From the NCBI RefSeq assembly GCF_016623465.1, contig NZ_JAEDAJ010000002.1:74093-138092 (forward strand): a DNA stretch of 64,000 bases. The letters run 5' to 3'. Below, piece by piece: positions 1 through 64,000 of this stretch; position 1 is the first letter of the stretch; each line of letters opens with the position of its first letter. Origin of the DNA: Brachybacterium halotolerans. GTDB taxonomy: Bacteria > Actinomycetota > Actinomycetes > Actinomycetales > Dermabacteraceae. The notes beneath the pieces were generated by a model. That model did not search any database and had not been told where the DNA came from. It was given only the letters and a program-made list of their open reading frames with translations. The translations under genes and the position numbers were made by a program.

Positions 1-584
1 ACGCCCGACGCGATCCGGACTTCCTGGTGATGGCACGCACGGACCTGCGCGCCGGCGCCGGGCTCGACGCCGCGATCGAGCGCATGCGCGCCCTCGTGGA
101 CGCGGGGGCCGACGCGATCTTCCCCGAGGCGATGGCGGACCTCTCCGAGTTCGAGGCCGTGTGCCGGGCGGTCGACGTGCCCGTGCTGGCCAACATGACG
201 GAGTTCGGGAAGTCCCCGCTGTACTCCAGGGAGCAGCTCGCGCAGACCGGCGTCGCGCTGGTCATCTACCCGGTGACGCTGCTGCGCACCGCGATGGGCG
301 AGATCGAGCGCGTCCTGCAGACCATCCGCGTCGAAGGGTCCCAGGCGTCCCACGTCGACGAGATGCTCACCCGAGCGCGGCTCTACGACCTCGTGGACTA
401 CGAGTCCTTCAGCAGCTTCGACGCCGGCATCTTCGATTTCGAGGTCCCCGGCCGGGCCGGGACCGACAGCGCGGGGGCCGCAGACGGCACAGGCGCCGCG
501 GACAGCGCACGCACCGCAGACAGCGCCCACAGAAGCAGCACCAGCGGAACCGTGAGCACGGACGAGCAGAGGAGCGAGTCATGA
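1..584 (+). CDS. prpB: methylisocitrate lyase, C-terminal part (5' end outside window)
   Basis: The reading frame is open from base 3 and enters mid-protein at a MARTD motif typical of the isocitrate lyase/PEP mutase superfamily. PrpB splits 2-methylisocitrate into pyruvate and succinate in the methylcitrate cycle for propionate breakdown, in the cytoplasm. Also visible are the barrel segments GADAIFPEA, VPVLANMTEFGKSP and VALVIYPVTLLR, and the usual C-terminal YDLVDYESF stretch. The last roughly 40 residues are an unusual Ala/Gly/Asp/Ser-rich tail. The stop overlaps the start of the next gene (ATGA), so the two are translationally coupled in a prp operon. The catalytic Cys region lies upstream of the window. 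Confidence 0.9.
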   Translation, partial: ARRDPDFLVMARTDLRAGAGLDAAIERMRALVDAGADAIFPEAMADLSEFEAVCRAVDVPVLANMTEFGKSPLYSREQLAQTGVALVIYPVTLLRTAMGEIERVLQTIRVEGSQASHVDEMLTRARLYDLVDYESFSSFDAGIFDFEVPGRAGTDSAGAADGTGAADSARTADSAHRSSTSGTVSTDEQRSES

Positions 585-1774
585 GCCCGAGCAGCCAGAG
601 CGACCCCGCCGAGAACCCGTCGGAGGGCCCGGAGATCCACCGCGGGCTCGCGGGCGTGGTCACCGACGTCACCGCGATCTCGAAGGTCAACCCCGAGACC
701 AACTCCCTGCTCTACCGCGGCTATCCGGTGCCGCAGCTCGCCGCGACCCAGCCCTTCGAGGCCGTCGCCCATCTGCTGTGGACGGGCGAGCTGCCCACGG
801 AGGCGGAGATCGCGGAGGACCGCGCTCACGAGCGCTCCCACCGCGCGCTCGCGCCCGAGGTGAAGGCGGCGCTGGACTCCCTGCCCAGCACCTGCCATCC
901 GATGGACTCCGTGCGCACCGCCGTCTCGGTGCTGGGCGGTCTGGATCCCGCCGCGCAGGACGACTCGCCCGCCGCGGAGCTCGAGAAGGCCCGGCAGCTG
1001 CTCGCGCAGCTTCCCGCCGTCATCGCCTACGAGCAGCGGCGGCGGCGCGCCGGAGGGCCCACCGAGCCGATCGCCCCGCGCGAGGACCTCGACTACTCCC
1101 AGAACTTCCTGTGGATGACCTTCGGGGAGGAGGCGGCGCCCGAGGTCGTCGATGCCTTCCGCGTCTCGATGGTGCTCTACGCCGAGCACTCCTTCAACGC
1201 CTCGACCTTCACCGCGCGCGTGATCACCTCGACGCTGTCCGACCTGCATTCGGCGGTCGTGGGCGCGATCGGCGCCCTCAAGGGTCCCCTGCACGGCGGC
1301 GCCAACGAGGCGGTCATGCACACCTTCGAGGAGATCGGGATCCGCCCCGAGGAGTCCGAGTCCGCAGCGAAGGACCGCGCGAAGGCCTGGATGGACGACG
1401 CCCTCGCGCAGAAGAAGAAGGTCATGGGCTTCGGTCACCGCGTCTACAAGAACGGCGATTCGCGCGTGCCCACCATGAAGCAGGCGCTCGACGCGATGAT
1501 CGACCACGTGGGCCGCCCGGAGATCCTCGGCCTCTACAACGGGCTCGAGCAGTCGATGGACGAGGCGAAGTCCATCAAGCCCAACCTGGACTACCCCGCC
1601 GGCCCGACGTACCACCTGATGGGCTTCGACACCGAGATGTTCACGCCGCTGTTCATCGCCTCGCGGATCACCGGGTGGACCGCGCACATCATGGAGCAGC
1701 GGGCCGCGAACGCCCTGATCCGCCCGCTCTCGGAGTACGTCGGCCCCGAGGAGAGGCCGGTCCCGGGTGCGTGA
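581..1774 (+). CDS. prpC: 2-methylcitrate synthase (citrate synthase family)
   Basis: 397 aa. It condenses propionyl-CoA with oxaloacetate to 2-methylcitrate, the first step of the methylcitrate cycle. Family motifs are clear: AEHSFNASTF, the catalytic-His segment GPLHGGANEAV (about residue 237) and GFGHRVYK (about 284). The length fits the small 370-400 aa methylcitrate/citrate synthases. The ATG at 581 overlaps the prpB stop; longer in-frame extensions upstream would run through prpB and are rejected. Position next to prpB separates it from the housekeeping citrate synthase, although such enzymes often also accept acetyl-CoA. Confidence 0.92.
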   Translation: MSPSSQSDPAENPSEGPEIHRGLAGVVTDVTAISKVNPETNSLLYRGYPVPQLAATQPFEAVAHLLWTGELPTEAEIAEDRAHERSHRALAPEVKAALDSLPSTCHPMDSVRTAVSVLGGLDPAAQDDSPAAELEKARQLLAQLPAVIAYEQRRRRAGGPTEPIAPREDLDYSQNFLWMTFGEEAAPEVVDAFRVSMVLYAEHSFNASTFTARVITSTLSDLHSAVVGAIGALKGPLHGGANEAVMHTFEEIGIRPEESESAAKDRAKAWMDDALAQKKKVMGFGHRVYKNGDSRVPTMKQALDAMIDHVGRPEILGLYNGLEQSMDEAKSIKPNLDYPAGPTYHLMGFDTEMFTPLFIASRITGWTAHIMEQRAANALIRPLSEYVGPEERPVPGA

Positions 1775-2906
1775 TGCCCGCCGCGGGTCCTCGTCCGCGG
1801 CGCCCGAGCGCTTCCGGCGGGAGCTGCGCATCCGGATCCTCGGCGCAGGCGTCGCAGGGACAGCGGCGGCGGCCCTCCTCGCGGCCGCCGGCCACGAGGT
1901 CGAGCTGATCGACGAGGACTTCGCGCCGCCGGCGCTGGGGACCTCCCTCGCCCTGTTCCCGCCGGCCCAGCGGGTGCTCGCGCGGATCGGCGTCCTCGAC
2001 GCCGTGAGCGCGGGAGCGACGGCCCCGCGGGAGGGGCGCCTGGTGGGCCGCGGCGGCCGAGTGCTCGCGACCCTGCCCTCGGGCGATGCAATGCTTGTGC
2101 CGCGCCCGCACCTGCTCGCCTGCCTGCGCAGGGCGCTGCCGAGCGATGTCCGACGGCGACGGATCCGCGTCCAGGACGTGCGTCCGCTGCGGCGCGGCGC
2201 CGACGTGCTCGTGGGCGCCGACGGGCTGCACTCGCTGACCCGGCTCTCCGGCTGGGGCGAGGGCGCCCGGGCCCGCGGGCACGGCATGACGATCCTGCGC
2301 GGCATCACCCCGCTGGCGCCGCCGGAGATCTCGGAGACCTGGGGCGGCGGGTGGCTGTTCGGCATCACGCCGCTCACCGGGGGCGGCACCAACTGGTTCG
2401 CGTCCGTGCCCGAGCACCGTGCACCCGATCGCGAGGGCGACCTCGCGCACCTCCGGGAGGTCGTGGGCGGCGCACGGGCGGCGATCGACACCGTCCTCGA
2501 GGCGTCGGCGCCCGCGCGCACGACGGTGCACGGCCTGTTCACCGTCCCGCCGGTGCGGCCGGTGCGCGAGGACGTGGTGCTGATCGGCGACGCCGCGCAC
2601 GCGATGGCGCCGAACCTGGGACATGGGGCGAACACCGCACTCTCGGACGCGGCGGCCCTCGCCACGGCGCTCGACAGCGCGCAGCGCATCCGCCCCGCCC
2701 TGGCCCGCTACGCCGCGCGGCGGCACCTGGTGGACCAGGGCTGGAGGCTCGGCTCGGAGGCCATGCTGCGCGCCGCGATGGCCGACGGATCCTCAGGAGG
2801 GCGGGACACCGTGCTCGGCGCGGCCGGTCGGGTCCTCGCCCGATGCCCCCGAGGGGCCCGTCGAGTGGCCGGACGTGTCCCGTCGGACCCTCGTGTCGGC
2901 CCGTGA
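1767..2906 (+). CDS. FAD-dependent monooxygenase-like protein
   Basis: 379 aa. The N-terminus has a Rossmann dinucleotide-binding fingerprint (ILGAGVAGTAAAALLAAAG, then an acidic residue in LIDED). A second FAD motif, VVLIGDAAHAMAPNLGHGAN, sits near residue 275. This is the layout of class A flavin monooxygenases (PHBH/UbiH/TetX type), which are cytoplasmic and NAD(P)H-dependent. The GTG start at 1767 overlaps the end of prpC by 8 bp, suggesting co-transcription. The substrate cannot be told, and a role in propionate metabolism is not established. Confidence 0.8.
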   Translation: MRDARRGSSSAAPERFRRELRIRILGAGVAGTAAAALLAAAGHEVELIDEDFAPPALGTSLALFPPAQRVLARIGVLDAVSAGATAPREGRLVGRGGRVLATLPSGDAMLVPRPHLLACLRRALPSDVRRRRIRVQDVRPLRRGADVLVGADGLHSLTRLSGWGEGARARGHGMTILRGITPLAPPEISETWGGGWLFGITPLTGGGTNWFASVPEHRAPDREGDLAHLREVVGGARAAIDTVLEASAPARTTVHGLFTVPPVRPVREDVVLIGDAAHAMAPNLGHGANTALSDAAALATALDSAQRIRPALARYAARRHLVDQGWRLGSEAMLRAAMADGSSGGRDTVLGAAGRVLARCPRGARRVAGRVPSDPRVGP

Positions 2907-2929
2907 ACACCCTTCGGACGCATGTCAGG

Positions 2930-4516
2930 TCATGGTCCTATCGTCGGCGGTGACGCATCAGCACCCACCCCTCGACATCGCAGGAGTTCCACATGACCAT
3001 CGACCTCATCGGCGACCTCCCCCTCGTCCTCGGCGGGAACACCTTCGGCTGGACCAGCGACGAGGACGAGTCCTTCGCCGTGCTCGACGCCTTCCTCGCC
3101 GCCGGGGGTCGCCAGATCGACACGGCCGACGTCTACTCCGCGTGGGCACCGGGCAACGACGGCGGCGTCTCCGAGGCCGTGATCGGCCGCTGGCTCGCCG
3201 CGCGCGGCACCCGGGACCAGGCCGTGCTCGCCACGAAGGTCGGCTCGCTCGCCTCCCGCAAGGGTCTCGCACGGGAGAACGTCGAGGCCGCTCTCGAGGA
3301 CTCGCTCGCCCGCCTCGGCACCGACTGTGTGGACCTCTACTACGCCCACTTCGACGACGAGACGCAGTCCCCCGCCGAGCTCGCCCGCACCTTCGACTCC
3401 CTGGTGCGCGCCGGGAAGGTGGGCGCCATCGGCATCTCGAACCTGTCCCCCGAGCGCCAGCGCTCCTGGATTGAGGCGGCCCGCGCCGAGGATCTGACCG
3501 TGCCCGTGGCCATCCAGGTGCAGTACTCCCTCGCCCATCGCGCGGACGTCGAGAGTGGCTACGGGCAGGTCGTCGAGGAGAACGACCTCGCGCTGTTCAG
3601 CTACTTCTCGCTCGCCGCCGGCCTGCTCACGGGCAAGTACCGCTCCGCGGCAGACCTCGAGGGGGTCGCCCGCGGCGCCCAGCTCACCGACTACGGCACG
3701 CCCGAGGGCTTCGCCCTCGTGGACGTCCTCGTCGACGTCGCCGAGCGCCACGACGCGGAGCCGACGGCCGTGGCCCTCGCCTGGCTGCGCGCGAAGGGCG
3801 TGACCGCTCCGGTCGCCTCCGCCCGCACCACCGCTCAGCTCCCGGCGCTGATCGCCGGCGCGGAGCTGGAGCTCACGAGCGAGGACGTCGCCGCCCTGGA
3901 CGCGGCCTCCGCACCGTTCACGCGCTGACCGCAGGGCCTGCGGGGCCCGCGGCCCTCCGGGCTCGGCGGGATCTGCGGGCCGGGCGGGATCTGCAGTCTC
4001 GGCGGATGCGCCGGGTTCCTCACCGAGGGTCCCGGCGAGGAAGCGCGGCAGCCAGACGGCCTCCCAGTCGCTGACCTCCTGGGCCATGTTGCCCACACGG
4101 GCCGGCGGCGCGGCCGGCAGCCAGTAGGCGCCCACGCCGTCGCGCTCGAGATACCCGTAGTCGACGAGCTCACGGCGCAGGTAGGCGACGTCCTCGTGGA
4201 CAGGCCGCAGGATGTCGCCGACCTCGGCCTCGGTGTACACCTCCCCGGGGGCGAAGCGCGCGAGCAGCTCGAGCAGCACCGAGAGGCGCGTCTTGCGCTT
4301 GGCGGGGATGCGCTCGAGCCCGCCGTCGCGCAGAAAGGGGCGGATGAGCTTCTCATGGTGTGCACGCGCCGCCGCGGGATCGGGCGTCGGGACGGCGATG
4401 CGCTCGGGTCGGGTCGCGGCCTGCGCGAGCAGCGCGGCGCGGGCCGCCGTGAAGTTCTCGCCTGTACGCTCCATGCGGGCGCGCACGAGCTTCTTGAAGT
4501 CGGAGGAGCGGGTCAT
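2930..4516 (-). CDS. DUF2087-like protein with an antisense read-through extension
   Basis: 528 aa as an ORF, but only the first 180 or so residues (about 3980-4516) look like real protein. That part starts MTRSSDFKKLVRARM, a segment shared by small actinobacterial proteins of this group. It continues with a DUF2087-like winged-helix region (LERIPAKRKTRLSVLLELLARF, EVYTEAEVGDIL, YLRRELVDYGYLERD, YWLP), often found in or next to transcription regulators. From about residue 185 the frame becomes Pro/Ala/Gly-rich and then runs antisense to the whole aldo/keto reductase gene with no stop until 2930. I see no frameshift signal. Either the long tail is made, or a stop was lost. The true 3' end is uncertain; the start is supported by homology only. 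Confidence 0.5.
   Translation of the reverse strand: MTRSSDFKKLVRARMERTGENFTAARAALLAQAATRPERIAVPTPDPAAARAHHEKLIRPFLRDGGLERIPAKRKTRLSVLLELLARFAPGEVYTEAEVGDILRPVHEDVAYLRRELVDYGYLERDGVGAYWLPAAPPARVGNMAQEVSDWEAVWLPRFLAGTLGEEPGASAETADPARPADPAEPGGPRAPQALRSARERCGGRVQGGDVLARELQLRAGDQRRELSGGAGGGDRSGHALRAQPGEGHGRRLRVVALGDVDEDVHEGEALGRAVVGELGAAGDPLEVCRGAVLAREQAGGEREVAEQREVVLLDDLPVATLDVRAMGEGVLHLDGHGHGQILGAGRLNPGALALGGQVRDADGAHLPGAHQGVEGAGELGGGLRLVVEVGVVEVHTVGAEAGERVLESGLDVLPCETLAGGERADLRGEHGLVPGAARGEPAADHGLGDAAVVARCPRGVDVGRVDLATPGGEEGVEHGEGLVLVAGPAEGVPAEDEGEVADEVDGHVELLRCRGVGADASPPTIGP
2993..3928 (+). CDS. aldo/keto reductase
   Basis: 311 aa, standard length for the family. The (beta/alpha)8 NADPH-dependent oxidoreductase signature is intact: catalytic Asp43 and Tyr48 (QIDTADVY), Lys82 (LATKVG) and His119 (YYAHFDD). 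The C-terminal AWLRAKGVTAPVASARTTAQL segment is the usual cofactor-binding part. It resembles the YghZ/Tas-like soluble AKRs. It starts 86 bp after the monooxygenase gene. Its whole length is also open on the opposite strand (see the DUF2087 entry). Substrate unknown. Confidence 0.88.
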   Translation: MTIDLIGDLPLVLGGNTFGWTSDEDESFAVLDAFLAAGGRQIDTADVYSAWAPGNDGGVSEAVIGRWLAARGTRDQAVLATKVGSLASRKGLARENVEAALEDSLARLGTDCVDLYYAHFDDETQSPAELARTFDSLVRAGKVGAIGISNLSPERQRSWIEAARAEDLTVPVAIQVQYSLAHRADVESGYGQVVEENDLALFSYFSLAAGLLTGKYRSAADLEGVARGAQLTDYGTPEGFALVDVLVDVAERHDAEPTAVALAWLRAKGVTAPVASARTTAQLPALIAGAELELTSEDVAALDAASAPFTR

Positions 4517-4762
4517 CGGATCACCTCTGCCGCCATGGCATCCCCAGCCTGCGTCGGCGGCATGATGCCTCGACGATGATCGGTCCGGATCCGAGGATCT
4601 GCTCCCCTTCGCCCCGAGGGCGCGGGCTGGGGCCGACGCCGGGCTGGGCGGTGGATCGCCGCCGGGAACACCCTAACGGATCGCACCGGTCCCCCGGACG
4701 TGTGTGGCCGGGACCGTGGCAACGGCGGTGATGGTGGCGGTGGCGATGACGATGCCGAACGA

Positions 4763-4810
4763 GGGGCGCGGGGCGCGGGGCGCGGGGCGCGGGGCGCGGG
4801 GCGCGGGGCG
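4763..4810. repeat. tandem 7-bp repeat, about 6.9 units
   Basis: Unit GGGGCGC is repeated six times and partly a seventh, upstream of the small gene at 4894. It is a slippage-prone simple repeat in the leader or promoter region. Confidence 0.9.
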
Positions 4811-4812
4811 AT

Positions 4813-4826
4813 CGAACGCTCGTTCG
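4813..4826. promoter_or_regulatory. inverted repeat, possible operator
   Basis: CGAACG-CT-CGTTCG, 6-bp arms around a 2-bp centre, directly after the 7-bp tandem repeat and about 70 bp before the start codon at 4894. Size and place suit a dimeric repressor site, but no regulator gene is adjacent. Confidence 0.35.
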
Positions 4827-4893
4827 TCCCACCCCTCTCCTAGTCTCCGAGGACCGAAGCCGCCGGCGCCGCCGGAGGCGGGAAGGAGGAGTC

Positions 4894-5250
4894 ATGGACA
4901 CCGTCGGACATCCTGGGTCCCGGGTGCGCGTCGTCCGTCCCGAGCGGACCGTGCGCCGGGAGCGCGACCGCATCCGCGCGGGGCTCCTGCTGAGGGTGCC
5001 CGGGCTCGAGCAGCGCATCGTGGAGACCTCGAGCGGATCGCTGCTGGTGCGGTTCCCCGCCGCGACGGCGGGCACAACATGCGCTGGGAGCGCCGACGGG
5101 ATCGAGATCGGCAGGCTCCCCGACCGGGGAGGCGCCTCGTGGGTCGTGGTCGTGCGCCGTCAGGGGCGCGCGAGCGTGCGGCGCTGCGCGAGCGTGGAGC
5201 AGGTGGTGCGCTCGGCGCTCATCGGCCTGCGGTCGGCCCGCGCCGCGTGA
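4894..5250 (+). CDS. hypothetical protein, 118 aa
   Basis: Preceded by a strong ribosome site (GGAAGGAGGA, ending about 5 nt before the ATG), which supports it as real. It is Arg-rich and soluble with no membrane segment. The N-terminal third is very basic (VRVVRPERTVRRERDRIRAG); the rest reads like a small beta-rich fold (SGSLLVRFPAA, GASWVVVVRR). I do not recognise a family. It stands alone, convergent with the methyltransferase that follows. Confidence 0.6.
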   Translation: MDTVGHPGSRVRVVRPERTVRRERDRIRAGLLLRVPGLEQRIVETSSGSLLVRFPAATAGTTCAGSADGIEIGRLPDRGGASWVVVVRRQGRASVRRCASVEQVVRSALIGLRSARAA

Positions 5251-5286
5251 CGCCGCCGGCCCGGGCCTCGACCCACGGGCCGGGCC

Positions 5287-5913
5287 TCAGCTCAGGCGGC
5301 GGGCCAGCGTCGAGATGACGTGCCAGTGCTTCTTCGCGGAGCTGTAGGAGCGGCCGTCCTCGTTGCGGACCTCGCGGTCCAGCACGCGGAACCCGCGGAA
5401 CATCTCGCCGATCTCCTGGGCGCTCAGGGTCGCGATGTCCTCGCGCTCGGCCCAGCTGTCCGACTCGCCGAACAGGTCCACGGCGATCACGCCGCCGATC
5501 TTCAGCGCTCCGGTGAGCTTCGGCCAGATCTCGCGCAGACCGTCCGGGCCCAGCATCGGCAGAGCGTAGGCGGAGTAGACGATGTCGGCCGCGGGGAACT
5601 GCTCGACGTCCCGCGCATCCATGTGATGGAAGTTGATGCGACCGGTCATGCGCTCGTTCTCGACGAGGCGCTGCGTGAGCGTGTCATCGGTGTCGTAGGC
5701 GTGGACGGTCAGTCCGCGGCGCGCGAACTCGAGCGCGTCGGCGCCACCACCGGCACCGACGTCGATCGCGACCTTCCCGGGCCCATCTCCGCCCGCGGCG
5801 TGCACAGCTTGCGTCACGACCCGCCGGGCGGGACGCGCCGCAGCACTGGCGTTGTATGCGTGCCAGTCGATCGTGGGGGCGGTGTCCATGCAGTTCAGGG
5901 TATCGACCTTCAT
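5287..5913 (-). CDS. class I SAM-dependent methyltransferase
   Basis: 208 aa. Motif I is clear (VAIDVGAGGGADALEFARRG), followed by an acidic post-I residue in VHAYDTDD, motif II-like MDARDVEQF and ADIVYSAYALPML, and motif III-like GALKIGGVIAVDLFG. This is the Methyltransf_25/TehB-type fold of a cytoplasmic small-molecule methylase; the substrate is unknown. The ATG at 5889 (MDTAPTIDWHAYN) may be the real start, because conserved sequence begins there and neither ATG has a good ribosome site. Transcribed divergently from the mycothiol gene. Confidence 0.78.
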   Translation of the reverse strand: MKVDTLNCMDTAPTIDWHAYNASAAARPARRVVTQAVHAAGGDGPGKVAIDVGAGGGADALEFARRGLTVHAYDTDDTLTQRLVENERMTGRINFHHMDARDVEQFPAADIVYSAYALPMLGPDGLREIWPKLTGALKIGGVIAVDLFGESDSWAEREDIATLSAQEIGEMFRGFRVLDREVRNEDGRSYSSAKKHWHVISTLARRLS

Positions 5914-6066
5914 CCAACATTCAATATGACCGAGGCCTGGCGCACACCGGTTTCGTCACCAGCGAACACCAGGGGGCCTCTGCGCCGGTTCCCAGGCGCG
6001 GATGCGGCGTGCGTCCTGCGCGATCGCGCACTCCGCAGGAGCCCTTCCACTCTTAGGATGATGTAC

Positions 6067-8097
6067 ATGTCAACCACGCCGCTGCGCCTGCTGCTCGTCT
6101 CGCTGCACACCTCCCCGCTCGCAGTCCCCGGCAGCGCCGATGCCGGCGGCATGAACGTGGTGGTCCTCGAGCAGGCGCGCGCCCTCGCCGCGGCCGGCCA
6201 CCAGGTCGACATCATCACCCGCCGCAGCGATCCCGATGCGCCCGCGATCAGCTCGGTCGTGCCGCGCCTGCGTCAGGTCCTGCTGCACGGCGGTCCCGCG
6301 ACGCCGCTTGCCAAGAGCGCGATGGAGCAGGCCATCGAGCCATTCTCCGCGGACCTCGAGCGCCTGGTTTCCGACGCCGAGCAGGCCGGGGAGCCGTACT
6401 CCCTGATCCACTCCCACCACTGGTTCAGCGGCGTGGCCGCGCTGCCCGTCGCCCACCGGCATCAGCTGCCGCACCTGCAGTCCTTCCACTCCGTCGCGGC
6501 CCCCGAGGGCTCGACCACGCTGGGCGCCGGAGAACCCGCCGAGTCCGCCGGTCGCATCCCCGGCGAGCGCCGCACGGCGAGGGAATCCCAGCTGGTCATC
6601 GCCGTCTCCCAGGCCGAGGCCCGCACGGTCCGCGAGCGCTACGGGGTCCCCTCGGACCGCGTGCTCGTGGTCCCGCCGGGCGTCGACACCGCACGCTTCC
6701 ATCCCTCCCCTCTGAGCCCTCAGGAGCGACTGGAGGAGCCCACGATGCTGTTCGCCGCGCGGCTGCAGCCCCTCAAGGCGCCGGACCTCGCCCTCGACGT
6801 GCTCGCCCGGCTCGACGTGTCCTGCAGGGCCCGTCTGGTGCTGGTGGGCGCCGCCTCGGAGGACTTCGCGGCCTACCGCGCGGAGCTCGAGGAGTCCGCC
6901 CGCTCGCTCGGCCTCGCCGACCGCGTCGCGTTCGCCGGCTCCATGGACCAGGACGAGCTGGCCGCCCGCATGCGCGAGGCCGCCGTCCTGCTGCTGCCCA
7001 GCTGGTCGGAGACGTTCGGGCTGGTCGCCCTCGAGGCCCAGTCCAGCGGCACCCCGGTGGTCGCCTGGGACCGGGCGGGCGGCGTGCAGGAGGCCGTGGG
7101 CCCTGGCAGCCGGCTGATCGCCGGCCGCGACCCGGATGTCTGGGCCGAGGCCGTCGAGTCCCTCATCGGCGAGGAGGAGGCCTTCCAGGAGGCCTCGCGC
7201 GCCGTGCGCGCCTTCGCCGAGACCCGCACCTGGCAGGCGTGCGCCCATCATCTCGAGCGGATCTACCGGGCCGTCGTCCACGGCGGCGCCGCCCACGGCC
7301 CGTCGGACCCCTGGCACCTGGTGCGCACCGCCGGCACCGTGCTGGCCGTGCACGCCCATCCCGACGACGAATCGCTCGCCACCGGTGCGCTGCTGGCCGA
7401 CCTCTCCTCGCGCGGCACCCGCGTCGTGGTCGTCACGGCGACCCGGGGTGAGGAGGGCGAGGTCGTCCCCGGCGCGATTCCCGAGGACGACGACCGCCCC
7501 CTCGAGGAGGTCCGCGCGCTGGAGGTGCGCCGCGCCCTCGGAGCGCTGGGCGTCGACGAGCACCACATGCTCGGCGAGGCCCCGGCCCTGGCCGAGGGCG
7601 CCGCGCCCCGGCGCTACCGCGACTCGGGCATGCGCTGGGTGCGCGAGGGCGTCGCCGGTCCGTCGGAGACCGCGGGCCCGACGAGCTTCACCCATCAGGA
7701 TCTCGACCAGGAGATCGCCGACCTCTCCGCGCTGATCGCGCACGTGCGGCCCGACGTGGTTCTCGGCTACGACGACCAGGGCACCTACGGGCACCCCGAC
7801 CATCTGCGCGCGCACGAGGCGACGGCCGGGGCGGCGCGCGCGCAGGGCGTGCCGTTCGTGGAGGTCGCGAGCGAGCCCGATCCCGAAGCCGCGGCCGACG
7901 GAGAGCCCTTCGCCTTCCGCGACCAGCCGGGCTCGGCCTCCGCCCTGGCCGCGGCGCTGCGCGCCTACCGCACCCAGCTCACGGTGATCGGCGACCTCGA
8001 GGGCGTGCCGGGCGGGGTGCGCGTGCGGCACGTCGGGGGTCAGATTCAGGACGTGCCGCTGCGCACCGGTCTGCGGATCCCGGCCGAGAGCGAGTGA
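6067..8097 (+). CDS. mshA: fused D-inositol-3-phosphate glycosyltransferase (MshA) and MshB-like N-acetyl deacetylase
   Basis: 676 aa, two mycothiol enzymes in one chain. Residues 1 to about 410 are a GT4 glycosyltransferase with MshA hallmarks: LLVSLHTSPLAVPG, DAGGMNVVVLEQA, HSHHWFSG, LQPLKAPD and a C-terminal SWSETFGLVALEAQ donor-site motif. MshA joins UDP-GlcNAc to inositol 3-phosphate. Residues about 425-640 are a PIG-L/MshB deacetylase with zinc motif HAHPDDES (about 431) and YGHPDHLRAH (about 575); MshB removes the N-acetyl group. Usually these are separate genes, with the MshA phosphatase step between them. No stop or frameshift lies at the join. ATG 6067 is chosen for an AGGA 8 nt upstream; ATGs at 6058 and 6061 are possible. 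Confidence 0.85.
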   Translation: MSTTPLRLLLVSLHTSPLAVPGSADAGGMNVVVLEQARALAAAGHQVDIITRRSDPDAPAISSVVPRLRQVLLHGGPATPLAKSAMEQAIEPFSADLERLVSDAEQAGEPYSLIHSHHWFSGVAALPVAHRHQLPHLQSFHSVAAPEGSTTLGAGEPAESAGRIPGERRTARESQLVIAVSQAEARTVRERYGVPSDRVLVVPPGVDTARFHPSPLSPQERLEEPTMLFAARLQPLKAPDLALDVLARLDVSCRARLVLVGAASEDFAAYRAELEESARSLGLADRVAFAGSMDQDELAARMREAAVLLLPSWSETFGLVALEAQSSGTPVVAWDRAGGVQEAVGPGSRLIAGRDPDVWAEAVESLIGEEEAFQEASRAVRAFAETRTWQACAHHLERIYRAVVHGGAAHGPSDPWHLVRTAGTVLAVHAHPDDESLATGALLADLSSRGTRVVVVTATRGEEGEVVPGAIPEDDDRPLEEVRALEVRRALGALGVDEHHMLGEAPALAEGAAPRRYRDSGMRWVREGVAGPSETAGPTSFTHQDLDQEIADLSALIAHVRPDVVLGYDDQGTYGHPDHLRAHEATAGAARAQGVPFVEVASEPDPEAAADGEPFAFRDQPGSASALAAALRAYRTQLTVIGDLEGVPGGVRVRHVGGQIQDVPLRTGLRIPAESE

Positions 8098-8101
8098 CCT
8101 C

Positions 8102-9193
8102 TCAGCCGGTTGCGTCGGACGGGCAGCGGCGATGCTCGGCCGGGGCGACCACGCGCTCGACGAGGCTCTCGAGCTCGGCGACCTCGTAGCCGGGCCAGCC
8201 GAACATCTCGCGCCGCCATTCCGGCGGCACGGCCTTGGGACCGAGCGCGGCGCCCGCCAGCGCGCCGGTGATGCACGCGACGGTGTCGGTGTCGTAGCCC
8301 GCGCGGACCGCCGAGGTGAGCGCGTCCACGAGCGCCGCACGGCGGGCGAAACGGTCCTCCGGAAGAGGCAGCACGCTGTGCACCGCCGACCATGCGGCCT
8401 GGAAGGCGGCCACCACCCAGCCGTTGCGCGGGAAGTCGACGGGGCGCGCCGACTCGGCCTCCTCGATGCGCTCCCGCCAGAGATCGCGGCGGTCCTCCGG
8501 GAGGCGGTCGAGGGCCACGCGCACGTCGATCTCGCCGCTCAGGATCGCGTGACGCACCGCGAAACCCCACAGCACGCATGCCTCGACCGCGTCGGGGTGG
8601 ACGTGGGTGAGGCGGCAGATCGTGCGGATCGCGTCCTCGGTGTCCTCGTCGGAGGAGAAGAGATAGGGCAGCACGCTCGCATGGGAGCGCATGAGCGCGG
8701 CGTTGCCCGCGACCCGCGGGAGGTCGCGGTGGGCGTCCTCCGCGGCCTGCTGGAGATCGCTCGCATGGGGCATGGAGTGCCCGGCGCTGCGGGCCACGTC
8801 GGCCGCACGGCGCATGACGGTCGAGGTCAGGGCGCCGATGTCCGGGGTGCCCATCGACCACGCGTACCACTCGCGCGCGATCTGATCGAGGGCGGACGCG
8901 GTGCGGAGGTCGTGGGTGCCGGGCGTCGCGGCCGCAGCCTCGAGCACGACGATCGCCATCGAGGTGTCGTCGGTCCACTCCGCCTCGCCCCACTCCAGGA
9001 CGCCGCCGCCGATCATGCCCACGTCCTCGCTCGGGGCGATGGGGCCCTGGAACTCGTACGGTGCGCCCAGGGCGTCGCCCGCGGCCGCCGCGACCACCGC
9101 GCCGATGGCGCGCTCGAGGACGTCGCCGTCCGAGGTCCGGGCGTCGTCGCAGGGCTGGTCGCGGGTCACGAGGACATGTTTCCACACGACCAT
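8102..9193 (-). CDS. ADP-ribosylglycohydrolase family protein (DraG-like)
   Basis: 363 aa. All-helical ADP-ribosyl hydrolase fold with metal-binding motifs at both ends: WTDDTSMAIVVLEA near the N-terminus and AGYDTDTVACITGALAGA near the C-terminus, supplying the Asp/Thr ligands for two Mg or Mn ions. An internal AAAAGDALGAPYEF segment is also typical. The family removes ADP-ribose from proteins or small molecules. There is no partner ADP-ribosyltransferase nearby. Its 3' end is 4 bp from the end of the convergent mshA gene. The first 20 or so residues are poorly supported, and a later start is possible. Confidence 0.85.
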   Translation of the reverse strand: MVVWKHVLVTRDQPCDDARTSDGDVLERAIGAVVAAAAGDALGAPYEFQGPIAPSEDVGMIGGGVLEWGEAEWTDDTSMAIVVLEAAAATPGTHDLRTASALDQIAREWYAWSMGTPDIGALTSTVMRRAADVARSAGHSMPHASDLQQAAEDAHRDLPRVAGNAALMRSHASVLPYLFSSDEDTEDAIRTICRLTHVHPDAVEACVLWGFAVRHAILSGEIDVRVALDRLPEDRRDLWRERIEEAESARPVDFPRNGWVVAAFQAAWSAVHSVLPLPEDRFARRAALVDALTSAVRAGYDTDTVACITGALAGAALGPKAVPPEWRREMFGWPGYEVAELESLVERVVAPAEHRRCPSDATG

Positions 9194-9403
9194 GGGCCAT
9201 GTCCGGGAGAATGTCCGGTCCCCGGACGCACATGGCCCCCGGTGGGGAGAACCTCACACGGACGTGACGATCGGCGGCCCGGACACGTCGCGCACCAGCG
9301 CCTCCGCGCCGACGCCTGGTGTTCCGCCCGCCTCCTCGAGGGCCCTGCCACCAGCGGAGCACCAGGCACGGCCGATACAGTGGAGCGACTTCGAAGGAGC
9401 CCC

Positions 9404-10246
9404 ATGACCACCTCGTCCTCCCCGTCCTCCGCCGCGGATCCCGAGGTCCCCGCCGAGGCCGCCTCCTGCAGCAGCGACCCGCACGGCACGGACCCCCACG
9501 ACCACACCTGGCACGACCATCCGCCCACGGGCGCGGAGATCGTCAGCGCGCTCGTGCGCGGACTGTCGATCGTCTCGCTCGTGATCCCCGCGGTCGCCGT
9601 CGTCCTCGTGCTCGTCTGCCTGCCCGCGACGCCCTCGACCCCGCTGCCCCTCGTGCTCGGCATCGCTCTCGGCGCCCTGCAGCTCGTGGTCGTCGTGGTC
9701 ACCAGCATGTTCGTCTCGAAGGTGCAGAGGCGCCTCGCGGTGAACCCCGGACCGATGGCGGTGCGCTCGAGCGTCGAGGAGGTGCTGCGCCTGGCCGCGG
9801 TGCTCTTCGCGGGCCTGCTGTGGCCCTCGGAGGCCGTCGGCCCCATGGGCATCTGGCTCGGGCTCGGCACGGCGCTGGTCTGGATCGTCCTGGCCACCGC
9901 GCAGACGGTGAGCGCGCGGCGCCGGATCGCCGCGCCCTCCGCGTGGGCGACCGAGGCCGTCGGCACCTTCCTCACCGAGAAGGTGAGCGTGCCCCGCTCG
10001 ATGGTGCTGCGCGTCCTGGACGTCGTGGGCACCGCGCTCTTCCAGATCGGCGCGACCGTGCTGATCGTGCTCTCCCCCGTGCTCACGATCGGCACCATCG
10101 TGCTGTCGATCGCGACGGGACTGTCCACCCTGATCCTGCAGCGCCGCAGCCCGGGCGAGCGCCCCCACACCCTGTGGGCGTACGCGCCCTTCGGGATCGG
10201 CGTGCTCACCGCGGCGCTCGCGCTGCTGGGACTGTCCACCCTCTGA
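9404..10246 (+). CDS. multi-pass membrane protein of unknown function
   Basis: 280 aa. An N-terminal Ser/Asp/His-rich tail (HGTDPHDHTWHDHP) could bind metal. About six hydrophobic segments follow, for example LSIVSLVIPAVAVVLVLVCL, LVLGIALGALQLVVVVVTSMF and the paired segments FQIGATVLIVLS / VLTIGTIVLSIATGL near the C-terminus. ATG 9404 is set by GAAGGAG 6 nt upstream; the open frame continues much further upstream only as antisense to the ADP-ribosylglycohydrolase gene. No family recognised. A hairpin terminator follows. Confidence 0.7.
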   Translation: MTTSSSPSSAADPEVPAEAASCSSDPHGTDPHDHTWHDHPPTGAEIVSALVRGLSIVSLVIPAVAVVLVLVCLPATPSTPLPLVLGIALGALQLVVVVVTSMFVSKVQRRLAVNPGPMAVRSSVEEVLRLAAVLFAGLLWPSEAVGPMGIWLGLGTALVWIVLATAQTVSARRRIAAPSAWATEAVGTFLTEKVSVPRSMVLRVLDVVGTALFQIGATVLIVLSPVLTIGTIVLSIATGLSTLILQRRSPGERPHTLWAYAPFGIGVLTAALALLGLSTL

Positions 10247-10305
10247 TCCACGAGATCGGGTCGGCCCAGGGCGCGCGGAGCGCGTCCGCCGTCGGCCCGG
10301 CCGGG

Positions 10306-10331
10306 GGGAGCGGCGTCGCGTCGCCGCTCCC
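10306..10331 (+). terminator. hairpin, likely terminator
   Basis: Perfect 10-bp GC stem (GGGAGCGGCG / CGCCGCTCCC) with a 6-nt loop, 60 bp after the membrane-protein gene. There is no T-tract, as is common in high-GC actinobacteria. Confidence 0.55.
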
Positions 10332-10384
10332 GCGCCCGTCCCACCACCCAGCCTGACGCCGCCCTCTTCGACGAAGGAGTCACC

Positions 10385-12559
<2,175 letters not shown>

Positions 12560-12566
12560 GGACGGC

Positions 12567-13145
12567 GTGAGCAGGCCCGAGGCACCCTTCCACGTGGGGC
12601 GGACGACGCCCGGCGCGGTGGGCTGGACCCGCATCGGCATGAGCGTCGTGATCGGCGTCGGCATCGCCGGGTATGCGCTCGCCTGGGCGCGGGGCGAGAC
12701 GGTCGTGCTGGGTCTGGTGCTCGCCCTGGCCGTGCTCGTGTACGCCTTCTGGTCGTGGATGCGGCTCGCCACACGGTTCGTGGTCGACGGCGACGGGGTG
12801 ACCGTGAGCCTCGGAGGCTTCCTGCCGCGCCCCGCCTGGCCCGTCGCCGACTTCCGCACCGTGCAGCTGCGCCGCATCCCGGGCGAGTCGCTCGGCGCGA
12901 CGGTGGGCGGGCTCGGCTGGCGCCGCGGCCGCGTGATCTCGCCCGAGAGCGGGAGCATCGAGGCGCTGCCCGGCCGCAAGGTCTTCACCACCGGCGAGCA
13001 GCGGTCCTCCTACCGCCTGATGGTCTCGCGTCCCGGGACGCTCGTGGAGATCATCGGCCGCGAGGGCACCCACTTCCTGCTCTCCCCCGACGATCCCCGC
13101 GCCGCCGCCGAGGCGATCGACCAGGCCATCCGCGCCCGCCGCTGA
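12567..13145 (+). CDS. small membrane protein with PH-like domain
   Basis: 192 aa. Two adjacent transmembrane helices near the N-terminus (SVVIGVGIAGYALAWA and VLGLVLALAVLVYAFWSW) are followed by a soluble region starting TRFVVDGDGVTVSLGG. This resembles bacterial PH/DUF3093-like membrane proteins of actinobacteria. The C-terminal REGTHFLLSPDDPRAAAEAIDQAI ends such domains. A GTG start 7 bp after the peptidase gene suggests one transcript. Function unknown. Confidence 0.65.
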   Translation: MSRPEAPFHVGRTTPGAVGWTRIGMSVVIGVGIAGYALAWARGETVVLGLVLALAVLVYAFWSWMRLATRFVVDGDGVTVSLGGFLPRPAWPVADFRTVQLRRIPGESLGATVGGLGWRRGRVISPESGSIEALPGRKVFTTGEQRSSYRLMVSRPGTLVEIIGREGTHFLLSPDDPRAAAEAIDQAIRARR

Positions 13146-13181
13146 TCCGCGGGGCGGCCCGCCCCGGCCTCGCCGCCCCGT

Positions 13182-13235
13182 GAGAAGTACGTAACGGTTG
13201 CCAAGAGCGCTCTTGGCAACCGTTACGTACTTCTC
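13182..13235. repeat. perfect 54-bp palindrome with no loop
   Basis: Arms 13182-13208 and 13209-13235 (27 bp each) are exact reverse complements and meet at AGCGCT. The core reads TTGCCAAGAGC / GCTCTTGGCAA and the outer part contains GTACGTAAC / GTTACGTAC. It lies 37 bp after the PH-like gene and about 190 bp before the TPP riboswitch. It could be a terminator, a repressor site with extended symmetry, a cruciform, or one copy of a dispersed palindromic repeat. RNA from it would fold into a very stable hairpin, but no T-tract follows. Confidence 0.95.
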
Positions 13236-13236
13236 G

Positions 13237-13284
13237 CGCCCGTTCGCCCCTTCGCCCGTTCGCCCGTTCGTCCGTTCGTCAGTT
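13237..13284. repeat. tandem 8-bp repeat, six units
   Basis: Units follow CGCCCGTT with small changes (CGCCCCTT, CGTCCGTT, CGTCAGTT), directly abutting the 54-bp palindrome. Confidence 0.85.
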
Positions 13285-13425
13285 CGGGAGGCGGTCGGGA
13301 CGGGACCGTCGGATCCCGTCGCCTCGCACGACCCGTCGGGCGTCGGCCGACCCGGGCGATCTGGCGCACATCCCGAGGGTGCACCGACCGCCCTGCGCGA
13401 TATCATCGACGCTGACATCCACAGA

Positions 13426-13515
13426 CAGGGGAGCACCGCAGAGGTGCTGAGAGTGCGCACAGAGCGCAGACCCTCGAACCTGATCCGGTTCAGACCGGCG
13501 TAGGGAGTCGGGATT
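13426..13515 (+). promoter_or_regulatory. TPP riboswitch (THI element)
   Basis: The leader of the thiamine transporter contains the conserved parts of the TPP aptamer in order: AGGGGAGC, GCTGAGAGTG (thi-box core CTGAGA), ACCCTCGAACCTGATCCGGTT and ACCGGCGTAGGGA. Binding of thiamin pyrophosphate should lower expression of the two genes that follow. A possible -10 (TATCAT) lies at 13401. Confidence 0.95.
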
Positions 13516-13573
13516 CTTCTGCGATGTCCGCCGCGCCGGATGACTGCATCCGGGGCCGACGGGCCTCGCGGCC

Positions 13574-13590
13574 CCTTCCGCATCGGAAGG
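13574..13590 (+). promoter_or_regulatory. hairpin sequestering the ykoE ribosome site
   Basis: CCTTCCG-CAT-CGGAAGG pairs directly with the GGAAGG of the ribosome site 6-8 nt before the ATG at 13599. A second hairpin (CCGGATG/CATCCGG, 13536-13553) lies between it and the aptamer. This looks like a translational expression platform for the TPP riboswitch. Confidence 0.6.
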
Positions 13591-13598
13591 AGAACCAG

Positions 13599-14299
13599 AT
13601 GTCGACCGGTTCCACCCCCGCCGCCTCGTCCGCGCGCGCCGAGAAGACCGCGGCGACCGGCGCATCCCCGACACCGGCACCAACACCAGCACCGGCGAGC
13701 GACGCCCTCGCACGTCGGCCGCTGCCGGCCTACCGCACCGTGGACCTCGTGCTGACGGTCGCGATCGGCGTCGTCTTCGCCTTCGTGTTCCTCGCCTGGG
13801 GCCAGGTGTACACCCTGTTCACCCCGCTGCAGGCCGTCCTGCCGCCGTCGGTGGGGCTGCTCGCGGGCGTGTGGTTCCTGCCCGCGCTGGTGGCGATGCT
13901 CATCGTGCGCCGCCCCGGCGCCGCCGTGCTGGCGGAGGTCATCGCCGCCGTCCTCGAGATGGTCCTCGGCGGACAGTGGGGCATCGGCACCGTGGTCAGC
14001 GGCCTGCTGCAGGGCGGAGGCGTCGAGATCGCGTTCCTCGTCACCGCCTACCGCCGCTTCACCCTGCCCGTGGCGATCGCCGGCGGCGCGCTCTCGGGGA
14101 TCCTCGAATGGGTGTACGAGCGCTTCTCCTACTACCCCGAGTGGTCCTGGGCCTCGGCCTGGGCGCTGCTGGGCTTCTTCATCGTCTCCGGCGCGCTTCT
14201 GTGCGGGGTGCTGGGGTGGCTGATCGTGCGCGCCCTCGGCGCGACCGGCGCCCTGAGCGCCTTCCCGGCAGGGCGCCAGTGGGGACGGCGGTCGCGCGC

Positions 14300-14303
<4 letters not shown>
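13599..14303 (+). CDS. ykoE: ECF transporter substrate-binding (S) component for HMP/thiamine
   Basis: 234 aa. After a roughly 45-residue Ala/Pro/Thr-rich cytoplasmic tail come about six membrane segments with the YkoE pattern (TVDLVLTVAIGVVFAFVFLAWGQVYTLF, EVIAAVLEMVLGGQWGIGTVVSGLLQGGGVEIAF). YkoE is the S component of the YkoEDC system thought to import hydroxymethylpyrimidine or thiamine. The TPP riboswitch upstream supports this. The ATG is 6 nt from GGAAGGAG; its stop overlaps the next start (ATGA). Confidence 0.9.
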
Positions 14304-16654
<2,351 letters not shown>

Positions 16655-16773
16655 GGAGCCGACCCCGTCGACGCGGGCAGGAGCCGGCGATCCTTCCTCC
16701 CGCCTCGCCTGCCGCCCGCCGTGCAGTCGACGACGGATGACGTTCCGTGTGGTCCCCGCGTCGTGCGGGCCTT

Positions 16774-16779
16774 TACCCT
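16774..16779 (+). promoter_or_regulatory. -10 element TACCCT for a leaderless transcript
   Basis: TACCCT ends 7 nt before the ATG at 16787 and there is no ribosome site, the usual actinobacterial TANNNT-N7-ATG arrangement for leaderless mRNA. No clear -35. Confidence 0.45.
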
Positions 16780-16786
16780 GGTGCGC

Positions 16787-17272
16787 ATGACTTCCGACGC
16801 CGCGCAGCCCGATCCCCCGCAGCCCGACTCCTCTCAGTCCGCTACCGCGCAGCCCGGATCGCCGCTCACCTCCGAGGAGCAGGACGAGCAGGTGCTCGCG
16901 CTGGCCCGGAGGATGCTCGACGATGCCCGTGAAGGCCGGGGCGACGCCCTGCTGCCGCTGCTGGACCAGGGGGCGCCGGTCGCCATGCGGGACTCGCGGG
17001 GCAACACGCTGCTGATGCTCGCCGCGTACCACGGTCACGCGGACCTGGTGCGTGAGCTCGCCGCCCGCGGGGCGGACGTCGATCAGCTCAACGACCGCCA
17101 GCAGTCGCCGCTCGCGGGGGCCGTCTTCAAGGGGTACGACGACGTGGTGTCCGCGCTCCTGGATGCCGGGGCGGATCCCGATGCGGGCACCCCGAGCGGC
17201 CGCGACTCCGTCGCCTTCTTCGGCCGGGAGGAGATGGGCCGGCTCATCGAGGAGAAGGCGCCGCGCGCCTGA
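16787..17272 (+). CDS. ankyrin-repeat protein
   Basis: 161 aa. After a Pro/Gln/Ser-rich N-terminus (PDPPQPDSSQ) there are about four ankyrin repeats: DALLPLLDQGAPVAMRDSRG, NTLLMLAAYHGHADLVRELA, QSPLAGAVFKGYDDVVSALL, then DSVAFFGREEMGRLIEE. Such small bacterial ankyrin proteins act in protein binding, sometimes beside catalase or stress genes; no partner is adjacent. Probably leaderless (TACCCT 7 nt upstream). The in-frame ORF extends upstream to 16721 but lacks conserved sequence there. Confidence 0.8.
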   Translation: MTSDAAQPDPPQPDSSQSATAQPGSPLTSEEQDEQVLALARRMLDDAREGRGDALLPLLDQGAPVAMRDSRGNTLLMLAAYHGHADLVRELAARGADVDQLNDRQQSPLAGAVFKGYDDVVSALLDAGADPDAGTPSGRDSVAFFGREEMGRLIEEKAPRA

Positions 17273-17336
17273 TCGCAGCGCCTCACGGGCGTACGCCGCT
17301 CAGACCCGCCGGTTCGCCCCTCGCTCTGCCCGCGGA

Positions 17337-17846
17337 TCAGTCCCGCGGGTGCACGTAGCGCATCGGCACGTGCTCGATGCCGGCCTCGAGGAACAGCGGC
17401 CCGGTGGTCTCGAAGCCCATGCTCCCGTACCAGCGCTCGAGGTACGCCTGGGCGCCGATCTCGACCACCGCCTCCGGTGCGATCTCGCGGGCCACGTCGA
17501 GGGCCGCGCACACGAGGCGTCGGCCGAATCCGTCGCGCCGACGGTCCGCGCGCACCACTACGCGGCCGATGTGCACGGTGCCGTCGGGGTCGCGCAGGAT
17601 GCGCAGCTGGGCGACCGGCTGGCGCTCGAGCCCGCCCGTGACGGGCTCAGCGTCCGGCACCTCGATCCACAGCAGCACCGTGGAGGCCTCGAGCTCACGG
17701 CCGTCGAGGTCGGCGTCGTCGGCGTGCTGCTCGAGGGTGAAGACGTCCTGGCGGAGCTTCGCGAGCAGGTAGACGGTGCGCGGATCGATCTCATGCAGGT
17801 GGGCGCGGCGCAGCACGCCGCCCGTCTCGGGATCAGGCATGCCCAT
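17337..17846 (-). CDS. GNAT family N-acetyltransferase (ElaA-like)
   Basis: 169 aa. The ElaA-type pattern is visible: HLHEIDPRTVYLLAKLRQDVFTLEQ near the N-terminus, VAQLRILRDPDGTVHIGRVVV and the acetyl-CoA loop RRRDGFGRRLVCAALD, then YLERWYGSMGFETTGPLFLE. Substrate unknown. The ATG at 17846 overlaps the stop of the glycosylase gene (ATGA), indicating coupling; the frame is open further upstream only inside that gene. Last gene of the minus-strand rpiB-nei-gnat operon. Confidence 0.85.
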   Translation of the reverse strand: MGMPDPETGGVLRRAHLHEIDPRTVYLLAKLRQDVFTLEQHADDADLDGRELEASTVLLWIEVPDAEPVTGGLERQPVAQLRILRDPDGTVHIGRVVVRADRRRDGFGRRLVCAALDVAREIAPEAVVEIGAQAYLERWYGSMGFETTGPLFLEAGIEHVPMRYVHPRD

Positions 17847-18925
17847 CACCGTAGCTGCCCGTCCTGCGGATCCGCCCAGGCGGCGGCGGGGTGCTCCGTG
17901 GTCCAGCTCGCGCGGCGCGAGCGTCGGGTCTGGCAGCGGGGGCACCAGAACACCGTGCGCCCGGCGAGCTCCGTCGACCGGATCGCGGTCCCGCACAGAC
18001 GGCACGGCAGCGTCTGCCGGTGGTACGTGTAGAAGGACTGCTCGCGGGGCACGACGCTCGGGTCGTCGTCCCCGTTCTGCCGCGTCGCGCGGGTGCGCTC
18101 CTGGATGACCGCCTCGATCTCGCGGTGCTCGGGCTCGGTCGTGACGATGCGGCCGGTGCGCGCGCCGTACCGCATGAGGGGCACCAGATCGTCCCAGATC
18201 CCGCGCACCGTCCCCGCGGTGAGGTCCTTGCCGGGCACGAAGGGGTCCAGGCGGGCGCGGAACAGCGCCTCCGCCCGATAGATGTTGCCGACCCCGGCGA
18301 TGATCTCCTGGTTCATCAGCAGCACGCCGATCGACGTGCGGGAGCGCCGCACCCTCTCGACGAATCGGTCGGGGTCCGCGTCCTGGCGCAGAGGGTCCGG
18401 ACCCAGCCGCTCCAGCACGGCGGCGCGGCCCTCGGCGTCAAGGATCTCGCAGGCGGTCGGCCCAGTGAGATCGGCGAGTCCGTGGGGGCCGGCGATGCGC
18501 AGGCGCGTGGTGGGACGCGGGACCAGGCGGCGCCAGTCCTCCGTCGCGGCGTCGTGCAGGTCGTACCCGTCGGCCGCTCCCGAGCCGCCGCCCTGCCGGG
18601 TCTCCCGCTCACCGATCCGCACCCGCGGCGCGCCGATCGCGTGGGCGAGCGCGAAGCCCTCCTCGCCCGCGAAGGTCCACGAGCCGTACAGGCCCAGGTG
18701 CACGCGCACCCAGCGGGCCACCGGATCGGAGACGTCGACGGACTCCTCCGGGGTGAAGGCGATGAGGAGCTGCTTCCCGGCTGCCTCGGCCCCGGCCAGC
18801 ACCCAGCCGTCGATGCTCGCGGCGTCGGGGAACCGTCCCTGCGGGCTCGAGGTGCGCACGCGGCGTCCGCCGAAGCCCGCCGTGAGGGCGGAGGCGAGCC
18901 GGTGGACCGTGTGGCCCTCGGGCAT
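17846..18925 (-). CDS. nei: Fpg/Nei family DNA glycosylase/AP lyase (Nei2-like)
   Basis: 359 aa. Starts MPEGHTVHRLA: Pro2 is the Schiff-base nucleophile and Glu3 the general acid of the family. The helix-two-turn-helix region is present (LLMNQEIIAGVGNIYRAEALF), and a C-terminal zinc finger (CRLCGTAI...CPRCQTRRSRR). Removes oxidised bases from DNA. Longer than E. coli Nei (263 aa) because of an insertion in the N-terminal beta domain (about residues 105-135) and a C-terminal tail, as in actinobacterial Nei2. Start overlaps the rpiB stop (ATGA). Confidence 0.92.
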   Translation of the reverse strand: MPEGHTVHRLASALTAGFGGRRVRTSSPQGRFPDAASIDGWVLAGAEAAGKQLLIAFTPEESVDVSDPVARWVRVHLGLYGSWTFAGEEGFALAHAIGAPRVRIGERETRQGGGSGAADGYDLHDAATEDWRRLVPRPTTRLRIAGPHGLADLTGPTACEILDAEGRAAVLERLGPDPLRQDADPDRFVERVRRSRTSIGVLLMNQEIIAGVGNIYRAEALFRARLDPFVPGKDLTAGTVRGIWDDLVPLMRYGARTGRIVTTEPEHREIEAVIQERTRATRQNGDDDPSVVPREQSFYTYHRQTLPCRLCGTAIRSTELAGRTVFWCPRCQTRRSRRASWTTEHPAAAWADPQDGQLR

Positions 18926-19431
18926 CAGGCGCCGGCGGAGCCGGAACCGGCCGCGGAGTCCCCGTCGGCCGACGGGTCGTACCCGCCCGTGCGCTCATAG
19001 AGGCCCACCAGGTCGATGCGCCGCTGGTGGCGCTCGTCGCCGCTGAAGGGCTCCGCGAGGAACAGGTCGATGAGGTGCTCGAGCTCCTCCTCGGTGTGCT
19101 GACGGGCGCCCACGGAGATCACGTTGGCGTCGTTGTGCTCGCGGGCGAGCTTCGCCGTGTCCTCGTTCCACACCAGGGCGGCGCGGACGCCGCGCACCTT
19201 GTTCGCGGCGATCTGCTCGCCGTTGCCGGAGCCGCCGATGACGACGCCCAGGCTGCCGGGCTCGGCGACGACGGCCTCGCCGACGGCGGTGCAGAACGGC
19301 GGGTAGTCGTCGAGCTTCTCGAAGGTGTGGGCGCCGTGGTCGGTGACCTCGTGGCCCTTCGCGGTGAGGGAGTCCACGAGCCGGTTCTTCAGCTCGAAGC
19401 CGGCGTGGTCGGTGCCGATGTGCACGTGCAT
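18925..19431 (-). CDS. rpiB: ribose-5-phosphate isomerase B
   Basis: 168 aa. RpiB/LacAB fold: HIGTDHAGFELKN at the N-terminus (phosphate and active-site region), GVVIGGSGNGEQIAANKVRGVRAAL with Ser in place of the catalytic Cys seen in E. coli RpiB, as usual in actinobacteria, and NDANVISVGARQHTEEE. Interconverts ribose 5-phosphate and ribulose 5-phosphate; ribulose 5-phosphate could also feed the polyol-phosphate pathway of the wall cluster, which is only inference. Start MHVHIGTDH at 19431; an upstream in-frame start at 19449 lacks homology. First gene of rpiB-nei-gnat. Confidence 0.93.
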   Translation of the reverse strand: MHVHIGTDHAGFELKNRLVDSLTAKGHEVTDHGAHTFEKLDDYPPFCTAVGEAVVAEPGSLGVVIGGSGNGEQIAANKVRGVRAALVWNEDTAKLAREHNDANVISVGARQHTEEELEHLIDLFLAEPFSGDERHQRRIDLVGLYERTGGYDPSADGDSAAGSGSAGA

Positions 19432-19473
19432 GGAGGGGGAGCCTTTCACAGGGTCGGTCGGGTCCGGGGCGGA

Positions 19474-19502
19474 GCGGGCGGGAGCGCTCGGCTCCCGCCC
19501 GC
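19474..19502 (-). terminator. hairpin terminator after the DsbA-like gene
   Basis: Perfect 12-bp GC stem (GCGGGCGGGAGC / GCTCCCGCCCGC), 5-nt loop, between the end of the DsbA-like gene and the start of rpiB. Confidence 0.6.
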
Positions 19503-19513
19503 CCGGTCCGGGG

Positions 19514-20122
19514 TCAGTCGAAGATGGGGCCGACGGTGCGGCTGCGCTTGAGCTCGAAGAAACCGTCGACGCGGCTCATCGCCTCGAGGCCGTCGAACAG
19601 GGTGCCTGCCTCCTCGCCCTTGGGGGCCGGGGAGATCACGGGGCCGAAGTAGGCGCGGCCGTCGCCGAAGGAGATCACCGGGGTGCCGACCTCGTCGCCG
19701 ACGAGCTCCACCACGGCCTTCTGCTTCGTGCGCAGGGTGTCGTCCAGGGACGAGTCGTGGTAGGACTCGAGCAGCGCGGGATCCAGGCCCGCCTGCTCGA
19801 GGGCGGTCTTCGCGGCCTCGCGGCGGTCCTGCTGGCCGCCCACGTGGTAGGCCTGGCCGTACGCGGTGTAGAAGTCGGCGAGGTCCTGGTTGCCGCCGGC
19901 GTTCTCGACGGCGAGCGCCACGCGGGCCGGCCCCCAGGCGTCGTCCATGCTGCGGCGGTAGCCGGCATCGAGATCGCGGCCCTCGTTGAGCGCGGCGAGG
20001 GACATGAGCGAGAACGTGATCTCCACGTCGCGGACCTGCGAGGCGTTCAGCAGCCACCGGCTGGTCATCCACGCCCACGGGCAGATCGGATCGAAGAACA
20101 GTTCGACATGCGGTGCGGTCAC
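19514..20122 (-). CDS. DsbA-like protein of the mycothiol-dependent reductase (Rv2466c) type, single-cysteine variant
   Basis: 202 aa. Thioredoxin-fold DsbA family without signal peptide. Close to the actinobacterial Rv2466c group: ELFFDPICPWAWMTSRWLL, DVEITFSLMSLAALNEGRDLDAGYR, AWGPARVALAVE and the cis-Pro loop VGTPVISFGDGRAYFGPVIS. Rv2466c is a mycothiol-dependent oxidoreductase with a CPWC site; here it is Cys14-Pro-Trp-Ala17, so the resolving Cys is missing and the enzyme could only work by a monothiol mechanism. Fits the presence of mshA in the same window. Confidence 0.88.
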   Translation of the reverse strand: MTAPHVELFFDPICPWAWMTSRWLLNASQVRDVEITFSLMSLAALNEGRDLDAGYRRSMDDAWGPARVALAVENAGGNQDLADFYTAYGQAYHVGGQQDRREAAKTALEQAGLDPALLESYHDSSLDDTLRTKQKAVVELVGDEVGTPVISFGDGRAYFGPVISPAPKGEEAGTLFDGLEAMSRVDGFFELKRSRTVGPIFD

Positions 20123-20191
20123 GGAGTCTTCCTCTCGCGTCGGGGATCGGCCGGGCCCGAGCGGACGTCGGCCTCCCCCATTCTGTCACCA

Positions 20192-20263
20192 GACCGGCCT
20201 CCCGGGCTGACCCCGGACCGGCCTCCCGAGCCGACTCCGGACCGCACGCCCGAGCGGATCGGC
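20192..20263. repeat. degenerate 24-bp tandem repeat, three units
   Basis: Units begin GACCGGCCTCCCG, GACCGGCCTCCCG and GACCGCACGCCCG and end ACCCCG or ACTCCG in the first two. They lie between the divergent DsbA-like and ABC-exporter genes. Confidence 0.7.
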
Positions 20264-20367
20264 GATCCTCGAGGATCGCGGCGCCGGACCCGCAGATCCG
20301 GAGGGCGGGACGAGGGCGCGCTCAGGGCCCTGACTGGGCAGGAAAAGACATTGCCACGGGCGCGGGG

Positions 20368-22209
20368 ATGGGATGGGATTCACGAGTGCACGATTCCCCC
20401 TCCCCCTCCTCCGGCCGGAAGGCCGCCCCGGCCGTCGCGGACCCCGCCGCGACGGCGGTGCCGCGCGTCTCCGTCATGCGGTCGATCGTGCGCAACCACC
20501 GCCGCTCGATCCCCTGGATCATGGCGACCTCCGCGTTCGTGGAGGCCGTCGACATGCTGGTGCCGATCCTCGTGGGCATCATCATCGACGTGGGCATCGT
20601 CCGCGGCAGCCTCGCGATCACCCTGCTGGGCGCCGCGGGCATCTTCGTGATGCGCCTGATCAGCACGTGGGTGTGGACGCTCATGTTCACCGCCTCGCAG
20701 CGGGCGCGCCTGTTCGAGCGCCATCGACTGCGGGTCGCGGTCACCGGCGCCGTGCTCGACCCGCGCTCGCGGCCCATCGAGCGCCCCGCCGGCGAGGTGC
20801 TCTCGATCGCGACCTCGGACGCCGACAAGGCCTCCGACATCATGGACATGCTGCCCTGGGCCTTCCCCGCCTCCGCGGTCGTGGTGGGCAGCGGCGTCTG
20901 GCTCGCGGTGCTCGACCCCTGGCTGGGCGTGGCGACCCTCGTCGGCATCGCGGTCATGGTGCTCGTGATCCGCGTGATCAGCCCCGTCCTCTCCGCCCGC
21001 TACGACGCCCAGCAGTCCCGTGCGGCCGACGCCGCCGCGACCGCGACCGACCTCGTCCACGGCCTGCGCGTGCTGCAGGGACTGGGCGTGCAGTCCCGCG
21101 CCCGCACCCAGTACCGCCGGCGCTCCCGGATCGCCCTGGACGCGGCGCTCGTGAACGCCCGCTACTCGGGCGTCTCGAGCGGCCTGACCACCCTCGTGAC
21201 CGCGGCGATGATGGCGGCCGTCGTGATCATCGCCGCCCAGCGCACCGTCGCCGGGGACATGACCATCGGCACCCTGATCGCCGTCGTGGGCGTGGCGCGC
21301 TCGAACATGGGCATGCTGCAGGGCCTCTCGGGGATCCCGATCTGGTGGGCCAGCATGTCCACTTCCGCCGACCGGGTGCGCCGACTGCTCGCGGACCTCG
21401 GCCGCACGGTCGACGATCCCGCGCTGACCATCGGCCACCTCGCCACCGCGCGCGACGAGCGCGGCGAGGCCCGCCCTGGCGAGCGCCGCGCCGGCACCGG
21501 CGGCCTGCACCTGCGGGGCGTGGGCGCCGGCAGTCTGCAGGGCCTGGACATGGAGGTGCCCGACGGGCGCGTCATCGCCCTCGCCTGCGCGGACGCGCGC
21601 GACGCCGACGCGGTCGTCGAGGCGGTCAGCGGCCGCGCCGAGCACACCGGCGTCCACCTCGGCGACACCGAGGTCACCTCCTCGACCCGCTTCGCGACCC
21701 GCGCGGACCTGCTCGTCGAACCCCACGTCGTCGACCTCTTCGACGGGACCGTGCGCGAGCAGCTCGCCACGCGGGCCCCGGCGAGCGACCCTACGGACGG
21801 CAGCGACGACTCCTGGGCCGACGCCGCCCTGCACGCCGCGGGCGCCGACGACCTGCTGCGGATCCTGCCCGAGGGCTACGACACCCGCATCCTCGATCGC
21901 GGCGCGAACCTCTCCGGTGGGCAGCGCCAGCGGATCGCGCTCGCGCGCGCCGTGGCCTCCGACGCCCCGGTGCTCGTGCTGCAGGATCCGACCACCGCGG
22001 TGGACGCCGTCACCGAGCAGCACATCGCCGAGGCGCTCGTGGCCGCCCGCCGCGTCCCCGACCGGGCGACGCTGCTGGTCACCCGGGCTCCCGCGCTCCT
22101 GCGCGAGGCCGACGAGGTGCTCTACGTGCGCGGGGGCCGGATCACCGCCCGCGCCGACCACCAGGACCTCATGGACCGCGACGACTACAGGGAGATGGTG
22201 CGCCGATGA
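20368..22209 (+). CDS. ABC exporter subunit with degenerate ATP-binding site (permease-ATPase fusion)
   Basis: 613 aa. The N-terminal half is an exporter membrane domain with about six helices (IVRNHRRSIPWIMATSAFVEA). The ATPase domain is abnormal: where Walker A should be (about residues 402-424) it reads ALACADARDADAVVEAV with no GKS/T; Walker B is VLVLQDPTTAVD, so the usual Asp-Glu pair is Gln-Asp; the switch His is replaced (LVTRAPALLRE). The signature LSGGQRQR (about 515) is perfect. It must pair with the next gene, lending its signature to that subunit's Walker A. Start uncertain: ATG 20368 or GTG 20386. Substrate unknown. Confidence 0.85.
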   Translation: MGWDSRVHDSPSPSSGRKAAPAVADPAATAVPRVSVMRSIVRNHRRSIPWIMATSAFVEAVDMLVPILVGIIIDVGIVRGSLAITLLGAAGIFVMRLISTWVWTLMFTASQRARLFERHRLRVAVTGAVLDPRSRPIERPAGEVLSIATSDADKASDIMDMLPWAFPASAVVVGSGVWLAVLDPWLGVATLVGIAVMVLVIRVISPVLSARYDAQQSRAADAAATATDLVHGLRVLQGLGVQSRARTQYRRRSRIALDAALVNARYSGVSSGLTTLVTAAMMAAVVIIAAQRTVAGDMTIGTLIAVVGVARSNMGMLQGLSGIPIWWASMSTSADRVRRLLADLGRTVDDPALTIGHLATARDERGEARPGERRAGTGGLHLRGVGAGSLQGLDMEVPDGRVIALACADARDADAVVEAVSGRAEHTGVHLGDTEVTSSTRFATRADLLVEPHVVDLFDGTVREQLATRAPASDPTDGSDDSWADAALHAAGADDLLRILPEGYDTRILDRGANLSGGQRQRIALARAVASDAPVLVLQDPTTAVDAVTEQHIAEALVAARRVPDRATLLVTRAPALLREADEVLYVRGGRITARADHQDLMDRDDYREMVRR

Positions 22210-24056
22210 TCCCCGACATGGCAGCCGTCCGCTGGGACCACGAGGCCGAGGACGTGCTCGAGTCCGACGCGACCGCCCGCCGCCAACTCGACGAGCACGC
22301 ACAGATCCTGCCGATCGCCTCGGTGGGCACGTCGTTCTCCCACGTGGGCCGGCGCCTGCTCGCGCACTGGCCCTCGACCCTGCTCACCCTGCTGGTGGTG
22401 ATCGGCGGAGCCGTCGCCGCGGCGTGGATGCCGCGCCTGATCGGCGGGGCCGTCGACATCGTCCAGGACCGCGCGGGCTCCGCCGCCGTGTGGCGCCAGG
22501 GCGGGCTGATCATGCTCGCCGGCGTGCTCCAGGCCGTGCTCTCCGCGCTCGGCTGGGCCCTGGTCAGCGGCATGGGCCAGCGGGTCCTCGCCGCCATGCG
22601 CGAGGACGTGATCGACCGCGCCCTGGACCTGCCCGCGCAGACCATGGAGGTCACCGGCATCGGCGACGCCCTCTCGCGGGTCGCCGACGACGTCGACGTC
22701 ACCGCGCGCGCCGTCGACAACGTGGTCCCGAACCTCATCCAGATGGGCTTCTACGTAGTGGTCACGCTGATCGGCATGGCGACGCTCTCGCCGTGGCTGC
22801 TGATCCTTGTGGTCGTGGTGGTGCCGATGTACGCGGCCACGGGCGTGTGGTACCTGCGGCGCACCGCCCCCATCTACCGTCGCGAGCGCGTCGCGATGGG
22901 CGCCCGCGCCCAGGGCCTGCTCTCGGCGATCCACGGCATCCCCACCGTCCACGCCTACGGCATCGAGCGCCGGGAGACCCGCCACGTCGCGGTGCTCTCG
23001 GAGACCGCCGCGGTGCTGGCCATGCGCGTGATGGGTCTGGTCACGAGGGTCGTGAAGATCGTCGTGTGGCCAGAGAACCTGTCGATCGCCCTGGTGCTGA
23101 TCCTCGGCTACGCGATGGTGCACGTAGGCGGGGCGCCGGTGGGCCTCGTGACCGCGGCTGCCCTCTACCTCATCTCGTTGCTCTGGCCGATGATGAATCT
23201 GCTGTTCAGCCTCGACGACGTGCAGTCGGCGGTCGCCAGCCTCACCCGCATGGTGGGTGTCATCGAGTCGATCGATCCGGCGTCCTCCCCCGGCGAGGAG
23301 GTGCCGGCGGACGCCTCGATCCGACTGCGCCATGTCTCCCACGCCTATGGCGAGGACGCGGACGGCACCGAGCGGACCGTGCTGCACCCGATCGACCTGG
23401 ACATCGCTCCAGGCGAGTCGATCGCCCTGGTGGGGGCATCCGGCGCCGGCAAGTCGACGCTCGCCGCGATCATCACCGGCACCCTCACCCCGCGCCATGG
23501 CACCGTGCTCCACGGCTGCGCCGACCTCGCCAGTGCGGACCTCGAGTCGGTGCGCCACCACGCGGTGATCGTCTCGCAGGACGTCCACGTGTTCCGCGGG
23601 ACTCTCGCCGAGGACCTGCAGCTGGCCCGCCCCGAGGCGAGCGACGAGGAGCTCTGGGCGGCGCTGCGCGAGGTCGAGGCCGACGCCTGGGCCGAGCTGC
23701 TCCCCCGTGGCCTGGACACCGAGGTCGGGGAGAAGGGCGAGCGGCTGACGGCCGAGCAGTCCCAGCAGCTGGCGCTGGCCCGTGTCGCGCTGCGCGATCC
23801 GGCGGTGCTGGTGCTCGACGAGGCCACGGCCGACGAGGGCTCCTCCGGCGCCCGCGTGCTCGAGCGCGCCGCGACGCAGGTGGCCCGCGACCGCACCACG
23901 GTGATCGTGGCCCACCGCCTGTCCCAGGCGAAGGAGGCCGACCGGATCCTGGTGATGGCCGACGGCCGCGTCGTCGAGCAGGGCCCGCACGCGGACCTCG
24001 TGGACCACGGCGGCGTCTACGCCGAGCTCTGGGCCGCCTGGAGCGGGAACGACTGA
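22206..24056 (+). CDS. ABC exporter subunit, catalytic partner (permease-ATPase fusion)
   Basis: 616 aa. Six-helix exporter domain (HWPSTLLTLLVVIGGAVAAAW onward), then an ATPase domain with intact Walker A GASGAGKST (about 410), Walker B VLVLDEAT (about 536) and switch AHRLS (about 569), but a degenerate signature LTAEQSQQ instead of LSGGQ (about 514). This complements the upstream subunit exactly: one consensus site and one fully dead site in the heterodimer. Overlaps the previous gene by 4 bp (ATGA). Such asymmetric pairs export drugs, lipids or peptides; substrate not predictable. Confidence 0.9.
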   Translation: MIPDMAAVRWDHEAEDVLESDATARRQLDEHAQILPIASVGTSFSHVGRRLLAHWPSTLLTLLVVIGGAVAAAWMPRLIGGAVDIVQDRAGSAAVWRQGGLIMLAGVLQAVLSALGWALVSGMGQRVLAAMREDVIDRALDLPAQTMEVTGIGDALSRVADDVDVTARAVDNVVPNLIQMGFYVVVTLIGMATLSPWLLILVVVVVPMYAATGVWYLRRTAPIYRRERVAMGARAQGLLSAIHGIPTVHAYGIERRETRHVAVLSETAAVLAMRVMGLVTRVVKIVVWPENLSIALVLILGYAMVHVGGAPVGLVTAAALYLISLLWPMMNLLFSLDDVQSAVASLTRMVGVIESIDPASSPGEEVPADASIRLRHVSHAYGEDADGTERTVLHPIDLDIAPGESIALVGASGAGKSTLAAIITGTLTPRHGTVLHGCADLASADLESVRHHAVIVSQDVHVFRGTLAEDLQLARPEASDEELWAALREVEADAWAELLPRGLDTEVGEKGERLTAEQSQQLALARVALRDPAVLVLDEATADEGSSGARVLERAATQVARDRTTVIVAHRLSQAKEADRILVMADGRVVEQGPHADLVDHGGVYAELWAAWSGND

Positions 24057-24174
24057 GCGATTCCGCGCCGGTGACTGTGCCGGTGCCGGCCGGACCCGGT
24101 GTCGACCGGACCCGGTGCCGTTCGACCTCCGATCCCTGGCAGCGTGTCACCCACCGGCGTATGGCGGCGGGGGG

Positions 24175-24277
<103 letters not shown>

Positions 24278-24377
24278 ACCTCTCGGAAGCGACGCACGCC
24301 GGCGTCACCCCTGGGGACGGACACGGTCGCATCGCCTCCCCTTGGGCCGCAGGAGGGAGCGTCAACGCTCAGCGTCC

Positions 24378-24434
24378 CGGTCCCCGTCCCCGTCCCCGTC
24401 CGCGGTCGTGGTCGTGGTCGCGGTCGTGGTCGGG
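24378..24434. repeat. 6-bp tandem repeats (CCGTCC and GTGGTC types)
   Basis: Four units of CGGTCC/CCGTCC are followed by five of GCGGTC/GTGGTC, ending 23 bp before the stop of the solute-binding gene. With the poly-C tract this fills the roughly 400-bp gap 24057-24457, in which I see no gene or clear terminator. Confidence 0.8.
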
Positions 24435-24457
24435 TTAGCGCACACGTCCGCCCGACC

Positions 24458-25843
24458 TCACCCTGCCGAGTCGTTGTACTGGTCGAGGGCGGACTGCAGG
24501 CCCTTGACGGCCTTGGTCAGCCCTTCCTTCGGGTCGTCGCCCTGGAGGATGCCCTCCCAGGCCTCCTCCACGGCCTTGCGGGCCTGGGGCATGATGCCCG
24601 CGGTGCCGCCCTGAGTGGGGGTGCTGAGCTCGGTCTCGTCGAGCTGTTGGATGGCGACGTCGAACTGCGGGAAGTCCTTGCGCCACTTCGTGTCCTCGGG
24701 CTCGTCGAGCGCCTTCTTCGAGACGGGGAAGTAGCCGGTGCCCGTGTGCCAGGTGGCCTGGTTCGCGGGCTCGTTGCAGAACTGCACGAACTTCCAGGCG
24801 GCCTCCTTCTCCGCGTCGGAGTGCTTCTCCCCCACCACGTAGAGCGAGGCGCCGCCGATGACCGGCCCGTACTCGTTCTTCTCGATGCGCGGGTAGAAGC
24901 CGACGCCCAGCTCGAAGTCCTGCTCGTCGGCCGCTTCCTTCATGCCGCCCAGCGCACCGGTGGATTCGAGGGTGATACCGATCGTGCCGGACTTGAAGGC
25001 GTCCTGCGCATCGGCCGGGGCACGCCCCGTGTTGCCGGCGATGCCGTCGTCGACGAGCTTCTTCCACCAGGTCAGGAACTCGACGGCGGCGTCGTTGTCG
25101 AAGGCGAAGGCGCTCGCGCGCTCCTTGCCGCGGCCGTTGTCGGGCGTGCAGTAGAGCTCTCCGGTGGTGGCGATGATCTGCTCGACGAACCAGCCGTAGA
25201 TCGCGCCGTTGAAGCCGAACTCCGCCGGGCCGTCGTTCTTCTTCGACAGGGCCTTCGCGGCCTCGCCGACCTCGTCGAGGGTCTCGGGCGCCTTGTCGGG
25301 GTCGAGTCCGGCCTTCTCGAAGAGCTTCTTGTTGTAGTACAGGACGGGCATCGAGGTGTTGAACGGCATCGACCAGAGCTTGTCGGCGACCGTGTAGTAC
25401 CCGGCGATGTTGGGCTGGATGTCGGAGACGTCGTAGGAGTCGCGGTCGATGAACGACTGCATGGGCACCACGGTCCCGGAGTCGATCATGAACTGCAGGC
25501 CCAGGTCGTAGATCTGCACGAGCGCAGGCGTGCTGCCGGACTGCACGGCGGCCTTGTACTTGGTGATGCCGTCGTCGTACTCGCCCTGGTAGACGGGCTT
25601 GATCGTGATCTTGCCGGAGTTCTTCTCGTTGAACGCCTTGACGAGCTTCTCGAGGGTGTCGCCGTTGGTGCCGTCCATCGAGTGCCAGAAGGCGACGGTG
25701 GTCTCGCCGTCGGCCTTGTCGAGAGCGCCGGAGTCCGGGGCCTTCGCCTCGGAGCCTCCTCCGCCTCCCGAGCAGCCGGCGACCAGCGGTGCCGTCACCG
25801 CCATCCCCGCCATCGAAGCCATGACTGTGCGCCGTCGGATCAT
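24458..25843 (-). CDS. extracellular solute-binding lipoprotein, UgpB-like
   Basis: 461 aa. Twin-basic start (MIRRR), hydrophobic stretch and lipobox LVAGC with Cys24, then a Gly/Ser linker: a membrane-anchored lipoprotein. Family 1 binding protein close to UgpB: VAFWHSMDGTNGDTLEKLV, SMPFNTSMPVLYYNKKLFEKAGLDP, GWFVEQ. UgpB binds sn-glycerol-3-phosphate or glycerophosphodiesters, so this importer may supply glycerol phosphate; other sugars cannot be excluded. First written gene in this set, but on the minus strand it is the third of the operon, 151 bp downstream of the second permease; that gap shows only G-rich short repeats (GTGCGGGTGC type). Confidence 0.88.
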   Translation of the reverse strand: MIRRRTVMASMAGMAVTAPLVAGCSGGGGGSEAKAPDSGALDKADGETTVAFWHSMDGTNGDTLEKLVKAFNEKNSGKITIKPVYQGEYDDGITKYKAAVQSGSTPALVQIYDLGLQFMIDSGTVVPMQSFIDRDSYDVSDIQPNIAGYYTVADKLWSMPFNTSMPVLYYNKKLFEKAGLDPDKAPETLDEVGEAAKALSKKNDGPAEFGFNGAIYGWFVEQIIATTGELYCTPDNGRGKERASAFAFDNDAAVEFLTWWKKLVDDGIAGNTGRAPADAQDAFKSGTIGITLESTGALGGMKEAADEQDFELGVGFYPRIEKNEYGPVIGGASLYVVGEKHSDAEKEAAWKFVQFCNEPANQATWHTGTGYFPVSKKALDEPEDTKWRKDFPQFDVAIQQLDETELSTPTQGGTAGIMPQARKAVEEAWEGILQGDDPKEGLTKAVKGLQSALDQYNDSAG

Positions 25844-25994
25844 CGTCGGGCCGCCTTTCGTTTCCGTGAGGTGCGGGATCGGTTCTGTGGGGATGCGGGA
25901 TGCTCGAGGGAGCGCGTGCGGGTGCAGGAGTGTTTGCGGGTGCCGGGCTGTGAGCGGGCGCGGGGATGTGCGCCGTCCGCCCCGTCCGCGCCGC

Positions 25995-26939
25995 TCATTT
26001 GATCGCTCCGCCGGTGAGGCCGCGGACGATGAACCGCTGCCCGAAGATGAGCAGCAGCAGGGTCGGGACCACCGCGAGCACGGTGCCGGCGAGCACGAGG
26101 CCGGCGTTGAAGTTGTCGGCCGACTTGAGCTGGGTGATGCCGATCTGGATGGTCTGCATCTGCGGGGTCTGCGTGACCAGCAGGGGCCAGAAGTACATGT
26201 TCCAGGCCATGAGGAAGGACCAGAATCCGAGCGCCATCAGCGTGGGCCGCGACAGCGGGATGAGGATCCGCAGCAGGAAGCGCGGGTTCGAGCAGCCGTC
26301 GATGCGGGCGGCGTCGAACAGCTCCGCCGGGAACGACATGAACGCCTGGCGCAGCAGGAAGATCCCGAAGCCGTGCGCGAGGAACGGGAGCGTCAGCGCG
26401 GGAAGGGTGTTGATGAGGCCCGCGTCGGAGATGAAGAGGTAGTTGGGGATGATGATCGCCTCGACCGGGACCATCATCGTGCTGAGCAGCAGGAAGAACC
26501 AGAAGGTGCGCCAGCGCATCGGCAGGAACACCAGCGCGAAGCTCGCCAGCACGCTCGTGATCATCTGGCCGGCGGTGATGATGCCCGCCATCGCCACGGA
26601 GTTCCCCCACTGCCGCAGCAGCGGGATCGCGTCGAGGGCGCCCGCGAAGTTCCGCAGCACCGCACCGCTCCTGGGCCACAGGGCGGCCGGGTAGGCGTTG
26701 ATGTCGCCCGGGCCCATGAGCGAGCCGGCGAAGCCGAAGTACACGGGGAACCCGATGAGCACCAGGAAGATCAGCAGCACGACATAGGTGCCGATCTTCG
26801 AGGCGAAGCCTCCGGAAGGTCGTCGTCGGCGCGCAGGGTCCGACGGCCTCGCGAGGCCCGACGGCCGCGCGGGGCCCGGCGGCGTGGTCGGCGCCGGGCG
26901 GGCCGCGGACGACGGCGCGGTCGAGGAGTGCTCGTTCAC
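25995..26939 (-). CDS. ABC importer permease, UgpE-like
   Basis: 314 aa. MalG/UgpE-type permease with six helices after a 45-residue Pro/Arg/Ser-rich tail; the EAA loop that docks the ATPase reads ELFDAARIDGCSNPRFLLRILIPL. GTG start at 26939 overlaps the stop of the upstream permease gene (GTGA), so they are coupled. Works with the UgpB-like lipoprotein and the first permease in the membrane. Confidence 0.88.
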   Translation of the reverse strand: MNEHSSTAPSSAARPAPTTPPGPARPSGLARPSDPARRRRPSGGFASKIGTYVVLLIFLVLIGFPVYFGFAGSLMGPGDINAYPAALWPRSGAVLRNFAGALDAIPLLRQWGNSVAMAGIITAGQMITSVLASFALVFLPMRWRTFWFFLLLSTMMVPVEAIIIPNYLFISDAGLINTLPALTLPFLAHGFGIFLLRQAFMSFPAELFDAARIDGCSNPRFLLRILIPLSRPTLMALGFWSFLMAWNMYFWPLLVTQTPQMQTIQIGITQLKSADNFNAGLVLAGTVLAVVPTLLLLIFGQRFIVRGLTGGAIK

Positions 26940-27877
26940 TGGTAGAACACCTTCCTCTCGACGAGCCCGAACTGCAGGGCGGTGATCACGACGACGACGA
27001 TCAGCAGCACGATCGCCTGGGCGGAGGCGTATCCGAAGTTCGAGTTGCCGTAGGCGAAGGCCTGCTCGTAGATCGAGTAGACGAGGGTGGTGGTCGATCC
27101 CTGCGGACCGCCGCGGGTGAGGATGTGGATCTGGCCGAAGCTCTGGAGGGAGTTGATGGTGCCGGTGACGAGCAGGAAGAAGATCTGCGGGGTGAGCAGC
27201 GGGATGATGATCGAGCGCTGCAGGCGCAGCCCTCCGGCGCCGTCCAGGCGAGCGGCCTCGATGATGTCGTCGGGCACGGATCCCAGGCCCGCCGAGAGCA
27301 CCAGCAGGTTGTAGCCCATCTGCATCCACACGGTGGTCAGCGCGATCGAGATCAGCGCGATGTGGGGGTCGGTGATCCAGCCGACGCGGCCGATGCCGAA
27401 CGTCCCCAGGATGCCGTTCAGCACGCCCGTGGCCTGGTTGAACATGACCGCGAAGATCACCGAGGCGGTCGCCACGGAGAACGCGAACGGCGAGGCGAAC
27501 GCGGTGCGGAAGAAGCGGATGCCGCGGATCCTCTGGTGCAGCAGCAGCGAGAGCATCAGCGAGATCGCGATCACCGGGACCACGGTGAGCACCACGAAGG
27601 CGATCGTGCGCAGCAGGACCGCGTGGAACTCGGAGTCCTGCAGCAGCTTGAGGTAGTGCTCGGCGCCGACGAAGCCCGCGGGACGGCCCAGGATGTCGTT
27701 GCCCTGGAAGGACAGCACGAACGAGCGCGCGAGCGGGAAGAACATGAAGACCGCGAACACGGCGAGCGCCGGCACCAGGTAGAGCCAGGAGCTGTACTGG
27801 CCACGTCGTGAGGGCTTGCGGCGCGGGATCTCGGATGCGTCAGGGACGGTGGATGCGTCGGTCGACGTCGTGGTCAT
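26936..27877 (-). CDS. ABC importer permease, UgpA-like
   Basis: 313 aa. MalF/UgpA-type permease: WLYLVPALAVFAVFMFFPLARSFVLSF first helix, EAA loop IIEAARLDGAGGLRLQRSIIIPLLTP, and the conserved FGQIHILTRGGPQGSTTTLVYSIYEQAF stretch. A good ribosome site (GAGGAGGGG) precedes the ATG. First gene of the operon permease-permease-binding protein. No ATPase gene is present, so a shared MsiK/UgpC-type ATPase encoded elsewhere is expected. Confidence 0.9.
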   Translation of the reverse strand: MTTTSTDASTVPDASEIPRRKPSRRGQYSSWLYLVPALAVFAVFMFFPLARSFVLSFQGNDILGRPAGFVGAEHYLKLLQDSEFHAVLLRTIAFVVLTVVPVIAISLMLSLLLHQRIRGIRFFRTAFASPFAFSVATASVIFAVMFNQATGVLNGILGTFGIGRVGWITDPHIALISIALTTVWMQMGYNLLVLSAGLGSVPDDIIEAARLDGAGGLRLQRSIIIPLLTPQIFFLLVTGTINSLQSFGQIHILTRGGPQGSTTTLVYSIYEQAFAYGNSNFGYASAQAIVLLIVVVVITALQFGLVERKVFYQ

Positions 27878-27991
27878 GCGACCCCTCCTCTCCTCGTCGT
27901 CGAGGCGGTGGGCGGGCGGTCGCCCTCAGGAGCGCGACCGCGGGTGGGGAAGTCAGGGGATGGCCCGAGCACAGGTGAACGGGAGATGAAC

Positions 27992-28011
27992 ACGGTGATC
28001 CAGGTCACCGT
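27992..28011 (-). promoter_or_regulatory. 20-bp inverted repeat overlapping a possible -10 of the ugp-like operon
   Basis: ACGGTGA-TCCAGG-TCACCGT: 7-bp arms, 6-bp spacer, 115 bp upstream of the first permease gene. Read on the minus strand, a TACGGT hexamer overlaps the repeat, which would suit a repressor covering a -10. The rest of the gap 27878-28191 shows nothing I can name. Confidence 0.45.
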
Positions 28012-28191
28012 AGCAGAGGGTGTGCGGCATATGTCGGAACCCGGCGTCGGCGACCTCATCGACCCCGGCACCGCCGTCCGGGATGCACGGACGTGTGCTC
28101 AGCGTCCGGGGTCCGACGCTCCGGGGTCGGCTCCCCTGGATCGGCTCCCCGAGGTCAGGTTCCCGCGGCGTCGGCCTTCATCCCTCGGTGC

Positions 28192-29034
28192 TCAGCGCCC
28201 CTCGTCCCCGTCCGCGGGGTCGATCGCGCCGTCCACGGTCTCGTCCTCCGCGTCCGTGGTGGCCCCGCCATCAGCGTCGACACCCTCTGCGTCGAGGTCC
28301 TCGGCGTCAGCATCCTCTGTGTCGAGGTCCTGCGCGTCGACATCGTCAGCGTCGGCGTCCTCGGGGTCGGCGAGGCCGCCGGCTCCCGCCTCGCGGTAGA
28401 GCGCGATGAACTCGCGCGCGGTGTCGGGGCCGATCATCAGGCGCAGCACCGGGGAGACCTCGAAGGAGTCGCCCTGCTCCTCGAGCAGGCCCGCGCGCTG
28501 GATCTTGGTGATGGAGGCGCGCACCTCCTTGGCGAAGCCGGCCTCGTCGGTCGAGGTGGAGCGGCGGTAGGCGGCGAGCGCCTGCTGGATCTCCGCCTCG
28601 GAGACCACGGCGCGCTGTCCGCGCGAGGACTGGGTGAGCAGCATCTGGCGCAGCACCAGCAGCAGCACCGAGTCCAGGCGGTTCAGGCCGGAGAGGCGGC
28701 GCAGCAGCTTGGGGGCGTCGGGGTCGGACTCGCTCTGGCGCACGAAGGCGACCTGGGCGTCGTCGTCCAGGACCAGCTCGAGGAACATGTCGGCGAGCCG
28801 GGCCTCGATGGCGGCGCGGTCGCGCAGCAGCTGGCCGTAGCGCTGGGGTTCGCGCCGGCCGTCGACGAAGGGTCCCTGCAGGAGGGCCACGAGGACGCGG
28901 CGGGACTCGTCGACGAGCGCGCCCAGTCCGGAGGTGGTGGGCGCGTCCGGGTCGTCCGGGGACGGGGCCGAGCCCGAGGGGTTCGACGGGGCCGCGGCGG
29001 GCGAGGCGGGGGATGTCATGGGAGCCACGATCAT
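28192..29034 (-). CDS. DUF4194 protein (JetB/MksE-like), orphan
   Basis: 280 aa. Residues about 40-215 match the DUF4194 pattern: SRRVLVALLQGPFVDGRREP, ARLADMFLELVLDDDAQVAF, APKLLRRLSGLNRLDSVLLLVLRQ, GQRAVVSEAEIQQALAAY and SFEVSPVLRLMIG. DUF4194 is JetB of the Wadjet anti-plasmid system, the counterpart of the MksE/MukE kleisin-associated winged-helix subunit. The usual partners JetA (DUF3375), JetC (SMC) and JetD are absent: an importer operon lies downstream and a divergent gene upstream. The last 60 residues are an acidic Asp/Ala/Glu repeat tail (DADAEDLDAEG). A start at 29019 (MTSPASP) is equally likely. Confidence 0.8.
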   Translation of the reverse strand: MIVAPMTSPASPAAAPSNPSGSAPSPDDPDAPTTSGLGALVDESRRVLVALLQGPFVDGRREPQRYGQLLRDRAAIEARLADMFLELVLDDDAQVAFVRQSESDPDAPKLLRRLSGLNRLDSVLLLVLRQMLLTQSSRGQRAVVSEAEIQQALAAYRRSTSTDEAGFAKEVRASITKIQRAGLLEEQGDSFEVSPVLRLMIGPDTAREFIALYREAGAGGLADPEDADADDVDAQDLDTEDADAEDLDAEGVDADGGATTDAEDETVDGAIDPADGDEGR

Positions 29035-29060
29035 CGAGGGTACCTGCGAGACTGGCCGTC

Positions 29061-29402
29061 ATGGACGATCTCACCGTGGAGCGGGTGCTGCGCACCGTCG
29101 AGGCCATCCCGCCCGGCCGCGTCGCGAGCTACGGCCAGGTGGGTGACGTGTGCGGGGTGGGGCCGCGCCTGGTGGGTCGGATCATGAGCCAGTGGGGCTC
29201 CGGGGTGACCTGGTGGCGGGTGACATCGGCCGACGGGGACCTGCCCGCTCCGCTCCTCGCGCGCGCCCGTGACGCGTGGGACGAGGAGGGGATCGCGCTC
29301 AAGCCCAACGGGCGCGGCTGCCGGATCGCGCGGTACCGGGCCGACCACGAGCAGCTCGTCGCGGCTGCTCGACGGGCCTGGGCGGACCTGCCCGAGGAGT
29401 GA
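29061..29402 (+). CDS. alkyltransferase-like (ATL) / MGMT-family DNA-binding protein
   Basis: 113 aa. The MGMT DNA-binding domain: VEAIPPGRVASYGQVGDVCGVGPRLVGRIM and a C-terminal PNGRGCRIARY segment. The alkyl-accepting PCHR motif of true MGMT is absent; the aligned place reads VTWWRVTSADG, so it cannot accept alkyl groups on Cys and should act by binding O6-alkylguanine and flagging it for nucleotide excision repair. Only 26 bp separate its start from the divergent DUF4194 start, so promoters must overlap or transcripts are leaderless. Confidence 0.85.
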   Translation: MDDLTVERVLRTVEAIPPGRVASYGQVGDVCGVGPRLVGRIMSQWGSGVTWWRVTSADGDLPAPLLARARDAWDEEGIALKPNGRGCRIARYRADHEQLVAAARRAWADLPEE

Positions 29403-29439
29403 GGACCGGCCCGCACGACCCGACATCGGTCACGCCTCG

Positions 29440-29468
29440 TTCGTCGGCCGTTCGCCCTGTTGTAACCT
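29440..29468 (+). promoter_or_regulatory. possible promoter of the wall-polymer genes starting at 29594
   Basis: TTCGTC (29440), 17-bp spacer, TAACCT (29463). About 125 bp upstream of the GTG start. Confidence 0.35.
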
Positions 29469-29593
29469 CAGGAACGGCCCGGCGAGAGCCCGACCCCTTT
29501 CCGTGCAGACCCGTGCTCCGAGCCCAGGGATCGAGCTCACCGAGGCCTGCCGTCCATCACCCCGTTCATGACCGCGCGTTCCGAGGAGGCCCC

Positions 29594-31552
29594 GTGCACG
29601 TCGGGACGACGCTCCAGCGCACCTCGAGCGCGGCCGCGCCCCTCTGGGAGCAGGCCTTCGCCGTGTGGGCGTGGCGCCATGCCGTCGGGGCGCGCCCGGT
29701 GCACGTCGCGATCGAGGCGCCCGGGTCCGACGGCAGCGACAGGACGGACGGGGTCGACAGGACGGCCGGAGCTGACAAGGCGGGTACGGCCGACATCCCC
29801 GTCGCTGCGCACCCCTCCGCCCGTCGCCCCCATCTCCTCGGGGCCGAGGGGGGCTCCGTGATCGACCTGGGCGAGATCGCCGCCGAGGGCCGCACCGTGG
29901 ATCTCGCCGATCCCTCCACCCCCGCCTGGCTGTGGGTCGAGGGGGCGGCCGCCGGGTCCGGCGCGACCGCCGGGTCCGGCGCGACCGCCGGGTCCGGCGC
30001 GACCGGCACCGGCGTGCGCTGGTGGGTCGACGAGCAGGTCGAGCTGCCGCGCGTGAGCGCCGTCGTCCCCACGTTCCGCCGCGAGGACGACGCGACCGCG
30101 CAGGCCCGCGCCTTCGCCGCCATGCCCTTCGTCGCCCGCGTGCTCGTCATCGATCAGGGCGGCACCCTCGCGGACCACGCCCCCTTCAACCGGCTCCTCG
30201 AGGCGCAGGAGAGGGCGTCGGCCGACCTCCCCGACTCCCCCGCGCGCATCGAACTCCTCGAGCAGCCGAACCTCGGCGGCTCCGGCGGGTACGCGCGCGG
30301 CATGCTCGCCTCCCTCGAGGACCCCGCCCAGGCCGTGTTCCTCTCGGACGACGACGCCCTGATCTCCGAGGAGTCTCTGCGCCGCCTGCTGACCTTCCAG
30401 GCCCTCGCCGAGGCACCGACGATCCTGGGCACGGGGCTCCTGGACGCAGGCTCCTCCGCCGACGCCCCCACGCTGCTCACCGAGGCCGAGCACGTGGAGC
30501 GATCGACCTTCTTCTGGCGCTCGGCCGACGGCATGCACGGACCGCTCGACCTCGCCGGCACCACACCCGCCGACTGGGACGCCCTGCTGCCGCGAACCGC
30601 CGCGGACTACTCCGGCTGGTGGGGAACACTGCTCCCTCCCGGCGCCGTCGGGACGCTGGGGCTCCCCGCCCCCTTCTTCCTGAAGTGGGACGACGCCGAG
30701 TACGGGCTGCGCGCGAGCGCGCACGGGTATTCGACGATGGTGCTGCCGGGTGCCTCGGTCACCCATCCCTCCTGGGACGCGTACCGCACGCAGATGAGCT
30801 GGAGCGCGCGGATCCTGCATCGCAACCGCTTGGCGACCGCCGCCGCGCACCGCGCGGGCCGCGGAGTGCTCGCCGATTCGCTCGCCCATCAGCTCAAGCA
30901 CGTGCTCTCCGGCCTGCACCTCACCGCGCGCCTGTGGGACGAGGGCGCGCGGTCCGCGCTGGCGGGCCCCGATGCATGGCTGGGCACGGACCTGCGCAGC
31001 GCGCGGGCCGACGGCCAGGCGGTGGTCGACGCCTGGCGTGAGCGCCAGCGCTCCCGCACCGAGGGACTCGAGCCCACGCGCACCTCCCCGTTCTCCCTGC
31101 CCGCGGGGGCGCTGCGGGCGCTCGCGCGCGTGCTCTCCCCCGCCCGCGCTCCGCGCAGCGTGCTGGAGATCCCCGCGCGCACGGTGTCCTGGCGCACCGT
31201 GCTCGGGGCCGACGCCGTGATCATCACCTCCGCGCAGGGCGAGAGGATCGACTCCTTCGCGATCGACGGGCACGATGATCGGTCCCTGCTCCTGCGAGCG
31301 CTGCGCACGCACGTGCGCCTGGCCCTCCGCTGGGGCTCGCTGCGCCGCCGGTATGCGCGCGCACTGCCGCGGTGGACCACGGCGAACGCCTGGCGGGAGA
31401 TCCTGGACCACGCTGAGCAGACTGAGCAGGCGGAGAAGGCGGAGAAGGCGGAGAAGGCGGAACAGACCGAGCAGACCGGGCAGGCGGGGAGCACGAGCAC
31501 CGAGGAGCGCAAGGACGACAGCGCTGACGCGAGCCAGGAAGGAGGCCGCTGA
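29594..31552 (+). CDS. GlfT2-like galactofuranosyltransferase (GT2)
   Basis: 652 aa. GlfT-type architecture: an N-terminal beta domain, then a GT2 domain with VSAVVPTFRRED, nucleotide-binding LEQPNLGGSGGYARG, metal-binding FLSDDDA (about residue 252) and acceptor-site FFLKWDDAEYGLRA (about 365), followed by a helical C-terminal domain with THPSWDAYRTQMSW. GlfT2 transfers Galf from UDP-Galf onto a wall galactan; here it would add sugars to the wall polymer. Contains a threefold GSGATA repeat near residue 125 and a C-terminal EKAEKAEKAEQTEQT repeat. GTG start after GAGGAGG; stop overlaps the next ATG. Confidence 0.85.
   Translation: MHVGTTLQRTSSAAAPLWEQAFAVWAWRHAVGARPVHVAIEAPGSDGSDRTDGVDRTAGADKAGTADIPVAAHPSARRPHLLGAEGGSVIDLGEIAAEGRTVDLADPSTPAWLWVEGAAAGSGATAGSGATAGSGATGTGVRWWVDEQVELPRVSAVVPTFRREDDATAQARAFAAMPFVARVLVIDQGGTLADHAPFNRLLEAQERASADLPDSPARIELLEQPNLGGSGGYARGMLASLEDPAQAVFLSDDDALISEESLRRLLTFQALAEAPTILGTGLLDAGSSADAPTLLTEAEHVERSTFFWRSADGMHGPLDLAGTTPADWDALLPRTAADYSGWWGTLLPPGAVGTLGLPAPFFLKWDDAEYGLRASAHGYSTMVLPGASVTHPSWDAYRTQMSWSARILHRNRLATAAAHRAGRGVLADSLAHQLKHVLSGLHLTARLWDEGARSALAGPDAWLGTDLRSARADGQAVVDAWRERQRSRTEGLEPTRTSPFSLPAGALRALARVLSPARAPRSVLEIPARTVSWRTVLGADAVIITSAQGERIDSFAIDGHDDRSLLLRALRTHVRLALRWGSLRRRYARALPRWTTANAWREILDHAEQTEQAEKAEKAEKAEQTEQTGQAGSTSTEERKDDSADASQEGGR
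29951..30004 (+). repeat. three exact 18-bp tandem repeats inside the GlfT2-like gene
   Basis: Unit GCCGGGTCCGGCGCGACC, coding for the Gly/Ser/Ala/Thr linker before the GT2 domain. In frame (18 bp), so copy-number change would lengthen the linker without breaking the gene. Confidence 0.95.
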
Positions 31553-32796
31553 TGGCCGCACGCGGCAACTCCCTCAAGCGCCGGCTGCGCAGCACCGGCG
31601 GCAAGCTCCTGCGCCGCTTCCGCCTGCTGCCCGGCGGCGTGCCCGACGGCCTGGGCGATGACGACCGCCTGGGCGAGACCGTCCTCGAGGGCGACGTCAT
31701 CCTCTACTTCCCCGACACCCTGGAGAGCCTCTACCAGCTCGACGACTGGTTCGGGCCGCTGCGCGAGCTGCACCGCCAGCGGGGGGTGACCATCGTGTGC
31801 ATGGACTCGCGGGTCGCCGCGGCGCTGCGCGAGAAGGTGGAGATGACGGTGATCACCGTCGCCCGCGACGCGACGCTGGACGCGCTGATCCTGCGCAGCG
31901 ACATCAAGCTCATCCTCTACGTGAACTACAACCCGCTGAACACGGCGCCGCTGCGCAGCCGTTCGGCGCTGCACGTCTCGCTGCTGCACGGCGACTCGGA
32001 CAAGGGCGTCTCCGTCTCCAACCAGATCAAGGCCTACGACTTCTCCTTCGTGGCCGGGCAGGCGGCGATCGACCGCCTCGAGCGCTACTCGACCCTGTTC
32101 GACGCGCGCACCCGCTGCATCCCCGTCGGCCGACCCAGCCTGGACACGGACCGCGCGACCGCCCCGGTGCGCTCCGAGGGCGCGCCCCGCACGGTCCTCT
32201 ACGCGCCGACGTGGGAGGGCGGGCAGGCGAGCGTCGCCTACTCCTCGCTGCTCACGCAGTCGGAGATGATCGTGCGCTCGCTGGTCGCCGCCGGTCTGCA
32301 CGTCATCTACCGGCCGCACCCGCTGACGGGCGTGCGCGTGCCCGCCTTCGGGGAGGCCGACGCGCAGCTGCGCGAACTGCTCGCCGAGCGCGGACAGGAG
32401 GTCGCCGAGCGACACGGGATCCAGCAGGACTTCGCCCGCGCCGACCTCATGATCTGCGACGTCTCCGCCGTCGCGACGGACTGGCTGGCCACCGGCAAGC
32501 CGCTCATCGTCACCGAGCCCGACCGCGCCGAGGGCGGGCCCCGCGAGGCCGCCACGCGTCTGCTGCAGACCACCCCGCGCCTCACCCCGGAGCGGGCTCC
32601 GCGCGCCGGAGAGCTCGCCCTCGAGCAGATCACCGAGGACCCGCTGCGGGACCAGCGCCGCGACCTCACCGAGTACTACCTGGGCGACACGAGCCCAGGG
32701 GCATCGCTGCAGCGCTTCCTGGGCGCCTGCACCGACCTCACCGTGCTGCGCGATCAGCTGTGGGCGTCGATCCAGGAGGAGGGGAGCGCGTCGTGA
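31552..32796 (+). CDS. CDP-glycerol glycerophosphotransferase family protein (no membrane segment)
   Basis: 414 aa. TagF/TagB-type GT-B fold: SLLHGDSDKGVS (about residue 143), VLYAPTWEGG, YRPHPLTG (about 253) and ICDVSAVATDWLATGKPLIV (about 302). These carry the His and Asp/Ser positions that bind CDP-glycerol or CDP-ribitol. It transfers polyol phosphate units during teichoic acid synthesis on the cytoplasmic membrane face. N-terminus is basic (NSLKRRLRSTGGKLLRRFR) and could be a membrane-binding helix. ATG overlaps the stop of the GlfT2-like gene (TGATG). Confidence 0.85.
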   Translation: MAARGNSLKRRLRSTGGKLLRRFRLLPGGVPDGLGDDDRLGETVLEGDVILYFPDTLESLYQLDDWFGPLRELHRQRGVTIVCMDSRVAAALREKVEMTVITVARDATLDALILRSDIKLILYVNYNPLNTAPLRSRSALHVSLLHGDSDKGVSVSNQIKAYDFSFVAGQAAIDRLERYSTLFDARTRCIPVGRPSLDTDRATAPVRSEGAPRTVLYAPTWEGGQASVAYSSLLTQSEMIVRSLVAAGLHVIYRPHPLTGVRVPAFGEADAQLRELLAERGQEVAERHGIQQDFARADLMICDVSAVATDWLATGKPLIVTEPDRAEGGPREAATRLLQTTPRLTPERAPRAGELALEQITEDPLRDQRRDLTEYYLGDTSPGASLQRFLGACTDLTVLRDQLWASIQEEGSAS

Positions 32797-32922
32797 ACAA
32801 CATGGTCGTCGGTTTCGATGCGCTCTCAACAGGGAGATGTACACCGCACGGCAGCGACCGTGCCCACCAGAGCGGCGTGTGAGCAGCGAGCACCGCCGAC
32901 GAGTCCGAGGGGGACGCATCCG

Positions 32923-34800
32923 ATGACGCAGAGCGAGTCCACGAATCCTTCCGCCGAGAGACACCGCATGGTGATGCCTTGGCAGCGCATGGCCGGCCTG
33001 CGCCGCCGCCTCACCCAGACCGTCTTCGCGATCGCCCCGCTCGTGCTGCTCGCGATCGGGGTGCACCCGGCGATCGCGGTGGTCCCAGCGATCTACCCGT
33101 TCTTCATCCTCCTCCGCCGCGGGTACCGCCGCCTGCGGAAGCATGTGGGCCGCACGGCGCTCAGCGGCGAGCACGGCATTCGTCTGCTGCTCGGTCTGCT
33201 GCCGCTCGGGATCTGCTGGGCGCAGGGCACGACGGGGCCCGTCGGCTGGATCACCGCGGCCCTGTTCGCCCTCGTCCCGCTCTCCGAGCCCGTCGTCACG
33301 CGTGTGGCCCCCGGGCGCAAGCTGCGCGTCGCGAACCTGCCCGGGATCCCTGATCACCGCAGCGCCGTGTTCCCCGCGAACGTGGTGCTGGCCGTGGACC
33401 TCGCGCTCACCGCGCTCGCCTCGCTGCTGCTGCTGGTGCGCGTCCCCGCGGGCGCGCTGCTCGCGCTGCCCCTGATCGCCCTCGCAGTGGCCGGCTACCA
33501 CGCCCTGGATTCGTTCCGCCGCGTGCGGGACTCCGTGAACGCCGACAACAACCTCTACGCGGCGGTCGAGTCCTTTGCACCGACGTTCGTGCTCTACTAC
33601 GGCGTCCCCGCCGGCTCCGCCTACCAGGTGGGCATGTGGATCGAGTACCTCGAGCGGATCGGCGAGCCCTTCATCGTGGTGCTGCGCAAGACCTCGGCCT
33701 TCGGCGAGATCCGGCGCCTGACCGACGCACCGGTGGTGGTGCGCACGAACATCTGGCAGCTCGACGACGTGATCGTCCCGTCGATCACCACCGCCTTCTA
33801 CGTCAACAACTCCGCGCCGAACGTGCACCTGGTGCGCTACCCGCAGATCACCCACGTGCAGCTGCTCCACGGCGACAGCGACAAGGCATCGAGCTTCAAC
33901 CCGGTCACTGCGCTGTACGACAAGATCTTCGTGGCGGGCCAGGCCGCGATCGACCGCTACACGAACAACGGCGTGGAGATCCCGCAGGAGAAGTTCACGA
34001 TCGTCGGCCGCCCGCAGGTCGAGACCGTCGAGCAGCAGGGGCCGGACAACGTGCCGGTGCGCACGGTCCTGTATGCGCCGACATGGGAGGGCCACTACGC
34101 GGACACGAACTACGGGTCGCTGCCCGTGGGCCCCCAGATCATCCGCGCCCTGCTCGAGCGCGGGATGACCGTCGTGTTCCGCCCGCACCCGTTCAGCTAC
34201 CGCAACCCCGCGGCGGCGCGGAACATCAGCGAGATCAAGCGCCTGCTGCGCGAGGACCGCGAGGCCAGCGGCCGCGAGCACCTCTGGGGCCGCGATGCGG
34301 AGAAGGACCTCGACGCCTTCGACTGCTTCAATGCGGCCGACGCGATGATCTCCGACGTCTCCTCCGTGGTCCCGGACTTCCTCTACTCCGGCAAGCCCTA
34401 CGGCCTGGTGACCATGTCGTACTCGATCGAGGCGTTCGAGCGGATGTTCCCGCTCGCACTCTCGGCCTACGTGATCGCCGAGGACCTCTCGAACCTCGAC
34501 GAGATGCTCGAGCAGCTCCTGGTCACCGACCCCAAGGCCTCCCGCCGCACGCAGACCCGCGTGAACTACCTGGGGCCGTTCCCCGCCGAGAACTATGCCG
34601 ACGCCTTCGTGAGCGCAGCTCGTCACGTGGTGCTTCACGAGCGCAAGCCGGTGGCCGCACTCAATGCGCGCACGGAGGGCGCCGATGAGGGCCTCGAGGA
34701 TGTGCCGGCCGCCGGCACCGATGAGGGGGGATCCGGTGCGGAGGACGAGCTCGAAGAGGGCGCGGACTTCGCAGACGAGGAACGCCACGCCGCCGAATGA
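32923..34800 (+). CDS. CDP-glycerol glycerophosphotransferase family protein with N-terminal membrane domain
   Basis: 625 aa. The first roughly 200 residues contain five or so transmembrane helices (VFAIAPLVLLAIGVHPAIAVV, GIRLLLGLLPLGICWAQG, ALTALASLLLLVRVPAG). The rest is a TagF-like catalytic domain: VQLLHGDSDKASS (about residue 312), VLYAPTWEGHY, VFRPHPFSYR (about 420) and MISDVSSVVPDFLYSGKPY (about 478). Close relative of the products at 31552 and 43254. Start MTQSESTNPS at 32923; the frame is open a little further upstream. C-terminal tail strongly acidic. Role: polymerase or primase of the wall polymer. Confidence 0.85.
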   Translation: MTQSESTNPSAERHRMVMPWQRMAGLRRRLTQTVFAIAPLVLLAIGVHPAIAVVPAIYPFFILLRRGYRRLRKHVGRTALSGEHGIRLLLGLLPLGICWAQGTTGPVGWITAALFALVPLSEPVVTRVAPGRKLRVANLPGIPDHRSAVFPANVVLAVDLALTALASLLLLVRVPAGALLALPLIALAVAGYHALDSFRRVRDSVNADNNLYAAVESFAPTFVLYYGVPAGSAYQVGMWIEYLERIGEPFIVVLRKTSAFGEIRRLTDAPVVVRTNIWQLDDVIVPSITTAFYVNNSAPNVHLVRYPQITHVQLLHGDSDKASSFNPVTALYDKIFVAGQAAIDRYTNNGVEIPQEKFTIVGRPQVETVEQQGPDNVPVRTVLYAPTWEGHYADTNYGSLPVGPQIIRALLERGMTVVFRPHPFSYRNPAAARNISEIKRLLREDREASGREHLWGRDAEKDLDAFDCFNAADAMISDVSSVVPDFLYSGKPYGLVTMSYSIEAFERMFPLALSAYVIAEDLSNLDEMLEQLLVTDPKASRRTQTRVNYLGPFPAENYADAFVSAARHVVLHERKPVAALNARTEGADEGLEDVPAAGTDEGGSGAEDELEEGADFADEERHAAE

Positions 34801-34821
34801 TGCGTAGGCGCAGGTGGGCGC

Positions 34822-36774
34822 TCAGGGCTGGGACCCGGCCATGCGACGCAGGCTGAGGTGCCCTGCGACCGTGGTGTACAGCTCGACACCTGCGAATGCG
34901 GACGGCATCGCAAGCCCTGACGATGCGATGCGCCTGCGGACCGGTGCTCCCGGGCCGTGGAGGTCCACATAGATGTCCAGGACTGCCTTCGGCGGCAGGT
35001 CCTGCAGCGCGTCCGCCCCGATGTCCGCGGAGAGACGCACCCCGTGCAGGGTTCTCCTCAGCTTCCCGAGCACGCGGCCGTAGGCATCGCGTGAGCGTCC
35101 CAGCCAGGTCACACGTGCGCTCATCCCAGAGGCCGAGAGGTCCTCTCCCCGCATGTCGATCTCCAGATGGATACCCTCGACGTCGATCTCGCAGGACACG
35201 AGACGGGCACCGGAGAACCGCACGGAGGGGGTTGTGGACTTCCGCGCGCGTGCGCGCCTGAGCGACCTGCCCCACGAACGGGTGACCGCCTGCGCAGTGA
35301 ACGCTCTGGAGCGCCGGATCGCCGCCCTCCTCATCTTCGCGAGATGACGCTCGTCGAGCGTCATGACCCGCTCGATCGCGGCCGCCAGAGCCTCGATATC
35401 CCCTTCGGGGACCAGGAGCCCGTCGACCCCGTCGGTGATGATGTCGGCCGGACCGTACTCCACGTCGTACGCGATGGGGATGCACCCGGCCCCCATGGCC
35501 TCGAGCAGGATCATGGGCTGTCCCTCGTACCTGCTGCTGAGCACGGTGAAGGACGCCGTCTCGAAAGCGTCCTTCGCACGCGGGTCGTACCCTCTGAACG
35601 TGACTCGGCGCTCGAGGTCGTGCGAGCCGACGAGACGCTCGAGCGCCTTCTCCTTGGGGCCGTTGCCGTAGATGTCGACGCGGACGTCGTTCCCGCGCAT
35701 CGCGACGAGGCGCAGAGCCTCGATCGCGTGGTCCAGCCGCTTCTGCCGCACCAGGCGGCCGACGATTGCGCCCCTGCGCGGATCTCGAGCCCCGGATGGC
35801 GCCGACGGCAGATCGCGGAGCATGTTCGAGCCGACGAAGCTGTTGCCTCCGAGGACGCCGCGCTCGAGGAGGTCCTGCTGCTGGCCGGGTGTGAGGACGG
35901 AGACCGCATCGAACCAGTCGAGGTGGGTGAACATCTGCCAGACATCCGAGGAGAGCTCGCCCCTCTCCTCTGCCGACATCTGCAGCACGTGGTGGTTGTG
36001 GATGACTTGGACCGTGGTGACGTGGTCGCGCCTGTAGTCGTAGAAGAGTCCACCTGTCGGCGCAGAGTCGACCACGAGGATCGCCTCCTGGCCGCCGATC
36101 ACCCAGTCGACCCACGCGTGGTAGAGCGCCCGCAGCCGGTCCCATTGCGCCAGCGGATGGCCGTCACGCGCGAAGAACGTGATCAGTCGCCCTCCGCGCT
36201 CGCCCGGCACAGCCACGTCCAGGCGGTCGCTGACCGCCAGGGTCCCGTCCTCGCGATAGCGATCGGTCTGCAGGACCTCGCCCGACGCGGACGTGCGCGT
36301 GAGGACGACGGGCCCTATGGACACCGGGTCGCCGCCGTGGTCGGGAGCCAGAAGGTACGCGCCGACGTCCTCGAGCTCGGACTTCTGCGATGGCAGCGCC
36401 CGCAGCTCGTCGTCGGAGGCACCCAGGAGATCCGTCCAGATGTTGCGGATGGTCACCCGCGAGCTGAGGCGGCCGGCCTCCTGCAGCTCGCGCGTGCGCA
36501 CTGCGGGGTCGTCCATGTCTGCCGACTTGGTGAGGATCTGGATCTGGCGTCGATCGAGGTCGGCGAAGGCCGAGCTGCGCTGGAGGGCAACGGTCACCAT
36601 GCCGCCGAAGGACTCTGGGACCACGCTCAGCAGGAAGTAGATCGGGACGTCAGGCAGAGACCCTCGACGTGTGAACACGCTTCTCCCCTCGGCGCTGCGT
36701 TCTACGCGTTCGGCCGGCATCGATGACGGGGCCGGGACGCCCACCGCGATCCCCGCCGCCGCGACGCCGCACAC
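34822..36774 (-). CDS. GT4 glycosyltransferase, teichoic-acid glycosyltransferase-like (TagE/TarM type)
   Basis: 650 aa. N-terminal acceptor domain with SVVPESFGGMVTVALQRSS, a beta-rich insert (about 130-200), VQVIHNHHVLQ, then the GT4 donor domain: AIVGRLVRQKRLDHAIEAL, RVDIYGNGPKEKALERLV and the EX7E-type SSRYEGQPMILLEAMGAGCIPIAYDVEYGPADII. The C-terminal 130 residues form a separate beta-rich domain. TagE and TarM attach glucose or GlcNAc to teichoic acid; substrate here unknown. Start GTG 36774 (AGGATGAGG upstream) or ATG 36720. Divergent from the exporter genes. Confidence 0.82.
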   Translation of the reverse strand: MCGVAAAGIAVGVPAPSSMPAERVERSAEGRSVFTRRGSLPDVPIYFLLSVVPESFGGMVTVALQRSSAFADLDRRQIQILTKSADMDDPAVRTRELQEAGRLSSRVTIRNIWTDLLGASDDELRALPSQKSELEDVGAYLLAPDHGGDPVSIGPVVLTRTSASGEVLQTDRYREDGTLAVSDRLDVAVPGERGGRLITFFARDGHPLAQWDRLRALYHAWVDWVIGGQEAILVVDSAPTGGLFYDYRRDHVTTVQVIHNHHVLQMSAEERGELSSDVWQMFTHLDWFDAVSVLTPGQQQDLLERGVLGGNSFVGSNMLRDLPSAPSGARDPRRGAIVGRLVRQKRLDHAIEALRLVAMRGNDVRVDIYGNGPKEKALERLVGSHDLERRVTFRGYDPRAKDAFETASFTVLSSRYEGQPMILLEAMGAGCIPIAYDVEYGPADIITDGVDGLLVPEGDIEALAAAIERVMTLDERHLAKMRRAAIRRSRAFTAQAVTRSWGRSLRRARARKSTTPSVRFSGARLVSCEIDVEGIHLEIDMRGEDLSASGMSARVTWLGRSRDAYGRVLGKLRRTLHGVRLSADIGADALQDLPPKAVLDIYVDLHGPGAPVRRRIASSGLAMPSAFAGVELYTTVAGHLSLRRMAGSQP

Positions 36775-36984
36775 GCCTCATCCTATCGACCGCACCGTCG
36801 CGGCGCCGAGAGCTGGATGAGCCACTGATTCCCTGGCATGGAGACGGCTTGGAGATCCCGTGGAGATGCGCACGCTGTGCGCGAGGACACCGCGAGCGCC
36901 GATCCCCGGCTGGGTAGGATGTGGGGTGCTTCGGCCCGCTGACGGCCGCTCCACGTTCCCGGCCCCGGAGATAGGTACGGCCTG

Positions 36985-37923
36985 TTGACTGCTAGCGAAC
37001 CCGCGACACCCACGGTTCCTCCTCCCCTGGAGCGCACCTACGACCCCGCCTGGGTCGAGGAGACCGCACGCAGCAACGGTCTCGAGCGCATGGGCGTGCG
37101 CCCGCGCCTGGGCGAGTACCTCGGTGAGCTCTGGCGCCGCCGCACCTTCATCCGGGTGCTCGCCGTCTCCAAGTCTCAGGCCTCGAATCAGAACACCTAC
37201 CTCGGGCAGGTGTGGGCGCTGCTCACCCCGATCCTCAATGCCGCTGTCTACATCCTCATCTTCGGCTTCATCCTGAAGGTGGGGCGCGCCGGCATCGAGA
37301 ACACCATCGCGTTCATCGTGGTGGGCGTGTTCTTCTTCCGCTTCTTCGAGCGCTCGATCCACGCCGGGTCGAAAGCCATCCGCTCCAACCTGAACCTCGT
37401 GCGGTCGGTGCACTTCCCCCGGGCAGTGCTGCCGGTGTCGGGGGTCTTGGCGGAGCTCACGACGCTCCTGCCCGCGCTGGTCGTGATGTGCCTCATCGCC
37501 TACTTCTCGGGTCTGCTCCCGAACGAGGGAGATGTGCCCCTCGCCTGGCGCTGGTTCCTGCTGATCCCGGCCGTGATTCTCACCTGGGCGTTCTCGACCG
37601 GATGCGCGTTCATCATGGCGCGCCTCGTCGCACAGACCCCCGATATCGACAACCTGATCCCGTTCGGCACTCGACTTCTCATGTACGCCTCCGGCGTGAT
37701 CTTCTCGATCGACCACTTCCTCGGCTCCTTCTCCTGGGGATGGATCATGAAGTACCAGCCGGTCGCTGTGTACCTGGAGCTCGCCCGCTCGGCGATCCTG
37801 AACGAGCCCTCAGCGCCGCTCGACCCGACGATGTGGCTCATCGGCCTGGGATGGGCGATCGTGTTCCTGGTGGGCGGATTCCTGTTCTTCTGGCAGGGGG
37901 AAGAGACCTATGGCCGCAATTGA
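36985..37923 (+). CDS. tagG: ABC-2 type polysaccharide/teichoic acid export permease (TagG/Wzm)
   Basis: 312 aa. Six-helix ABC-2 permease: cytoplasmic N-terminal amphipathic region, FIRVLAVSKSQASNQNTYLGQVWALLTPILNAAVYILIFGF, NLNLVRSVHFPRAVLPVSGVLAEL, and C-terminal VYLELARSAIL. Forms the membrane channel that flips the undecaprenyl-linked polymer. TTG start, weak ribosome site; last 14 bp overlap the ATPase gene. The 210-bp gap to the divergent GT4 gene must hold both promoters, none obvious. Confidence 0.9.
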   Translation: MTASEPATPTVPPPLERTYDPAWVEETARSNGLERMGVRPRLGEYLGELWRRRTFIRVLAVSKSQASNQNTYLGQVWALLTPILNAAVYILIFGFILKVGRAGIENTIAFIVVGVFFFRFFERSIHAGSKAIRSNLNLVRSVHFPRAVLPVSGVLAELTTLLPALVVMCLIAYFSGLLPNEGDVPLAWRWFLLIPAVILTWAFSTGCAFIMARLVAQTPDIDNLIPFGTRLLMYASGVIFSIDHFLGSFSWGWIMKYQPVAVYLELARSAILNEPSAPLDPTMWLIGLGWAIVFLVGGFLFFWQGEETYGRN

Positions 37924-38794
37924 GACGGACGAGGACGATTTTGAGATCGACGCGGAGGATCTGGATGACTCTCCCGTCACCGGATCGGTCTCCGAGCAGC
38001 TCTCGCTGCTCGTCAACGACCTCCACATCACCTACAGGGTGTTCGGTGCCAAGAAGGTGGGTCACGGACCAGCCAAGGAGCAGAGCGCGCTGCAGAAGTT
38101 CCTCAGCCGGGGCGCCTCCTCCCAGCAGGGCGTGCGTGAGGTCCACGCCGTGCGCGGCATCTCCTTCAGTGCGCGCCACGGGGAGTCGATCGGCATCATC
38201 GGCGTCAACGGCTCCGGCAAGTCGACGCTGCTGCGGGCCATCGCGGGCCTGATTCCGCCGGCTCAGGGATCCGTGTACGTCGCCGGCGATCCGGCGCTGC
38301 TGGGTGTGAACGCCGTGCTCATGGGTGACCTGACCGGCGAGCGGAACATCATGATCGGCGGCCTCGCGCTCGGTCTGACCCCGCAGCAGGTCAAGGACCG
38401 CTACCAGGACGTCGTGGACTTCGCGGAGATCGGCGAGTTCGTGAACCTGCCGATGAAGTCGTACTCCTCGGGCATGGGCCAGCGCCTGCGCTTCGCGATC
38501 TCCGCGAGCGCGGTGCCGGACATCCTCATGATCGACGAGGCACTGTCCACGGGCGACGCCGGTTTCCGTGCGAAGAGCAAGGCGCGCATCAACGAGGTAC
38601 GCGAGGCGGCGGGGACCGTGTTCCTGGTCAGCCACTCGCTCGCGACCGTGAAGAGCATGTGCGAGCGCGTGCTGTGGGTCCACCAGGGCCAGCTGGTCAT
38701 GGACGGTCCGGCCGAGGAGGTCTGCAAGCACTACCGGCGGTTCGTCGTCGCATCGAGGGAGGCTGCGAAGGCGAAGGCCGACGCGGAGAAATGA
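37910..38794 (+). CDS. tagH: teichoic acid/polysaccharide export ATPase (TagH/Wzt)
   Basis: 294 aa. Acidic N-terminal tail (about 25 residues), then ATPase domain with GVNGSGKSTLLRA (about residue 98), signature YSSGMGQRLRF (about 184), ILMIDEALSTGD (about 205) and switch VSHSL. The GDPALLGVNAVLMGDLTGERN segment and the SSGMG signature are typical for O-antigen/teichoic acid exporters. No C-terminal carbohydrate-binding domain, so chain length is not gated as in some Wzt proteins. Overlaps tagG by 14 bp. Confidence 0.92.
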   Translation: MAAIETDEDDFEIDAEDLDDSPVTGSVSEQLSLLVNDLHITYRVFGAKKVGHGPAKEQSALQKFLSRGASSQQGVREVHAVRGISFSARHGESIGIIGVNGSGKSTLLRAIAGLIPPAQGSVYVAGDPALLGVNAVLMGDLTGERNIMIGGLALGLTPQQVKDRYQDVVDFAEIGEFVNLPMKSYSSGMGQRLRFAISASAVPDILMIDEALSTGDAGFRAKSKARINEVREAAGTVFLVSHSLATVKSMCERVLWVHQGQLVMDGPAEEVCKHYRRFVVASREAAKAKADAEK

Positions 38795-38897
38795 CCTGTG
38801 GGCGCTGCCGGACGCGCGGCGTGTCCGGTGCCGAGGCATCCTCGGCTCCAGGTGCGCACTCCATCTCGTTCCGTCGTACGTTCTGAAGGAGATTCAC

Positions 38898-40469
38898 ATG
38901 CGGCCCATCCTCATCGTCCTGCACCGTCTTGGTTCCGGAGGCGTCACCCAGGCCGTGCTCGATCAGGCGCGCATGTTCTCCGAGGCAGGCAGGGACGTCG
39001 CCATCGCCACCCTCGATGACAACCCCCATTTCGCGGCCTCGATCGAGGATCTGAGGAATTCCGGACGCCTCGCCGCCTCGGTGCCCGTCCACAACATCTA
39101 CGAGGATTCGGCTCGTGCCGCCGGAGATGCGCGCCCTGCACGTCGGGCGATGTCGAAGGCCCGGCGAACGCTCGGACGCCTTGCCGAGCCGCTCGCACAG
39201 GTCCGCACGAGCCAGGATCTGATCGAAACGGGCACCGACGCGCACGGCGCGTACCGACGTCACTTCACCGCCGCCGGCGAGTACTACGCCTTCGATCGTC
39301 TGGACGAGGACGGCGGGATCAAGCACACGAACTTCTTCGAGAATCGCTTCCTGATCCGGCGTGACGAGATGGCGGGCGAACATGTGGCCCGCCGAACGTG
39401 GTTCACCACGGACGGCGGCGCCAACCGCGTCGAGTTCCTGACGGCCGAGGGATTCATCTACGCCCAACGCTGGATGAATCCCGAGAACGGCCGAGGCGTC
39501 GGCGTCTACGTGGCCGAACCCTCCACGCGCAGGATGCGCCGGTTCAATGGGCTCCCCGACTGGCACGTCGCCTGGCTGCAGGACCTCGTGGACCGCTCGT
39601 CGACGGCGCCGTACGTCATCGCCGAGACCGCCTCCACGATCGCGAAGACCCTCCGGCTGCGCCGTTCGAGCGCCGTGCGGATCGCCATGATGCACAACAG
39701 TCAAGTCGGCGAGCCGTTCGCCGTGGACAGTCCGCTGCGCACCGACTATGACGACGTCTTCGCGCAGCTCGACCAGCTGGACGCCTTCGTCGTGCTGAGC
39801 GAGCGCCAGCGAGCCGACATGGCGGAGAGGCTCGGCAACGAGGACGGCTTCACCGTCGTCCCCAACGCTCTGCGCCTCCCGCCGCGGCCCGACGTCGAGC
39901 GCGATCCCCGGTTGGTGTCCGTCGTGTCCCGTCTCGCGCCGCAGAAGGCTCTGCACGAGGCGATCCACGCCTTCTCCCATGTGCTCGAGGACGTCCCCGA
40001 CGCCCGTCTCGAGATCTATGGGCGGGGTCCCTCGAAGAAGGAGCTCGAGGATCTGGTTGCGGAGCTCGGGCTCTCCGGGAGCATCCGCTTCATGGGGCGC
40101 ACGAGCGAGCCGAACGCAGCGATGGCGCGCAGCGTGTGCACGGTGTCGACCTCCGATTGGGAAGCTCTTCCCCTGTCGATCGCCGAGTCCCTGGCGGTCG
40201 GCACGCCCGTCGTCTCCTACGACTGCCTGTACGGCCCCTCGACGCTCATCCGCGACGGGGAGACGGGGATCATCGTGCCGCGCGGAGCCAGGGAGCAGCT
40301 CGCCGAGGGCGTCGTTCGTCTGCTGCACTCACCCTCGGAAACGAACGCGATGGGCGCCGCGGGGCGAGCCGACATCTCCTCGCGCCTGTCGTTCGAGACC
40401 GTCCTGCGTGAGTGGGACCATACGTTCCGCCACGCGGATCGGCGCAGCGAGCTGCCCTCTCCCCGCTGA
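38898..40469 (+). CDS. GT4 glycosyltransferase, poly(glycerol-phosphate) glycosyltransferase-like
   Basis: 523 aa. N-terminal LIVLHRLGSGGVTQAVLDQARMF, a beta-rich acceptor insert (about residues 110-210: AAGEYYAFDRLDEDGGIKHTNFF), MMHNSQVGEPFA, then donor domain SVVSRLAPQKALHEAIHAF, LEIYGRGPSKKELEDLV and DWEALPLSIAESLAVGTPVVSYDCLYGPSTLI. This layout is that of TagE-type teichoic acid glucosyltransferases and matches the protein encoded at 34822. Strong ribosome site (GAAGGAG). 103 bp after tagH, likely same transcript. Confidence 0.85.
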   Translation: MRPILIVLHRLGSGGVTQAVLDQARMFSEAGRDVAIATLDDNPHFAASIEDLRNSGRLAASVPVHNIYEDSARAAGDARPARRAMSKARRTLGRLAEPLAQVRTSQDLIETGTDAHGAYRRHFTAAGEYYAFDRLDEDGGIKHTNFFENRFLIRRDEMAGEHVARRTWFTTDGGANRVEFLTAEGFIYAQRWMNPENGRGVGVYVAEPSTRRMRRFNGLPDWHVAWLQDLVDRSSTAPYVIAETASTIAKTLRLRRSSAVRIAMMHNSQVGEPFAVDSPLRTDYDDVFAQLDQLDAFVVLSERQRADMAERLGNEDGFTVVPNALRLPPRPDVERDPRLVSVVSRLAPQKALHEAIHAFSHVLEDVPDARLEIYGRGPSKKELEDLVAELGLSGSIRFMGRTSEPNAAMARSVCTVSTSDWEALPLSIAESLAVGTPVVSYDCLYGPSTLIRDGETGIIVPRGAREQLAEGVVRLLHSPSETNAMGAAGRADISSRLSFETVLREWDHTFRHADRRSELPSPR

Positions 40470-40520
40470 CGGGAGGAGCGCTGCCCGCTGCGCCGATGGT
40501 GTCAGCGTCGACGTCGAGCC

Positions 40521-43118
40521 TCAGCCGCGCGCGTGGGCCTTCCAGTGCTCCGCACCCGTGACGTACGAGGACGACCACGGCTTGACGCCGTCCGCCCAGT
40601 GGCGGATCTTCGGGTCCTCGACGACCTCCCGGTCCGGGACGTGCGCCCACTCGCGCGGCAGGTCGAGCCTGCGCGGACCGGCCGCGTAGTGCAGTGCGCT
40701 GCGATCGTCCAGACGGTAGTGCGCCATCGCCGGCAGCACCTGGTCGCTGAGGCCCTCGGAGCGCATCCCGGCGAGGTCGAGCACCATCACATCGGTGTCG
40801 AACGCCTCGAAGTCGAAGACGTGCCGACCGTGGATGTCGCGGTAGAACTCGTAGGCGGTCTGCGGAACAGCGTCCATGCGACGGGCTGCGCTGTAGAGCA
40901 CGGCGAACCCGCTCGGCTCCGGCCGCGAGGTGCGGCGCGCGGCGAACAGGGCGTCTCCGAGATCCTGATCGGCGAGCTCGGAGAGGTCGGCGGAGACGAC
41001 GGCGTCCACAGGCAGCAGGATCGCGCGGTCCACGGGCACCAGGTCCGCCAGCAGCACTCTGTCCAGTGCCCTCGGGTCGATCCCTGCCTCGACGCGCGCG
41101 GCATCGATCGACGAGGCGTCGATCCAGTGGAGATCCACATGCTCGACGGCCAGCCCCGCCGGCTGGGCCCCGCGCGCGACGACCCAGGCACGGATGGGCC
41201 GCGCCGAATGGGCCGCCGCCGACGCGAGCACGCCCTGCAGACGCCCCAGCTGCTTCGGCGTGGGCGTCAGCACGACGTCGATCGCGTTGTCCTGGCCGGA
41301 CGCCGCCGGAGTCTTCACCGACGACGTCAGCTGCGAAGCCGACGCGCGGGCCGCGGGGATCGCGACCTTCCGGGCGTGCCGCGCACGCGCGGCCTCGACC
41401 TCCGGTTCGACGGTCCGGCGCCACACCTCGTAGACCTCGTCGCGGCTCTTCTGCTCGAAGATTGCGGTGACCACGGGCTCGAGCCGGTCGCGCATGTTCG
41501 AGCGCATGGCGCCGAAGTCCTTCGAGGACAGCCGGAACAGGCCGTTGAAGCGCACGTCGGCGTTGTTCTTCGGCTCGAAGTCGACCTTCAGCCCCAGGGA
41601 GGTCGTCGGCAGGTAGCAGTGCAGGCGCGTGGTGACGACGTCGGTGTACTCCCGGCGATAGCGCTCGAGCACCTGCACGGCGTCCCACATGTTCGCGGTG
41701 AAGTCGCGCTTCTTCACCTCGGGATACGACTGCTTGACGTTCTCATGCCCCGTGGGAACAGGGCTGCGAGCGACGTCGACGTAGACCGTCGCCTGCTCGG
41801 GCTTCTGCTCGAGATCCGGGAACACGGTATTCACCGTCGTGGTCAGGCACCCGGAGAAGAACGCGGGGACATCCAGCGAGAGCAGCAGATCGACCGTCGT
41901 CCAATCGCGGCACCCGATGGGACCGTGCTCCCGCAGGTAGGCGAGCGACTCCTCGGAGAGGAGAGCGCGCTTGCTGCAGTGGAACGAGACGAAGATCGGG
42001 TTGAGGTTCGGGTGCAGCGGGAAGTCGTACGCCTCCAGACCGAACAGCGAGTGCATGTGCCATCCGAACTCCAGGAGCCAAGTATTCGGAGGGATCGCCT
42101 GGTACGTCGTGGAGTCGCGGTCGATCGTCATGACATCGACGTCCGCGGAGACTCCCTCGCGGCGCAGCTCCGGCCGCACTCGCTCCTGCATGGAGCGGAC
42201 GAAGTCCACGACACCGTCATCACCGTGGAAGCGCAGGTCCTGGTGACGCACCACGTGCCCCAAAGACGCTAGCGTCTGGATCTGGTCGCCGATGTTCTGC
42301 GAGGCGCGGGCGCGACCGGGCTGCAGATAGTCGATGAGACCGAAGGAGACGTGACCCTCGGGGGCCGCGGGCGCATCCTGGTTGCGGCGTGCGCCGACCC
42401 AGCGCCGGCCCCAGGTGAGATCGTCCTGGCCGGTCTTCCACGCGTCCCGCTGCTTCGGGGTGGTGTAGGCGGCCGACGACTTCGCGAAGGCCTCGTCGGC
42501 GAGCTCGAGCTCGTCGGTGACGAAGAGGTTGCGGTAGACCTCGAACCAGTTGCGGGCGCTGAACGGACGATCCTCGACGAGCCAGGTCCGCGCCAGTTCA
42601 GCGCCCCTGCGCGGATCCTCCGCGAAGAGCGTCTGGATCCTCTCGAGCGGCGCATAGCGCAGCGCGGCCTCGTGATCCGACTTGTCGAAGTGGTGCAGCG
42701 CGAGCGCCGGATGGTTCCGGGAGGCGGCGACGATCCCGGCCGCGAGGTGCCCGGCGGCAGCCGTCGACTCGTCCCGCACGAGGGCGTCGGCGACCGACTG
42801 CGCCTCGTTCGTCCTCTTCTCCTTCAGGAGCGCACGGACACGCTCGGCGACGGCCCGGTCAAGGCCCTTGCCCTGCATGATCGCGCGCATGAGCGGATCG
42901 GCGGACTGCTTCTCCACGCTCTTGCGGACGCGATCCGCGACCGCCTGGGAGGGAACCGCCTTCGGAGCGGCACCGGCATCGCGCCCCTCGGCGGCAGCGA
43001 GGAGCTGCTCGTACGCATCCGCCCAGTCCTCCGATCGGGAGGCGGCTCGCACCTGATCCTTGGTGGCGATGGGCAGTCGGGATGCGGCCAGGCGGCGGAG
43101 CCGTAGTAGTCTCGGCAC
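40521..43118 (-). CDS. polysaccharide pyruvyl transferase fused to a GT8-like glycosyltransferase domain
   Basis: 865 aa in three parts. Residues 1 to about 250: helical, TPR-like (EQLLAAAEGRD, LALHHFDKSDHEAAL). About 260-560: polysaccharide pyruvyl transferase domain (SQNIGDQIQTLASL, FVSFHCSKRALLSEESLAYLREHGPIGCRD, VVTTRLHCYLPTTSLGLKVDFEP), adding pyruvate ketals to sugars from PEP. About 600-865: GT8-like domain (ILLPVDAVVSADLSELADQDLGD, FEAFDTDVMVLDLAGM, ALHYAAGPRRL); the usual DxD is PVDAVV, so activity is uncertain. Convergent with the GT4 gene. Probably decorates the wall polymer. Confidence 0.8.
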   Translation of the reverse strand: MPRLLRLRRLAASRLPIATKDQVRAASRSEDWADAYEQLLAAAEGRDAGAAPKAVPSQAVADRVRKSVEKQSADPLMRAIMQGKGLDRAVAERVRALLKEKRTNEAQSVADALVRDESTAAAGHLAAGIVAASRNHPALALHHFDKSDHEAALRYAPLERIQTLFAEDPRRGAELARTWLVEDRPFSARNWFEVYRNLFVTDELELADEAFAKSSAAYTTPKQRDAWKTGQDDLTWGRRWVGARRNQDAPAAPEGHVSFGLIDYLQPGRARASQNIGDQIQTLASLGHVVRHQDLRFHGDDGVVDFVRSMQERVRPELRREGVSADVDVMTIDRDSTTYQAIPPNTWLLEFGWHMHSLFGLEAYDFPLHPNLNPIFVSFHCSKRALLSEESLAYLREHGPIGCRDWTTVDLLLSLDVPAFFSGCLTTTVNTVFPDLEQKPEQATVYVDVARSPVPTGHENVKQSYPEVKKRDFTANMWDAVQVLERYRREYTDVVTTRLHCYLPTTSLGLKVDFEPKNNADVRFNGLFRLSSKDFGAMRSNMRDRLEPVVTAIFEQKSRDEVYEVWRRTVEPEVEAARARHARKVAIPAARASASQLTSSVKTPAASGQDNAIDVVLTPTPKQLGRLQGVLASAAAHSARPIRAWVVARGAQPAGLAVEHVDLHWIDASSIDAARVEAGIDPRALDRVLLADLVPVDRAILLPVDAVVSADLSELADQDLGDALFAARRTSRPEPSGFAVLYSAARRMDAVPQTAYEFYRDIHGRHVFDFEAFDTDVMVLDLAGMRSEGLSDQVLPAMAHYRLDDRSALHYAAGPRRLDLPREWAHVPDREVVEDPKIRHWADGVKPWSSSYVTGAEHWKAHARG

Positions 43119-43253
43119 AGGGAGCTCCAGACGAAAGTGAACGGTAGATGACGGCGGGGAGTCTACAAGTCGTCGCCCTGCAGCGCTGTCAGCAATCGTG
43201 CGGACGCGTGGACCTCGGCAGCGGAGTGCTTCGGCTGCTCCATCCGGACACCG

Positions 43254-45008
43254 TCAGGGAGCGCCGGGCCCCGAGACCACATCCGTTCCGCCCTGGACCG
43301 TGATGCCCAGGTCCTCGCGGGCCACCGCCAAGAACCTCTCCGCATAGGAATCCCTGGGGATGTCCCCGAGGTAGTAGGTCGCGAAGTCCTTGCGAACCTG
43401 CGACATCGGATCGGGACCGAGCATCGTGTCGAGCACTCCGTCGATGTCGATGAGGCCTCCGTCAGCTCCCTCGATCACGTACGCCGCACGCGAGGTCGGG
43501 AACTCGCGCCGGAATTCATCGGCCGTAGCGTGCATCGATATCATCGCCATCGGCTTCTCGGAGTGGAGATAGTCACCGACCACGCTCGAGACGTCGGAGA
43601 TCATCGCGTCCGAGGCGTTGAAGCAGTCGAAGACGGTCATCTCCTTCTCGGCCGCGAACCCGTGCAGGTGAGGGCGACCAGTTGACTCCCCGTCCGCGAC
43701 GAGGAGTGCCTTGATCTGCTCACAGGCGTCGCGCAGCGCCTGCGTCCGGTAGCTGTACGGATGCGGGCGGAAGACGACCGTGCACCCACGCCCCAGGAGT
43801 CGTCGCACCAGATCCGGGCCCTGCAACAGGGACGAGTACTGGGCATCCTGGTGGAACCCCTGCCAGGTCGGCGCATAGAGGACCGTCGGCGCCTCGATCC
43901 CGCCGATCGGGCCCCGCGCCTCCTCGACATCCTCGACCTGGGGCCTGCCCACGATCCGGAAGATCGAATCGGGCATGGAGATCCCGCGCGCGGCGAAGCG
44001 ATCGATCGCCGCCTGGCCGGCGACATAGTCGCGGTCGAACATCCTCGTGACGGGATTCGAGCTCGCAGCCTTGTCCGACTCACCGTGCAGGAGCTGGATG
44101 TGGAGGAGCTCGGAGTACCGGATCATGTGATTGTTGAGCACTGCGTTGTTCACGTAGAACGTGGCCCGAGCGCTCGGCACGATCACGGAGTCGAGGTCCG
44201 CGAGCGTTCTGCGCAGGATCAGGGGTGCATCCACCACGCCTTCGAGGTCCCGGAAGTTCGCGTCGCTGCGCACGATGATCGCGAACGGCACGCCGAGCCT
44301 CTCGAGATGGGGAAGCCACATCGTGATCTGGAACGCCGAGCCGCGCTGGGCACTCCAGTAGACGAAGAACCGGGGCTCGAGCTGCTCGACGATCTCGGGC
44401 ATCTCGCGCAGGGTGGAGCTGCGTCGCGCGATCCGCCGCACGATGTCGACGAGCGCCGCGAGCGCCACGAGCACTGCGAGCACGGCGACGACGAGCAGAG
44501 CCCAGGCGCCGGCCGTGCCGATCACAGGCGCGAGCACGAGAAGCACGAGCCCCAGTACGCCCAGGGAGTAGAGATAGCCGTAGGCGAAGCGCGGCCGGTG
44601 CTCCGTATCACGGTCAGGGAGATGGGCGGCATAGGGACGGATGCGCCGATGCATGCGCAGTTCGAAGCGCTCCGCTTCCAGGGCGAGCGCGAGCAGGATG
44701 CCGGCGACTGTCCACAGCGCAGTCGGGATGCCGTGATGAGCCGCCTGGACGATCCCCACGATCAGCAGCAGGTACCGGCCGATCAGGTACTCCCCCAGTC
44801 CGCCTACCGACTTCAGACGGCGTGTGAGCGAACGGCGCGTGCGCCACATCATCACGAGCAGCGGGACGGCGAGCATGATGACGGTCCACGTCGCGTCCGG
44901 GTTCAGCAGGACAGCGATCGCTGCGACGACAACGAGCAGGTCGACGAGCACGGCCCAGGCTCGGAGCAGCTTGACGACCTTCTTGACGACAGGGCGAGGA
45001 GCGGGCAT
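43254..45008 (-). CDS. CDP-glycerol glycerophosphotransferase family protein with N-terminal membrane domain
   Basis: 584 aa. Four to six transmembrane helices in the first 190 residues (LLRAWAVLVDLLVVVAAIAVLL, LLLIVGIVQAAHHGIPTAL, VLGLVLLVLAPVIGTAGAWALLVVAVLAVLVALAAL). Catalytic part: IQLLHGESDKAAS (about 304), VLYAPTWQGFHQD, VFRPHPYSYR (about 415), VFDCFNASDAMISDVSSVVGDYLHSEKPMAM (about 465). Very similar in layout to the protein at 32923, so likely a paralogue acting on a different linkage step. A 135-bp gap separates it from the upstream pyruvyl transferase gene's start region. Confidence 0.85.
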   Translation of the reverse strand: MPAPRPVVKKVVKLLRAWAVLVDLLVVVAAIAVLLNPDATWTVIMLAVPLLVMMWRTRRSLTRRLKSVGGLGEYLIGRYLLLIVGIVQAAHHGIPTALWTVAGILLALALEAERFELRMHRRIRPYAAHLPDRDTEHRPRFAYGYLYSLGVLGLVLLVLAPVIGTAGAWALLVVAVLAVLVALAALVDIVRRIARRSSTLREMPEIVEQLEPRFFVYWSAQRGSAFQITMWLPHLERLGVPFAIIVRSDANFRDLEGVVDAPLILRRTLADLDSVIVPSARATFYVNNAVLNNHMIRYSELLHIQLLHGESDKAASSNPVTRMFDRDYVAGQAAIDRFAARGISMPDSIFRIVGRPQVEDVEEARGPIGGIEAPTVLYAPTWQGFHQDAQYSSLLQGPDLVRRLLGRGCTVVFRPHPYSYRTQALRDACEQIKALLVADGESTGRPHLHGFAAEKEMTVFDCFNASDAMISDVSSVVGDYLHSEKPMAMISMHATADEFRREFPTSRAAYVIEGADGGLIDIDGVLDTMLGPDPMSQVRKDFATYYLGDIPRDSYAERFLAVAREDLGITVQGGTDVVSGPGAP

Positions 45009-45130
45009 TCGCCTCTTCCTCTCTTGGACGAAGCGCGGATGAGGACATCAGATTCTCGCACGCACCCTCTGAATGCCCTGATGAGATAAGCCCCACCAGT
45101 TCGCGGACGCACAGGGCACGTCGGCAGCGC

Positions 45131-46147
45131 TCAGGAGGATCCCGCGCGAGATCTCGGCCCGGCCCCGCGGGACAGGGCTCGACGCATCAGACCGAGCGGA
45201 CCGCTCGAGCTCCCGGAAGCGGGTCGCTCCGCGGGCCCGTAGTGATGCGTGTGGAGCATGCTCAGCAGGGGGAACTCCTCACCGTTGACCCGTGCGTCCC
45301 GGATGACGGTGTACTGCCCTGACGTCGTCACCTCGTCGCCTGTCACGACGTCGCCGACCTCGACCCGCTGGCGCATGTCGGTCGGCATATTCTTGGAGTG
45401 CCCCGGGTAGGCCTTGAGGAACGAATCATGCGTGCACGTCCAATGGCGCGGCACGTGTGGCAGTCTCTGGTATGTCGCGATGGCCTCGCGCAGCTTCCGC
45501 GCCCAGAGGGCCGCGGCGAGGCTGCCGTTCATGTGGTGGTCCTCGGGGTTCGGGTTTCGCATCCTCACGTCCACGACTCCTGTCCGAGGATCGAGCACGT
45601 CCTGGTCGATATCGACGTAGGGAAGGCCGCGCTCCGCGGCCCGGCGCCTGAGCTCCACGTTGTACCGAAGCGTGAGATCGGTGCGCTCCTTCTGCGTCGC
45701 CGTGATCGCGCTGCGTTTGGCGACGACCTCGCCGACCTGGTCGTCGTCGGTGATCGTGGGCAGTGTGGCGCCGGTGACGATGAGGCGGCGGAAGCCCATG
45801 TCCAGCAGCTCGTCGACGAACTCGAAGTAGGCGTCGAGCGAGTTGTCCACCTGGAGCTCGACGGGCTCGTCGTGCTTCTCGGCCCGGTACCACACCACGA
45901 AACCGCAATCGACCTCTCCGAGATGGAGCACCACGATCGACTCGCGCGACTTCTCGCGGATCCACCTGCGGAACCGGCCGATCGCATCCGTCTTCGAGTT
46001 CGGGTTTTTCATGCCGACTGCCGTGGCGCCGCCCACCTCGACGCCACTGAGCTCATGCGGCGCGAGGAGACCGATCTTCGCGGCCTTCTTGAAGTACCTG
46101 ACGTGGCTGTCGCCGAGGTAGTGCACGGGAAGCGGTGAAACAGTCAT
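45131..46147 (-). CDS. SGNH/GDSL-like hydrolase family protein
   Basis: 338 aa. Block I is HYLGDSHVRYF with Ser14, preceded by Gly-Asp; a block-III-like HLGEVDCGFVVW and a C-terminal NPEDHHMNGSLAAALW with candidate catalytic Asp and His follow. Such cytoplasmic SGNH proteins in surface-polymer clusters may be acyl-esterases or acetyltransferase-like modifiers of the polymer. No signal peptide. ATG 46147 is chosen because homology starts there and a TACGAT -10 lies 6 nt upstream; the ORF extends to 46381 without support. Confidence 0.75.
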   Translation of the reverse strand: MTVSPLPVHYLGDSHVRYFKKAAKIGLLAPHELSGVEVGGATAVGMKNPNSKTDAIGRFRRWIREKSRESIVVLHLGEVDCGFVVWYRAEKHDEPVELQVDNSLDAYFEFVDELLDMGFRRLIVTGATLPTITDDDQVGEVVAKRSAITATQKERTDLTLRYNVELRRRAAERGLPYVDIDQDVLDPRTGVVDVRMRNPNPEDHHMNGSLAAALWARKLREAIATYQRLPHVPRHWTCTHDSFLKAYPGHSKNMPTDMRQRVEVGDVVTGDEVTTSGQYTVIRDARVNGEEFPLLSMLHTHHYGPAERPASGSSSGPLGLMRRALSRGAGPRSRAGSS

Positions 46148-46153
46148 CGGCCG

Positions 46154-46159
46154 ATCGTA
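46154..46159 (-). promoter_or_regulatory. -10 element TACGAT for a leaderless SGNH transcript
   Basis: On the minus strand TACGAT is followed by 6 nt and the ATG at 46147; no ribosome site is present, consistent with leaderless translation. Confidence 0.4.
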
Positions 46160-46262
46160 GATGAACGACAGATGTCGAACAGGTGAGAAGGGTCCCGCTC
46201 CCGGGCACCGACGACGGTCCAGGAGCGAGCGCAAACGGTCTTGTAGGGTGACGCCCACGTGT

Positions 46263-46299
46263 CCGGGAGGTGAACTCCCGGCTGACCGACGTAGCGGTC
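46263..46299 (+). promoter_or_regulatory. two adjacent hairpins in the 5' leader of the cytidylyltransferase gene
   Basis: CCGGGAG-GTGAA-CTCCCGG (46263-46281) and GACCG-ACGTAG-CGGTC (46284-46299) lie 70-110 bp before the ATG at 46372. A TAGGGT hexamer at 46244 could be the -10. A structured leader is likely; I do not recognise it as a known riboswitch. Confidence 0.4.
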
Positions 46300-46371
46300 G
46301 CGTGACCACGCCGGAGCGGCAACCTCGCAACGGAGCGGAGCGCGACACCGACTGCACGAAGGAACCCATCC

Positions 46372-47058
46372 ATGTACTCACTGATTCTGCTGAACGGAGG
46401 GATCGGGGCTCGCATCGGCGCCAACGAGCCGAAGCAGCTGCTGAAACTCCGCGGCATCCCGATCCTGGTCTACTCGCTGGTCATGGCGAACAGGGTCGAG
46501 AAGATCGACCAGATCGTCCTGAACTACCCGCCGGAGTGGAAGGAGGGCGTCGAGGAGGTCCTCCGGGACTATGCGATCTCCACCCCGGTCACGCTCGTCG
46601 AGGCCGGCGACTCCCGTCACTCCTCCGTCGCCGCGATGCTCCCTCACTGCACCAACGACGACGTGATCATCCATGAGGCCGCACGCCCGCTGGTGACGAA
46701 GAGGAACTTCGAGGACCTCATCGCCTCCGAGCACAGCAACGTCTCGCTGATGACCCCGATCTCCTTCACCGTGGCGCCGGTGGACCCCGAGACCCACGAG
46801 GTCACGGGCTCGCTGGAGCGCGACCAGCTGCGCAACGTGCAGCTGCCGCAGAAGTTCTCCAAGGCCGACCTGCAGGACGCCCACGCCAAGGCCGAACAGG
46901 ACCACAAGGTCTACACGGAGGATGCGACCCTCGTCGCCGTCACCGGGCATTCCGTGCACTTCATCGAAGGGTCCGACGTGAACTTCAAGGTCACCACGCC
47001 CACCGATCTGCGCATGGCGGGCTTCCTCCTGCGCCCGGAGGAGGAAGACGATGACTAA
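46372..47058 (+). CDS. IspD/TarI-like nucleotidyltransferase (cytidylyltransferase)
   Basis: 228 aa. IspD-fold: LILLNGGIGARIGANEPKQLLKLRGIPI (nucleotide loop with GxGxR and PKQ), EAGDSRHSSVAAML, DDVIIHEAARPLVT and LRNVQLPQKF, and a C-terminal YTEDATLVAV ending in VTTPTDLRMA. Such enzymes make CDP-ribitol, CDP-glycerol or CDP-ME. Wall-cluster context and the SDR gene overlapping its 3' end by 8 bp favour a polyol-phosphate substrate over MEP-pathway IspD. The loop is GGIGAR rather than the usual AGGxGxR. Ribosome site GAAGGAA. Confidence 0.82.
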   Translation: MYSLILLNGGIGARIGANEPKQLLKLRGIPILVYSLVMANRVEKIDQIVLNYPPEWKEGVEEVLRDYAISTPVTLVEAGDSRHSSVAAMLPHCTNDDVIIHEAARPLVTKRNFEDLIASEHSNVSLMTPISFTVAPVDPETHEVTGSLERDQLRNVQLPQKFSKADLQDAHAKAEQDHKVYTEDATLVAVTGHSVHFIEGSDVNFKVTTPTDLRMAGFLLRPEEEDDD

Positions 47059-47758
47059 GACAGCTCTCGTCACCGGTGCTTCGCGCGGGATCGGTCTGGA
47101 GACCACCCGCCGCTTCCTGCACAACAGCGAGGACATCACCACCGTGGTGATGTTCGCCCGCAAGTCGGACGACTTCGACGCCGCCGTCGAGGAGCTGCGC
47201 TCCTCGAGCCCCGTCGGCCGCAAGATCATCACCCGCTACGTCGACGTGGGCGACCGCGACTCGCTGCACGAGGCCCTCGAGTCCGTGCACGGCGAGGTCG
47301 GCAACATCGACATCCTCGTCAACAACGCGGGCTACACGAACCCGGTCCCCCTGCAGCAAGCGGAGATCGAGGACTTCGAGAAGACGATGAGCGTGAACGT
47401 CTATGCGCCGTTCCTCATCGTCAAGCAGCTCCTGAACCACGGGAACGAGTTCAAGCTGATCGTCAACATCGCCTCGACCGCCGGCATCAACGGGCGCTCG
47501 GGCTGGCTCACGTACTCGGCCTCCAAGGCGGCCGTGATCAACATGAGCCAGGTGATGCGTGAGGAGCTCGCGATCTACGGCACCCGCGTGGTCTGCCTCT
47601 CCCCCGGCCGCACCGCGACCGCCCTGCGCCGCACCCTGGCGCCGGAAGAGGACCCGTCCACCATCATGCAGCCGGAGCACGTCGCGCGGGTCATCGAGAC
47701 CTTCGCGTCGCCCGTCGGCCGCTTCATCGACTCGGAGAATATCGTCGTGCGTCAGTGA
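47051..47758 (+). CDS. short-chain dehydrogenase/reductase
   Basis: 235 aa. Classical SDR: TGASRGIG (8-15) binds NAD(P), NNAG (91-94), catalytic Ser142 (NIASTAG), Tyr155 and Lys159 (YSASK). Overlaps the cytidylyltransferase gene by 8 bp. In Bcs1-type systems an IspD-like domain is fused to an SDR that reduces ribulose 5-phosphate to ribitol 5-phosphate; this gene pair could do the same or make another CDP-polyol, which is inference. Confidence 0.88.
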   Translation: MTKTALVTGASRGIGLETTRRFLHNSEDITTVVMFARKSDDFDAAVEELRSSSPVGRKIITRYVDVGDRDSLHEALESVHGEVGNIDILVNNAGYTNPVPLQQAEIEDFEKTMSVNVYAPFLIVKQLLNHGNEFKLIVNIASTAGINGRSGWLTYSASKAAVINMSQVMREELAIYGTRVVCLSPGRTATALRRTLAPEEDPSTIMQPEHVARVIETFASPVGRFIDSENIVVRQ

Positions 47759-47785
47759 TCTCACCGGTCACTCGCACTCCCCCAT

Positions 47786-47833
47786 TGCGACGAGGTCCGG
47801 GCGCAGCGCCAGCTGCTCCCGGACCTCGTCGCA
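47786..47833. terminator. bidirectional hairpin terminator
   Basis: Perfect 16-bp stem (TGCGACGAGGTCCGGG and its reverse complement) with a 16-nt loop, in the gap between two convergent operons; suits termination from both sides. Confidence 0.75.
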
Positions 47834-47872
47834 TGATCGGCGCCCGCTCCGCCAGCGTCGCCCGCCGTGGTA

Positions 47873-48922
47873 TCAGACCTCGTCGCGGTGGCTGTCGACG
47901 GTGCGCGCCAGACCGTGCCGGAGATCGACCAGCGGACGCCATCCCAGGGAGAGCAGGCGGCCGCTGTCCAGCCCCTGCGCCTTCACGGGCGCATAGCGGC
48001 CGCCGGTGTCGGAGGGCTTGGTGTGCACCTGGAGCCCGAGCTCCGGACGCACGGTCGTGAACGCCTCTGCCAGCCCGCGGATGGACACGAGGCCATCGAC
48101 GTCGGAGATGTTGTAGACCGTCTCGTCGCCCTTGAGGAGGATGACGAAGAGCCCCGCGATCGCATCGGCGACATAGGTGTACGTGCGCTGCGAGCTGCCG
48201 TCGCTGTTGAGGACGATGTCCTCCCCGGCGAGCACCTTGGCGGTGAACTCCGCCTGCACACGACCGTCGTCCAACGCCATCCCCGGGCCGTAGATGTGCC
48301 CGAAGCGGGCGATCCTGCTGGTGATCCCGTACTGCGCCGAGTAGGCCGCGCACAGGGTCTCCGCGGCCCGCTTGCCCTCGGAGTAGCACGCGCGAGGGTT
48401 GAGGATGTCGAACCCGCCGTAGCTGTCCTCGGGGATCAGCTCGAGCTCCGCGTCCTGGGCGCCGTACACCTCGGCCGAGGACATCAGCGAGAAGGTGCTG
48501 CCCTTGCGCACAGCCAGATCCAAGAGATTCATGGTCCCCAGCAGATTCGCCCGCATGGTTCCGATCGGATCCGAGCTGTGGAGCGAAGGACGCGCGGCGC
48601 TCGCCCCGTGGATGATGAGGTCGAGCCTCCCCTCGATGTCCAGGGGCTCCGCGACGTCCTGCACGATGAGGCGGAAGTCCTCACGGTCCAGGACGTCGGC
48701 CAGTGCGCGGCGCGCCTTGTCCCCGTTCCGCACGAGTCCGTGCACGGTGACTCCAGTGCCGCGCTCGTCGTTCAAGCGCAGCAGGGTCCGCACGGCGTAG
48801 GACGGCAGCATGCCGCTGGCGCCCGTGACCAGCACGGTCGATCCGGAGAGGGCGTCCCACGGGAGGTCGCGCCCGATGATCTCGGCGAGGTCGGTATCGA
48901 TGACGCTCGAGGATGCGCTCAT
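47873..48922 (-). CDS. NAD-dependent epimerase/dehydratase (extended SDR)
   Basis: 349 aa. Extended SDR: STVLVTGASGMLPSYAVRTLL (dinucleotide binding), IIHGASAARPSLHSSDP, FSLMSSAEVYG (catalytic Ser), RACYSEGKRAAETL (Tyr-x3-Lys), FGHIYGPGMALDDGRV and QRTYTYVADAIAGLF. Relatives are nucleotide-sugar epimerases or decarboxylases. Third gene of a minus-strand operon after a polymerase and a TarI-like enzyme, 2 bp from the latter, so it may make the activated polyol or sugar that the operon uses. Confidence 0.87.
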   Translation of the reverse strand: MSASSSVIDTDLAEIIGRDLPWDALSGSTVLVTGASGMLPSYAVRTLLRLNDERGTGVTVHGLVRNGDKARRALADVLDREDFRLIVQDVAEPLDIEGRLDLIIHGASAARPSLHSSDPIGTMRANLLGTMNLLDLAVRKGSTFSLMSSAEVYGAQDAELELIPEDSYGGFDILNPRACYSEGKRAAETLCAAYSAQYGITSRIARFGHIYGPGMALDDGRVQAEFTAKVLAGEDIVLNSDGSSQRTYTYVADAIAGLFVILLKGDETVYNISDVDGLVSIRGLAEAFTTVRPELGLQVHTKPSDTGGRYAPVKAQGLDSGRLLSLGWRPLVDLRHGLARTVDSHRDEV

Positions 48923-48924
48923 GG

Positions 48925-49644
48925 TCAGAACCCCGCGATCTGCTGGTTCTCGATCAGCTCGAAGTAGGTGCGGCAGATGTAGAAGTCCTCCGCGGTAGTG
49001 ATCTTGATGTTGGACACCGGACCGTCGACGCGGTGCAGCGGCGCGCTACCGAAGTCCTTCATCACGGAACACGAATCGATCGTGTCATCCTCGCCACTGG
49101 CCACGGCCGCGTCATAGGCGGAGAGGATCTCACCGAGGCGGAAGCTCTGCGGTGCCCGGGCTGCGAAGAGGTTGCCGCGGGGGATGATCGACCCGACATC
49201 GCCGTGGTCGCTGGTCACGATCGTCTCGTTGACCTTGGAGCAGGTGATCGCGGAGCCGTGCTCCTCGACGCCGCGGATGTTCTTCGTGATGAGGTCCTCG
49301 TCGATCAGCGGTCGCACGCCGTCGTGGACGAGGACCACGGTGTCGCCGGGACGGTCCTCCGCGACAGCCTGCAGCGCGCGGTGGCGCGACTGCTGGCCGG
49401 TGCCGCCGCCGTCCACGATCCACTTCACCTTGGTGAGCTCGTAGCGGGAGACCAGCTTCAGGAAGTGCTCGCGCCAGGCAGGGAGGATCGCCACGGCGAC
49501 CGCTTCGACCTCGGGATGGTCCTCGAAGTGCTGAAGGGTGTGGACGATGATCGGACGCCCGTTCACCTCCAGGAACTGCTTGGGCAGTGCCCGGGTGTTC
49601 ATGCGGGTGCCGCTGCCTCCCGCGAAGATCACTCCGACGGTCAT
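48925..49644 (-). CDS. tarI: ribitol-5-phosphate cytidylyltransferase-like (TarI/IspD family)
   Basis: 239 aa. IspD/TarI fold with canonical loop FAGGSGTRM (7-15) and LPKQFLEVNGRPIIVHTL, GGGTGQQSRHRAL, VVLVHDGVRPLID, and C-terminal ISNIKITTAEDFYI-type ending (here VSNIKITTAEDFYI). TarI makes CDP-ribitol from CTP and ribitol 5-phosphate. Its ATG overlaps the stop of the upstream CDP-polyol polymerase (ATGA), and an oxidoreductase follows 2 bp later, a tarIJL-like set in a different order. The MEP-pathway enzyme IspD is the alternative; the neighbours argue against it. Confidence 0.85.
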   Translation of the reverse strand: MTVGVIFAGGSGTRMNTRALPKQFLEVNGRPIIVHTLQHFEDHPEVEAVAVAILPAWREHFLKLVSRYELTKVKWIVDGGGTGQQSRHRALQAVAEDRPGDTVVLVHDGVRPLIDEDLITKNIRGVEEHGSAITCSKVNETIVTSDHGDVGSIIPRGNLFAARAPQSFRLGEILSAYDAAVASGEDDTIDSCSVMKDFGSAPLHRVDGPVSNIKITTAEDFYICRTYFELIENQQIAGF

Positions 49645-51662
49645 GATGCGTTCTCCTTCACGGTCGGGGCGTTCGTACCGGTCGTGTCTGTCGCCTCGGC
49701 AGAGGGATCGTTCAGCGCCTGCGACTCGATCACACCCTCGCCCTCGACGGGTGTGCCGATCGGACGGCCGAGGATCAGCCAGTCGATGACGCGATCGGCG
49801 GAGTGCGTGTCGACGTGGTCGAAGTTCTCGCGCACGAACTTCTCGCGGCGCCACTGCTCGTAGTCCTCGTCCCGCATCGCCGTGAGCAGCTCGTCGAAGG
49901 TCCCGCACACCTTGCCCGGGGCGGTGTCGACGTAGTCACGGTGGAAGCCGCGGGTCGTGGAGTACACGTCCTTGTCGTAGGCGAAGAACAGCATGGGCCG
50001 TTCGAGCAGCGAGTACTCATAGATGATCGACGAGTAGTCGGTGATCAGCAGGTCGACATTATGGAGAAGGTCGTTCCCGTCAGGGAAGTGCGAGAAGTCG
50101 CGCAGCCGGTCCGAGTACTCCGGAGGGATCGGGATCGACTTGCTCACGAAGTGGTGCATGCGGAACAGAACGACGGAATCGTCGCCGCAGTATTCGTAGA
50201 GCGCCTGGAAATCGATCTTGTCGAAGTCGTAGTACCCGTCCTTGATCCCGCGGCCGCGGAAGGTGGGTGCGAACAGGATGAGCCGCTTCCCCCGGAGGTC
50301 CGGGTGCTCGCGATAGAAGTCCTGTTCGACCTGCTCGGTGCGGTCGGGATCCAGGAAGGAGTCGATGCGCGGGAGTCCGGTCGGGACGACGGCTTCCTCC
50401 TCGATCCCGAAGACCTCCGCGTAGACCGGCACAAGATGCTTCGAACCCGTGATCGCGTAGGTGTACCGGCGGTGAGCATTCTGGAGCTTCGGGGAGCCGT
50501 AGTTGCCGAAGCGGCTGTAGCCCACGGCCTTGAAGCCGCTGCCCGCGTGCCACACCTGCACGATGGTGCAGTCCTTGGCCAGCTTGAGGGAGTCGAACAT
50601 CGCGAAGTAGTCGTCGATGAACACGAAGTCGGCCTCGGCGAGCAGCTTCACAGCGCGCAGCGTCGAGCGCTTGTCGCTCGTGCTGGGGATGCGGAAGGAC
50701 TCACTGAACTCGAAGTCCTTGTCCAGGCCGCGCTCGATCATGCGATCGCGGATCCGCAGCAGGTTGCCGCCGATGCGGGGGCGCTGCTCGGAGGCGAACA
50801 GGATCCTGGGCTTCCGCCCCTCCGGCCGATGGTTGCGCACGTACGAATAGAACGAGGAGAGCGTCTCGTTCTTGTTCTTCCTGCTCGTCAGCCGCTTGCG
50901 CAGGGCCGAGGGATACCGCTTGATGCGCGTCGAGAGCTTCGGCTTCTTCGGCTTCTTGCCCCGGCGGAACAGCTGGTAGACCCGCATCAGCAGGATCGGC
51001 GGATCTTCGGCCTCGGAGAAGCCGAAGGAGATCGTGTAGCCGGTCTTGTTCGCGTCGTACATGAAGACCCGCGAGAGAGAAGGAATGTTCTCTGCGGACG
51101 CGATGTCATACGTCGCCGCCTTGCCGCGCTGTCCGTCCACGCGAGGGATGATGCGCCACGTGCCGTCGGGGAACTGGCGACGCCCGTTGAAGCGCGTGAT
51201 GTTGATGCGGATCTCGTAGTCACGGCCCCCGAGGTGGGTCGCCTCGGCGCGCTGCACGCGCTTCTTGTCCACGAAGATGAACTCGACCGCGCCGGACTCG
51301 ATGTCCTCGAGCGTTGGGATGGTCGAAGGACCAGTCGCGATCTCCTGGGCCACGGGGATCTCCACGACACCCTCAGCCTCGGCCTCGGTGGACTCGACAT
51401 CGACTTCGAGCGCGGTGGGGTCGTCGGACGAGTCGTCTTCCATAGCGCCATTGGCCAGCGCACCGGCCGCGTCAGCAAGTTCCTGCGGGACATCCGGCAG
51501 CCCGCTGTCCGTCGAGGCGCTGTGGGTGCCCGATTCCTTTTCGTCAGCCCGCCCGTCGACCGAAGCGACGGTCGACGGCTCCTCGATCCCGTCGAAGGTC
51601 AGCCTGAACGTCACCCAGATATGACTCCAGGTGATCTCTGCCACTCTTAAGCGCGCTGCCAC
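49641..51662 (-). CDS. CDP-glycerol/CDP-ribitol polymerase (TagF/TarL type)
   Basis: 673 aa. Canonical teichoic acid polymerase domain: IVQVWHAGSGFKAVGYSRFG (catalytic His region, about residue 367), LFAPTFRGRG, LFRMHHFVSK, LLITDYSSIIYEYSLLERPMLFFAYD (about 540) and YVDTAPGKVCGTFDELL. Unlike the three paralogues in this window it has WHAGSG, not HGxSDK. The N-terminal 200 residues are a beta-rich accessory domain preceded by an acidic Glu/Asp-rich stretch; no membrane helix. GTG 51662 is chosen (GGAGAGG upstream); GTG 51644 is possible. Coupled to tarI. Confidence 0.87.
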   Translation of the reverse strand: MAARLRVAEITWSHIWVTFRLTFDGIEEPSTVASVDGRADEKESGTHSASTDSGLPDVPQELADAAGALANGAMEDDSSDDPTALEVDVESTEAEAEGVVEIPVAQEIATGPSTIPTLEDIESGAVEFIFVDKKRVQRAEATHLGGRDYEIRINITRFNGRRQFPDGTWRIIPRVDGQRGKAATYDIASAENIPSLSRVFMYDANKTGYTISFGFSEAEDPPILLMRVYQLFRRGKKPKKPKLSTRIKRYPSALRKRLTSRKNKNETLSSFYSYVRNHRPEGRKPRILFASEQRPRIGGNLLRIRDRMIERGLDKDFEFSESFRIPSTSDKRSTLRAVKLLAEADFVFIDDYFAMFDSLKLAKDCTIVQVWHAGSGFKAVGYSRFGNYGSPKLQNAHRRYTYAITGSKHLVPVYAEVFGIEEEAVVPTGLPRIDSFLDPDRTEQVEQDFYREHPDLRGKRLILFAPTFRGRGIKDGYYDFDKIDFQALYEYCGDDSVVLFRMHHFVSKSIPIPPEYSDRLRDFSHFPDGNDLLHNVDLLITDYSSIIYEYSLLERPMLFFAYDKDVYSTTRGFHRDYVDTAPGKVCGTFDELLTAMRDEDYEQWRREKFVRENFDHVDTHSADRVIDWLILGRPIGTPVEGEGVIESQALNDPSAEATDTTGTNAPTVKENAS

Positions 51663-51953
51663 TCGACAGGTGTCCTCTCCATTGCTTCTTCGAACGATGC
51701 TTCCCACCCTCGGAACCCCGGAAGGCCGACGCGGCAAGGGCTGAGCCGTGTCGGAGAAGCACCCCGGCAGTACGGGCAACAGTGCAACCGCCCCGGGGCG
51801 ACGACGTCCATAGCTCAGCCGCTTCCGCGCCCAGCCAGCCGTGGGTACTGTACGTCGAGTAAACACAGGGTGGACGCCAGGTGACATCGTAACCGCAGTC
51901 GCCCCCTGTTCGGCTTGCGGCGAGCCGCTGAACACGACGAAAACGGAGCAAAA

Positions 51954-53540
51954 GTGTCCAAGTTCAAGGTCCTCCTGTTGACGAACAACGACTCGGACAA
52001 CGTCGGCGACCAGATCATCGAGGCATCGGTGATCGCACTGATCAAGGCAGCCATGCGGAACCTGGGCCGCGGCGACGACTCGTTCGTCATCGACAGCCGC
52101 GCGGCAGGCATCATCAACAAGAAGTACCTGCAGCGCAACGATCCGAAGCACCTCGCAGCCGCACGCACGGCCATCTCGAGCGCGGACCTACTGATCTTCG
52201 GGGGTGCGCCGCTCTTCAACTACTCCTACCAGGTGTTCTACCGGAAGACGATCACGACTCTGGAGATCGCGCAGGAGTTCGGGGTGCCCGTCCTTTTCTC
52301 GAGCATCGGCGTCGAGAAGTACAACTCCCAGAACGAGAAGTCCCAGCAGCTGAAGCGGGCCCTGCAGCTGCCGGTGGTTCGCCAGATCACGACGCGCGAC
52401 GACTTCGACTCGGTACGCAAGTACACCGAAGAGACGGGAATCCCCGTCGCTCACGTCGCCGACCCCGCGGTCTTCGCAGACATCGTGTTCGGGCCGATGA
52501 CGGACCCGTCGGCACACAGTGCCGCAACGAACCTCGGCGCGTCCCCGGAGTCAGACGCAGGCGAGTCCGTCAACGAAAACGCGAAGCAGCCGACCGTCGC
52601 CGCGCTCTCGCGAGCGGTGTCGACGTCGCGTCGACAGATCGAGCAGATCGCCCGCCGGACGGCTCGTCGGGCACTCCCCCGTCTCGCCGCGCAGGATCGC
52701 CGACCGCAAGAGGCCACCACCAGCACGGTGAGCCCGAAGCCCGCGCCGACGACAGCTTCGGCGTCCTCGCCGAAGAAGTCCGGACGCCGGATCGGTCTCG
52801 TGGTCACCCGCGCCGGCATCTTCAAGGACAACAAAATCAACTTCTCGGAAGCAGATCAGCAGAACTTCTGGCTCGATGTAATCGCGAAGCTCAAGGCTCG
52901 AGGGGATGATTATCGACTGTTCACGACCGGACATTTTGCCGATGAAGTGTTCCTCGACAACATCGTCCGCAAGCGGGACGTCCCCATCAACAAGACGATG
53001 TTCACCGTGAACTCACCCGAAGAGCTGATCAGCGAGCTGACCGCCTGCGACGGGGTGATCGCTTACCGCCTGCACGCGAGCATCACGAGCTTTGCATACT
53101 CCGTTCCCTGCATCGGGCTTTCCTGGAACTTCAAGGTGCCCTACTTCTACGACTCGGTGGGATATGGGCACCGGGCGATTTCGTCGGAGAACTGGAACGC
53201 GGACCACGTGCTCAAGCAGTTGGACCGGGCGATGGAGGAGGGCGTGTCGAAGAAGCCGTCCGAGCTGATGGACGTCTATCGGACGCTCTTCGATGGCATC
53301 AAGGGCGTCGTCGCCCCGGAGAGCGCGGCGCGGCCCTACACCTACGGCCAGCTCGAGAAGAACCTGCCCCGATATGAGGGCACCTCGCACGAGCAGTACC
53401 AGGGGAAGGTGCGACGGAAGCTGCGCCGCGGCTACGAGAGCTACAAGAAGAAGGATGTCGCCCTGGCCGAGACGCGCAAGGACCTGGCGCAGGCCCGCAA
53501 GGACCTTGCTGCGGTCAAGGGCGAAACGCAGAGAGGATAA
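51954..53540 (+). CDS. polysaccharide pyruvyl transferase family protein
   Basis: 528 aa. Pyruvyl transferase fold split by a linker: VLLLTNNDSDNVGDQIIEASVIALI, DLLIFGGAPLFNYSYQVFYRK, VLFSSIGVEKYN in the first half; RIGLVVTRAGIFKDN, GVIAYRLHASITSFAYSVPCIGLSWNFKVPYFY in the second. Between them (about 195-280) is a Ser/Ala/Pro/Arg-rich insert. The last 45 residues form a basic coiled coil (KDLAQARKDLAAVKGE). Would add pyruvate from PEP to a polymer sugar. GTG start with GGAG 5 nt upstream; divergent from the polymerase operon. Confidence 0.83.
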   Translation: MSKFKVLLLTNNDSDNVGDQIIEASVIALIKAAMRNLGRGDDSFVIDSRAAGIINKKYLQRNDPKHLAAARTAISSADLLIFGGAPLFNYSYQVFYRKTITTLEIAQEFGVPVLFSSIGVEKYNSQNEKSQQLKRALQLPVVRQITTRDDFDSVRKYTEETGIPVAHVADPAVFADIVFGPMTDPSAHSAATNLGASPESDAGESVNENAKQPTVAALSRAVSTSRRQIEQIARRTARRALPRLAAQDRRPQEATTSTVSPKPAPTTASASSPKKSGRRIGLVVTRAGIFKDNKINFSEADQQNFWLDVIAKLKARGDDYRLFTTGHFADEVFLDNIVRKRDVPINKTMFTVNSPEELISELTACDGVIAYRLHASITSFAYSVPCIGLSWNFKVPYFYDSVGYGHRAISSENWNADHVLKQLDRAMEEGVSKKPSELMDVYRTLFDGIKGVVAPESAARPYTYGQLEKNLPRYEGTSHEQYQGKVRRKLRRGYESYKKKDVALAETRKDLAQARKDLAAVKGETQRG

Positions 53541-53599
53541 GCGCCCGGGAGGCCATCAGCACCGCCGGGCGTCACAGTGAGGCTCCGAAGGGAGAGGAA

Positions 53600-53628
53600 C
53601 CGAGCACGCGGCGACTGCCGCTGCTCGG
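53600..53628. terminator. bidirectional hairpin terminator
   Basis: CCGAGCA-C-GCGGC-GACT-GCCGC-TGCTCGG: 12 bp paired with one bulge, 4-nt loop, between convergent genes ending at 53540 and 53630. Confidence 0.6.
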
Positions 53629-53629
53629 A

Positions 53630-54334
53630 TCAGTCCTCTCGGGTCTTGTTCCAGTACTTCTTGGACTTCTTGTGCCCTCGGGGAAGTCCGTCGATGCCGG
53701 GTTGCCGATAGGTCAGCAGAGGGCGCTCCCACGCGGTGTCCCGCTTGACCACGCGCGCGGGAGCCCCGACGGCGACGCAGTTGTTGGGGAGGTTCTTCGT
53801 GACGATCCCGCGAAGGCCTACGACGGACCCGTCTCCGATCTTCACGCCGCCCATCACCACCACGTCCTTGCCGAGCCAGACATGCTCCCCCACCTCGATC
53901 GAGGCTGCTGGATTGGACCTCTTTCCGGTGCGCACGTCGTATATCGCGTGCGAGTCATCGGCACGGAATGCGACGCCGGAAGCGAGCATGCAGTCATCGC
54001 CGATATTGACACTCTGCCCTTCGGAGACCCGGATGAAGGACTTGGTCTCGGCGCCGACGTTCGCCCCGATCCGGACGGTGCACTGGTGCCCCAGGCGCAT
54101 CGAGAAGCGCAGTCCCGTGCGGGGCACCGTGGTGTCCCCGATGACGACCAGCGCGTCGTCGCCGGAGAAGTCGACCATCAGGTCCACGATCTTCGAGGTC
54201 GGGGCGACCACGAGCCTGTTCCCGGAGCCGCGGAGCTTGATGGTCACATTCGCGCTCGGGGGAAGCTCGCCGTCGTATTCGATCGAGTTGCCACGCTCGT
54301 CGAAGTAGGGCACGAGCTCGCGAAGCGTCTCCAA
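53630..54334 (-). CDS. hexapeptide-repeat acyltransferase
   Basis: 234 aa. Left-handed beta-helix repeats from about residue 55 on (VRIGANVGAETKSFIRVSEG, VNIGDDCMLASGVAFRADDSHAIYD) and the C-terminal acyltransferase loop WLGKDVVVMGGVKIGDGSVVGLRGIVTKNLPNNCVAVGAPARVVK. Acts with acetyl-CoA, probably O-acetylating a polymer sugar; His in DSHAIYD is the likely catalytic base. TTG start at 54334, weak ribosome site. Basic C-terminal tail (HKKSKKYWNK). Confidence 0.88.
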   Translation of the reverse strand: METLRELVPYFDERGNSIEYDGELPPSANVTIKLRGSGNRLVVAPTSKIVDLMVDFSGDDALVVIGDTTVPRTGLRFSMRLGHQCTVRIGANVGAETKSFIRVSEGQSVNIGDDCMLASGVAFRADDSHAIYDVRTGKRSNPAASIEVGEHVWLGKDVVVMGGVKIGDGSVVGLRGIVTKNLPNNCVAVGAPARVVKRDTAWERPLLTYRQPGIDGLPRGHKKSKKYWNKTRED

Positions 54335-54542
54335 AGGTGGGACCTGCTTTCTGGTGGATAGGGAGCCATGTGATCAGGACTATCGCACGCGGAAAAGATC
54401 AGGCTCCACCGGGTCGACCCGAGCACGGTACGTCCCGGCGAACGTCCATTCAAGCGACACATCGAAGTGTGCCCTGCCCACGTCAAGGTCGAGCAACAAC
54501 CGTGGCACGAGTCCGGCGTACCCTGCAGAGCACCAGCTGGCT

Positions 54543-55943
54543 TTATTTCCCGTGACGCCAGGCTGCGAAACGCTCCCAGGACCGCACCGGCCACATCTTC
54601 TGGAGCCGCCCGAGCTTACTCGCGTTCGTGACCGTGCGAGCCTCCGTCACCGCCAGACGCTTCTCGAGAGTCCGCATACGCTTCTCCAGGGAGGACGGGG
54701 CGACCCCAACCAGCGCATCCGCGGAGGTTGCTACGGCCTTGCCTTTCGCGGGAACCACTCTCTTGGTCGACGCAGACTCCGCAGCGCAGGTGACGCCGTT
54801 GTTCGGCGCAGTCACCGCACCATCACTGTTCGTCTTCGCGGCAGCGGCGAGCCCCCTCTTTCGAACCTTGGCGTCGTACTCGGAGATCAGACCGCGTAGA
54901 ACCTCGGCCACGTCATCAGCCCCTTTGGCCTCGGCGTGATCCAGGTTCGCCTGTGCGTAGGATCGCTTACCATCGCTGGACACCTTCATCTCACGAATCG
55001 CGTCCAGGGAAATATTGGATTCGAAGGTCTTGAACTTCGGCAACACGCCCTCCACGGCGGGTGTAATCATAGTGCGCTTGCACTTCTCACATTCGCCGCA
55101 GTTGTACTTACCGGTGTTCTGCCAGCACACACGCAAGTGCCGCTGGGCTACGGGGTCACGCGAGATTCCCACGATCTTCGTGACGCGATCCGAGCCATTG
55201 CCGTCGTCGACGACGGAAAGGCGATCGCTTGATCACCGGTGGTCAAGAATCGGGTGAGTCCCCCACGCGAACGTGTCGCTGAAGGTGTAGGAGCCTGGCA
55301 TGAGCATGCGGCCGAAGCGGCTGTTGAGCAGGTGTCCGACCGATGAAAGCGCTGCGCCGTGGGCAATCAGCGGCCAGGAGCCCGCTCGGTTCTGGAACCG
55401 GCGGATGTTGGTGGAAATCTCGATCAGCTCCTTGCCGGTCTCCTCGGCCACCGCCTGCAGGTGCTCAGAAGTCACCTCGCGAATCTCCTTGCGAGACAAC
55501 GCGATATCGAAACCATGCACGTACACCAGTGCATCGATGTCACCCTTGTTGTTGACCAGCGTGTCGAACGAGTCCACACCACCCGTGAAACAGGCCATGG
55601 TGCGGTTCGACCGCGGAGCGCTGTCCGCCTTCCGCACAGGAGCGTCGACGTCGAAGGCCCGCAGCTTCTCCGGATACCAGGTGAGGAAGATGTCCTGGAT
55701 GGCCCGCTTGTTTTACACGAGTCGCTTCGAAACGGGACTGTCCAGTCTCAGCGTACCGTCGCTGCCCAGAGCGAGGATCATCCCGATCGTGAAGAACGAA
55801 TCCGCTGCGCCCTCAAGGTCCGTCCCGGCGTCGAGCGGCAGTCGGTACCACGCCTCACCTTCGTATTCGGGCATGGCGATGTTCGCCGATACGACAAGAG
55901 CGTCTCCGTCTTCCCGAATTGCAATGGATGAGATGTCAACCAC
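54543..55943 (-). pseudogene. PP-loop ATPase-like gene interrupted by two in-frame stop codons
   Basis: One continuous frame of 467 codons from a GTG at 55943 (good ribosome site AGAGGGGGAG) to a stop at 54543, broken only by TAA at 55713-55715 and TGA at 55233-55235; no frameshift. Coding sequence continues seamlessly on both sides (SPVSKRLV-stop-NKRAIQDIF; THPILDHR-stop-SSDRLSVVDDG). The TGA stands where relatives would likely have Trp. Parts: N-terminal beta domain, PP-loop ACFTGGVDSFDTL (about residue 120), HGAALSSVGHLL, a zinc-like CWQNTGKYNCGECEKCKRTM, and a C-terminal coiled coil (SSLEKRMRTLEKRLAV). ATP-pyrophosphatase family, possibly amidating or thiolating a surface sugar. Stop-codon readthrough is the alternative. 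Confidence 0.75.
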
Positions 55944-56285
55944 GACGCTCCCCCTCTTCCTGCGCTTTAGACTTCGATAAGAACCCGTACACGCGCACAC
56001 ATGCAATGTGCTCGAGGAAGCGTCACTGCCCCCTCGGGCGTCGACACAGTGGCCGGTGGCAGATGTGCACCATTGCTGATCCGTCGTCACGGATACTAGC
56101 CGACGACATGCGACTCCTCAGGCTGCGACTCACAGCCCTCCACATCGCGTCGCGCCGGATCCAGCGGGCCGCAGCGGCGGCGATTGATAATCGGATGGGC
56201 AGCCCACGCCACGCACCGGAGAGTCTTCGCGCAAGAAAAGGCAGCGTCGCTCACGTTCACGCGGTAGTCATCTGCACGATGATCA
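55944..56285. other. 342-bp gap without a gene
   Basis: Lies between the interrupted PP-loop gene start and the end of the next pyruvyl transferase gene, both on the minus strand. Open frames here are short and lack ribosome sites or recognisable motifs. It probably carries the promoter of the PP-loop gene; I could not pick a convincing one. Confidence 0.5.
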
Positions 56286-58049
56286 CTATTCCCCACGCAC
56301 GAAAGCTCTGCGCACTCGGCCGATGGTCCTGCCCAGCGGAGCGAGCAGGGCGCGCCCTCTCGCAAACCGGCCTCCAGGCGTCCCCGTCGCAGCCGTGTCC
56401 TGCCCTGAGTCGACAGGCAGGGACGTCTCGTCCTTCTTCCAACGTGCCTCGAACACAACCGAGCTGATGTGGTTGACAGGCATGTGAGGGATCCTCGCCC
56501 CGTCGGGAATGACCGCCTTGGCCGCCCGGCCGCCCGCTGTGAGCTGCTCACTCGTCGCGAATGAGCCGTCCGCCAGGTACCACAGCCATCGGTTGTCGAT
56601 CCGAAACCGCATGGCCCAGCCGACGAACGCGCGTCCTGCAGCGACGAACTCTCCTCGCGGCAACGGGCTGCGACCGTCGTTGACGAAGCGACGACCTGGC
56701 CACCAGTACTCAAGCGCTCCGCTGGGAACCACTTTCGTCTTCACGCGCTCAGCCTCGTCGCGAAGTGCGACCGAGCGGCCAGCACTACCGCTGTGGAAGT
56801 GGACAGGGAACTGGATCTCCCGACGCCTCTGCTCGAACCGCTCCCGATCGATGGCAGTTCCGTCAGCGATCGAGGCTTCCGCGCGGCGTAGCGCCTCGAA
56901 GATGAACGCCTCCGAGTGCTCGCGCATTGACCGCAATGGGGCGTCGGTCGAGCGGAAGTCGACGTCCGAGGACAGCGTGCGGACGTCGTCATCGGGCGCA
57001 AACTGTTGGCCCTGAAGACCGAACGTGGCCAGAAAATTCGGCACTTTCTTCCCCATCCTCTTCCCAACGAAGAAGGGCGTCTCAAACAGCAGCGAAAAGC
57101 AACAACCATGGAAGGAGTTCGTGAACACACACTCCGCGTTCTCAATGTATCCCAACCATTCGTCCTGCCCAACGTCATACCGCGCCACATGCCGCACTTC
57201 GGGATCGTTGACTTGGCCATATTTCAAGGGCCTGTCAGACAGCTCTACAATCGTCAGATCATGAAGCTTCGCGTACTCTACGGCCTTCTCTACTGTGTCT
57301 GCGGAACGCCCCATCACGTAATAGAGCAGCAGATACTTCTCCTCGCGCGGGGCTACCGCCAGATCCCGCCAGAAGCGGCCGTCGTGCAACAGGACAGGAT
57401 CGAGCACTGTCGTCGCGTCCAGATCGGAGTTCTGCTCGATGTACGCTTCGAGGTCTGGTTCCCGCACTCCGATAGCCTCGATTTCCCCGAGGTAGGAGAA
57501 GAAGATATCTGCAGTCTTCCCCGTGAAGTCCTTGGAGATCCCTCGACTAGCCGCGTAAGCGATCTTCGGCTTACCCTCGAACGCCTTGCTACCCAACAGG
57601 AAGCCCCGGTCGAAAGTGTATGTGGGGTCAGCAGACCAGATCACGTCGGTCACGCAGATGTAGCAGTCAAAGCCGGGATCCTGTATCTCCAGGAGTTCGG
57701 AATCATACTGTTCCTCGGTGACGGTGAGATTCCTGCGCTCGAAGTCCTGGAATCGGTCAAATCGGCTAGCGCGTTCTGCGGCGAGGCTCCGGTAGCCGAC
57801 GGCCAGATCGGCCAGCCTCTCAAGCTTCGCCGGTGACGCGCCAGCCATAACAGCCTGCCGGTACTCTTTTTCGGCGTGGGCTGCCGGACTGCGCATGTCG
57901 TGGTCGCCGTACGTCACGGGCTTATAATCCAGAATGGTCGAGGAGTACCCGTTCTTCTCTAGGAATTTCTGGAACGCGTACGCGTGCAGCTGGCACGCAA
58001 AATTTAGGAACCGCGCATACTTGTTGATGCCGATGAGCCCGATCTCCAC
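56286..58049 (-). CDS. polysaccharide pyruvyl transferase family protein with C-terminal beta domain
   Basis: 587 aa. Pyruvyl transferase: LNFACQLHAYAFQKFLEKNGYSS, a helical insert, ICVTDVIWSADPTYTFDRGFLLG, KIAYAASRGISKDF, IGVREPDLEAYI, and VFTNSFHGCCFSLLFETPFFVGKRMG with the acceptor-site SFHG. The last about 150 residues look like a small separate domain (YWWPGRRFVNDGRSPL, AFVGWAMRFRIDNRWLWYLADGS) possibly polymer-binding. GTG start with GAGGGTG upstream. Base composition is less GC-rich than neighbouring genes (for example 57001-57120), hinting at transfer. Confidence 0.85.
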   Translation of the reverse strand: MEIGLIGINKYARFLNFACQLHAYAFQKFLEKNGYSSTILDYKPVTYGDHDMRSPAAHAEKEYRQAVMAGASPAKLERLADLAVGYRSLAAERASRFDRFQDFERRNLTVTEEQYDSELLEIQDPGFDCYICVTDVIWSADPTYTFDRGFLLGSKAFEGKPKIAYAASRGISKDFTGKTADIFFSYLGEIEAIGVREPDLEAYIEQNSDLDATTVLDPVLLHDGRFWRDLAVAPREEKYLLLYYVMGRSADTVEKAVEYAKLHDLTIVELSDRPLKYGQVNDPEVRHVARYDVGQDEWLGYIENAECVFTNSFHGCCFSLLFETPFFVGKRMGKKVPNFLATFGLQGQQFAPDDDVRTLSSDVDFRSTDAPLRSMREHSEAFIFEALRRAEASIADGTAIDRERFEQRRREIQFPVHFHSGSAGRSVALRDEAERVKTKVVPSGALEYWWPGRRFVNDGRSPLPRGEFVAAGRAFVGWAMRFRIDNRWLWYLADGSFATSEQLTAGGRAAKAVIPDGARIPHMPVNHISSVVFEARWKKDETSLPVDSGQDTAATGTPGGRFARGRALLAPLGRTIGRVRRAFVRGE

Positions 58050-58620
58050 GTTGCACCCTCGCCTTTCGGGTGCACCGACGATGGCGCACCGCCTAGAGGA
58101 TAGACAAGACAGAACCGGCAGCCGTAGTCGACCCGCCTACTGGATGCTCCGTGAACTACGAGCACAGTCGAAGGGACGAGACCACACCTACCGGGTGCCG
58201 AGGCCGTGGCATGCCTATTGCATCCACATCCGCGTCGGGGCTGGCTGAGTGTCGACACTGCACCGCAACACATCGTCGAGTCCGTTCTGTGCCCGCTTTC
58301 GCCGGTGGCGAGGCGCGTGTGCGGGAACGGCGATCCGCAGCACGGCACGCACGGGCCAGGCCGCGAGCAGCGCGCGCTGACAGCCCTCCCGGCAAACGGG
58401 CAGATTCCGGAAACCGAGCAACCGGATGATCGGCTCCACCCCCCGCCCCCCGAGGACGCGCGAGGCGCCAGGTGCACGGCTCTGCCACATGAGCTATGCA
58501 GCAACCACACCGCTCTTGCTGTGGCGCCCGCCACATATATCTGGTGCAATCGTGAGTGCTGCGGTCACCACCGCACGCCCTCCCGGCCCGGAAGAACGGG
58601 TCCGATCGAAGGAGAAGCAC
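58050..58620. other. 571-bp gap without a gene
   Basis: Between divergent genes at 58049 (minus) and 58621 (plus). It holds a 16-bp inverted repeat at 58520-58535 and an AT-rich CATATATC beside it; otherwise no gene, RNA or terminator that I can support. Frames open here on the minus strand are the tail of a long shadow of the gene at 58621. Confidence 0.6.
58520..58535. promoter_or_regulatory. 16-bp inverted repeat beside an AT-rich promoter-like site
   Basis: TGTGGCG-CC-CGCCACA, followed at once by TATATC; TTGCTG at 58516 could be a -35. About 85 bp before the ATG at 58621. Suits an operator-promoter overlap. Confidence 0.35.
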
Positions 58621-60501
58621 ATGGGTAACCTGCCCGGCTGGGTCATCCCGGTCATCATCCTCGTCATCGTGGTCCTCGCGATCCTGATCATCGTGGGGGT
58701 CGTCAGCTCTCGTCGGCGCCGTGCGCGCCAAGAGGAGATCGACCGCCAGCGGGCTGCCGAGCTCCGGCAGCAGGCGCAGAAGGACCAGGTCGGCGTGAAG
58801 GAGCGGGAGATCAGGGCCCGCGAGACCGAGCTCGAGGCCGACAAGGCGAAGGTCGAGGCCGAGCGCCGCGAGCAGTCCGCGCAGGAGCAGCGGCAGGAGG
58901 CCGACAACGCGCGTGCGGACGTCGATGATCGCCTGCGCCAGGCCGACGCTCTCGACCCCGACGTCGACACCAAGCACTCCGGCGCGCAGGACGGGACCGC
59001 CGTCCGCCGCGACACCGGTGACGCCGACGGCGCGACGGCGCGCCGGGATGCCGGCGCCCCGGCGGACACCTCGGACTCCCCGCCGACCACCGATCGTGAG
59101 GACGGTCGAGCGGCAGGAACGGGCGCGGCCGTCGGCGCAGGGGCCGCCGGCGCCGATGCCGGCGTCACCGCCAGCGAGGCCGGTGCCCGCTCGCGAGAGG
59201 AGAGCACCGACGAACAGGCGACGCGTTCGCATCGCAACGACGATGCCGTCACGCCGCGGGAACCCGTCCAGGAGGACGTCGACCACGACGGGCGCCGCCG
59301 GGCGGTCGACGGGCACGAGGACCGTCGCTCCACGGGCGAGACCGGGACCGCAGCCGCCGCGGGCGGAGCGGGCGCGGCCACGGCCGCCGGAGCCGGCGCC
59401 GCGGGAAGCCGCCCCGGCGACCAGCCGGCGGATGCGCGCCGCGTCGACGACGACCGTCCGCAGACCCACCGCGACGATGCCCGCGACCCCGAGACCGCGC
59501 CGCGGGACGCACGAGAGGTGCAGGCGCCTCGGCGCGAGAGGGACGAGCGCCCAGTGCCCGACCAGCAGGATCCCGGCGTCAGCACCCAGGACCCGCGCGC
59601 CGCCGAGCACGGGCTGCGGGACGATCGACGCGTCGGCGGCTCGCACGAGGCGACCACCGACACGGCCGCCGCAGGAGCCGGAACGACCGCTGCAGGAGTC
59701 GGAGCGGCCGGCGCCGGCGCCCGGCGGCCCGGCGACGAGACCCGGAGACCGGGAGACGACGAGGGCCGCGTCCTGACGGACGAGGAGATCGAAGCCCAGG
59801 GCGCCCAGCACGGCGAACGAAGTGAGAGCGCCGACGGCGTCGCGGGACACCGTGCGGAGGCTCCGGACGCCGCGGATCGCCGCGAGGTGGGCGAGGGCAC
59901 CCCGGATCGTCGCCTCCAGGATCAGGGCGTCGGCACCCACCGGGACGACATCCACGGCGGCACCCACGCCGCGGATGGCCGCGTCGCCGATGGGACTGCC
60001 GACCGCCCACGGGATGACGACCCTCGCATCGCAGGTCGGGACGACCGCGGACAGGGCGCCGAGCCGACCGATTCCGCCGCCGCGGGATCCGCCGCGGCGG
60101 GCACCCGCGCCGATGGCGCCGGGGCGACCGATGAGTACGACCGGGATCGGCAGGCGCCGGTCCAGGATCGACAGGCGCCGGTCCCGAATCAGCAGGCGCG
60201 GGTCCAGGATCGGCAGGCACCGGTCGATCCCGGTCAGCAGCAGCCTCTGAATAAGCAGGACCAGGTCTCGGGCCAGTGGGGCGCGGTCCCCGCTCAGGGC
60301 GATCAGGTCCCGGAGCAGCGCGGCCAGGCCCCCACCGGTGAGCAGGGAGAGGTCGACCCCTCGCAGCAGACCGAGCGCCCCGGCGGCGGGAGCACTCTCC
60401 CCGGGTCCGAGGCCGAGGGCTCCGACTCCGAGCAGGGGCTGCTCGACCGTCTGAAGAAGCTTGGCAAGGGCGACGACGGGCGCGGGTCCACCGGCATCTG
60501 A
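58621..60501 (+). CDS. single-pass membrane protein with coiled coil and long low-complexity region
   Basis: 626 aa. One N-terminal transmembrane helix (WVIPVIILVIVVLAILIIVGVV) then Arg-rich cytoplasmic stop-transfer, a coiled coil (about 35-105: AELRQQAQKDQVGVKEREIRARETELEADKA type heptads), then about 500 residues rich in Asp, Arg, Ala, Gly and Gln. Three spaced Gly/Ala stretches occur (GAAVGAGAAGADAG, AAAAGGAGAATAAGAGAAG, AAAGAGTTAAGVGAAGAGA). Short QAPVQDR-type repeats lie near the C-terminus. Start supported by AAGGAG 7 nt upstream. Function unknown; layout resembles envelope scaffold or YtxH/DUF948-like proteins. A hairpin terminator follows. Confidence 0.75.
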   Translation: MGNLPGWVIPVIILVIVVLAILIIVGVVSSRRRRARQEEIDRQRAAELRQQAQKDQVGVKEREIRARETELEADKAKVEAERREQSAQEQRQEADNARADVDDRLRQADALDPDVDTKHSGAQDGTAVRRDTGDADGATARRDAGAPADTSDSPPTTDREDGRAAGTGAAVGAGAAGADAGVTASEAGARSREESTDEQATRSHRNDDAVTPREPVQEDVDHDGRRRAVDGHEDRRSTGETGTAAAAGGAGAATAAGAGAAGSRPGDQPADARRVDDDRPQTHRDDARDPETAPRDAREVQAPRRERDERPVPDQQDPGVSTQDPRAAEHGLRDDRRVGGSHEATTDTAAAGAGTTAAGVGAAGAGARRPGDETRRPGDDEGRVLTDEEIEAQGAQHGERSESADGVAGHRAEAPDAADRREVGEGTPDRRLQDQGVGTHRDDIHGGTHAADGRVADGTADRPRDDDPRIAGRDDRGQGAEPTDSAAAGSAAAGTRADGAGATDEYDRDRQAPVQDRQAPVPNQQARVQDRQAPVDPGQQQPLNKQDQVSGQWGAVPAQGDQVPEQRGQAPTGEQGEVDPSQQTERPGGGSTLPGSEAEGSDSEQGLLDRLKKLGKGDDGRGSTGI

Positions 60502-60515
60502 TCCCGTCGCCCCGA

Positions 60516-60559
60516 CAGCGGGCGAGGGCAGCGTCTCCGGACGTTGCCCTCGCCCGCTG
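60516..60559 (+). terminator. strong hairpin terminator
   Basis: 18-bp stem with one mismatch (CAGCGGGCGAGGGCAGCG paired with CGTTGCCCTCGCCCGCTG), 8-nt loop, 14 bp after the stop at 60501. Confidence 0.75.
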
Positions 60560-60616
60560 CGAAGGGGCATGTGCCGGCCGACCTCGGCCTGGAATCCCAT
60601 GCTCGAGGAAGGGGAT

Positions 60617-60622
60617 TAGACT
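60617..60622 (+). promoter_or_regulatory. -10 element TAGACT for a leaderless transcript
   Basis: TAGACT is followed by exactly 7 nt and the ATG at 60630, with no ribosome site: the typical leaderless arrangement. Confidence 0.5.
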
Positions 60623-60629
60623 CGATCCA

Positions 60630-60815
60630 ATGATGCCGCTCGAGCCCCTCTTGGCCTTCTACGGGTGCTCCGCCCTCGTGCTGATCCTCCTTGTCATCGT
60701 CGGTGTCGTCATCGGACGGCGCTTCCGCCGCCGCGACGAGCAGGAGGCACGGCGAGAGCGCGAGCGCGCCGCGGCCTCCCCCGTCAGTCCCCCGGAGGAT
60801 GCGACCGGCCGATGA
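60630..60815 (+). CDS. small single-pass membrane protein, 61 aa
   Basis: One transmembrane helix (GCSALVLILLVIVGVVIG) followed by a very basic/acidic tail (GRRFRRRDEQEARRERERAAA). It resembles the N-terminus of the protein encoded just upstream at 58621 (hydrophobic helix then RRRR-rich segment), so it may be a related short membrane anchor. Leaderless promoter. Function unknown. Confidence 0.55.
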   Translation: MMPLEPLLAFYGCSALVLILLVIVGVVIGRRFRRRDEQEARRERERAAASPVSPPEDATGR

Positions 60816-60849
60816 GCCGTGACGCGCGCGGGCGCAGACGCCCGCGGGT

Positions 60850-61626
60850 TCAGTGGGCGAGCAAAGCGTCCGCAATCCGCTCGTAGACGTCCTGGGTGTA
60901 GTGGAACGGGGCGTGGCCCCAGCGGTGCTCGGGGTCCGAGCGGACCTCCTCGGCGTCCAGCTCGATCGTCTGCACCCCCAGTCCCCGCAGGTGGGCGTAG
61001 TAGCGGGCGAAGCGCTCGTTCGCGTCCTCAGGGCTGATGCCCATGCTCGCCGGGGTTTCGGAGCCGTCGGCCGCAGTGCGCGCCCACGGCACCTCGAGCA
61101 CGACCGTGCGCTGCGCGAGGCCGGCTTCCGACAGCGTCGCGTGGAAGGCGGTGGCCGCCGTCGCCCAGGCCTCGAAGTGCTCGTCGTCGCCGAAGGGGAC
61201 GTGCAGGGATCCCGCGAGGGCCGCCCGCACGTCGGGGTTGCGCATCACGTCGATGCTGCGCGTGACCACGTCGCCGTCGAGATACCCTTGGACGCCGTGG
61301 CGCTCGTCTGCGAGATCCCACACCACCAGGTCGCTGTGCGGGGCCTCTTCGAGGATGCGCTGGGCGGCGTCGCCCGCGAAGTCGCCCTCCATCATCCGGC
61401 GCTGGAAGGGCGAGTCGATCACCGCGTCCTGCGGGAACTTGGCGCTCGCGTCGTTCCCGACCGAGAGCACGGACTGGCGCGCGATGTATCCGGCCACCTC
61501 GATGCGATCGTGCGCGGCGAGGTCCACGGTGTCCCGCGAGACGCAGCTGCCGAAGATGGTGACCCGCAGCACGGGCCGCCCTGTGGTCTCGGGCACGGGT
61601 CTCCTCAGGTCTGCGGACAGGGGCAT
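60850..61626 (-). CDS. DUF6270 protein (SGNH-like)
   Basis: 258 aa. The defining FGSCVSRD motif (Cys28 region) near the N-terminus, then YIARQSVLSVG, SPFQRRMMEGDF, DLVVWDLADERHG and C-terminal GHAPFHYTQDVYERIADAL with a conserved His. DUF6270 proteins occur in actinobacterial and streptococcal surface-polysaccharide clusters and resemble SGNH enzymes with Cys or Ser in block I. ATG 61626 chosen; a TATAGT hexamer lies 15 bp upstream on the minus strand. Confidence 0.8.
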   Translation of the reverse strand: MPLSADLRRPVPETTGRPVLRVTIFGSCVSRDTVDLAAHDRIEVAGYIARQSVLSVGNDASAKFPQDAVIDSPFQRRMMEGDFAGDAAQRILEEAPHSDLVVWDLADERHGVQGYLDGDVVTRSIDVMRNPDVRAALAGSLHVPFGDDEHFEAWATAATAFHATLSEAGLAQRTVVLEVPWARTAADGSETPASMGISPEDANERFARYYAHLRGLGVQTIELDAEEVRSDPEHRWGHAPFHYTQDVYERIADALLAH

Positions 61627-61720
61627 CCGCCAAGCGGCTGCACTATACGGTGTGAGCGTCAGGGTACTCGGGCTCGCTCGGGCCCCGGCGCTTCCATCCC
61701 GACCTGTGCAGGAGACCACT

Positions 61721-63634
61721 GTGTCCGAGTCCCGTTCGCCGCTGCGCACCGCGCGCACCGCCTTCTGGCATCTCCGCCACGGGGGCCTGTCCCAGGTGCG
61801 CACGTGGAGGCGTCGGCAGCGGGTGGGCGCGCTCACCGCGACCGCCGAGAGCACAGCGAGCGACGACGGCCGCCTCACCTTCGCCCCCGGCGCCCTGCCC
61901 GAGCGTCCCCCGCACCTGCCGGGGCTGCGCGCGGCCGTGATCCTCGACGATTTCTCGATGCTCGCCTGGTCCTACGAGATGGAGACCATCGCCGTCACCC
62001 CGGGCGAGTGGCACGAGCAGCTCGCGGACGGAAATGTGGACCTGCTGCTCGTCGAGTCCGCCTGGCACGGGAACCAGGACGCCTGGCAGTACCAGCTGAC
62101 CGGGTCGAAGGCACCGAGCACGGCCCTGCGCGAGGTCGTGGAGCACTGCCGCGCCCTTGGCATCCCGACCGTCTTCTGGAACAAGGAGGACCCGCCGCAC
62201 TTCGAGGACTTCCTGGACACCGCGCGGCTGTTCGACCAGGTGTTCACGACGGACGTGACGCTGCTGCCCCGCTACCGCGAAGAGCTGGGGCACAATCGCG
62301 TGGACGTGCTGCCCTTCGCCGCGCAGAGCGCCGTGCACAATCCGGTGCGGCCCCAGCACGGCCATCAGACGCGGGACGTGGCCTTCGCTGGGATGTACTT
62401 CGCGCACAAGTTCCCCGAGCGCCGCGAGCAGATGGCCATGCTGCTGGGTGGTGCGCTCGACGCCTCCGCGCGCATGGACCACGGGCTCGAGATCTTCTCC
62501 CGCTTCCTGGGCGACGATCCGCGCTACCAGTTCCCCGGGGAGCTCGCCCAGCGCGTGGTGGGCTCGCTCCCCTACCAGCAGATGCTCACCGCCTACAAGG
62601 CGTACAAGGTCTTCCTCAACGTGAACTCGGTGGTGACGAGCCCCTCGATGTGCGCGCGGCGCATCTTCGAGATCTCCGCCTCGGGCACTCCCGTGGTGAC
62701 GGCCCCCTCCCCTGCACTGCACCACTTCTTCCCACCGGACGAGGTGCCGGTGGCCGGCGACCGGGAGGAGGCCGCGCACCTGACCCGCGCCCTCGTGCGC
62801 TCGCGCGAGCTTCGCGACCGCACGGTCCACCTCGCCCAGCGCCGCATCTGGCGGGAGCACACGTACACCCACCGGGCACGGCAGGTGCTCGAGTCCGTGG
62901 GTCTGGGCGAGCGCGCCGGCCGGGCGGGGATCGCGGGCGACGCCGGTCTGCCGACGGTGAGCGTGCTCGCCGCCACGAACCGTCCCCGTCAGGTCGAGCA
63001 CCTGGTCTCCCAGGTCGCGCAGCAGATCGTCTCGCCGCAGCTGGTGCTCGTCACACATGGCTTCACCGTCGATCCCCGCGTGGTCGCCGCGGCCCATGAG
63101 GCCGGCATCGCGGAGCTCGTGATCCGGGAGATCCCCTCCGACCTCTCGCTGGGAGCATGCCTGAATGCAGCGGTCGCCGCCTCCGACGGCGCCGTGCTCG
63201 CGAAGATGGACGACGACGACCTCTACGGCCCCTGGTACCTGCACGACCTGCTGCGGGCTCGGGATTTCGCGGGCGCCGACGTGGTCGGCAAGCAGGCCCA
63301 CTTCATGTACCTGGGCGGGACCAGGGCAACGCTGCTGCGCTTCCCGTGGCAGGAGCACCGCTTCACCGACCGGGTGATGGGGCCGACGATCACCGCTGGG
63401 AGGGAGGTGTTCGAGGCCCATCCGTTCGCCGACGTCGCGCGCGGGGAGGACACCGGGTTGCTCGAAGCTGTCGGCCGGGCCGGCGGCGTCATCTACTCCG
63501 CGGACCGCTTCGGCTTCACCCAGATGCGCGCCGGGGACTCCCATGGCCACGCCTGGTCCACGAACGACCGCGAGCTCCTGGCCACCGGGGACGTCGCCTG
63601 GTTCGGGCGCAATGACGCTCACGTGATGATCTGA
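61721..63634 (+). CDS. two-domain glycosyltransferase: CgeB-like plus GT2
   Basis: 637 aa. Residues about 60-400: CgeB/DUF3880-type GT-B domain (AAVILDDFSMLAWSYE, LLLVESAWHGN, GIPTVFWNKEDPPHFEDFL, VAFAGMYFAHKFPERREQM, VFLNVNSVVTSPSMCARRIFEISASGTPVV). About 410-637: GT2 domain (VSVLAATNRPRQVEHLV, QIVSPQLVLVTHG, LGACLNAAVAASDGAVLAKMDDDDLYGPWYL with a DDDD metal site, GEDTGLLEAV). Two transferases in one chain suggest a repeat-unit or processive polymer. GTG start after GCAGGAG; divergent from the DUF6270 gene. Confidence 0.85.
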   Translation: MSESRSPLRTARTAFWHLRHGGLSQVRTWRRRQRVGALTATAESTASDDGRLTFAPGALPERPPHLPGLRAAVILDDFSMLAWSYEMETIAVTPGEWHEQLADGNVDLLLVESAWHGNQDAWQYQLTGSKAPSTALREVVEHCRALGIPTVFWNKEDPPHFEDFLDTARLFDQVFTTDVTLLPRYREELGHNRVDVLPFAAQSAVHNPVRPQHGHQTRDVAFAGMYFAHKFPERREQMAMLLGGALDASARMDHGLEIFSRFLGDDPRYQFPGELAQRVVGSLPYQQMLTAYKAYKVFLNVNSVVTSPSMCARRIFEISASGTPVVTAPSPALHHFFPPDEVPVAGDREEAAHLTRALVRSRELRDRTVHLAQRRIWREHTYTHRARQVLESVGLGERAGRAGIAGDAGLPTVSVLAATNRPRQVEHLVSQVAQQIVSPQLVLVTHGFTVDPRVVAAAHEAGIAELVIREIPSDLSLGACLNAAVAASDGAVLAKMDDDDLYGPWYLHDLLRARDFAGADVVGKQAHFMYLGGTRATLLRFPWQEHRFTDRVMGPTITAGREVFEAHPFADVARGEDTGLLEAVGRAGGVIYSADRFGFTQMRAGDSHGHAWSTNDRELLATGDVAWFGRNDAHVMI

Positions 63635-63715
63635 AGCTGGGGGCGACTCAGCTCCGCGCGTGCGCGCTCAGAACTCTCTGATCGGATTCGCTGGAAATCG
63701 TGTGAATCGGACATG

Positions 63716-63721
63716 TAGTCT
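63716..63721 (+). promoter_or_regulatory. -10 element TAGTCT
   Basis: TAGTCT 24 bp before the ATG at 63746, with TGGAAA at 63692 as a possible -35 (18-bp spacer). Confidence 0.35.
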
Positions 63722-63745
63722 CACGGGCGAGCACGAGGAGGCACC

Positions 63746-63922
63746 ATGACGACGTACGCACAGCTGAGGCGGCTCGCGGCCGACTGCCGCGCCGAGAGGG
63801 AGAAGGCCCCCCTGGATCCGGACTCCCTGGACGCCCTTCTCGATATCGCCGAGCTGCATGACGCGGCGCGCGGCGAGGCCGAGCACAGGCCGGAGGAGCG
63901 CGTCGGCTCGACCGTGTCCTGA
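63746..63922 (+). CDS. small acidic-basic hypothetical protein, 58 aa
   Basis: Complete small frame beginning MTTYAQLRRLAADCRAEREK and ending EERVGSTVS. It has a ribosome site (GAGGAGG) 5 nt upstream and a promoter-like TAGTCT, and is mostly predicted helix (LDALLDIAELHDAARGEAE). No family recognised. Convincing expression signals are the main support. Confidence 0.5.
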   Translation: MTTYAQLRRLAADCRAEREKAPLDPDSLDALLDIAELHDAARGEAEHRPEERVGSTVS

Positions 63923-64000
63923 CCTCGCCGGAGGGGACGTCGCGGGCTCGCGCGAGAGCCTGTCGACGGCGATCCCGCGGTGGGGAAGAATGGCGGGGCA

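Follow-up and report, generated by a model that had tools for sequence, protein, structure and literature searches.

Closest described PP-loop systems

Among described PP-loop proteins, QueC (PF06508) and the QueC-like proteins carry an SGGxDS-type PP-loop followed by a CGxCxxC-type cysteine motif. N-acetyl sugar amidotransferase (WbpG/LpNASAT) is a PP-loop enzyme with a zinc tetracysteine and belongs to a surface polysaccharide locus (PMC10607449). The gene analysed here lies in a 64,000-nucleotide stretch of DNA from Brachybacterium halotolerans (the window, to which all positions refer), and the intact protein of its family likewise combines an SGGxDS-type PP-loop with a downstream cysteine motif. 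However, QueC lacks the extra N-terminal domain, the C-terminal coiled coil and the polymer-gene neighbours of the Brachybacterium family. The SGGKDS motif and the CXXC-Xn-[GN]XCXXC spacing of WbpG/LpNASAT (PMC10607449) are unlike those of the Brachybacterium protein, for which no matching profile of that enzyme was obtained. This amidotransferase is an example of PP-loop zinc enzymes known to act on sugars of the cell surface.

Searches of Pfam, NCBIfam, PHROGs, PADLOC and the PDB sequences returned nothing over the curated cut-offs, and no literature on the PP-loop family of the intact orthologues was found. An identity as QueC is not supported by the profile scores: PF06508 reached 12.2 against a 22-bit cut-off (E 0.12) in one distant relative and the others gave no match. 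Phrog_1550 was matched at E 6e-6 in a distant relative only, and DUF6395 (PF19932) matched weakly across the region of the cysteine motif, with a best score of 20.3 against a 25-bit cut-off. The top Foldseek rows included carbapenam synthetase, asparagine synthetase, TtuA, GMP synthetase and TrmU, all weak and none at E <= 0.001. Weak as they are, these profile and fold matches agree with a PP-loop, QueC-like reading of the protein.

Architecture of the encoded protein

Translation and alignment placed the PP-loop region CFTGGVDSFD at codons 118-127 (55563..55592, minus strand), in which G121, G122, D124 and S125 were invariant in eight relatives. In the predicted model, the N-terminal domain is beta-rich, and a strand at residues 114-118 is followed by a helix at 123-131, which places the SGGxDS-type motif where strand one of a Rossmann-like domain ends. 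The intact protein carries the motif of the PP-loop ATP pyrophosphatase superfamily. The cysteine motif CWQNTGKYNCGECEKCKR (codons 273-290; 55074..55127, minus strand), also located by translation and alignment, was invariant, with the spacing C-x8-C-x2-C-x2-C in close relatives. For the C-terminal coiled coil with its WPVRSW tail (codons 416-466; 54546..54698, minus strand), the B. subflavum model shows two helices, at residues 416-450 and 454-463, with low confidence past residue 444. Taken together, the intact protein is a PP-loop protein, so far uncharacterised, whose cysteine motif resembles that of QueC; it probably modifies the wall polymer, a role suggested by neighbourhood and motifs only. 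In intact relatives, it would probably activate a carboxyl or amide group with ATP, thereby modifying a building block or decoration of the polymer.

A side observation concerns the C-terminal ending. Three adjacent proteins of Timonella senegalensis (L009:3360-7251), which belong to different families (pyruvyl transferase-like, acetyltransferase-like and PP-loop), share a coiled-coil-like C-terminal stretch ending in [LW]P[VI]R.W, and the Brachybacterium and Brevibacterium PP-loop proteins have the same ending (window 54546-54698). Judging from these sequences, the shared tail may serve as a docking or membrane-contact tail for a polymer-making complex.

A 467-codon frame interrupted by two stop codons

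Translation of the minus strand from 54543 to 55943 gave a single 467-codon frame with exactly two internal stops, a TAA at codon 77 (55713..55715, minus strand) and a TGA at codon 237 (55233..55235, minus strand). The frame is the sole copy in the source genome. It starts with GTG preceded by GGAAGAGGGGGAG, the start codon at this position being ATG in B. subflavum and TTG in B. endophyticum. When the stops were read through, the protein matched the intact B. subflavum orthologue over its full length and free of gaps with 95% identity, and the intact B. endophyticum orthologue over its full length with 76% identity, while the proteins of Brevibacterium sediminis and T. senegalensis showed about 50% identity each. 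Because the match to intact orthologues extends over all 466 residues, the frame represents a real coding sequence and not a chance open reading frame. The nucleotide sequence differed from that of B. subflavum at 47 of 1401 positions (3.4%), affecting 43 codons, with no insertion or deletion. The proteins of these four relatives are full-length members of the same family with the same type of polymer gene adjoining, but unlike the source frame they have no internal stops. The G166 homologue also encodes an intact protein, and the TGA flagged within two distant homologue matches (L058 and L059, both checked) was the terminator of those genes themselves. The sequence-only reading had described a frame broken by the TAA and TGA alone, free of frameshifts, with a PP-loop, a Cys-rich motif, a coiled coil and a good ribosome site at its start, and the observation is confirmed. 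Its proviso that no homologue might span the stops does not apply, as intact full-length homologues cover both sites.

The codon alignment that the same reading had proposed showed TAC (Tyr) at codon 77 and TGG (Trp) at codon 237 in B. subflavum, B. endophyticum, Brevibacterium and Timonella, and sense codons at both positions in every aligned relative. Tyr77 and Trp237 are common to the closest relatives and not to the most distant ones; across homologues the residue at 237 is Trp, Leu or Ala, and never Cys. Since all four relatives have TAC and TGG, both stops were derived in the source lineage, and on this alignment codon 77 changed from TAC to TAA by a C-to-A transversion and codon 237 from TGG to TGA by a G-to-A transition. 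Of the two single transitions suggested earlier, TGG to TGA therefore holds, whereas CAA to TAA gives way to the transversion.

It might be argued that the real gene is intact and that the stops are sequencing or assembly errors, as two codons alone separate the frame from an open one and the source sequence is a 24-contig draft. This is unlikely, given that both stops are substitutions, whereas long-read errors are typically indels, that the assembly reaches 99.99% completeness at 0.03% contamination, that internal stops are absent from the other compared genes of the locus, and that the same copy is also altered at the conserved Leu295 and Ser207.

Additional substitutions and constraint on the broken copy

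Changes between the source and B. subflavum copies were assigned to lineages using B. endophyticum and more distant sequences. Over codons 1-360, four non-synonymous changes fell on the source lineage itself, namely Y77-stop, S207N, W237-stop and L295P. At codon 295 (55059..55061, minus strand), directly 3' of the cysteine motif, Pro replaces a Leu that every one of the eight aligned relatives has, and at codon 207 (55323..55325, minus strand) Asn replaces a Ser found in seven of the eight. The earlier statement that no conserved sequence had been lost is thus not quite accurate, and L295P is probably a damaging change. Variable positions accounted for all four changes that were ambiguous or fell on the sister branch (codons 43, 284, 296 and 348). 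Sites conserved among the closest relatives were accordingly hit by 4/4 own-lineage and 0/4 sister or ambiguous changes (Fisher p about 0.03, sites classed by eye), a value that is merely indicative because of the small numbers and the classification by eye. S207N and L295P, few as they are, suggest relaxed constraint in the broken copy.

Against B. subflavum, the dN/dS ratio came to about 0.2 for codons 1-360 and to 0.05 for codons 78-236, which implies that the loss of the gene is recent. Taken by itself, the low ratio would also be compatible with residual function and would to that extent count against a pseudogene. An alternative would be a shorter functional protein that initiates past the TAA, for example at GTG 55637, and whose end is the TGA, unless this codon is read as selenocysteine. 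GTG and ATG codons do exist inside the frame, and the ratio of 0.05 lies in the part concerned; however, a convincing ribosome site is absent 5-10 bases upstream of GTG 55637 and ATG 55598, and the start in close intact relatives lies upstream. An internally started protein would also be without the N-terminal domain and, if ending at the TGA, without the invariant cysteine motif as well, and we regard this alternative as very improbable. With about 15-30 substitutions on the own branch, 0.4-0.9 nonsense changes are expected and the probability of two or more is about 0.06-0.24, so two stops are unremarkable once the gene is free of constraint and fit neutral drift after its loss.

The frame is very probably an ordinary pseudogene, in which nonsense changes have very recently disabled an accessory gene for a surface polymer. 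In this explanation, a PP-loop ATP-pyrophosphatase-like gene would have gained TAC>TAA at codon 77, TGG>TGA at codon 237 and at least one more probably damaging change (L295P), all presumably after the split of the source lineage from the B. subflavum copy. Translation would stop after 76 residues, upstream of the PP-loop, so that no enzyme would be made, and the loss would probably only alter the surface polymer. The earlier proposal of a very recent inactivation finds support in intact orthologues at 3.4% nucleotide divergence, the extra damaging substitutions of the own lineage and a relative without the gene.

Readthrough and selenocysteine

The sequence-only reading had also offered readthrough of the stops, which would yield a full-length protein by means of a suppressor tRNA or, at the TGA, selenocysteine. 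The check for suppressor tRNAs that it had suggested was run on all 48 tRNAs found with a general tRNA model, each of which was given an anticodon. None of these reads TAA, TAG or TGA, and a suppressor tRNA with anticodon TTA, CTA or non-Sec TCA was not found among them, although the draft assembly could miss one. Both release factor genes, prfA and prfB, are present, and the neighbouring genes end normally at TAA, TGA and TAG. A separate search revealed a tRNA-Sec (anticodon TCA) and SelA encoded side by side (contig C23:21947-23408), so the organism is probably able to insert selenocysteine somewhere.

Selenocysteine at the TGA was examined and rejected. A stable hairpin (z about -2.5) lies 3' of the TGA. 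However, the orthologue of B. subflavum, with TGG at this site, has the identical hairpin, and those of B. endophyticum, Brevibacterium and Timonella have not kept it. An Rfam search at the site gave zero matches. Selenocysteine is very unlikely because the site is Trp and never Cys in relatives, the hairpin is shared with a TGG copy, no Rfam element was matched and the TAA comes earlier. With neither TAA nor TAG read by any of the tRNAs found, both release factors present and a Trp ancestor at the TGA, readthrough to a full-length protein is contradicted and its likelihood is very small. It is hardly conceivable that the TGA is decoded to give selenocysteine within a shorter PP-loop protein starting after the TAA; if true, this Sec-competent actinomycete would possess a new selenoprotein. 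As a separate observation, the adjacent tRNA-Sec and SelA indicate that the source genome probably makes at least one selenoprotein.

Locus context and distribution

The frame lies in a teichoic-acid-like wall-polymer locus. Its neighbours include an intact hexapeptide acetyltransferase-like gene (53630..54334, minus strand), an intact polysaccharide pyruvyl transferase-family gene (51915..53540, plus strand), an intact TarL/TagF-like polyol-phosphate polymerase gene (49641..52151, minus strand; limits of the open reading frame, the true start being probably further in) and, upstream, a second intact polysaccharide pyruvyl transferase-family gene (56286..58049, minus strand). An NAD-dependent epimerase and an IspD/TarI-like cytidylyltransferase are also encoded in the locus, in which all remaining genes are open.

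The PP-loop gene was carried by 3 of 38 Brachybacterium genomes. One Brachybacterium genome (G021) has homologues of the polymerase, pyruvyl transferase and acetyltransferase without the PP-loop gene, a remnant of which was sought there and not found; the locus therefore persists without the gene, which is accessory and dispensable. Another accessory gene for a surface polymer that was lost recently is, as a finding, of small significance. The strain nevertheless offers a natural knock-out of a PP-loop family that is uncharacterised and belongs to a teichoic-acid-like locus, and comparing its wall polymer with that of B. subflavum could reveal the role of the family.

Two minor observations concern divergence from B. 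subflavum. Within the gene, codons 361-420 (window 54684-54863), which connect the PP-loop part to the coiled coil, differed by 14% while the flanks differed by 1-2%; this segment is a fast-evolving linker. Over window 48500-58974, compared with L006, divergence formed a mosaic: it was mostly 0.4-10% over 48.5-56.7 kb, apart from 50.75-51.5 kb, where one stretch reached about 15%, and it was about 13-16% over 56.75-58 kb. Recent interspecies exchange of part of the locus would explain this pattern. Near 56.75 kb, within the upstream pyruvyl transferase gene, divergence jumps abruptly from a few percent to about 14%, a step that resembles a recombination breakpoint.
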